Below, piece by piece: positions 1-24,946 of a stretch of 24,946 bases of DNA. Both the position numbers and the translations under genes were made by a program. How positions within the stretch are numbered: position 1 is the first letter of the stretch; every line of letters starts with the position of its first letter. The notes beneath the pieces were generated by a model that searched no databases, was not told the origin of the DNA, and worked only from the letters and a program-made list of their open reading frames with translations. Origin of the DNA: a virus; the IMG/VR virus record IMGVR_UViG_3300009285_004832, positions 1 through 24,946 of that record; one strand, given 5' to 3'.

Positions 1-66
1 AAAACTCAAACATTCAGAGGAACAGTAAGAGAATATTTGGAGGAAATTAAATTCAAAAATGAATAA
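1..66 (+). CDS. C-terminal end of an unknown protein (partial)
   Basis: An open frame enters at base 1 and reads 21 codons (ending ...EEIKFKNE) to TAA at 64-66, overlapping the next start codon by eight bases. The residues look protein-like (charged, helical), and a GGAGG at 39-43 inside the frame could serve the next gene. Too short to assign. It belongs with the thermosome fragment rather than the phage and may be the end of an archaeal gene. A chance open frame of this length is quite possible. Confidence 0.35.
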
Positions 67-508
67 AGACATCCAGCCGATATACATTCTGCCTGAAAGT
101 ACGACAAGAAATACCGGAAGGTCTGCTCAAAGAAATAATATTGCGGCAGCAAAATTAGTTGCTGAAACAGTAAGAACAACTCTTGGTCCAAAAGGAATGG
201 ATAAAATGCTTGTTGATGCATTAGGCGATGCAATAGTTACAAATGACGGAGCAACGATTTTAAGTGAAATGCAAATTGAACATCCTGCTGCAAGAATGCT
301 TGCTGAAGTAGCAAAAACACAGGAAGAAGTTATCGGAGACGGAACAACAACTGCTGCAGTTCTTGCAGGAGAATTATTGAAGCAGGCTGAATTTCTTTTA
401 GACAAAAATATTCATCCGACAATTATTGTGAAAGGGTACAGAATTGCCCAGGAAAAAGCTCAGACAATTCTTAAAAATATTTCAGAACCGATAAATGAAA
501 GAAATTAA
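59..508 (+). CDS. Archaeal-type thermosome (group II chaperonin) subunit, N-terminal fragment
   Basis: The 149 residues match the start of group II chaperonins: [20 protein letters not shown] (about residues 30-49), the nucleotide-binding VTNDGATIL and the [15 protein letters not shown] helix, then [11 protein letters not shown]. The order is that of the equatorial domain of archaeal thermosomes, which are ATP-driven cytosolic folding rings of about 540 residues. Intermediate and apical domains are absent: the frame stops at 506-508, and from about 495-519 the sequence becomes an unrelated phage gene on the same strand. Codons are A/T-rich, unlike the lysin gene that follows. Either a contig chimera or a fragment of archaeal DNA joined to a phage; a truncated chaperonin would not assemble. 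The family call is near certain; its biological presence here is doubtful. Confidence 0.9.
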
Positions 509-518
509 GGGACAACCC

Positions 519-1775
519 ATGATAAATCACGGATTCCAAGTTCCAATCATAAAGGAATCGGACTTTTTTCTTGGAGAGGGTAATCTGCCGAGGATTGTGC
601 TCCAAGAAAACGGCAATTGGAAAGACAGCTTACCGGAAGCAGAAAAACAACTACGGGGCATAATTGACAGTATCAACTGCACGGCTTTTGCGACTACGGA
701 ACAGATAGAGGCATACGAGCGCAAAGCGTTTGGCGAACAGAACAATTACAGCGATAGGTTCGTTGCTCTTATTTCGAGTACAACTCCTCAAGGAAATGAC
801 CCAGCAAAAGTTTATGACGCTATACGAGACTACGGACTTGTCCCCGAAGAAATGTGTCCGTGGTCTCCCGATATTCAAACCGTTGAAGAATATCTTTCGT
901 GGAAAGGCGTAGACAAAGATGCCTGTATCGCAGAGGGGAAGAAATGGAAAGAGCGCAAGGACTTTATGCACAACTGGGTGTATCGAGCGACTGCTCCATT
1001 AAACGAAAAAATTAACAATATGATAGTGGCTTTGCGGTACAGCCCTCTTTGTTTTGATGTATCGGCTTGGGAACAAAACTCCGAGGGCAAATACATTCGT
1101 TTCGGTATGTCGGGACATTGGACTATGGGGTATAATATAGGGGACTTTATTGATGTTCGTGATAGTTATCCTCCTCACGAAAAACAGCTCGTAAGAGATT
1201 TCAATTTCTTCTATTGCAAGCGAATTAGTATCACCAAGAAAACCCCCCTCACCTACCCTCAAAAAAAAAGTATTTGGCAGATTATTATTTCTTTTTTATG
1301 GAAAGAGCCAGAAGAGATAAAACGGCTTGAACCCGACTTGAATCCTGATTTCGTGTCTCCGAAGACGAGACCTACCGAAACAAAACCGAAAGTTGAAGAA
1401 CCTAAGTTAAAATGGGAGTTTCCTTCTGACGCGCGAAAGTCAGTAAGAATACTTTGCGATGAACTAGGGCTTACGGTGGCTGAAAAGAACCTTATCGCCG
1501 CAGTCATTACCGCAGAAAGTGGGATGAAAATTAAGGCAACCAACAAAAACAATAATGGCTCTACTGACTACTCGCTTTGTCAATTCAATGACGGGCCGCC
1601 TAATGTACCCTCAAACAAGAAATGGTGGATTGGACAAGGAAAAGCATTTTCTACACCGCAAGATGTATTTGATAATCCTGAAAGACAGGTTAAAATTATG
1701 ATACAACAATATAGAGCAGGGAGGCTTAATAATTGGTATGCTTATACGAATGGAAGCTATAAAAGATATTTATGA
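519..1775 (+). CDS. Two-domain endolysin: papain-like peptidase plus SLT/lysozyme-like domain
   Basis: 418 residues from ATG 519; an in-frame ATG at 495 lies inside the thermosome fragment and is not preferred. N-terminal domain (about 45-235) looks like a papain-fold cysteine peptidase: Cys54 in INCTAFAT, His200 in GHWTMGY, Asp215 in VRDSY, in the usual Cys-His-Asn/Asp order. A proline/lysine-rich linker (265-300) leads to a lysozyme-like transglycosylase domain (303-418) with Glu333 in ITAESGM and the DYSLCQF segment typical of SLT folds. Expected role: murein cleavage, both in glycan and peptide, for lysis or as a virion-borne enzyme. The ATGA overlap with the next gene and the holin-like gene 380 bp downstream favour an endolysin. 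The peptidase assignment rests on motif order only. Confidence 0.7.
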   Translation: MINHGFQVPIIKESDFFLGEGNLPRIVLQENGNWKDSLPEAEKQLRGIIDSINCTAFATTEQIEAYERKAFGEQNNYSDRFVALISSTTPQGNDPAKVYDAIRDYGLVPEEMCPWSPDIQTVEEYLSWKGVDKDACIAEGKKWKERKDFMHNWVYRATAPLNEKINNMIVALRYSPLCFDVSAWEQNSEGKYIRFGMSGHWTMGYNIGDFIDVRDSYPPHEKQLVRDFNFFYCKRISITKKTPLTYPQKKSIWQIIISFLWKEPEEIKRLEPDLNPDFVSPKTRPTETKPKVEEPKLKWEFPSDARKSVRILCDELGLTVAEKNLIAAVITAESGMKIKATNKNNNGSTDYSLCQFNDGPPNVPSNKKWWIGQGKAFSTPQDVFDNPERQVKIMIQQYRAGRLNNWYAYTNGSYKRYL

Positions 1776-2146
1776 ATCGCCTTTGGTATTACACGCTCGC
1801 CTTTCTCTACTACATCTTCGGAAATGAGGAGTATTTGAAACTTGGAGGGGTTTCTCGCTCAAATCTGTGGCCTAAAGTCCGTAGGGAACACTTAAAGAAT
1901 CACCCTCACTGTTCCGTTTGTGGTAAAATAGAGAGTGTTGTTCCTCATCACATAAAGCCGTTCGCGCAGTTTCCTGAACTGGAATTGGACTCTTCGAACC
2001 TTGTTTCGCTTTGCGAATCGGCTGGAATGAATTGTCACATAACTTTTGGACATCTGGGAAACTTTAGATTCTTTAACCCCCATGTTTTGGTCGATATAGA
2101 AATATGGAGGAGGAAAATAATCGAGAGGTCTAGCATTATCAACTAA
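1772..2146 (+). CDS. HNH endonuclease
   Basis: 124 residues beginning in an ATGA overlap with the lysin gene. The core CSVCG...VPHHIKPF...LVSLCESAGMNCHITFGH holds the two Cys pairs of a zinc-supported HNH fold and the HH dyad of the beta-beta-alpha metal site. No NUMOD DNA-binding repeats, so it differs from the two larger homing-type enzymes further right. Phage HNH proteins of this size act as packaging-associated nickases or free-standing homing enzymes. Its place inside a lysis cassette, away from the terminase, suggests insertion. The N-terminal 20 residues (LWYYTLAFLYYIFG) are unusually hydrophobic and could be membrane-associated. Confidence 0.75.
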   Translation: MNRLWYYTLAFLYYIFGNEEYLKLGGVSRSNLWPKVRREHLKNHPHCSVCGKIESVVPHHIKPFAQFPELELDSSNLVSLCESAGMNCHITFGHLGNFRFFNPHVLVDIEIWRRKIIERSSIIN

Positions 2147-2157
2147 CTTAAATCATT

Positions 2158-2403
2158 ATGAATCCACTCATTCAAGCTCGCATCAAAGCGTTCAGCGTCC
2201 AACTCGGCAGTTTCGTATTAGTCGCCGTTGTCGGCGTGTTTCTCTCGCCCGATTTCAAAGCTCTTGTTATGGAGCATTTCGGAAACAGCGCGACCACTTC
2301 TTTAGCGATTCTTATCATCACAGGAATTGCGAGCCATGTCGTTAATCTGAAGGCATTGAAGAAACTGGGGGCGCGGGCAGAGGAAGGCGTTATACTTATA
2401 TGA
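2158..2403 (+). CDS. Holin-like small membrane protein
   Basis: 81 residues with two hydrophobic stretches, SFVLVAVVGVFLSP (about 17-30) and TTSLAILIITGIASHVV (about 46-62), and a charged C-terminus (LKKLGARAEEG). Size, two predicted membrane segments and position after a murein hydrolase fit a class II-type holin that permeabilises the inner membrane to release the endolysin. No specific holin family is recognised. It overlaps the following small gene as ATGA, implying coupled translation. Confidence 0.6.
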   Translation: MNPLIQARIKAFSVQLGSFVLVAVVGVFLSPDFKALVMEHFGNSATTSLAILIITGIASHVVNLKALKKLGARAEEGVILI

Positions 2404-2567
2404 GAAAGCCAATTTCCTTCATTATCGCGGTTCTTATCATTCTCGGTATCTTTTGGTATGCTTGGAGCAAGACACGGGAAGAACCTACTGTGATATCAGA
2501 TATCAAGAAACCGAAAATAGAGACTCCTATAAAACAGTTTCCCTGCGAACCTGATTGCAAGGGTTGA
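2400..2567 (+). CDS. Small membrane-anchored protein of the lysis cassette
   Basis: 55 residues starting in the ATGA overlap with the holin-like gene. One N-terminal membrane segment (FIIAVLIILGIFWYAW, about 7-22) is followed by a short polar tail with two cysteines (PCEPDCKG) at the extreme C-terminus. Tight coupling to the holin suggests a lysis accessory role such as an antiholin or spanin-like subunit, but there is no lipobox and the tail is short for a spanin. The cysteine pair could form a periplasmic disulfide. Function not assigned. Confidence 0.6.
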   Translation: MRKPISFIIAVLIILGIFWYAWSKTREEPTVISDIKKPKIETPIKQFPCEPDCKG

Positions 2568-2573
2568 ACACCG

Positions 2574-2652
2574 CACTCCATTTCCGATATAGTGGCGAAT
2601 CGACCCGCCACGCTTCTTACTGAAATAATCGGAAATGGAATGGAGTGTTTTT
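2574..2652 (+). terminator. Nested hairpin followed by a T run after the lysis genes
   Basis: Outer stem: CACTCCATTTCCGAT (2574-2588) pairs with 2628-2647, 11 bp plus 7 bp around a five-base bulge AATGG that repeats its neighbour. An inner perfect stem GTGGCG (2592-2597)/CGCCAC (2606-2611) sits in the loop. TTTTT follows at 2648-2652, as in a rho-independent terminator. It begins seven bases after the stop of the 55-residue gene. The nested arm is more elaborate than termination needs. Confidence 0.6.
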
Positions 2653-2655
2653 GAA

Positions 2656-2789
2656 AGTTAAAGAGGGGGTGTTGTGGAACAGAGGTATTGGGCGTACTCC
2701 GCCAACACAACGGCACAAAATAAAATAAAAGAAGCCGAGTAATGCAACTCTCTCTTGCCGAGTATGTAACATGCTCCCCCTCTTTAACT
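2656..2789 (+). ncRNA. Structured noncoding element closed by a 14-bp stem
   Basis: AGTTAAAGAGGGGG (2656-2669) is an exact inverted copy of 2776-2789; two more pairs can form outside one mismatch. Inside, GTTGTG (2671-2676) can pair with CACAAC (2706-2711), and GCG/CGC closes a small arm within that; GCCGAGTA occurs twice as a direct repeat near 2733 and 2757. No coding frame runs through it and no T run follows. It lies between the terminator and the zinc-finger genes, so it could be their 5' leader or a free RNA. No known RNA family is recognised. Confidence 0.45.
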
Positions 2790-2818
2790 CTCGAAAAAGT
2801 GATTAGGTCTTTGACAAT

Positions 2819-3004
2819 ATGAACCTTGGAAGTTGCGACAACTGCGGCAAACTTATGGAAATCGCAGATTGTATCCAGTACGAAGATGGGTGCTTCTTTT
2901 GCTCAATTTCTTGCGCAAAAGCATACATTCCCGGCCGGAATATGAAAGGATATGTTCCGGGTTATGAAACGCCAAAACCTAAAGAACCGTCTTATGGTAA
3001 CTGA
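2819..3004 (+). CDS. Small zinc-finger protein
   Basis: 61 residues. CDNC (6-9) and CSISC (about 28-32) are spaced like a treble-clef or MYM-type zinc knuckle (C-x2-C...C-x3-C). The tail is rich in Pro, Gly and Lys. Such mini zinc proteins in phages often bind nucleic acid or host protein complexes; no specific role can be given. Its end overlaps the next, similar zinc protein, so the two are probably translated together and may be diverged duplicates. Confidence 0.6.
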   Translation: MNLGSCDNCGKLMEIADCIQYEDGCFFCSISCAKAYIPGRNMKGYVPGYETPKPKEPSYGN

Positions 3005-3182
3005 ATTGCAGACCAACACGGTAAAATGCTTCACTTGCGAAGCGCATTTCCCACTCGCGTGGGTTCATCGCAAGCAATACGGCGCGTGCAGGAATGATTA
3101 CGCCTTCTTCTGCTCGGAGAAGTGCGCGGATGTATTCCGACTCAAAAACACCTACGAATATGAAGTACGAAAAACACCCTAA
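2994..3182 (+). CDS. Small zinc-finger protein, similar to its upstream neighbour
   Basis: 62 residues from ATG 2994, eleven bases before the end of the preceding gene; an in-frame ATG at 2952 would lie deep inside that gene. It has the same pattern as its neighbour: CFTC (about 12-15) and CSEKC (about 39-43) with FFCSxxCA/FFCSEKCA in common. Probable paired zinc-binding proteins; function unknown. Confidence 0.55.
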   Translation: MVTELQTNTVKCFTCEAHFPLAWVHRKQYGACRNDYAFFCSEKCADVFRLKNTYEYEVRKTP

Positions 3183-3309
3183 CAGGCCTGTCATCAGACA
3201 GTCCAAGATACTTCCACTACGAGTGCTGTACAAAGCGCCGAGGAGATTCAAAACGCTTCTGCGGCTGCTTGCCTTAAATGAGGCGGACAGGATGCTTCAT
3301 CGCGACTAG
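3160..3309 (+). CDS. Small basic protein, unknown
   Basis: 49 residues from ATG 3160, overlapping the zinc protein by 23 bases. Sequence starts MKYEKHPNRPVIR, very rich in Arg/Lys, ending EADRMLHRD. The stop sits directly before the terminator at 3311, which supports a real last gene of this operon. There is no clear ribosome-binding site, so translation would rely on coupling. Not recognised. Confidence 0.4.
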   Translation: MKYEKHPNRPVIRQSKILPLRVLYKAPRRFKTLLRLLALNEADRMLHRD

Positions 3310-3310
3310 C

Positions 3311-3345
3311 AGAGGGCGAGGGTTTAATTACTCTCGCTCTTTTTT
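3311..3345 (+). terminator. Rho-independent terminator between converging operons
   Basis: GCGAGGG (3316-3322) pairs with CTCTCGC (3331-3337) through one G-T pair, and flanking bases 3311-3315 extend the stem with 3338-3342. The loop is TTTAATTA and TTTTT runs to 3345. It ends the + strand lysis operon and overlaps the last codons of the - strand operon. Confidence 0.75.
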
Positions 3346-3460
3346 ATTCATTGTCAAAAATCCATCCCCATAATTTATTCGCAATTTTGAATGGAGCCTT
3401 GATTACTTCTACAATTATTTCTTCAACATCTTCAATATATTTTTCAGGTTCTTTCTTCAT
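3344..3460 (-). CDS. 38-residue protein, unknown
   Basis: Starts in an ATGA overlap with the upstream gene (ATG at 3460-3458, upstream stop at 3459-3457). The first half is acidic and helical (KYIEDVEEIIVEVIKAP), the second aromatic (KLWGWIFDNE): an amphipathic helix that could lie on a membrane or bind a partner. Last gene of the - strand operon. The overlap is the main evidence that it is real. Confidence 0.5.
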   Translation of the reverse strand: MKKEPEKYIEDVEEIIVEVIKAPFKIANKLWGWIFDNE

Positions 3461-3612
3461 ATAAGTTTCTTCCACTCATTACCTATTACGATTTTAGGCA
3501 GTTCGTGTTTGCGCTTAAAAGCCGCCCATTCGGTACGGGTCATATTGCGTTTCGCTTTGAATCTATCGCCTTTCCTTTTATACCACGCTTGTGTGTGTTT
3601 GGTGATTGGCAT
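3457..3612 (-). CDS. Small basic protein, unknown
   Basis: 51 residues from ATG 3612 (MPITKHTQAWYKRKG...); an earlier in-frame ATG at 3645 would overlap the preceding gene by 23 bases. Very rich in Lys, Arg and Trp (WYKRKGDRFKAKRNMTRTEWAAFKRKH), so probably nucleic-acid binding. No fold recognised. It begins 11 bases after the preceding stop. Confidence 0.5.
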   Translation of the reverse strand: MPITKHTQAWYKRKGDRFKAKRNMTRTEWAAFKRKHELPKIVIGNEWKKLI

Positions 3613-3622
3613 AAAAAGTATT

Positions 3623-3904
3623 TTAGCGGAATCCACGGTCGGCATTCTTGAACCAACTTTTTGCCCACTTTTCAGTATAATAACTACCTAAAGAAACTAT
3701 CCTAACCATGCTATCTTCCAGTGCTTTCCCTGGTTTTGGTCTTACACTCACATAATTCAAAATATACATTCTGTTGAAGTGATTTTTATGGAAACTACGC
3801 TTGAACTTTGCATCATCAGCCATAATACATTTTATCAGTTCGTATCCTTTATCTTCCCAGAACTTTCTCCATTTTTTAATTTCTGTTAAAGTTAATTTTT
3901 TCAT
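3623..3904 (-). CDS. Hypothetical protein, 93 residues
   Basis: Begins MKKLTLTEIKKWRKFWEDKGYELIKCIMADDAKF; mixed helix and strand, positively charged, with aromatic residues spread throughout (YILNYVSV, SYYTEKWAKSWF). No motif recognised. Co-directional with its neighbours, and closely spaced on both sides. Confidence 0.6.
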   Translation of the reverse strand: MKKLTLTEIKKWRKFWEDKGYELIKCIMADDAKFKRSFHKNHFNRMYILNYVSVRPKPGKALEDSMVRIVSLGSYYTEKWAKSWFKNADRGFR

Positions 3905-3913
3905 AATTATCTA

Positions 3914-4036
3914 CTAAAAGAATAATCTCGTATAAAGTCCTAATAAAAACCCCAACACAATCCCAATTATTAAACGACTTCTACCAACATATCGTAAGTC
4001 TGGTGTCCAATTTTCTTTTTTGGTTAAGTCTTTCAT
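3914..4036 (-). CDS. 40-residue single-pass membrane protein
   Basis: N-terminal polar part (MKDLTKKENWTPDLRYVGRSR) followed by one membrane segment LIIGIVLGFLLGLY (about 22-35) and a short basic-aromatic end. AGGCGG lies about ten bases before the ATG as a possible ribosome-binding site. No known family. A second frame (3981-4091) overlaps it and is less convincing. Confidence 0.5.
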   Translation of the reverse strand: MKDLTKKENWTPDLRYVGRSRLIIGIVLGFLLGLYTRLFF

Positions 4037-4092
4037 ATTCGTATTTCCGCCTTTTTCTAATAAGATTTAGTAGTTTCTTTTCCTCTTTCATA

Positions 4093-4746
4093 TTATGCTT
4101 CGTGTTTCCCTTCCACTCCACGTGCTATTCTGTCTACCGTCCGCATTGCAAGTGCGTGAAGCGCCCTTTTGAGATGTCCGATTGCTTCCACATTTTCCTC
4201 ACACTCAAACCGAGAATTAAGGTCTGCAAGCCGTGAGATAGCGCAACTGATTACTTCCTCCAAGGTCGTACCATTCTCATACGAACCATCGGGGTTCAGC
4301 TGGTAAAAAGTAATCTTCTGAAACTTCTGTGTTCCTTCTTTGTCGTCTGACGATGAATAGTCTCTCTTGAATTGCAAAAGAGCGTATTCGTTTTTTTCTT
4401 CTGGCATAGTTGTGTCCATAGTTGTATCCATGTTATTTTTACTAACTAATAATACTCCTCTCTCCTCCTCCTTAGTGATAATGGATATGGCTTTGGAGAG
4501 AGCGGAGTTGTAGCTAGAATAGTCTTTTATATTCGCTACTTGAATACTCCACGGGTCAATTTTTCCTGAAATACTTATCTTCATCCCCTCCAAACTCTTT
4601 ACGATTTCTTGGCGTTGCGAGAGGAGGAGAGAATGGATGAAGGATTTGAGTTTTCCTATCTTTATATCCCTACTATACTTGTCGTGTATTTCCACGAACT
4701 CGTCTAGTTTTTTCTCCCACTCCGTTTGTTTTGATAGGGGGTTCAT
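4093..4746 (-). CDS. Protein with C-terminal Acb2/Tad1-like hairpin domain (possible anti-defence sponge)
   Basis: 217 residues. The end (about 170-217) reads RLADLNSRFECEENVEAIG then HLKRALHALAMRTVDRIARG (191-210) and VEGKHEA. To my knowledge, the helix with RT-x-DR-x-x-RGVEG-x-H is the signature of the Acb2/Tad1 hairpin family, whose members bind cyclic nucleotides or cyclic ADP-ribose and so block CBASS or Thoeris. The first ~105 residues are helical and charged (FVEIHDKYSRDIKIGKLKSF) and unrelated; they join through a short repeat MDTTMDTTM (about 106-114), so this looks like a fusion. Starts two bases after the upstream stop. The family assignment is from memory of the motif and activity is untested. 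Confidence 0.55.
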   Translation of the reverse strand: MNPLSKQTEWEKKLDEFVEIHDKYSRDIKIGKLKSFIHSLLLSQRQEIVKSLEGMKISISGKIDPWSIQVANIKDYSSYNSALSKAISIITKEEERGVLLVSKNNMDTTMDTTMPEEKNEYALLQFKRDYSSSDDKEGTQKFQKITFYQLNPDGSYENGTTLEEVISCAISRLADLNSRFECEENVEAIGHLKRALHALAMRTVDRIARGVEGKHEA

Positions 4747-4748
4747 GG

Positions 4749-5027
4749 TTAGAGTTTCGTTACCTCTCCTTTTTCTATCGCTTCAAGAGGGTTATTTCGT
4801 AAGATTGCATCTACACGTCTCACACGAATGAGAATGTCGCCCGTCTGTGGTTCGTCTCGAAGCGCAATCTCGTAAACACCTAATGCAGTCATCTTCCATG
4901 CGAACTCTCGCTTTGCTTGTTCTACGCCGCGACCTTCTGCCCGAAGCATCTCCAATTCATTCTTCCATGCAAAGAACGGGCGACCATCTGGCATTATTGT
5001 TTCGTCATTTATTTCTGACTTTTCCAT
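4749..5027 (-). CDS. Hypothetical protein, 92 residues
   Basis: Contains MPDGRPFFAWKNELEMLRAEGRGVEQAKREFAW split over about 12-44, then a strand-rich end TGDILIRVRRVDAILRNN. AGAGG precedes the ATG but is very close to it. It leads directly into the Acb2/Tad1-like gene with a two-base gap, so they are likely co-translated. The spacer upstream of it contains the large hairpin at 5158-5272, which would fall in its leader. Not recognised. Confidence 0.55.
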   Translation of the reverse strand: MEKSEINDETIMPDGRPFFAWKNELEMLRAEGRGVEQAKREFAWKMTALGVYEIALRDEPQTGDILIRVRRVDAILRNNPLEAIEKGEVTKL

Positions 5028-5340
5028 ACCTCTACAAGTGATTAGCTTTTAATTCCTCCAACCTCTGCATAATCTTACGCCGCCATTCTCCGCCGCCTGA
5101 ACAATTTTTGTTTTGCTTCCTTTTCCATAGTTAGAACTTACTGATAATACCGTTCATTTCCCGCCATGTACCCCCGTTTTAGCGCCACACTCGGCTGAAT
5201 CCCTACATTTCTCACAAGATGTTCGCTGTGAGCGTATGAAAATCTAAAACTGCGGGGGGTACATGGCGGGAAGCGATAAAAGGCTTGAAGCAGAAAGATT
5301 CCGGCCTTACGCTATGTCAGATGGATTAGGGTTTGCATAA
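5028..5340. other. Noncoding gap with a large hairpin and a possible gene remnant
   Basis: No frame spans this 313-base gap. On the - strand, 5122-5072 starts MEKEAKQKLF in one frame, and 5105-5039 continues in another frame as WRRKIMQRLEELKANHL ending at TAG; together they could be a short frameshifted gene. The rest is occupied by the inverted repeat at 5158-5272, with nothing recognised from 5273 to 5340. Confidence 0.4.
5158..5272. repeat. 18-bp perfect inverted repeat plus 7-bp extension, nested hairpin
   Basis: TTCCCGCCATGTACCCCC (5158-5175) is the exact reverse complement of 5255-5272. After a four-base bulge (TGCG), GTTTTAG (5176-5182) pairs with CTAAAAC (5244-5250). CTCACA (5211-5216)/TGTGAG (5227-5232) forms a hairpin inside the loop. 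Total pairing is 25 bp plus 6 bp. No T run on either side, so it does not look like a terminator. It could be a structured leader, an RNase III site, or a DNA cruciform/origin. Confidence 0.8.
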
Positions 5341-5928
5341 TTATCTGTAGTTAATAGGAATCTGCGTTAGCTCTATCTCTACCCCCGGAACCAGCATCCC
5401 CGCCTTCAATGCCTCTAGCAACGCCTTCTCGTCCAGCACCCAATACTCATCGGGGATAAGGGAAGCGTCTGTAACCTTGAGTACCTTCTGTTCTCTGAAT
5501 TTGACTGTCCCGTTGTCAGTTGAAACAGTTGCCTCAATTTTCTCCAACTCATCAATTTTTCTAACCGCAGTCTCTAACTTCAAGTTACCCTTTCCCTCCT
5601 TCACCCGTGCCGCAATCTTCGCCTCCTCCTCCCGTTGCTTCCGTAACATCTCGGTCTGGTAGCGTCCTTGCTCTGTTCGTAAGGCATCAATTGCAGTTGT
5701 AAGTATATCTTCTATAGGCCGGTAACGCCCTCGAATTTCTTTAAGAGTAGCGTTGAGAGGACGAGTTAAGAGTTCTTTATTTTCGGTAATACCGTCAAGG
5801 TACTTGTTGCACTTGGACAGAAGCTCGGCACTCTGCTTCATATCCTCCGCACTCTCTATGACGAGCTTCCGTGCTTGTAACACTAATGGCGATACCTCTT
5901 GCTCTACGATTGTCAGGTCTTGGGACAT
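5341..5928 (-). CDS. Coiled-coil phage protein of the recombination module
   Basis: 195 residues, mainly long helices (about 10-125: ARKLVIESAEDMKQSAELL, then RYRPIEDILTTAIDALRTEQ, then KQREEEAKIAARVKEG) and a strand-rich end (VTDASLIPDEYWVLDEKALLEALKAGMLVPGVEIEL). This layout of a coiled coil plus a DxSLIPxEY...GVEI tail occurs in phage proteins coded beside ssDNA-binding and recombination genes; no biochemical role is established to my knowledge. It starts seven bases after the small AT-hook-like gene ends. The upstream-to-downstream order HNH, small basic protein, this gene is co-directional. Confidence 0.6.
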   Translation of the reverse strand: MSQDLTIVEQEVSPLVLQARKLVIESAEDMKQSAELLSKCNKYLDGITENKELLTRPLNATLKEIRGRYRPIEDILTTAIDALRTEQGRYQTEMLRKQREEEAKIAARVKEGKGNLKLETAVRKIDELEKIEATVSTDNGTVKFREQKVLKVTDASLIPDEYWVLDEKALLEALKAGMLVPGVEIELTQIPINYR

Positions 5929-5933
5929 GTTAT

Positions 5934-6056
5934 TTATTTACGATTAAGTTTAAGATTCTTTATAGGTCGACCCCCTTTTTTGCCATTCATACGAGAAGAT
6001 TTCGCTTTCTTTTTGGTCTTTATTAAGCCAAGAGCCTCTGCATGGATGTTTTTCAT
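5934..6056 (-). CDS. 40-residue basic protein with GGRP motif
   Basis: Reads MKNIHAEALGLIKTKKKAKS then SRMNGKKGGRPIKNLKLNRK. The NGKKGGRP-basic end resembles AT-hook or short DNA-binding tails found in many small phage proteins that start with a helix and end in KGGRPKK. AGG lies seven bases before the ATG. Probably DNA-binding; function unknown. Confidence 0.5.
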   Translation of the reverse strand: MKNIHAEALGLIKTKKKAKSSRMNGKKGGRPIKNLKLNRK

Positions 6057-6103
6057 AGTTGCCTAATAATAAACCTAGCGTTAGGTTTTGTAAATACCCA
6101 ATA

Positions 6104-6568
6104 TCAGAAATCTGGGGATAACTTTTTTTGACTAAAATCATGCCTATTAAAATGACATTTATGGCATAAAGTAATAAGTCCGTCCATATCAGAAATTTTA
6201 TCATAACTTCTTGATTTCTTGCCACATAATCCATTTAAATGATGAATATCAAACAGTCTTTTTCCAAGATTCCTAGCTTCTACCGGTAGTAACTTCTTAA
6301 AACAAGATTGGCATTTGAATTTATCTCTTATGCGAACAAGCATCCGTGTCCTTTCTCTTCCACTTATTTTTGATGCTTCCAATCCACAGGATTCAAAAAC
6401 ATGTTTATCAAAGTAAAATCCGCGACATTTAGGAGTTCCTTTTCTTATTCTCTCTCCCACAGCTTGTTTTGAAATAGAAAAAATCTTTGCAATCTTTATT
6501 AAAGTAAATCCTTTCTTTCTCAAAGAAATAAATTTCTTGTATCTTTTTTGTGATTGAACAAAATTCAT
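6104..6568 (-). CDS. HTH-HNH endonuclease
   Basis: 154 residues. N-terminal helix-turn-helix FTLIKIAKIFSISKQAVGER (about 21-40) precedes an HNH domain with CQSCFKK, DIHHLNG and LCHKCHFNRH, i.e. the CxxC...HH...CxxC-H arrangement. Codons are markedly more A/T-rich than in the neighbouring helicase and nuclease genes. A free-standing homing endonuclease inserted into the recombination operon is the best reading. A 42-base spacer separates it from the resolvase-like gene. Confidence 0.8.
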   Translation of the reverse strand: MNFVQSQKRYKKFISLRKKGFTLIKIAKIFSISKQAVGERIRKGTPKCRGFYFDKHVFESCGLEASKISGRERTRMLVRIRDKFKCQSCFKKLLPVEARNLGKRLFDIHHLNGLCGKKSRSYDKISDMDGLITLCHKCHFNRHDFSQKKLSPDF

Positions 6569-6610
6569 CTATAAAACATACCATATTCAGCAACTTGTCA
6601 CAATGTATGT

Positions 6611-6991
6611 TTATGTTTTCACAACCTCCACGGCTATCTCGCAAGCCCTAGAACAAAGTAGCGACTTCCTACGGCTTCGTTTCTTCTCCTCAACAAAATC
6701 GTCTATATCTATAATCACCCAGCATTTAGAATACTTGATGACCACATAGGCGTATGCTTGCCTGAAATATACGAGGTCGCATGGCTTTACTCCACGGCTG
6801 TCGTCTCCGACTTTGTACAGTAACCCTTGCTCACTTTTAGCGGCAAGAAGCGCATTGACTTGATGTTCCTTCACGGTACTGAATGGCAACGACCTTTCGG
6901 TCTGCTTCAACTCAAAGCACGCGCTGTCCATAGGATTTGCTTTTAACCAATGCCGAAACAGGAGAGTAAACTTTGCTTCTCTTTTTATCAT
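6611..6991 (-). CDS. Putative Holliday-junction resolvase-like PD-(D/E)XK nuclease
   Basis: 126 residues. SACFELKQT (about 23-31) supplies an E-x-K pair, and KPCDLVYFRQAYAYVVIKY (about 69-87) followed by CWVIIDIDDF forms the strand core seen in RecU/Hjc-like resolvase folds of phages. Overlaps the helicase stop by four bases, so it is part of the same operon and likely cleaves branched recombination intermediates. The catalytic residues are inferred by pattern; it could instead be another restriction-like nuclease. Confidence 0.5.
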   Translation of the reverse strand: MIKREAKFTLLFRHWLKANPMDSACFELKQTERSLPFSTVKEHQVNALLAAKSEQGLLYKVGDDSRGVKPCDLVYFRQAYAYVVIKYSKCWVIIDIDDFVEEKKRSRRKSLLCSRACEIAVEVVKT

Positions 6992-8229
6992 AAATTTAGA
7001 TAAATACGTTCTGAAAAATCTTTCTTATTTTCTAATGCTTTATGCACCGCTTCATCAATCCCCCCTTTCGTTATGAGATTGATAAAGAGATTCTTCTTCA
7101 AAGAATTAGCCCTGTGTATTCTTCCAAGCGACTGAATATAATCCACGATTGAATACGTCCGTGATGCAAAGACCATGACCGCGCAATTGGGTAACTCCCA
7201 CCCCGCGCTTATCTGCGCCGAGACAAGAAAGACATACTCCTCTGTCTTATTAGCTACTTCAAGGACACCGCCCCTGTTCTTTACCTCTCCCGTCATCACA
7301 AAGACTTTTCGACCACACTTTTCAAGCCTCTTTCTTATTTCTTCAATTTGTAACAGATACCGACAGAAAATTACCATACGGGGAAATTCAAAGGAGAAAT
7401 CCACAATTTTCTCAATCTTTTCATTATCAAAGACTTCCGATTTATTAAACTCATCTCCATTCAAAAGACCGTTCTCTACTTGCAGTTCTTTTCCTAAAAG
7501 CACCAGCGGGTCGGGATACTCTAAAGGGAGCTTTTTAAGCCGTTCTTTTTGTTTTGGCTTCAAAATAACATACACATCCCTAAATGTCTGCTCGGGTACA
7601 TCAAAGAAGTCTTCAAGCCTCCCGACATACCCTAACGAGCGCACGACTTTTGCAAGTCTGTCTTTGGTCTCGTTGTCATTCTTCGCCATCCACACTTCTC
7701 TTCCCGGCATCGGCAACTGAAAATAAAATGCTTGTCGCCACTCATAGAAGTTATGTGTCTTTCCTAAGAGCTTTGCGATACCCCACACACACATAGGCGA
7801 GCGTGTCGGCGTGGCTGTAAGGCCGTAAAACCGCGTAGGAGTGGTGCGTTGCAAGTAGGTATCCAATGCTTCAAAAAGCTGACTTGCTTTAGGAATCGCC
7901 ACTCTCTTGCGCCAGCGAAGAGCAGGAGTAACGCCACACATCATGTGTAATTCATCTACAATAACAGTATCAAAAGTGGGGAGTGTATGTGCGACTGATT
8001 TGAACTTCTCTTTTGAGATAGTTGTAAGGTTGATGGACAACCCTAGTTTCACAACTTCTCGTTCCCAATTTTTATCAAGAAATTGCGTCTTAGGCATAAT
8101 CACAAACGTTTTGCCTTTGGCTAACAAAAGTGCGATACGGGTCTTACCACCTCCGGTACCTAGAGCGAGGAGTGTCTTTGATGGGCTGTCCTTTAGAATG
8201 TCCTTTTGATGCTTATAGAGTGTCGTCAT
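6988..8229 (-). CDS. Superfamily 2 DEAD/DEXH-box DNA helicase
   Basis: 413 residues from ATG 8229 (MTTLYKHQKDIL). Motifs in order: Walker A GTGGGKT (24-30), DELH (92-95), LTATPTR (137-143), and motif VI QSLGRIHR (366-373) with its arginine finger. The two RecA-like domains and the YKHQ start are typical of phage UvsW/RecG-like or ERCC3-type branch-migrating helicases. ATP-dependent unwinding or branch migration during replication and recombination is expected. An upstream in-frame ATG (8253) would extend further into the nuclease gene; the chosen start already overlaps it by 17 bases. Confidence 0.85.
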   Translation of the reverse strand: MTTLYKHQKDILKDSPSKTLLALGTGGGKTRIALLLAKGKTFVIMPKTQFLDKNWEREVVKLGLSINLTTISKEKFKSVAHTLPTFDTVIVDELHMMCGVTPALRWRKRVAIPKASQLFEALDTYLQRTTPTRFYGLTATPTRSPMCVWGIAKLLGKTHNFYEWRQAFYFQLPMPGREVWMAKNDNETKDRLAKVVRSLGYVGRLEDFFDVPEQTFRDVYVILKPKQKERLKKLPLEYPDPLVLLGKELQVENGLLNGDEFNKSEVFDNEKIEKIVDFSFEFPRMVIFCRYLLQIEEIRKRLEKCGRKVFVMTGEVKNRGGVLEVANKTEEYVFLVSAQISAGWELPNCAVMVFASRTYSIVDYIQSLGRIHRANSLKKNLFINLITKGGIDEAVHKALENKKDFSERIYLNL

Positions 8230-8824
8230 TGTATTTCGCGAATAACTCCACAATCACATCATACGCCTTCCACACGCGCTTCACGGCATAGAGGACATCA
8301 GTCATGGTGTGTTGAACCTTAAAGGAAACCGGCTCTCCGCATATCTCCACAAGGTCGCCTACCTTCTTGGTCGGTATCCAAATAAGTTCCTGCGGGGGAA
8401 TGAACTTTGTTTTGGTGTAATGGAGCGCGGCGTAGAGCTTCAACTGTTCGTGCTTCTGCACGCGGTCGCGCGTCCACGGATGAACGCCGGTTTTATATTC
8501 TCCTTGCACGATATTCTTTCCTACACCCGATTCGCCGTCTAGGTAGCCGATGACCTTTACCTTGTCTTTGCCTCGCGTAAAGATTGCCTCTAATCCGACA
8601 TCGTTTCGCTCAAACCGCTTCACCTTTTCAAGCAGCTTCAAAAACTCTTTAGGACACTTCACTCGTCCCTCTAGTATATCCGTTACCACTTTACCGAACG
8701 CCTGTTGGGGCGATACCTCGTCCTGTATTTTATAGATGTAGCGGTTAATATACTGCGCGGGATAATTCAAGGCACACTCTATCTGACTATTTGAAAGATA
8801 TTCTTTGGGTAATTTTCCACTCAT
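8213..8824 (-). CDS. RecB/Cas4-family PD-(D/E)XK exonuclease
   Basis: 203 residues from ATG 8824 (MSGKLPKEYLSNSQI); an earlier in-frame ATG at 8854 adds ten arginine/serine-rich residues. Typical order: LSNSQIECALNYPAQYINRY (10-29), AFGKVVTDILEG (42-53), GYLDG with Asp96, GEYKTG with Glu109 and Lys111, then QLKLYA (127-132). The usual His of the GxxxH element is a Thr here. There are no clear iron-sulfur cysteines. Role: dsDNA end processing for recombination or replication alongside the helicase and SSB-like protein. Confidence 0.75.
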   Translation of the reverse strand: MSGKLPKEYLSNSQIECALNYPAQYINRYIYKIQDEVSPQQAFGKVVTDILEGRVKCPKEFLKLLEKVKRFERNDVGLEAIFTRGKDKVKVIGYLDGESGVGKNIVQGEYKTGVHPWTRDRVQKHEQLKLYAALHYTKTKFIPPQELIWIPTKKVGDLVEICGEPVSFKVQHTMTDVLYAVKRVWKAYDVIVELFAKYNDDTL

Positions 8825-8859
8825 AAGAGAACGCACGCTTCGCCGTGCGCTCAATATGG

Positions 8860-9327
8860 TTAGAACTCTTTTTCTGCTTCAAGAGAAGCAAGAAACTCCG
8901 TGTCCATTTCAGGAGTGCCGTCCGCGCCTTTCGGTGCGAACACCTTGATAAGTTTCGTGGCGTTGTAGCCCTTGGTCTTGGATTCAATCTCCTCAATAAA
9001 CTTGAGGCCTACCTTTTGACCAATCTTAATTTGGCGCATCCGTGCATCGATTGTCTTCCTACCTCCAACCGACCAGACCGAACCTTCGTCAAAGATAATC
9101 GGTTCCTCCACAACCTTCTTCTTCGCATCAATATCGTGGTACTCGCCTTCGTCCACCTTAATCTCGTAAATCCACTGGAGTTCGCCCTTCTTATCGGGAA
9201 GGGTAGAGGGTACTTGGCGGGTAGAGGTAAGCGTTCCCAAAATGAAATCGCCTTCCTTTCCCCATTTGATAAAACTACTCGCTACTTCGTTTGACGCATC
9301 AAACGCGTCTGCTTTTGCTTTTGCCAT
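8860..9327 (-). CDS. Putative phage single-stranded DNA-binding protein
   Basis: 155 residues from ATG 9327 (MAKAKADAFDASN). Strand-rich with EGDFILGTLTSTRQVPSTL and IKIGQKVGLKFIEEI like an OB fold, then KGYNATKLIKVF, and an acidic end finishing in Phe (EMDTEFLASLEAEKEF), as in SSBs and gp2.5-type proteins whose acidic tail recruits partners. Its place first before the nuclease and helicase genes supports this. No sequence signature proves it; a different recombination accessory is possible. Confidence 0.5.
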   Translation of the reverse strand: MAKAKADAFDASNEVASSFIKWGKEGDFILGTLTSTRQVPSTLPDKKGELQWIYEIKVDEGEYHDIDAKKKVVEEPIIFDEGSVWSVGGRKTIDARMRQIKIGQKVGLKFIEEIESKTKGYNATKLIKVFAPKGADGTPEMDTEFLASLEAEKEF

Positions 9328-9376
9328 ATGCTGTATGCTATTGCTAATAATTCTTGCTTCATGCGAAGTTTGATGC

Positions 9377-9411
9377 AAGCCTCCCCTCTCCTTAAAGAAG
9401 AAGAGGGGCTT
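9377..9411 (-). terminator. Hairpin between regulator and SSB-like genes
   Basis: CCCCTCT (9383-9389) pairs with AGAGGGG (9402-9408), and AAG (9377-9379) with CTT (9409-9411) around a bulge. No T run follows in the - direction, so partial termination or RNA processing is more likely than full termination. It lies four bases from the stop of the HTH gene. Confidence 0.4.
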
Positions 9412-9414
9412 GTT

Positions 9415-9618
9415 TCATACAATTTTCACCCACTTTACCCGCCAATCACTTGGCTTTTTCTCAATAATACGAGCAACCGTAGAACGGTTCAGCCCGAAGA
9501 TTCGCCCTATCTGAGAATCGGTGTAGTCCTGCGCCGACAAAGCCCAGATAAGCTCATTTCGCTTTTCTCGAAGGTGATTCTCTAGGTTATCCACTTTTTC
9601 GTTTGCTTGCTGTTGCAT
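9415..9618 (-). CDS. Small helix-turn-helix regulator
   Basis: 67 residues. YTDSQIGRIFGLNRSTVARI (about 32-51) is a clear helix-turn-helix resembling resolvase/Hin or sigma-70 region 4 recognition units. The N-terminal part is a short coiled coil. It is the first gene of the left replication operon, and its start codon lies inside the palindrome at 9612-9640, which suggests it represses itself and the divergent operon. Could also be a transcription activator for this module. Confidence 0.65.
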   Translation of the reverse strand: MQQQANEKVDNLENHLREKRNELIWALSAQDYTDSQIGRIFGLNRSTVARIIEKKPSDWRVKWVKIV

Positions 9619-9640
9619 GATACTATATTATCATAGCAAC
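9612..9640. promoter_or_regulatory. Extended palindromic operator in the divergent region
   Basis: GTTGCATGATA (9612-9622) faces TATCATAGCAAC (9629-9640) with one extra A and a six-base spacer CTATAT. The left half covers the first codon of the HTH gene. Only 43 bases separate the divergent start codons (9618 and 9662), so both promoters must overlap this site. A TTGACG lies at 9644-9649. Probable operator; the protein that binds it is inferred to be the HTH product. Confidence 0.5.
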
Positions 9641-9661
9641 AAATTGACGCAAGTAAGACTT

Positions 9662-10309
9662 ATGCACACCCTCTCCAAAAACTTTCCTCGGCTCACTAAA
9701 GAACAAGAGGACGCATACCTAGAGGACAAGACCTTCGCGCTCCTCAATGGCTACTCCGAATGGGAAAAGTCCATACCCTCGTACACGCTTTTTCAGGCAT
9801 TAGAGATATTTCCCGAAGCGAAGCCGATAGTAAAGCGGGAGCTACGAGAGGAGTTGCGGGAAGTGAAGAAACGAATGGCCGACATAGAAACATTTTATAC
9901 CGAGCAGAAAGAAAAGATACAGAATACCGAGAAGTCGTACCATTCCGCGATTATGATTATAGAAACGATTACGGAATACTGCGAACGGGAACGCGCTGAC
10001 CTTATAGACAAAGAGAAACGCATCCGCTTCAACCTTGCAAGGCTTGATGGGAAAGTGCCGAGAGGGGAGATAGGCGCGGAGGAGATTACCCGGGCGAAGG
10101 AGTACCCCATTTCGGAACTCATAGAGTTTAGGTACGGCATGGCGAAGTGCTTGTGGCATAACGAAAAAACGGCTTCCATGCACTATTACAAAAAAGAGAA
10201 CCGAGTACATTGTTTTTCCTGCAATAAGGGCTGGGATAGCGTGGATGTGGTGATGAGGCAATCGGGGATTTCGTTTGTGGAGGCGGTTTTGAGATTGAAT
10301 AAAAAATAA
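9662..10309 (+). CDS. CHC2-type zinc-finger primase subunit (no TOPRIM)
   Basis: 215 residues from ATG 9662; an in-frame ATG at 9617 would start inside the palindrome. The first ~150 residues are helical, with a coiled coil around ELREELREVKKRMADIETFY (76-95). The end holds a CHC2-like zinc ribbon: C163-x2-H166 and C184-x2-C187 within MHYYKKENRVHCFSC, followed by DSVDVVMRQSGISFVEAVL, as at the start of DnaG-type primases. The catalytic TOPRIM part is missing and no other primase core is seen in the window, so it may recognise templates for the ATPase coded after the homing endonuclease, or for a host primase. Confidence 0.7.
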   Translation: MHTLSKNFPRLTKEQEDAYLEDKTFALLNGYSEWEKSIPSYTLFQALEIFPEAKPIVKRELREELREVKKRMADIETFYTEQKEKIQNTEKSYHSAIMIIETITEYCERERADLIDKEKRIRFNLARLDGKVPRGEIGAEEITRAKEYPISELIEFRYGMAKCLWHNEKTASMHYYKKENRVHCFSCNKGWDSVDVVMRQSGISFVEAVLRLNKK

Positions 10310-10310
10310 T

Positions 10311-10976
10311 ATGCCACAAGGAATTTTTCCAAAAGGAAATAAGGGGGCGTTCAAAAAAGGTTTCATTCCTTGGAATAAAGGTATTCCCGTACCTGAAGAA
10401 CAGAAAAAACGACAAGCTAAAAGTATGACTGGAAAACTGGCGAAAGAAAAACATCCTATGTGGGGTAAACATCATTCGGAAGAAACCCGAAGAAAAGTAA
10501 GCATCGCAAAAAAGGGGGTAAAACTTTCACTAGAAACTCGCGCAAAAATGAGTAAGTCAAGAATGGGAAATACATACTGCGTAGGGAGGAAACTTTCTTC
10601 CGAACATATAAGAAAAATGCTTGAATCAAGAAAGGGCTACAGACACTCTGCCGAGACAAGAAGAAAATTGAGCATAACAAAGTCAAGAGGACTGACTGCG
10701 GTTTCTACTCTTATCCGTCATTCATTTGAATACCGACAGTGGGTATCGGATGTTTTTCAGCGCGATGATTACACTTGTCAAAAGTGCCGTGAGCGTGGAG
10801 GAAGATTGAACGCCCACCACCTAAAATCTTTCTCGCTTATTCTACGAGAGAACAATGTAAAGACATTTCTGGAATCTTTACAATGTGCTGAACTCTGGAA
10901 TATCAACAATGGACAGACACTTTGTATACGATGTCATAAAGAAACTGATACCTACCTAAACAAAACAAAAAAATGA
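10311..10976 (+). CDS. NUMOD3-HNH homing endonuclease
   Basis: 221 residues. Repeated NUMOD3-like units (HSEETRRKVSIAKKG, LSLETRAKMSKSRMG, LSSEHIRKMLESRKG, HSAETRRKLSITKSRG, about 55-130) bind DNA; the HNH core follows with CQKCRERGGRLNAHHLKSFS and LCIRCHKETD. Sits between the primase zinc finger and the ATPase with only one base before it and a four-base overlap after it. A/T-rich relative to its neighbours. Free-standing homing enzymes cut the same site in related phages lacking the gene. A related enzyme lies at 19956-20675. Confidence 0.9.
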   Translation: MPQGIFPKGNKGAFKKGFIPWNKGIPVPEEQKKRQAKSMTGKLAKEKHPMWGKHHSEETRRKVSIAKKGVKLSLETRAKMSKSRMGNTYCVGRKLSSEHIRKMLESRKGYRHSAETRRKLSITKSRGLTAVSTLIRHSFEYRQWVSDVFQRDDYTCQKCRERGGRLNAHHLKSFSLILRENNVKTFLESLQCAELWNINNGQTLCIRCHKETDTYLNKTKK

Positions 10977-12235
10977 CTTCTCTCAAAAATATCAAAGACG
11001 AATTTGGGAAATATCTTCAAATCAAGGACAAAAATGTTTTGGATTTAATTCTTGCTATAGTTATAGGAAATACTTTAATTGATTCCGGAAGTCTTTGGCT
11101 GTTTTTAATTGGTGCCTCATCTTCAGGTAAAACGTCTTTAACTGACCCTCTGTTAGCAATTCCTTCTACTTACTTTTGCGACGATGTATCCCCGAAAACT
11201 TTTTTGAGTGGTTTTCGTATGGGCGGGAAGTTTCAGTCTCTCCTCGACATCCTCAACAAAAAGACCGTAGTGTTCTCCGACTTCTCCACCATTCTTTCCA
11301 AGAACCAAGAAGCACGGGGCGAGATATTGGCGCAGTTCCGGCGCATCTATGACGGCAAGATGGACAAGGCTACCGGCACGGGACAGCAGAAGTGGTCGGG
11401 AAAGATTGGCGTTATCGCGGCGGCCACGCCAGACCTGTACAATCATTTGGAAGTAGGACGAAGCGCAGGGGAACGATTTATGTACTACTGTATGTCCTCC
11501 TCTTCCGACAAGGAAATGCTCTTGAAGCAACGGGGAAGCAGTGTCTCGCCTTCTGCAATCACGGAGGCGATGAAGCCTTTGTATTACGAGTACGTCCACG
11601 AAGTGAAAGATTTTGTTTCGCGCAACGGGATGCCCGAGTTTACGCTCACTCCCGAACAGTATGACCGCGTGGAGAATGCCGCGATTTTTTGCGTCAAGAG
11701 CAAAGCAACGATACGAGTAGATTTTAAAACGGGAACCGTGGCCGGTATGCCCGTGCGTGCGTCCGCGGGACGCGATAATAGGGCATTTGGTACTCTGCTA
11801 CGGGCGCTACAGATTATGGATAGTTACGAACAAAAGACTATTCACACGACTGTTTCTGACGAGCGTATCGCGCTTGTGGAGAGGTGCGCGTATTCGGCCA
11901 TAAGCACCGAGAGGCGCAAGATTTTAGAAGTCCTTGCCGACAATGGCGGCGAGATGACCTCTTCCGCTATCGGCGCTACGCATGGCGTAGGGCTTCCGAA
12001 AGACGCGGTGGATAAGTTCATCGCGCCTTTACATGCCGTAGGGCTTATCAACAAGAACACCTCAAACCGCGCGTTCAAGTGGTTTATCGGCGACAAGGAA
12101 ACTCGCGAGTTCATCATCAAGGTATCGGCCGACATGCGCGAGGACTTGCCGCCTAGTAAGGATGTGGTGGAGGGGGGAGGGGAGCCGGAGGAGCCGTGGG
12201 AGTCTCCGTTTCAAGCGGAAATAGATAAGTTTTGA
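10973..12235 (+). CDS. AAA+/RecA-like ATPase, probable replicative helicase
   Basis: 420 residues. Walker A GASSSGKT (47-54) and Walker B-like KTVVFSDFST (97-106), then RFMYY arginine-containing loop region, and a winged-helix-like end (TERRKILEVLADNGGEMTSS, about 310-330). Related phage ATPases are annotated as helicases or DUF3987-like proteins. With the zinc-finger primase part upstream it probably forms the phage primase-helicase. The tail is Glu/Pro/Gly-rich. The first ~80 codons are clearly more A/T-rich than the rest, matching the homing endonuclease next to it. Confidence 0.65.
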   Translation: MTSLKNIKDEFGKYLQIKDKNVLDLILAIVIGNTLIDSGSLWLFLIGASSSGKTSLTDPLLAIPSTYFCDDVSPKTFLSGFRMGGKFQSLLDILNKKTVVFSDFSTILSKNQEARGEILAQFRRIYDGKMDKATGTGQQKWSGKIGVIAAATPDLYNHLEVGRSAGERFMYYCMSSSSDKEMLLKQRGSSVSPSAITEAMKPLYYEYVHEVKDFVSRNGMPEFTLTPEQYDRVENAAIFCVKSKATIRVDFKTGTVAGMPVRASAGRDNRAFGTLLRALQIMDSYEQKTIHTTVSDERIALVERCAYSAISTERRKILEVLADNGGEMTSSAIGATHGVGLPKDAVDKFIAPLHAVGLINKNTSNRAFKWFIGDKETREFIIKVSADMREDLPPSKDVVEGGGEPEEPWESPFQAEIDKF

Positions 12236-12237
12236 TT

Positions 12238-12873
12238 ATGACCATAGCCGAAATGAAAAACAAGGTGATACAGGGCGACTGCCTACAGGTGATGAAGCAG
12301 ATGCCCGATAAGTGCGTGGATTTGGTGCTCACAGACCCGCCGTATGGGATAGATTTGAATTATGATAATTTCAATGACAGTGAGCAAAATGTTAGAAATC
12401 TAGTTTCAAAGTTTATACCAGAAGCATTAAGAATTGCTAAAACTGTTGTTATTACTCCTGGTGTTCGTGGTATTGACTGGTATCCAAAACCAACTTGGAT
12501 TTTGGCGTGGATAAATAGAGCAGGTGCAGGCAGGAGTCCTTGGGGATTTGCGTGTTGGCAACCAATTTTAGTTTATGGGAAAGACCCATTTTTAGCACAA
12601 AGATTAGGAGGTCGCTCTGATTTGATAGAGGATAATTCATCAAGTGGAAACTTTGGTCATCCGTGTTCAAAGCCGATTTCTTTAATGCAAAAGATAATTG
12701 ATAGAACAAACCATAATGGGAATGGAATAATTTTAGACCCCTTCCTCGGCTCCGGTACAACCGCAGTCGCCTGTAAAATGCTTAAACGTGATTTTATTGG
12801 AATAGAAATATCTCCTGATTATTGCAAAATCGCGGAGGAAAGATTATCAGCGACACCATATCCGATGTTTTAG
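12238..12873 (+). CDS. Beta-class DNA (N6-adenine or N4-cytosine) methyltransferase
   Basis: 211 residues from ATG 12238. Catalytic DPPYG (33-37) precedes the SAM-binding DPFLGSGTT (167-175), the order of beta-class enzymes; DFIGIEISPDYC follows. The region between them is short and holds the target recognition part. No restriction partner is nearby, so it likely protects phage DNA or alters its expression. About 12361-12735 is visibly A/T-rich with AGA arginines while both ends match the neighbours, so the middle may have been exchanged. Begins three bases after the ATPase stop. Confidence 0.85.
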   Translation: MTIAEMKNKVIQGDCLQVMKQMPDKCVDLVLTDPPYGIDLNYDNFNDSEQNVRNLVSKFIPEALRIAKTVVITPGVRGIDWYPKPTWILAWINRAGAGRSPWGFACWQPILVYGKDPFLAQRLGGRSDLIEDNSSSGNFGHPCSKPISLMQKIIDRTNHNGNGIILDPFLGSGTTAVACKMLKRDFIGIEISPDYCKIAEERLSATPYPMF

Positions 12874-12875
12874 AT

Positions 12876-13070
12876 ATGCTTCCAAAAAGATACAAGTATC
12901 TCCGAAACAAGAAAACCGCGAGGCGGTATGTTTTTGCCCATTATTCTTACTACCAAAACGGGGTGCTGTGCCTGACGGAAAGAGGCAAAGAGATTTTAGT
13001 AGAGCTTGATATACTAGATACATGTCTTTTTCCAACAAAAAATATCTTAAACTATGGAAGGAGGAGATAA
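12876..13070 (+). CDS. Hypothetical protein, 64 residues
   Basis: From ATG 12876, two bases after the methyltransferase stop. MLPKRYKYLRNKKTARRYVF is strongly basic, followed by LTERGKEILVELDILDT, which looks like the end of a winged helix. Possibly DNA-binding. An in-frame start at 12822 would lie inside the methyltransferase gene. Confidence 0.5.
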   Translation: MLPKRYKYLRNKKTARRYVFAHYSYYQNGVLCLTERGKEILVELDILDTCLFPTKNILNYGRRR

Positions 13071-13258
13071 CGGAACGGTTTAACCTGCTGTATGGGAGGT
13101 GTATTAAGGGAAGGAACAGGCACCACATAAGACCTATACCGGAAGTAGTTACCGAAACAAAACCGAAACAACATTTGTATTGTCAAAAAGAAGATTGCGA
13201 AAGAAGGGCAGAATTACAAAGTGATTTTTGTTGTGTTCATAAACAAAACACCGCTTGA
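13022..13258 (+). CDS. Small protein with HH motif and C-terminal zinc-like cysteines
   Basis: 78 residues starting inside the preceding gene (49-base overlap). Contains RHHIRPIP (about 33-40), the dyad seen in HNH nucleases, and LYCQKEDC...FCCVHK near the end, a C-x4-C...C-x2-H zinc pattern. The order (HH before Cys pairs) and small size suggest a degenerate HNH-like or zinc-binding protein. Its stop lies inside the terminator stem at 13245-13268. Confidence 0.5.
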   Translation: MSFSNKKYLKLWKEEITERFNLLYGRCIKGRNRHHIRPIPEVVTETKPKQHLYCQKEDCERRAELQSDFCCVHKQNTA

Positions 13259-13269
13259 GCGGTGTTTTT
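13245..13269. terminator. Rho-independent terminator, probably bidirectional
   Basis: AAAACACCGC (13245-13254), loop TTGA, GCGGTGTTTT (13259-13268), then another T. Perfect 10-bp stem. The A run on the left gives a T run for the opposite strand, so it can end both converging operons. Confidence 0.9.
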
Positions 13270-13275
13270 GTTGCG

Positions 13276-13581
13276 TTAGCTACGTTTGTTCGCTTCCGTT
13301 TTGCGCTTGACTTCGGCAAGCTGTTCGGGAGTGAATGACAGGTCGTCTACGGGGAGGGGCGAGGCTTCGGGGGAGTCGCTCTCATCGTTTCGAGGACGGC
13401 CTGCTTTGCTTTTGGAATGTTCCTGCCTACACTCTTGCCGCGCCACAAGGAGTCCTGCAAAGAATGACGACTCCTCGCCTTTGGTTTTGTATCCTTGTTC
13501 CATAAGGGAACGGAGCAATTGTTCTTCCGCTTGTGAGAGGGAGATAAAGTAGCGATATTTTTTGATTTTGGGGCGGGTCAT
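13276..13581 (-). CDS. Hypothetical protein, 101 residues
   Basis: Starts MTRPKIKKYRYFISLSQAEE; helical segment QLLRSLMEQGYKTKGEESSF then a basic stretch SKSKAGRPRNDE containing an AGRP AT-hook-like core, and a Pro/Ser linker with a helical end FTPEQLAEVKRKTEANKRS. Likely a small DNA-binding or regulatory protein. Last gene of the - strand array. Confidence 0.55.
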   Translation of the reverse strand: MTRPKIKKYRYFISLSQAEEQLLRSLMEQGYKTKGEESSFFAGLLVARQECRQEHSKSKAGRPRNDESDSPEASPLPVDDLSFTPEQLAEVKRKTEANKRS

Positions 13582-13583
13582 TT

Positions 13584-13754
13584 CTAGTTTATGAGATTAG
13601 CTTGTAATGCTTGATAATCGCCGTGTGCGATGAAGAGGATACCTACAAGGAGAAGAAGGGCTAGGAATGCGTATTTGAGCGTTTGCAGGGCTTTGGCGCG
13701 GGTGTATGCGGTATGCGGGTCTTGCATAGAAAGGCGGATTTCGTGTGGTGTCAT
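13584..13754 (-). CDS. 56-residue single-pass membrane protein
   Basis: Starts in an ATGA overlap with the upstream 44-residue gene. Polar N-terminus (MTPHEIRLSMQDPHTAYTR) then a membrane segment YAFLALLLLVGILFIAHG (about 28-45). No family recognised. It ends three bases before the next start codon region, consistent with a tight operon. Confidence 0.6.
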   Translation of the reverse strand: MTPHEIRLSMQDPHTAYTRAKALQTLKYAFLALLLLVGILFIAHGDYQALQANLIN

Positions 13755-13885
13755 AAAGAGTTTTGCTTTAGTTGTAAAATGTACTCCGTGATTGCGTTTT
13801 CGTCTTTGGCTTCTGCTATGCCGTCTACCTCTTCGATGCCGAGAAGCATAGACAGGGCAAAGTCGTATTTTTCTACTAGGGTCAT
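13751..13885 (-). CDS. 44-residue acidic protein, unknown
   Basis: MTLVEKYDFALSMLLGIEEV then DGIAEAKDENAITEYILQLK; acidic and helical, no motif. Supported by the ATGA overlap with the membrane protein and by coding-like composition. Preceded by a leader ATTAGTAGCTAAAA that resembles the leader of the 14031-14186 gene (ATTATTAGCTAG). Confidence 0.55.
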   Translation of the reverse strand: MTLVEKYDFALSMLLGIEEVDGIAEAKDENAITEYILQLKQNSL

Positions 13886-14030
13886 AAGATTTAATTTTTA
13901 GCTACTAATTCAACCCCACTCACTGCTGTCGCGCTCCCGCGTGTGGTGGCGTGGTGAGCCGGTGCAGAGATGATGATAGGTTGCGGTGGTTTTGAGGCCT
14001 CCAGTGCGTACCCCACTTAGGTGAGGTGCG
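13886..14030. other. Structured spacer in the small-gene array
   Basis: 145 bases without a gene. CGCG-CTCC-CGCG hairpin (13930-13941) is nested inside CTCAC (13919-13923)/GTGAG (13954-13958). A second hairpin covers about 14003-14032, ending just at the stop of the next gene, with two G-T pairs and one mismatch. No promoter recognised. Confidence 0.5.
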
Positions 14031-14186
14031 CTAGGAAGATTCAATATCGTCATCGAAGACAAGTATAGTGCCGTGGTTCATTCTTTCTTGACTGTCCTTG
14101 ATTAAGTTTACGAGCTGGTCGACACGCTCTTGATTCTCCTTTAGCTTATCGGAATATATCTTGATGTTTTTTTTATCGGGTTTCAT
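14031..14186 (-). CDS. 51-residue coiled-coil protein, unknown
   Basis: IYSDKLKENQERVDQLVNLI (about 10-29) is a short coiled coil; the end is acidic (FDDDIESS). No known family. Flanked on both sides by strong hairpins. Confidence 0.5.
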   Translation of the reverse strand: MKPDKKNIKIYSDKLKENQERVDQLVNLIKDSQERMNHGTILVFDDDIESS

Positions 14187-14214
14187 AACAAAGTGCTAGC
14201 TAATAATTTCCAGC

Positions 14215-14302
14215 GTGGGCTGGGAATGTAGCAAGTTGCGGTATGCCGCATACGGATGTAACACATATTACGTTTTGGTTACTCGCTACATTCTCAACCC
14301 AC
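14215..14302. repeat. Three-way-junction-like inverted repeat
   Basis: GTGGGCTGGGAATGTAGC (14215-14232) pairs with 14285-14302 over 18 positions with one G-T and one mismatch. Two perfect hairpins lie inside: TGCGG/CCGCA (14237-14250) and GTAAC/GTTAC (14258-14282). Bases 14296-14302 are also part of the long-range repeat at 14296-14313, so the two pairings exclude each other. Confidence 0.7.
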
Positions 14303-14332
14303 ATTTCCGGCCTCTTGTTTGGTAAACGATTT

Positions 14333-14482
14333 TTACTTGTCGTAGTCTAGCAAAACTTCGTTACAATCTTCGCACTCCAGCGCAACCGCTACGATATTCT
14401 TCTTTGTTTTTCCGTAAGTTACACACGCAATCATGTGTCCCGCGTGTTGTTTGAGTTTTTCAAACATGATTTTGTTTTTCAT
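14333..14482 (-). CDS. 49-residue protein with CxxC motif
   Basis: MKNKIMFEKLKQHAGHMIAC then VTYGKTKKNIVAVALECEDC with NEVLLDYDK at the end. The ALECEDCxEVLLDxD ending recurs, to my recollection, in small phage proteins; one CxxC pair plus His residues could bind zinc. Function unknown. Confidence 0.6.
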   Translation of the reverse strand: MKNKIMFEKLKQHAGHMIACVTYGKTKKNIVAVALECEDCNEVLLDYDK

Positions 14483-14490
14483 AGTTTTGT

Positions 14491-14538
14491 CTTCACCTGC
14501 CCGCGAAAACCTATCCAGAAAGTCGCGGGCATGTGAAG
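14491..14538. repeat. 16-bp hairpin between two small genes
   Basis: CTTCACCTGCCCGCGA (14491-14506) faces 14523-14538 with one mismatch. The loop AAACCTATCCAGAAAG contains AACCTATCC, the same string found on the other strand just after the stop of the 15987-16397 gene. No T run. Confidence 0.7.
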
Positions 14539-14545
14539 AGATGGG

Positions 14546-14716
14546 TTAGTTGATAATTTTTTCTTCTGCGATTACTCTAACTTCGTGCAAACCGTTTGGA
14601 TAAATTGAAACGCGCTCATATCTATTTTCTGCGTACAATTTTTGTCGCATTTTTTGCACATTTTCTCTTTCTTCTTGCGTTTCGCAAGGCATTGTGTAGA
14701 CGATTTCTTTTTTCAT
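14546..14716 (-). CDS. 56-residue protein, unknown
   Basis: From ATG 14716 (MKKEIVYTMPCETQEEREN). Looks like a compact alpha/beta protein: helix ENVQKMRQKLYAENRY, then strands RVSIYPNGLHEVRVIAEEK. A longer in-frame start at 14761 would overlap the inverted repeat and is not preferred. The stop is followed by TAACCCATCT. Confidence 0.55.
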   Translation of the reverse strand: MKKEIVYTMPCETQEERENVQKMRQKLYAENRYERVSIYPNGLHEVRVIAEEKIIN

Positions 14717-14775
14717 AAGCCTATAAGTTAAAAGGCCGGAAATGTGGGTTCCTGTACTCAATACGTGGTCGGAGT

Positions 14776-14965
14776 TTGTTTGTAATTATTTGATTGGTCT
14801 TTTTGCAATGATTTCTTTTGCTTCTTTTTCGCTTGCGCAACGCGCAATTTCAACCTTGCCATTTACCCAGATGATATATTTCCCGTGATCGTGATAGATA
14901 AGATAATGATTGCGTCCTTTTATTATTGTCATATTGTTTGTGAGTTTATCTTGTTGTTTGTAATT
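14776..14965. repeat. 12-bp direct repeats around the 48-residue gene
   Basis: TTGTTTGTAATT occurs at 14776-14787 and 14954-14965, just outside the stop and start of the 14786-14932 gene, each preceded by GAGTTT at a slightly different distance. The repeats could mediate loss or gain of the gene. Confidence 0.65.
14786..14932 (-). CDS. 48-residue protein, unknown
   Basis: MTIIKGRNHYLIYHDHGKYI then IWVNGKVEIARCASEKEAKE and IIAKRPIK: beta hairpins followed by a helix, with a regular pattern suggesting a small stable fold. No family recognised. It overlaps the left direct repeat by two bases. Confidence 0.55.
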   Translation of the reverse strand: MTIIKGRNHYLIYHDHGKYIIWVNGKVEIARCASEKEAKEIIAKRPIK

Positions 14966-14968
14966 TTC

Positions 14969-15008
14969 TACGCTACCGGCAATCCGTTGCCGTTATACCG
15001 GTAGCGTA
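14969..15008. repeat. 11-bp hairpin with alternative inner stem
   Basis: TACGCTACCGG (14969-14979) pairs exactly with CCGGTAGCGTA (14998-15008). GGCAA (14978-14982)/TTGCC (14987-14991) can form inside, sharing two bases with the outer stem. No T run on either strand within ten bases. Confidence 0.7.
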
Positions 15009-15031
15009 CAGCAACCGATTGATGTTTTTTC

Positions 15032-15577
15032 TTAGTTGATTTTTGCAAATGGCTTGTCCCATTTTCCGATATTGATGTTTAGATAGAAATTGCAATGGAA
15101 GTAATCTATCTGTGCATCACTGTCGTCGTAGTTGAAACTGTTTGCTAGGTCTGCGGCGGCCCTTACTACTTCATAAGCTTCTTTCGTCAGGTATGCGCCG
15201 TTATTGTAGCCGTCAGCATATTCTTTGAATTGGTACTTATTGAGCTGTGCATATCCATAATCTCTGTCAGTGTAGATATTTCCATTTTTGTCTTGTTTGT
15301 GTTCCGTGTTGAACACTTCAAATGGCGCGGACATGAGCGCAAGATGCAACGATTGCCCGCCGGAGTATTTCTGAATGGTAGTTGAGAACGTACAAGCTGG
15401 GTATTTTTCTTTCAATTCCTTGCGTATGATTTTCGCGATATCGGCAATTCCTAGGTTGTTTGAGTAGCGTTTTCCTTGCGTTGCATATCCCGTGTAATTA
15501 AAACGGGGCTTTGTTTCGTTTTCCATAACTTTTGAAATTATCTCCGGCCACTTATCGAATACAGGTTGAGTTTTCAA
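15032..15577 (-). CDS. LPD29-like domain protein
   Basis: 181 residues from ATG 15577; ATG 15526 (MENETKPRFNYTGY) is an alternative start. DIAKIIRKELKEKYPACTFS then TTIQKYSGGQSLHLAL (about 45-80) matches the pattern of the LPD29 domain (helix, then KFSVxxxxYSGGxSI), found in phage and plasmid polyvalent proteins and as stand-alone genes. The rest is Tyr/Asn-rich (DGYNNGAYLTKEAYEVVRAA). These proteins are suspected to counter host defence or act early, but no activity is known to me. Confidence 0.55.
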   Translation of the reverse strand: MKTQPVFDKWPEIISKVMENETKPRFNYTGYATQGKRYSNNLGIADIAKIIRKELKEKYPACTFSTTIQKYSGGQSLHLALMSAPFEVFNTEHKQDKNGNIYTDRDYGYAQLNKYQFKEYADGYNNGAYLTKEAYEVVRAAADLANSFNYDDSDAQIDYFHCNFYLNINIGKWDKPFAKIN

Positions 15578-15600
15578 AGAACGGGGCTACTTGCGCCCTA

Positions 15601-15936
15601 ACAATTTGTAAGCAATGGCGAGGATGGGTTAAACACTTGCGATTAAGAAAGCTTTGAAATCTCCAACGCTTGCACGGCCTCCGTAGTAGTATTTTTCTCC
15701 GTGATGAAAGTATAAGCCGTATCGTGGCCCGAAGTTTCCCGATAAGTCCTTTGCATGGTCGTCTGGCTCTCCAACAAGGAAAGCGTTTGAGGCCATAGCT
15801 TCGGGTGGTAACACTTCCAGCATTTCGTAGTATTTTTCTTCTGGCACTTCATCTGTTTTTTGCATGAAGTCTGTTTGAAGTTTTTTTGATGTATCCCATT
15901 TCATATATTTTTGATTCGCTTTTGCTTACAAATTGT
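15601..15936. repeat. 15-bp inverted repeat enclosing one gene
   Basis: ACAATTTGTAAGCAA (15601-15615) is an exact inverted copy of 15922-15936. The arms lie 13 bases beyond the stop and 17 bases before the start of the 15629-15904 gene. Confidence 0.8.
15629..15904 (-). CDS. DUF1419-like protein
   Basis: 91 residues. EEKYYEMLEVLPPEAMASNA then FLVGEPDDH, followed by RYGLYFHHGEKYYYGGRASV, resembles the DUF1419 pattern (YxxMLxVLPP...FLxGEPxDH...), common in plasmids and phages and of unknown function. His and Glu are well placed for a metal or nucleotide site, but this is a guess. The stop is followed by TAACCCATCC. Confidence 0.5.
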   Translation of the reverse strand: MKWDTSKKLQTDFMQKTDEVPEEKYYEMLEVLPPEAMASNAFLVGEPDDHAKDLSGNFGPRYGLYFHHGEKYYYGGRASVGDFKAFLIASV

Positions 15937-15959
15937 CAAAGAACAGAGCGCGAACGCTC

Positions 15960-16425
15960 ACAATAGAACGGCAAGGCGTGGATAGGTTAGAGATAAAGAG
16001 ATGACCAATACTTTAGAGATTCCATATCCGCATTTTTGAAGTTGTTTATTGCGCGGTTACTCCAGTTTATTTTTGCGGCAATAAGTTTCTGGACGGTATC
16101 CGCTATCCAGCTTTTTTCTTCGGGCGCATAGTTTTTGTAACAGGCATAGCTTCGAATTTTTGAACTTTTGTCGCCGATATGGCTGATGACAATTTCAGAA
16201 AAGTTTATCGCGCTTCCTTTTTCTTTTTCAAGAGCATCGCAGAACTTTGTACAATCGCTGTCTTCTTCTAGATAAGCATTTTCGCCGCGCATATAGCTGT
16301 ACGACGATATATTATCCGCGATGCCTAGCTGTAGCAGTTTGGATTTCGGTACTTTAAGCCAGCCGTGTCCGGGGTCGTCATATTTATGATACTTCATAAG
16401 TTGAAACGCCTTGCTATTCTATTGT
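15960..16425. repeat. 19-bp imperfect inverted repeat enclosing one gene
   Basis: ACAATAGAACGGCAAGGCG (15960-15978) pairs with 16407-16425, with one G-T and one mismatch. The arms sit 8 bases beyond the stop and 9 bases before the start of the 15987-16397 gene. A separate perfect hairpin GAGCG-CGAA-CGCTC lies just to the left of the left arm. Confidence 0.75.
15987..16397 (-). CDS. Conserved phage/plasmid small protein, unknown
   Basis: 136 residues. Begins MKYHKYDDPGHGWLKVPKSK, then LGIADNISSYSYMRGENAYL and EEDSDCTKF. The GHGWLxVPxxxLxxLGIADxISSYSYxxGxxxYLEEDxD block is one I recall from many phage and plasmid accessory proteins without known function. First gene of the - strand array; its transcript should start near 16477 from the promoter at 16484-16512. 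A stop-proximal TAACCTATCC follows the gene. Confidence 0.65.
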   Translation of the reverse strand: MKYHKYDDPGHGWLKVPKSKLLQLGIADNISSYSYMRGENAYLEEDSDCTKFCDALEKEKGSAINFSEIVISHIGDKSSKIRSYACYKNYAPEEKSWIADTVQKLIAAKINWSNRAINNFKNADMESLKYWSSLYL

Positions 16426-16483
16426 CAATGTTCGGTGTTTGTGTTCTGATGAGGGTTTATGCGGTTGTACTGTATCTGATAAG

Positions 16484-16512
16484 AGCATATAGGAGTTGCT
16501 TTATATTGTCAA
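16484..16512 (-). promoter_or_regulatory. Sigma70-type promoter for the small-gene array
   Basis: On the - strand, TTGACA (16512-16507), 17-base spacer, TATGCT (16489-16484). Start expected near 16477, about 80 bases before the first ATG. The -35 box is embedded in TTGACAATATAAAGCAA, which resembles the motifs beside the inverted-repeat arms. Confidence 0.6.
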
Positions 16513-16522
16513 GCAGTTGCGC

Positions 16523-16531
16523 TGTGGATAA
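16523..16531 (-). promoter_or_regulatory. DnaA-box-like 9-mer
   Basis: TGTGGATAA on the + strand is the exact complement of the consensus DnaA box TTATCCACA. A single 9-base match can occur by chance in a window this size. Confidence 0.4.
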
Positions 16532-16597
16532 GACATTACAGCACACTTTGGGGGGTGGTGTCAAAGGTGAATGGCTAGGAATAAGGGTTTTTGGGGG

Positions 16598-16620
16598 GTG
16601 CGGCTGGAATCTAGCCGCAC
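16598..16620. repeat. 8-bp perfect hairpin
   Basis: GTGCGGCT (16598-16605), loop GGAATCT, AGCCGCAC (16613-16620). In the leftward direction it lies upstream of the array promoter; no T run follows in the + direction. Confidence 0.5.
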
Positions 16621-16765
16621 TTGTTGCCGACATACCCTATCATTATGCAATTATTTTCAATGAATTATTATTTTTTTTTTATATTAATATAATATACATA
16701 GAGGTCGTAACAGGTGTGGTAGATTTGGTGTGGTGTAATTTTTTCGTCTGTAGGTTCGGGCGGGG

Positions 16766-16795
16766 TTGCAAGGGGTGCGGCTGTTTTGCTACACT
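16766..16795 (+). promoter_or_regulatory. Promoter giving a probable leaderless transcript
   Basis: TTGCAA (16766-16771), 18-base spacer, TACACT (16790-16795). The expected start, six or seven bases on, is the A of the ATG at 16802. Confidence 0.45.
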
Positions 16796-16801
16796 GTAGG
16801 A

Positions 16802-17038
16802 ATGAAAGCTAACGACATGCTCCGAGAGGCCGTAAAACTCAATTGGACACGTTTTACTGACCAAGCCATAGCAAATAAGCATGACGGCGTTTCCGCATCG
16901 CAGGTGCGCGGCATACGGCGTGCGCTAGGGCTTGTGCGAACACCGGCTATGCTCCATGCCATGTACGCCGCACATCGTGCCGGCAAGGTCTATATCGCCC
17001 GTGAGCCGACACGACTTATTCGTAAAGGTACGCTGTAG
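16802..17038 (+). CDS. Small HTH-like protein upstream of the terminase
   Basis: 78 residues. FTDQAIANKHDGVSASQVRG (about 18-37) followed by IRRALGLVRTPAMLHAMYAA reads like a helix-turn-helix with a basic recognition helix. No ribosome-binding site can fit because the promoter ends just before the ATG. First gene of the right block; could be a transcriptional regulator or a packaging-site binding protein. A longer in-frame start at 16766 would overlap the promoter. Confidence 0.55.
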   Translation: MKANDMLREAVKLNWTRFTDQAIANKHDGVSASQVRGIRRALGLVRTPAMLHAMYAAHRAGKVYIAREPTRLIRKGTL

Positions 17039-17341
17039 GCCTCTAAACGCCCCGCCACGGCACGTAAAGCACAAAGCTGATGCTATGTAGTACCCCACGT
17101 TGCGCGGCACGTTTGGCGCAGGTTGCGATACTTCGCACCTCATTCGCATTATAGGGCTATGTAGAGCCGTATGTTTAATACTTCGTATAATGGATAAACT
17201 ACGAGGTACGCTGTTGATTATACGGCTATGTAGAGCCATATCGTTGCTTGGAATGTTGCGATGGGGGGGGTACACCCAAGTCGCCAATAGGAAAATAAAT
17301 ATACTTAGCCCCTCCCCAATTTTTTTCACTTTTACGACTTT
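17039..17341. repeat. Repeat-rich noncoding region before the terminase
   Basis: About 300 bases without a credible gene. GCTATGTAG occurs at 17082, 17156 and 17225; the last two form hairpins GGCT-ATGTAG-AGCC (17155-17168 and 17224-17237) with weak outer pairing. Other hairpins: TGCGC/GCGCA near 17101-17120 and TGCGA-TACT-TCGCA near 17124-17137. An inverted repeat TACTTCGTA (17179-17187)/TACGAGGTA (17200-17208) is noted separately. Being just upstream of the terminase small subunit, it may be the packaging recognition region. Confidence 0.5.
17179..17208. repeat. loxP-like inverted repeat
   Basis: TACTTCGTA and TACGAGGTA (one mismatch) flank a 12-base spacer. ACTTCGTATAATG (17180-17192) equals 13 consecutive bases of P1 loxP (left arm plus start of spacer), but the right arm diverges and the spacer is 12 instead of 8 when arms are aligned this way. 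No recombinase gene is in the window. Confidence 0.35.
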
Positions 17342-17369
17342 TTGACACTCCCCCTCCCTATGTTATAAT
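17342..17369 (+). promoter_or_regulatory. Consensus sigma70 promoter for the terminase/head operon
   Basis: TTGACA (17342-17347), 16-base C/T-rich spacer, TATAAT (17364-17369). Both boxes are perfect. The expected start at about 17376 is the first base of the terminase small subunit ATG, so this mRNA should also be leaderless. Confidence 0.8.
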
Positions 17370-17375
17370 TTTTCT

Positions 17376-17843
17376 ATGGAAACCTCTCTTGAAGTAAAAT
17401 CCGAATCTCTTCCTGATATTTTCCAAAGCCCCGCCATTTACAAAACTCCTGAAAAAATACGGGAACAATTTGAAAAATATCTTATTCGTTGCGTGGAAGG
17501 CTACAAAGATACAAAAGGAAAATACCACCACCCGAAAGTCCCTAACCACGCGGGTCTTTGTTTCCATCTTAAAATAATTCCTTCAGAATGGGAAAAACTA
17601 AAACAACATCCGATTTTAGGTATCGCGATTATCTGGCTTGATGCTGTATTGGAAGATGAGTGGACGCAATTTTTGCCGACAAAAAACAGCGCGGGCGCGA
17701 TAAAATACTTGCAGGCACATTATCCTAATCCGTATGGAATAACAATAACGCAAACGAATGAAACGCCTATCCCGATTCTGAATATCTCTATGCACTTTAC
17801 GGCAAAGAGTGAAGTGAAAAAGGTAAAGATAATAGACGTATAA
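17376..17843 (+). CDS. terS: Terminase small subunit
   Basis: 155 residues. Helical region with TPEKIREQFEKYLIRCVEGY (24-43), then VPNHAGLCFHLKIIPSEWEK, a helix-turn-helix-like pattern seen in small terminases, and LPTKNSAGAIKYLQAHYPNPYG near the end, typical of this family. The last part would form the oligomerisation/TerL contact. It binds the packaging site and hands DNA to the large subunit coded three bases later. Strong promoter immediately upstream. Confidence 0.7.
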   Translation: METSLEVKSESLPDIFQSPAIYKTPEKIREQFEKYLIRCVEGYKDTKGKYHHPKVPNHAGLCFHLKIIPSEWEKLKQHPILGIAIIWLDAVLEDEWTQFLPTKNSAGAIKYLQAHYPNPYGITITQTNETPIPILNISMHFTAKSEVKKVKIIDV

Positions 17844-17846
17844 AAA

Positions 17847-19085
17847 ATGTATTTCGCCACCACAGCCACTCACAAAGTCGCCGCGATGAAAGCGCGTATT
17901 CGTGTTGTTTCCGGAGGGACTAGTGCTTCCAAAACAATTTCAATTCTGCTTTTACTTATTCAATACGCACAACAAGCGGGACATAAAGACGCGAAAAAGA
18001 ACGGGTGGCCAGAGTCCCCCGTCATCATATCCATTGTCGCGGAATCACTCCCCCACTTGAAAAAGGCGGCCATGCGCGATTTTTTGGAAATCCTTAACGC
18101 GCAAAAAGTGTATCAAGAAAACCGATGGAGCAAAACTGATTTTCTGTACACATTTGAAACAGGTTCCCGTATTGAATTCTTTGGGGTGGAGGATTCGTCA
18201 AAGGTGCGCGGGCCACGCCGTGACGTTCTCTTCATTAACGAAGCAAACAATATCTCCTATGAAACATTTGACCAACTCCTTGTCCGTACTAATCATGTCT
18301 GTTACATAGACTTCAATCCTGTAGGAGAGTTCTGGTTTCATACGGAAGTGAAAAACACTCGTACCGACTGGGAGGAAATTGTACTCACCTATAAAGATAA
18401 TGAGGCTCTTTCTCCGGGTATTATTGCCGATATTGAACAACATAAAAATCGGCCGGGATGGTGGAAAGTATACGGACTTGGACAATTAGGAGACGTGGAA
18501 GGAAAGGTGTATAGTGGGTGGGGGATAATTAACGAAATACCCCACGAGGCGCGGCTTGAACGTTATGGACTGGACTTTGGCTTCTCGAATGACCCCGCCG
18601 CGCTTATCTCTATTTATTACTACAATGGCGGGTACATTCTTGATGAGGAGTTCTGTCAGGTGGGTATGAAGAATCGTGAGATTGCCGATTATTTGAAAAA
18701 CAAACCCCGCGCTCTGGTGGTAGCCGATAGTGCAGAGCCGAAAAGTATCGCGGAGATCAAAGAGTACGGTATCAATATCGTACCGTGTGTTAAAAAAGGC
18801 GCGAAAGGTATAGACTATAAACGATATAGTATTCAGACGGTGCAGGATTTGAAAATAAGTGTGACTCGTTCGTCCGCGACCCTGCTTAAGGAATATCGAA
18901 ACTATTTGTGGGCGGTGGATAGAGATGGTAAACTGTTACAAAATGAGACCGAAGGCGCTGACCATTGTCTCGATGCCGCCCGCTATGGACTTACCTCTCT
19001 TGCTTCTGTTATCCGTAGGCGCGAACTCTTGCAAAATATGTCCTCACAGTTTCCTCCTCGAAAACGTCATAACATAGCTGTGTAG
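17847..19085 (+). CDS. terL: Terminase large subunit
   Basis: 412 residues, PBSX-like. ATPase: Walker A SGGTSASKT (22-30), Walker B VLFINE with Glu131, coupling motif IDFNPVG (154-160). Nuclease: GLDFGFSNDP with Asp243, VVADS with Asp294, ADHCLDAARYG with Asp372 and Asp376. It cuts concatemers and drives DNA into the prohead. Length and motif spacing are normal, with no disruption, so the phage could be functional. Confidence 0.95.
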   Translation: MYFATTATHKVAAMKARIRVVSGGTSASKTISILLLLIQYAQQAGHKDAKKNGWPESPVIISIVAESLPHLKKAAMRDFLEILNAQKVYQENRWSKTDFLYTFETGSRIEFFGVEDSSKVRGPRRDVLFINEANNISYETFDQLLVRTNHVCYIDFNPVGEFWFHTEVKNTRTDWEEIVLTYKDNEALSPGIIADIEQHKNRPGWWKVYGLGQLGDVEGKVYSGWGIINEIPHEARLERYGLDFGFSNDPAALISIYYYNGGYILDEEFCQVGMKNREIADYLKNKPRALVVADSAEPKSIAEIKEYGINIVPCVKKGAKGIDYKRYSIQTVQDLKISVTRSSATLLKEYRNYLWAVDRDGKLLQNETEGADHCLDAARYGLTSLASVIRRRELLQNMSSQFPPRKRHNIAV

Positions 19086-19086
19086 T

Positions 19087-19233
19087 ATGGAAAACGAAGA
19101 TGAACAAAAAAACAAAACCCCGATACTGAAGCCGGTTACTTTTATAGTTCCAGTCTGTTGCCGTGAAGGACACGATAATTGTCCGCACAAAGTGCAAAAG
19201 CCAATTAAGAAAAAAAGAAATGTCGGACTCTAA
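19087..19233 (+). CDS. 48-residue Cys/His protein, unknown
   Basis: MENEDEQKNKTPILKPVTFI then VPVCCREGHDNCPHKVQKPI and KKKRNVGL. CC-x3-H-x2-C-x-H could form a small zinc site. Starts directly after the terminase stop and overlaps the next gene by 14 bases. Confidence 0.55.
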   Translation: MENEDEQKNKTPILKPVTFIVPVCCREGHDNCPHKVQKPIKKKRNVGL

Positions 19234-19561
19234 CATAACTTCAAAGACTTTCGGCAAAAAGTTCGCGCCGCGACTTACGGACTCACTCCCCGATTTTTTG
19301 AAAGACCCCGCTAACTTCCTGAAAGTACAGCAAGCAATTTACAAAACGATTGCTACCAAACATTCTCACGGAGATGTTTTTGAGTACGCGAAGTGTTCCG
19401 CGTGTTCGCGTAAGATGTTGGAACGGCGACACCTCTTGAAGTCTTTAGGTTTCAAAAACCCAGCGCAGTATATGCAGTGGCAAAAAACACACGCAGAAAT
19501 TCGTAAGCGTTTTCCACTTATGGACTGGAAGACAAGAACTCCCATTAACTTGAAAAAATGA
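19220..19561 (+). CDS. Hypothetical protein with CxxC motif
   Basis: 113 residues from ATG 19220; an earlier in-frame ATG at 19163 would lie within the previous gene. KCSACSRKMLERRHLLKSLG (about 66-85) has one CxxC pair and a basic helix, followed by FKNPAQYMQWQKTHAEIRKR. Possibly DNA- or terminase-associated. Not recognised. Overlaps the SET gene by four bases. Confidence 0.6.
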   Translation: MSDSNITSKTFGKKFAPRLTDSLPDFLKDPANFLKVQQAIYKTIATKHSHGDVFEYAKCSACSRKMLERRHLLKSLGFKNPAQYMQWQKTHAEIRKRFPLMDWKTRTPINLKK

Positions 19562-19989
19562 CAAACGCACAACAAGAAGTGATAGATAGTGTGAACGGAC
19601 TCGTCAAAGTAAGGGTCGCACCATCGCCTATTCACGGAGTTGGTGTCTTTGCTATGCGGAACATAGCGAAAGGAACAAAAATGTATATGACGATGTTCCC
19701 ACAGGCGTTCAAGATTCCGTTCGGGTCTTTTGGGAAATTGTATCCTGAAGTGAAACATCTTATCATGGAGAGGTGGCCGAGGGTGGTGAATAACGAAGGG
19801 TTTATGTACCCCGATACGCTCCTTCAGGCGTATGTGAATTTTAGTTTTACTCCCAATTATGATATGATTGATGATATTGCTTTAGAAGACATCTCTAAAG
19901 GTGAGGAGATAACCGAGGATTACCGAAAAAATAACGGGTGGGAAAAAATATATCCATGGATAGAGAACTTGAAAGAAGAAGAAAAATAA
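19558..19989 (+). CDS. SET-domain protein (putative lysine methyltransferase)
   Basis: 143 residues covering a compact SET fold: SPIHGVGVFA (23-32) and NIAKGT (35-40) as the N-terminal strands, YVNFSFTPNYDM (92-103) in place of the NHSCxPN pseudo-knot motif, and ALEDISKGEEITEDY (108-122) with the C-terminal Tyr122. These elements bind SAM and lysine in eukaryotic and bacterial SET enzymes. No post-SET cysteines. His of NHS is Phe here, so activity is uncertain. It lies in the packaging operon, which could mean modification of a capsid or host protein. Confidence 0.8.
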   Translation: MTNAQQEVIDSVNGLVKVRVAPSPIHGVGVFAMRNIAKGTKMYMTMFPQAFKIPFGSFGKLYPEVKHLIMERWPRVVNNEGFMYPDTLLQAYVNFSFTPNYDMIDDIALEDISKGEEITEDYRKNNGWEKIYPWIENLKEEEK

Positions 19990-20675
19990 GTGAAAGTAAG
20001 AAAGGACATGTTGTGTCTATCGAAACACGGCGCAAAATAAGTGCCTCACTTAAAGGTGAAAAACATTATTGGTTTGGCAAAAAACATTCTGAAGAAACAA
20101 AGCAAAAAATGAGGTTGGCTTGGGGAAATAGACCAAGGACATGGGTTGGTATGCCTCTTTCAAAAGAAGCCCGTGAGAAAATCAGTAATGCGCGTAAAGG
20201 AGTACTTTTTACGGAAGAACATAAAAGAAACATAGGTATAGCATCTCTAGGAAGGGTTCCTTCGTTGGAGACCAGACAGAAGATTAGTATTGCAGGAAAG
20301 GGGCGTTCTTTTACGATAGAACACCGTAGAAAGATTGGGTTTGCACAAAGAGGAGAAAAGAGTCATAATTGGGAAGGGGGTATCACTTCATTGAATAAGA
20401 TGATACGACACTCCATAGAGTACAAATTCTGGCGCACCCATATTTTCCAACGAGACAACTATACATGTCAAGATTGTAAGATTCGCGGTGGTGTAGAACT
20501 TCATTCCGACCATATTATTCCTTTTAGTTTTATTCTTGCTTCTTACAAGATTAAGACATTGGAAGACGCCTTAAAGTGTGAGTTTTTGTGGGACATCAGA
20601 AACGGCAGAACGCTTTGTATTCTTTGCCACAAAAAGACAAATACTTTTGGTTATAAAGCAAAAAATTATGTCTGA
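19956..20675 (+). CDS. NUMOD3-HNH homing endonuclease
   Basis: 239 residues from ATG 19956, overlapping the SET gene end by 34 bases; an in-frame ATG at 19938 is possible. Five or more NUMOD3-like units (SIETRRKISASLKGE, HSEETKQKMRLAWG, LSKEAREKISNARKG, FTEEHKRNIGIASLG, PSLETRQKISIAGKG) precede HNH residues CQDCKIRGGVELHSDHIIPF and LCILCHKKTNTF. Same family as the 10311-10976 enzyme but diverged. Inserted between SET and a zinc-ribbon gene with end overlaps on both sides. Confidence 0.9.
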   Translation: MDRELERRRKISESKKGHVVSIETRRKISASLKGEKHYWFGKKHSEETKQKMRLAWGNRPRTWVGMPLSKEAREKISNARKGVLFTEEHKRNIGIASLGRVPSLETRQKISIAGKGRSFTIEHRRKIGFAQRGEKSHNWEGGITSLNKMIRHSIEYKFWRTHIFQRDNYTCQDCKIRGGVELHSDHIIPFSFILASYKIKTLEDALKCEFLWDIRNGRTLCILCHKKTNTFGYKAKNYV

Positions 20676-20907
20676 AATCTTCTCCCATATTTGCCCATGC
20701 GGAATCGCCTACAAAGATACCGACCCCGATGTATATTTTTGCGAAACGTGTAAGGCGCAAAGAAAGATAATTGCGAAACAGATTGACGCGAAACTGGCGG
20801 GAAAGGTTGCGAGAAATGTAAAGAGCGACCTGCAACTCTATGATGAAGCCCGTACCAAAAGTGGAATGAATTTCCCCCGGATTCGGGATTTAGGAATAAC
20901 TTTGTAA
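20668..20907 (+). CDS. Small zinc-ribbon protein
   Basis: 79 residues from ATG 20668, inside the end of the homing endonuclease. ICPCGIAYKDTDPDVYFCET with CETC gives CxC/CxxC metal ligands (about residues 9-28). The rest is basic and helical (AQRKIIAKQIDAKLAGKVAR). Likely nucleic-acid binding; unknown role in the head operon. Confidence 0.6.
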   Translation: MSEIFSHICPCGIAYKDTDPDVYFCETCKAQRKIIAKQIDAKLAGKVARNVKSDLQLYDEARTKSGMNFPRIRDLGITL

Positions 20908-20911
20908 GACT

Positions 20912-21259
20912 ATGCCAAGACCAAAAGGAAGTAAGAATAAGGTGAATAAGGTGGTAGTTTTAGACGCAACGAATGTTGAGAGTGTTCTTGCACAGGCAAA
21001 GAGTTTAGCGCGTCCTTACACCGCTTCTATCAAACTTTGGGGTAAAGTAACGACTGCTACCGGCACGACTGCATTGGAAGCGATTTCCAACCTCAAGCCC
21101 GAAGCAAAGAAAGGGGTGGGTATTCTTACGGTCTCCAAGGGAGAAACGAGTAAGACAAAGGTGTTAAACGCAGGTCAAACATTCCGTTTGTTTTCTGGCT
21201 CACGAATTATGCGAGAGATTGCGCTTAAAAATGTTGGTATGATTTTTAAGGATATGTAA
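20912..21259 (+). CDS. Conserved phage protein with basic N-terminus
   Basis: 115 residues. MPRPKGSKNKVNK is an AT-hook-like basic tail; the body (about 36-115) contains YTASIKLWGKVTTATGTTAL and SKTKVLNAGQTFRLFSGSRI, strand-rich and well ordered. I recall similar proteins beside portal genes of uncultured phages; no function known. One base separates it from the portal gene, whose ribosome-binding site AAGGA is in its last codons. Confidence 0.6.
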   Translation: MPRPKGSKNKVNKVVVLDATNVESVLAQAKSLARPYTASIKLWGKVTTATGTTALEAISNLKPEAKKGVGILTVSKGETSKTKVLNAGQTFRLFSGSRIMREIALKNVGMIFKDM

Positions 21260-21260
21260 T

Positions 21261-23066
21261 ATGCCCCCCTCAATTTTTGAATTTATTAAAAGTGAGTCTG
21301 CGCGTTTTGATACGGAAGAAATTCGTGTAAGTTCAAATTGGAATTGGAATTTCAGAAGGCATGTGGAGATGATTTTCCACATGAAAAACAGTATGTTCTT
21401 CACGGGAGATAACGACCTTCTCCGTGCGTTCAAGAACATCATGGAGCCGATTTTGAACCTTGCCGACTGGATGGAGGACTTGGAAGTAAAAGATGTTGTT
21501 TTTTATATTGAATCGAAGATGGGCCGTGTCCTTTCTTTTCTTATTAAAAAGTATCACGACGAGGTGTACACCAAGGAACATGATTTGGAAAAGATGTTTG
21601 ACGATGTTACCGAGAGTGATAATGCTTATGGGGGGACACTCGTACAAAGAGGACTGAAACATCCTGAAGTAATACCGCTCAATACAATAGCATTTTGCGA
21701 CCAGACAGATATTCTTGGGGGGCCGATAGGTTTTAAATTTCACTTCTCTCCCAGTAAACTTCGCAAGATGTCTAAATTGGGGTGGGGTAGTACAGTGAAT
21801 GGAGCAACCGCTACAATAGAGGATTTGATTTTGCTTGCCGATACGGAACGGGAAAACACGGGACAGAATGGCAAGAAAAGTCATACGACAGGCAAGGTCA
21901 TTGAAGTGTATCTCATTCGGGGCGACCTTCCGCAACACTATCTCAAAGACGACAACAATATGGAGGACTACTACTGTCAGTTGCATGTAGTGGCTTTTTA
22001 TACCAACAAGGATGGTGTAAAAGAGGGAGTGTGCTTGTATCGTAAAGCGGATTATGAGGAAGAGGCATTGCTTTTTCATACCTCCAAAGAAGTGTACGGA
22101 CGCGCGCTAGGACGTGGTGTCGGCGAGCAGATGATTCATCCACAAATTTGGACGAACTTCTTGGCGATTCACAAGATGAACTTCTTGGGGGCGGCTTCTA
22201 AAGTCCCGTTGTATACGGATGACCCTAACTATCAAAATAAGAACAAGATTCAGGACATGGAGAATCTTGAAATCACGGTAATAGAAGAAGGAAAAGTTAT
22301 CAAACAAGTCCCCACCGCCGCTCCCGTTAATGTTCAGCTTATCTCAAACGCTATTGCGGAATGGTATGATTTCGCACAGCTTTCCGGTAATGCTTTTGAC
22401 CCTCTTTTGGGTAAAGGACAACCTGCAGGGACTACGTTTAGAGGACAGGAGCGAGTTGTATCACAAGGTAGTGGTTCTCACGAAAAGAAACGGGGGCAGA
22501 GAGCAAAGTTTTTAGAGCATATTTATCGGGTATTTATTATTCCTGATATGGTTAAGGAGATTTTGAGCGGTAAGGAGTTTCTGGCGACACTCACTGGAGA
22601 TGAAATGGGGTGGGTATCGGAGCAGATGGCCGATAACTTTACCTTTAGAAAACAGAAAGACGCTATTTTAGACGGACAAGAACCACCTGATAAGGAGACA
22701 TTACGACAGGTATTCTTTGAAGGTTTTGGGAAAAAGAATAATCGCCATCTTCTTAAAATCCTAAAGGACGAGTTCAAGGACATTGAGGTCAAAATCGGCA
22801 TCAATATCGCAAACAAACAAAAGGATTTGGCGGGAATGTCCGATAAGTTGCTTTCTGTCTTACAGTACATTTTCAGTAATCCACAAGGCTTCTTGCAAGC
22901 GATGAAGATTCCCGCGCTTGCTAAAGCCTTCAATGACATTATTGAGTACAGTGGCTTGAATCAAGCAGATTTTGCTACCCTCATCAACTCCCCTATTCCT
23001 GCAATGTCCGAAGAAACATCCCGTTCGGTTGAATCTCCGTTACAAATTGGTTCCCCTGTAGCATGA
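21261..23066 (+). CDS. Portal-like protein
   Basis: 601 residues, the largest gene here, placed after the terminase genes as portals usually are. Mixed fold with TTFRGQERVVSQGSGSHEKK (about 395-414) resembling the clip/stem region of large portal proteins and a helical C-terminal half (QRAKFLEHIYRVFIIPDMVK). A DNA-channel dodecamer at the capsid vertex would be the role. No sequence motif proves it; position, size and domain texture are the basis. Ends in an ATGA overlap with the next gene. Confidence 0.65.
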   Translation: MPPSIFEFIKSESARFDTEEIRVSSNWNWNFRRHVEMIFHMKNSMFFTGDNDLLRAFKNIMEPILNLADWMEDLEVKDVVFYIESKMGRVLSFLIKKYHDEVYTKEHDLEKMFDDVTESDNAYGGTLVQRGLKHPEVIPLNTIAFCDQTDILGGPIGFKFHFSPSKLRKMSKLGWGSTVNGATATIEDLILLADTERENTGQNGKKSHTTGKVIEVYLIRGDLPQHYLKDDNNMEDYYCQLHVVAFYTNKDGVKEGVCLYRKADYEEEALLFHTSKEVYGRALGRGVGEQMIHPQIWTNFLAIHKMNFLGAASKVPLYTDDPNYQNKNKIQDMENLEITVIEEGKVIKQVPTAAPVNVQLISNAIAEWYDFAQLSGNAFDPLLGKGQPAGTTFRGQERVVSQGSGSHEKKRGQRAKFLEHIYRVFIIPDMVKEILSGKEFLATLTGDEMGWVSEQMADNFTFRKQKDAILDGQEPPDKETLRQVFFEGFGKKNNRHLLKILKDEFKDIEVKIGINIANKQKDLAGMSDKLLSVLQYIFSNPQGFLQAMKIPALAKAFNDIIEYSGLNQADFATLINSPIPAMSEETSRSVESPLQIGSPVA

Positions 23067-23302
23067 CCCAAATTCAAAAGGACAAAATCGTGCGTTTCTT
23101 GGAAGATACATTGTTGTCCGATACGATTTATGATATTCTTACCGCAAATGTTCTAAAGCAAAATACGAGAAATCAAGATGTGCATTTTCTCGCGGCACAA
23201 CGACTTGCAATAGATGTCATATCGGAATCGTGGAAAGAATTGGAGGGGTATAAAAGTCAAGCAGAAAAAAAGGAGACAACGCCACGCAATATCGGGCTAT
23301 AA
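23063..23302 (+). CDS. Hypothetical protein, 79 residues
   Basis: Helical: MTQIQKDKIVRFLEDTLLSD, then AAQRLAIDVISESWKELEGY, with a Lys/Thr-rich end. Coupled to the portal-like gene by a four-base overlap, so it may be a head-assembly cofactor. Not recognised. Confidence 0.6.
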   Translation: MTQIQKDKIVRFLEDTLLSDTIYDILTANVLKQNTRNQDVHFLAAQRLAIDVISESWKELEGYKSQAEKKETTPRNIGL

Positions 23303-23335
23303 GAAAGGTCGGAATTAGTAAACATAAATAAATAT

Positions 23336-23908
23336 ATGAAGAAACTATTAAACATTTTACTTATAGGTATTTTTGCCTTTATAGTTCTTGGGTTTTCTTT
23401 GTATTTCGGAATAGCTCAAAATACGTTTGCGGGAGCGAATCTTGCGGGAGAAGCGTTTGATGTTATCGGTTCACGTTCAGGGACGACTACTAGTCCTGCT
23501 TCGTTTAATAATCTGACAATTGCATCCACTACCTATCCAACGCTTATCGGGGCTAATACCGATTCCGCAACCTATACTTTTCAGGCAACTACCGCTTCAG
23601 CAACACCAATCGTATACCTATCTTTCCTTGGGTCTAATGATATAAGTTGTGATACGGCTACTACTACAACGATATTCAACGTAGTGACAACAAGTCAAGT
23701 ACAGTGGTTTGACGCGGGACGGCATCTGGTAAATCTTGCCGGAAGTCTTACACAGACTACAGGAACAACAACTTTCGCATGGATTCCTATTGCTGGACAA
23801 GGAATTGATATCACTCTGAATAATCTCAATTCTCGTTGTCTTGCAGTTGAAACACACGCAAGTGGAACAGCAATGTGGGCGCAGTTGAATCTGAAAGGGA
23901 AGATATAA
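23336..23908 (+). CDS. Secreted or membrane-anchored Thr-rich protein
   Basis: 190 residues. A basic start (MKKLLN) and a long hydrophobic segment (ILLIGIFAFIVLGFSLYFGI, about 7-26) ending near FAGA suggest a signal peptide or anchor. The rest is Thr/Ser/Ala-rich and strand-rich with ATTTTIFNVVTTSQVQWF and two cysteines (about 103 and 168), like a small beta-sandwich. Shares architecture with the 24222-24779 protein. A phage-encoded surface protein or host-envelope protein is possible; virion location is unproven. Confidence 0.6.
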   Translation: MKKLLNILLIGIFAFIVLGFSLYFGIAQNTFAGANLAGEAFDVIGSRSGTTTSPASFNNLTIASTTYPTLIGANTDSATYTFQATTASATPIVYLSFLGSNDISCDTATTTTIFNVVTTSQVQWFDAGRHLVNLAGSLTQTTGTTTFAWIPIAGQGIDITLNNLNSRCLAVETHASGTAMWAQLNLKGKI

Positions 23909-23923
23909 GCACTTTGATAATTT

Positions 23924-24030
23924 AGAAAGCATCATAAACCTGGGGAGGGTAGGTTAGTTCCTCATACAGTTTGGTGATGCTTTCTGTATGAGGTACGAAC
24001 CGACTCTCTCAAGGGGACGGTTTTTTATTT
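23924..24030 (+). promoter_or_regulatory. Overlapping stems with terminator: pseudoknot or attenuator
   Basis: Stem 1: AGAAAGCATCA (23924-23934) with TGATGCTTTCT (23975-23985). Stem 2: CCTCATACAG (23960-23969) with CTGTATGAGG (23984-23993), extended by GGTT (23952-23955)/AACC (23998-24001). Stem 3: AACCG (23998-24002) with CGGTT (24018-24022), followed by TTTTTATTTTATT, a terminator. Stems 1 and 2 interleave; stem 2 takes bases from stem 3. This is the layout of a pseudoknot or of a terminator/antiterminator switch. The unpaired 5' part is G-rich (CTGGGGAGGGTAGG). Confidence 0.65.
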
Positions 24031-24049
24031 TATTCATTAAACTACAAAG

Positions 24050-24211
24050 ATGTCATTAACACTCAAGTCTGCGAAAATGCAGAATCTCAAAGACAAAATA
24101 AATGAGATTGCGGAGAAAGAAATTAAGGAAGAAGTTGAGGAAGCCATAAGTGAAAGGTCGGAATCCGAGGAATCGGGAGAGGTTAGAAAATTAAAGGTCA
24201 AAAAGAATTAA
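24050..24211 (+). CDS. 53-residue acidic coiled-coil protein
   Basis: MSLTLKSAKMQNLKDKINEI then AEKEIKEEVEEAISERSESE and ESGEVRKLKVKKN: one continuous charged helix. First gene downstream of the attenuator-like element, so it would be controlled by it. Composition is coding-like; no family recognised. Confidence 0.5.
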   Translation: MSLTLKSAKMQNLKDKINEIAEKEIKEEVEEAISERSESEESGEVRKLKVKKN

Positions 24212-24221
24212 CAACAATAAT

Positions 24222-24779
24222 ATGAACAAAAATATAAACATAATTGCGATTGTCGGCATTGCTGTTGCGGTGGTGTTTGGGGTGTCATACTTGAAACCTA
24301 CGGAAATTACAAATGTGGTGAATGTGCCTGAACAGAAGGAAGCATCAGGGCAAACACTTTCGGGGTATGTGGGGCCTGAAAGGTTGGAGAGGTTTGAATC
24401 TATCAACGGAGTTGGATTTTACTACGACTCTGTGAAGTTCAACCAAGCGTCTACAACGGTCTGTGATATTACTACTCCTCCTTCTACTACGACTCTAAAG
24501 TTTGCTTCGGGGGGATTACTCAAAGCGACATCGACTGCGGTTCAATTTGAATGGGGTAAAAGCACTTATCCTGCGGCGACTACCACTTCGTTCGGGACTT
24601 TTCAACTTACCGCTAATCAAAAAGCAACAATGATTGCTTCAACGTCGCCTCTTGGCGCGTCTATTGACCCGATGTATGTTCTCGCGCCTTCAACTCACCT
24701 CACACTGAAATATGGAGGTCAGAATGGCTCGGCAAACGTATTCATCGGGTATTGCAAGACGATTCTGCTTGCGAATTAG
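24222..24779 (+). CDS. Membrane-anchored Thr-rich protein, related in layout to 23336-23908
   Basis: 185 residues. Short polar start then INIIAIVGIAVAVVFGVSYL (about 5-24) as anchor, a linker, and a Thr/Ser-rich strand-rich body: STTVCDITTPPSTTTLKFAS (about 77-96), then TSTAVQFEWGKSTYPAATTT. Ends in IGYCKTILLAN with a cysteine that could pair with Cys81. The pattern TTxCxIxTPxxTxTL is one I associate with surface proteins in Patescibacteria and their phages. Function unknown. Confidence 0.6.
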   Translation: MNKNINIIAIVGIAVAVVFGVSYLKPTEITNVVNVPEQKEASGQTLSGYVGPERLERFESINGVGFYYDSVKFNQASTTVCDITTPPSTTTLKFASGGLLKATSTAVQFEWGKSTYPAATTTSFGTFQLTANQKATMIASTSPLGASIDPMYVLAPSTHLTLKYGGQNGSANVFIGYCKTILLAN

Positions 24780-24841
24780 TTTGGAGCGTTTTGGTTCTCA
24801 CACCTTATCAAAAGTGATTTAATTCTCAATTTTTTTAATTG

Positions 24842-24877
24842 AATGGTCATCATCCCAAAAAGATGAACAAAACCATT
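24842..24877 (+). promoter_or_regulatory. Nested hairpin in the leader of the last gene
   Basis: AATGGT (24842-24847) pairs with ACCATT (24872-24877); TCATC/GATGA forms an inner stem. It ends ten bases before the ATG at 24888, where a ribosome-binding site would be. Just upstream, TCAATT-TTTTT-AATTGA forms another small hairpin. Confidence 0.4.
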
Positions 24878-24887
24878 TTCTCAATAT

Positions 24888-24946
24888 ATGGCAACAGAAA
24901 TTGACAAGGTGGACGACCCGTTGGTTGAAGAAGATTTAACCAAACT
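24888..24946 (+). CDS. Start of the next gene (partial)
   Basis: ATG 24888 opens a frame reading MATEIDKVDDPLVEEDLTK to the window end. Acidic; may be a scaffold or head gene by position, but 19 residues are not enough to tell. Confidence 0.5.
   Translation, partial: MATEIDKVDDPLVEEDLTK

Follow-up and report, generated by a model that had tools for sequence, protein, structure and literature searches.

Three long inverted repeats on the - strand of a 24,946-bp contig of an uncultured phage (the window, meaning the whole stretch of DNA analysed) enclose small protein genes, and two of them begin at boxA, which in bacterial rRNA leaders is the binding signal for NusB/S10 and is used in making ribosomal RNA. 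On balance, and with modest confidence, we interpret units A and B, and U3 without a recognisable boxA, as units that are transcribed and processed in rRNA style, with an ORF in the place of the rRNA. Because ORFs are enclosed and no rRNA matched, we describe these units as working like an rrn unit, not as being one; a search of Rfam with the window gave no family matches, including none to RF03087 (ROOL) or to 16S or 23S rRNA.

Inverted repeats bracket small genes on one strand

At an arm separation of at least 150 nt and a score of at least 14, units A, B and U3 were the only inverted repeats in the contig (Table 1). The first-pass annotation had named these three arm pairs, which were confirmed in the sequence, and had proposed a comparison with shuffled DNA; 60 dinucleotide shuffles of the whole window gave approximately 0.3 such repeats per window, as compared to the three observed. 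It had also placed the arms near start and stop codons, and this was borne out: the 5' arms lie 8 nt (A), 11 nt (B) and approximately 13 nt (U3) upstream of the start codon, and the 3' arms follow the stop codon by approximately 7, 7 and 16 nt, respectively. The pairing is specific, with duplex energy z scores of -7.8 (A), -9.6 (B) and -7.5 (U3) relative to 2000 shuffles per flank pair, none of which reached these values. When the 2,555-nt - strand RNA was folded in full with a partition function, the helices retained mean pair probabilities of 0.86, 0.90 and 0.98, respectively. All three helices have the rrn-type form of complementary leader and trailer strands around a product, with more than 17 bp. 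The U3 3' arm overlaps a neighbouring stem by 7 nt, so that these two pairings are in part mutually exclusive. An unguided screen for duplexes between the 5' and 3' flanks of every gene gave no useful signal, being dominated by GC-rich coding flanks.

Table 1. Coordinates of the helix units, boxA elements and associated features in the window.
Feature	Position	Strand	Remarks
Unit A 5' arm (leader strand)	16406..16434	-	
Unit A boxA, degenerate, GAACATTGACAAT	16421..16433	-	rRNA-leader matrix score 9.2
Gene A, 136 aa	15987..16397	-	no known function
Unit A 3' arm (trailer strand)	15951..15979	-	
Hairpin GAGCG-UUCG-CGCUC (5 bp)	15946..15959	-	directly 5' of unit B boxA, boxB-like position
Unit B boxA GTTCTTTGACAAT	15932..15944	-	score 18.1, best in window; 40-shuffle maximum 16.5
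Unit B 5' arm	15916..15936	-	pairing continues outward through boxA via G-U pairs
Gene B, 91 aa	15629..15904	-	
Unit B 3' arm	15601..15621	-	
Hairpin GGGC-GCAAGUA-GCCC (4-bp stem)	15584..15598	-	directly 5' of gene C boxA
boxA GTTCTTTGAAAAC ahead of gene C	15570..15582	-	score 17.9
Gene C, LPD29-domain protein	15032..15526	-	ATG start assumed; Pfam PF18847, E 9.5e-11; phrog_10415
Unit U3 5' arm	14730..14750	-	without recognised boxA
Unit U3 first gene, 56 aa	14546..14716	-	
Local hairpin between the U3 genes	14490..14539	-	
Unit U3 second gene, 49 aa	14333..14482	-	
Unit U3 3' arm	14296..14316	-	final 7 nt common with stem 14281-14302/14215-14236
Two abutting helix-closed noncoding elements	2567..2797	+	2567-2649 and 2648-2797
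boxA GGTCTTTGACAAT	2806..2818	+	between the noncoding pair and ATG at 2819; score 16.7, third in window
boxA-like GCACTTTGATAAT at stop codon, then helix-closed noncoding elements	23909..24014	+	score 11.7, fourth in window; arms 23924-23985 and 23939-24014

Units A and B are homologous and their arms covary

The flanks of A and B are homologous, sharing TAACCYATCCWCGCC after the stop codon and TTGACAAT....AGCAA..GCG before the start codon. The earlier view that every arm pair has its own sequence is thus only partly correct: the flanks of these two units are related, and their arms have diverged in concert on both sides. In this comparison of homologous units, six arm positions differ on both arms while pairing is retained, which is the covariation that the annotation had suggested looking for; such evidence comes from two pairs, A/B and L190/L193 (see below). 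Since unrelated genes lie between homologous junctions, the flanks must have been duplicated or exchanged at some point. The junction motif TAACCYATC..CGCC returned two chance matches and nothing else.

Relatives of gene A were found in Limnohabitans phage DC31 and in a Manatee Spring phage, both without arms, and gene B showed a short similarity to a gene in a human gut phage record; the viral contigs searched contained no relatives of either gene. Relatives of this phage by terminase (55-59% identity) generally showed no gene-enclosing arms, and terminase relatives are spread over MAGs from several phyla. No close relative was found in which units A, B and U3 could be traced.

The 5' arms of units A and B begin at boxA

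The position of boxA at the start of both 5' arms had been missed in the first-pass annotation. We scored boxA with a matrix that was derived from the 16S leaders of other bacteria and seeded with the window motif. With this seeded matrix, the four top matches in the window all fell in gaps adjoining helices. The boxA elements of B and C outscored every shuffle, while that of A reached only 9.2 and U3 had none. In L128 and L144, the variants GAACTTTGACAAT and GTACATTGACAAC precede 16S genes. Unit B has the complete order of hairpin, boxA and leader strand; gene C has it without the helix, no enclosing helix being found there (arm test 10.5), and A and U3 do not have it. The hairpin preceding the unit B boxA competes with the outermost pairs of helix A and had a pair probability of 0 in the fold. 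The absence of boxA from U3, the missing helix at C, the degenerate boxA of A, this competition and the seeding of the matrix count against our interpretation.

TTGACA in A and B was considered as a sigma-70 promoter and rejected, as a -10 element is missing at 17 nt and one of the boxA copies adjoins an ATG. A loose boxA consensus test at the arms of the loci examined first gave a weak result, since boxA copies inside the arm fell outside its search window, and it was superseded by the rRNA-derived matrix.

boxA-helix units recur in other phages

In an independent scan, 80 other viral contigs with the boxA 16-mer were tested for a strong downstream helix. A strong helix with its 5' arm on boxA or immediately behind it was present at 11 of the 80 loci, as compared to 2 of 400 shuffles (0.5%), and boxA loci exceeded upstream-of-ORF positions in this respect (Fisher p 7e-9). 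The partner arm was downstream of boxA in 12 cases and upstream in none. Seven distinct units hold one small ORF, with the stop codon 1-29 nt ahead of the 3' arm. L190 and L193 enclose homologous ORFs: the proteins are 68% identical, while the arms are unrelated between the loci and complementary within each. Relatives of the L193 protein or of the L233 protein were absent from INPHARED. In bacterial genomes, none of 11 exact boxA 15/16-mers, a small sample, had a helix with a score of at least 16.

The same layout encloses noncoding RNAs. In L175, it surrounds tandem tRNA-like RNAs, and a sigma-70-like promoter closely precedes boxA, so that boxA is in the RNA. In L244, the whole ROOL family model (RF03087) matches the RNA, the 5' arm is boxA and the closing helix spans 25 columns. 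ROOL is a phage RNA located near tRNAs (PMC12286853) and, unlike the products of the window units, it is noncoding.

Comparison with known systems

boxA and leader-trailer helices are familiar from rRNA, whose product is a fold rather than a message. In lambda-type nut sites, boxB lies 3' of boxA and is bound by protein N; these sites resemble the present elements in the use of boxA by a phage, but here the hairpin is 5' of boxA, and no N-like gene was noticed. In the bacterial rRNA operon, leader and trailer have the order boxB-boxA-boxC (rrnTAC; PMC10250234). The likeness extends to the order of hairpin, boxA, leader strand, product and trailer strand, to a helix of approximately 20-30 bp with its 5' strand at or just after boxA, and, as in the 16S/23S tandem, to a boxA before each unit at the A/B and B/C junctions. 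In contrast to the rRNA operon, a protein gene is enclosed, the units are 0.3-0.5 kb in length, U3 lacks boxA and the helix overlaps boxA itself. Leaders of suhB and other mRNAs also contain boxA (PMC5725501), within the 5' UTR of a protein gene as here; however, suhB is repressed through SD occlusion, and no leader-trailer helix around the gene has been described (PMC5725501). We found no published description of such mRNA units in the literature searched. The earlier remark that no such system had been described therefore holds for mRNA, but the architecture itself is that of the rRNA operon.

Proposed mechanism and alternatives

By analogy with rRNA synthesis, host NusB/S10 (NusE) would bind boxA on the nascent RNA once polymerase has made the leader, and would hold the RNA at the polymerase. 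The ORF would be looped out, and the emerging 3' arm could then pair co-transcriptionally with the held 5' arm, so that a leader-trailer helix of 20-30 bp would close the ORF into a discrete unit. This helix may serve as an RNase III processing site, as a shield of both ends against exonucleases, or both, and the boxA complex would resist premature termination; higher or better-timed expression of the small proteins may result. In A and B the helix passes through boxA, and its end lies 8-11 nt from the start codon; binding of NusB, loading of ribosomes and pairing would therefore have to follow one another, which counts against this model. The earlier suggestion of mRNAs closed by 5'-3' pairing, for stability or RNase III processing, was supported in its anatomy, namely arms outside the ORF, specific pairing, A/B covariation and recurrence in unrelated phages, in every case downstream of boxA and in the sense direction.

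Pairing of the UTRs might instead be a translational off-switch of the icaR/hok type, in which translation lasts until the 3' arm has been made; the helix would then shut off initiation, and the message would be destroyed by RNase III. In icaR of S. aureus, the 5' and 3' UTRs of one mRNA pair, blocking ribosomes and creating an RNase III site (PMC3868564), and both ends of each predicted message are likewise complementary here. The helices of A and B, in a window without SD sequences, end close enough to the ATG to be reached by an initiating ribosome. We nevertheless consider this explanation unlikely. The SD-using phages L233, L176, L193 and L211 keep the RBS free in the loop, with the arm stopping 22-32 nt before the ATG, and their helices are mostly outside the RBS. 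Whereas icaR blocks translation with a 7-nt anti-SD motif, the helices here are 20-40 bp long and tied to boxA, a link that an off-switch leaves unexplained, and noncoding RNAs are enclosed by the same layout.

It is also rather improbable that the helices serve RNase III processing or end protection alone, with the boxA-like sequence being coincidental or part of a promoter. T7-like phages are known to use RNase III hairpins between their genes, and helices that lack boxA are present in the window at U3 and at several noncoding elements. Against this, the boxA 16-mer by itself recovered helix units with strict directionality, and A and B have no correctly spaced -10 box after TTGACA; in L175, the promoter precedes boxA.

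The arms could in principle act as DNA, as invertible segments or as gene cassettes exchanged through recombination between inverted repeats, which the first-pass annotation had raised and which the unrelated genes between the homologous A/B junctions would fit. We regard this as very improbable, since the arms are unit-specific, with mismatches and G-U pairs rather than identical repeats, no neighbouring gene matched a recombinase family, the orientation relative to boxA is constant and helices also close structured RNAs such as ROOL. Chance, which would yield approximately one inverted repeat of such strength per three windows, is a negligible explanation for three within 2.1 kb that each bracket genes at start and stop codons, with z below -7 and covariation.

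Implications

These observations suggest that phages make some of their messages through a borrowed ribosomal-RNA production route. We give even chances to a broader proposal, in which a general RNA module made up of boxA and a leader-trailer helix is present in many unrelated phages and sends selected small genes, tRNA-like RNAs and ROOL RNAs along the host pathway of rRNA transcription and processing, the window being a tandem single-gene version. The arrangement yields a simple search rule for unannotated phage RNAs and genes, namely boxA followed by an arm with its complement downstream; for ROOL RNAs, it locates boxA at the 5' arm in at least one case. Natural units of 0.2-0.6 kb would make the boxA tethering model of rRNA biogenesis testable outside the ribosome. 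If the interpretation is correct, phages put the machinery of rRNA elongation and processing to use in making mRNA, which would extend the reach of NusB/S10 and offer a handle on how short phage mRNAs stay intact.

Small genes enclosed by covarying helices

The first-pass annotation described consecutive minus-strand genes wrapped by complementary flanks, and the three gene-enclosing inverted repeats that it listed are present in the sequence, around a 136-aa gene (unit A, 15987-16397), a 91-aa gene (unit B, 15629-15904) and a pair of genes (unit U3, 14716-14546 and 14482-14333). They are the only repeats in the window with an arm gap of at least 150 nt and a score of at least 14, as compared to approximately 0.3 per window in dinucleotide shuffles. 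Duplex energies between the 5' and 3' flanks were -38.9 (A), -38.2 (B) and -42.7 kcal/mol (U3), with z scores of -7.8, -9.6 and -7.5 (0 of 2000 shuffles equally low), and cross-pairs between units, such as A5'-B3', were no lower than -19.5. In the ensemble of the whole 2,555-nt transcript, pair probabilities averaged 0.86, 0.90 and 0.98 over the three helices, respectively.

Proteins A and B do not resemble each other. The junctions 3' of the two genes can be aligned (TAACCYATCCWCGCC ... GTTCTTTGANAA; score 19, shuffle maximum 15), as can their leaders (TTGACAAT.....AGCAA..GCG). In the arm alignment, which was made by hand, 6 of 21 columns had changed on both sides (A/B: AT/TA, GC/TA, AT/GC, AT/TA, TG/AT and, innermost, TA/AT), one mismatch of A was paired in B, and one pair of A was mismatched in B. 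The covariation check suggested in the first-pass annotation thus revealed paired changes between homologous flanks, and because complementarity was retained where both sides had changed, the arms appear to be constrained as pairs.

The U3 3' arm (14296-14316) and the 5' strand of the next hairpin (14281-14302) have GTGGGTT in common, which makes the two pairings partly incompatible; this overlap is a possible switch. Further helix-closed noncoding elements, with closing stems of ~18-31 columns, lie in intergenic gaps, and an Rfam search with those of the window gave no match.

BoxA-like sites in the window

BoxA-like sequences are found 5' of B (GTTCTTTGACAAT) and 5' of C, an LPD29-domain gene at 15032-15526 (GTTCTTTGAAAAC), each with a short hairpin directly 5' of it. 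BoxA is the site in rRNA leaders to which NusB/S10 binds. A boxA matrix was built on 27 leaders with a locatable 16S start, taken from genomes in the same phyla as a Woesebacteria MAG (Patescibacteria) and an Elusimicrobia MAG. The best site scored 11.5-19 in 22 of these leaders, and regions farther upstream scored 10.2 or less. The window motif served as the seed of the iteration, which is mildly circular, but the matrix settled on variants found in leaders, among them GTTCTTTGAAAAC and GCTCTCTGAAAAT.

All four of the best sites in the window lie in gaps adjoining helix-closed elements. Since the shuffle maximum was 16.5 (n=40), the fourth is not significant on score alone. Unit A carries a weak variant, GAACATTGACAAT (score 9.2), at the same arm position, and variants of this type were found 5' of 16S genes in L128 and L144.

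Helix-closed noncoding elements and best-scoring boxA sites of the window
Feature	Position	Strand	Matrix score
Helix-closed noncoding element	2567-2797	+	
Helix-closed noncoding element	5158-5272	-	
Helix-closed noncoding element	14215-14302	-	
Helix-closed noncoding element	23924-24014	+	
boxA site	15944	-	18.1 (best of both strands)
boxA site	15582	-	17.9 (second best)
boxA site	2806	+	16.7 (third best)
boxA site	23909	+	11.7 (fourth best)

Recurrence in other viral contigs

Scanning IMG/VR with the 16-mer TGTTCTTTGACAATTT from unit B gave 80 readable loci. With the 5' arm at -3 to +45 of boxA, the 3' arm at most 1.6 kb downstream and a score of at least 16, a helix was found at 11 of the 80 loci, as compared to 2 of 400 shuffles and 19 of 1896 ORF-upstream control positions, which still include true units (p = 7e-9). 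At a score of at least 14, the partner arm of boxA lay downstream in 12 cases and upstream in none. A hairpin 5' of boxA was present at 5 of 12 helix-positive and 9 of 68 helix-negative loci (shuffles, 6%). A second, less powerful test that used the matrix in place of the 16-mer again found helices at high-scoring sites (L056, L060 and a second L175 unit). In bacterial genomes, none of 11 exact matches had a boxA-linked helix.

In seven units, a small ORF lies between the arms (L190, L193, L231, L211, L176, L233 and L177, the last counted once with L206, whose arms are identical). Their 3' arm starts 1-29 nt past the stop codon, and units that use a Shine-Dalgarno (SD) sequence have the RBS between the arm and the ATG. 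A hairpin resembling a terminator lies 3' of the 3' arm in L176, L233 and L231. The L190 and L193 proteins are 68% identical, with 7, 8 and 31 substitutions at the three codon positions; their arms are unrelated beyond boxA, yet complementary within each unit. Over nine units, mean duplex energy was -35.9 kcal/mol for own arms versus -9.0 for cross-pairs.

Other boxA-helix units enclose noncoding RNA. The entire enclosed RNA of L244 is ROOL (RF03087, 1-574/574); it lies at 3774-4385, and its 5' terminal arm is an exact boxA 16-mer. L175, whose phage genome carries a large tRNA array, has tandem units around tRNA-like RNAs (reverse complement 3040-3480: two tandem units, then a third boxA). Structured RNA is enclosed in L056 and in L220, which is related to the window phage in replication genes. 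Structured RNAs of 155-215 nt with long closing helices and tRNA-like D-arm or T-arm motifs were seen in L056 (809-1046), L018 (248-456), L023 (7272-7526) and L097 (721-925); ARAGORN, where run on RNAs of this type, made no call. The 5' arm of the L056 RNA is boxA, and a boxA-like site precedes that of L097.

The phage genome

The window is a complete IMG/VR contig (24,946 bp) of a tailed phage, with the terminase and portal-like region on the plus strand and small genes on the minus strand. INPHARED held no near relative. Terminase relatives (55-59%) are spread over many uncultured viral contigs and a small number of MAG contigs from different phyla. Few if any of the window genes listed have a convincing Shine-Dalgarno sequence.

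At 59-508 (+), the N-terminal 149 aa of a thermosome-like group II chaperonin (PF00118, E 6e-48) end at the start of the following gene, and a stretch 40% similar to this fragment is present in L070, a related phage contig; the fragment may be a truncated host gene, a phage gene or an assembly join. Two HNH/NUMOD3-type, homing endonuclease-like genes lie at 10311-10976 and 19938-20675 (+), the second overlapping its neighbours. At 17150-17240 (-), there are two occurrences of GGCTCTACATAGCC with a TATAAT-like stretch after it, upstream of the terminase genes and on the opposite strand.

A probable rRNA-like unit around an ORF

Given the anatomy, covariation, direction and recurrence observed, these are most likely rRNA-like units that contain an ORF. 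For boxA binding, timing, cleavage and benefit, we infer that the leader would be tethered by NusB/S10 on boxA while polymerase reads on through the ORF; the trailer would then pair with the held leader, and the resulting helix would be cut by RNase III and/or protect the message. Three points are in tension with the rRNA-like reading: U3 has no boxA, C has no helix, and in A and B the helix passes through boxA to 8-11 nt from the start codon, which requires binding and pairing to take place one after the other. Its main rivals are a translational switch of the icaR/hok type (PMC3868564) and plain RNase III helices. The DNA cassettes, invertible or traded, offered in the first-pass annotation are unlikely, as are chance inverted repeats.

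In rrn operons the order is boxB, boxA, boxC and then trailer, a helix of >17 bp is required, and in the tethering model NusB holds boxA until the trailer emerges (PMC10250234). The phage order of hairpin, boxA, 5' arm, RNA and 3' arm matches this order. In the open-licence PMC literature, we found no description of boxA with a leader-trailer helix in phage mRNA; the papers retrieved dealt with rrn, suhB, lambda antitermination, icaR and ROOL/GOLLD. Because genes are what it encloses, the phage unit is not itself an rrn leader-trailer unit, although it would work like one.
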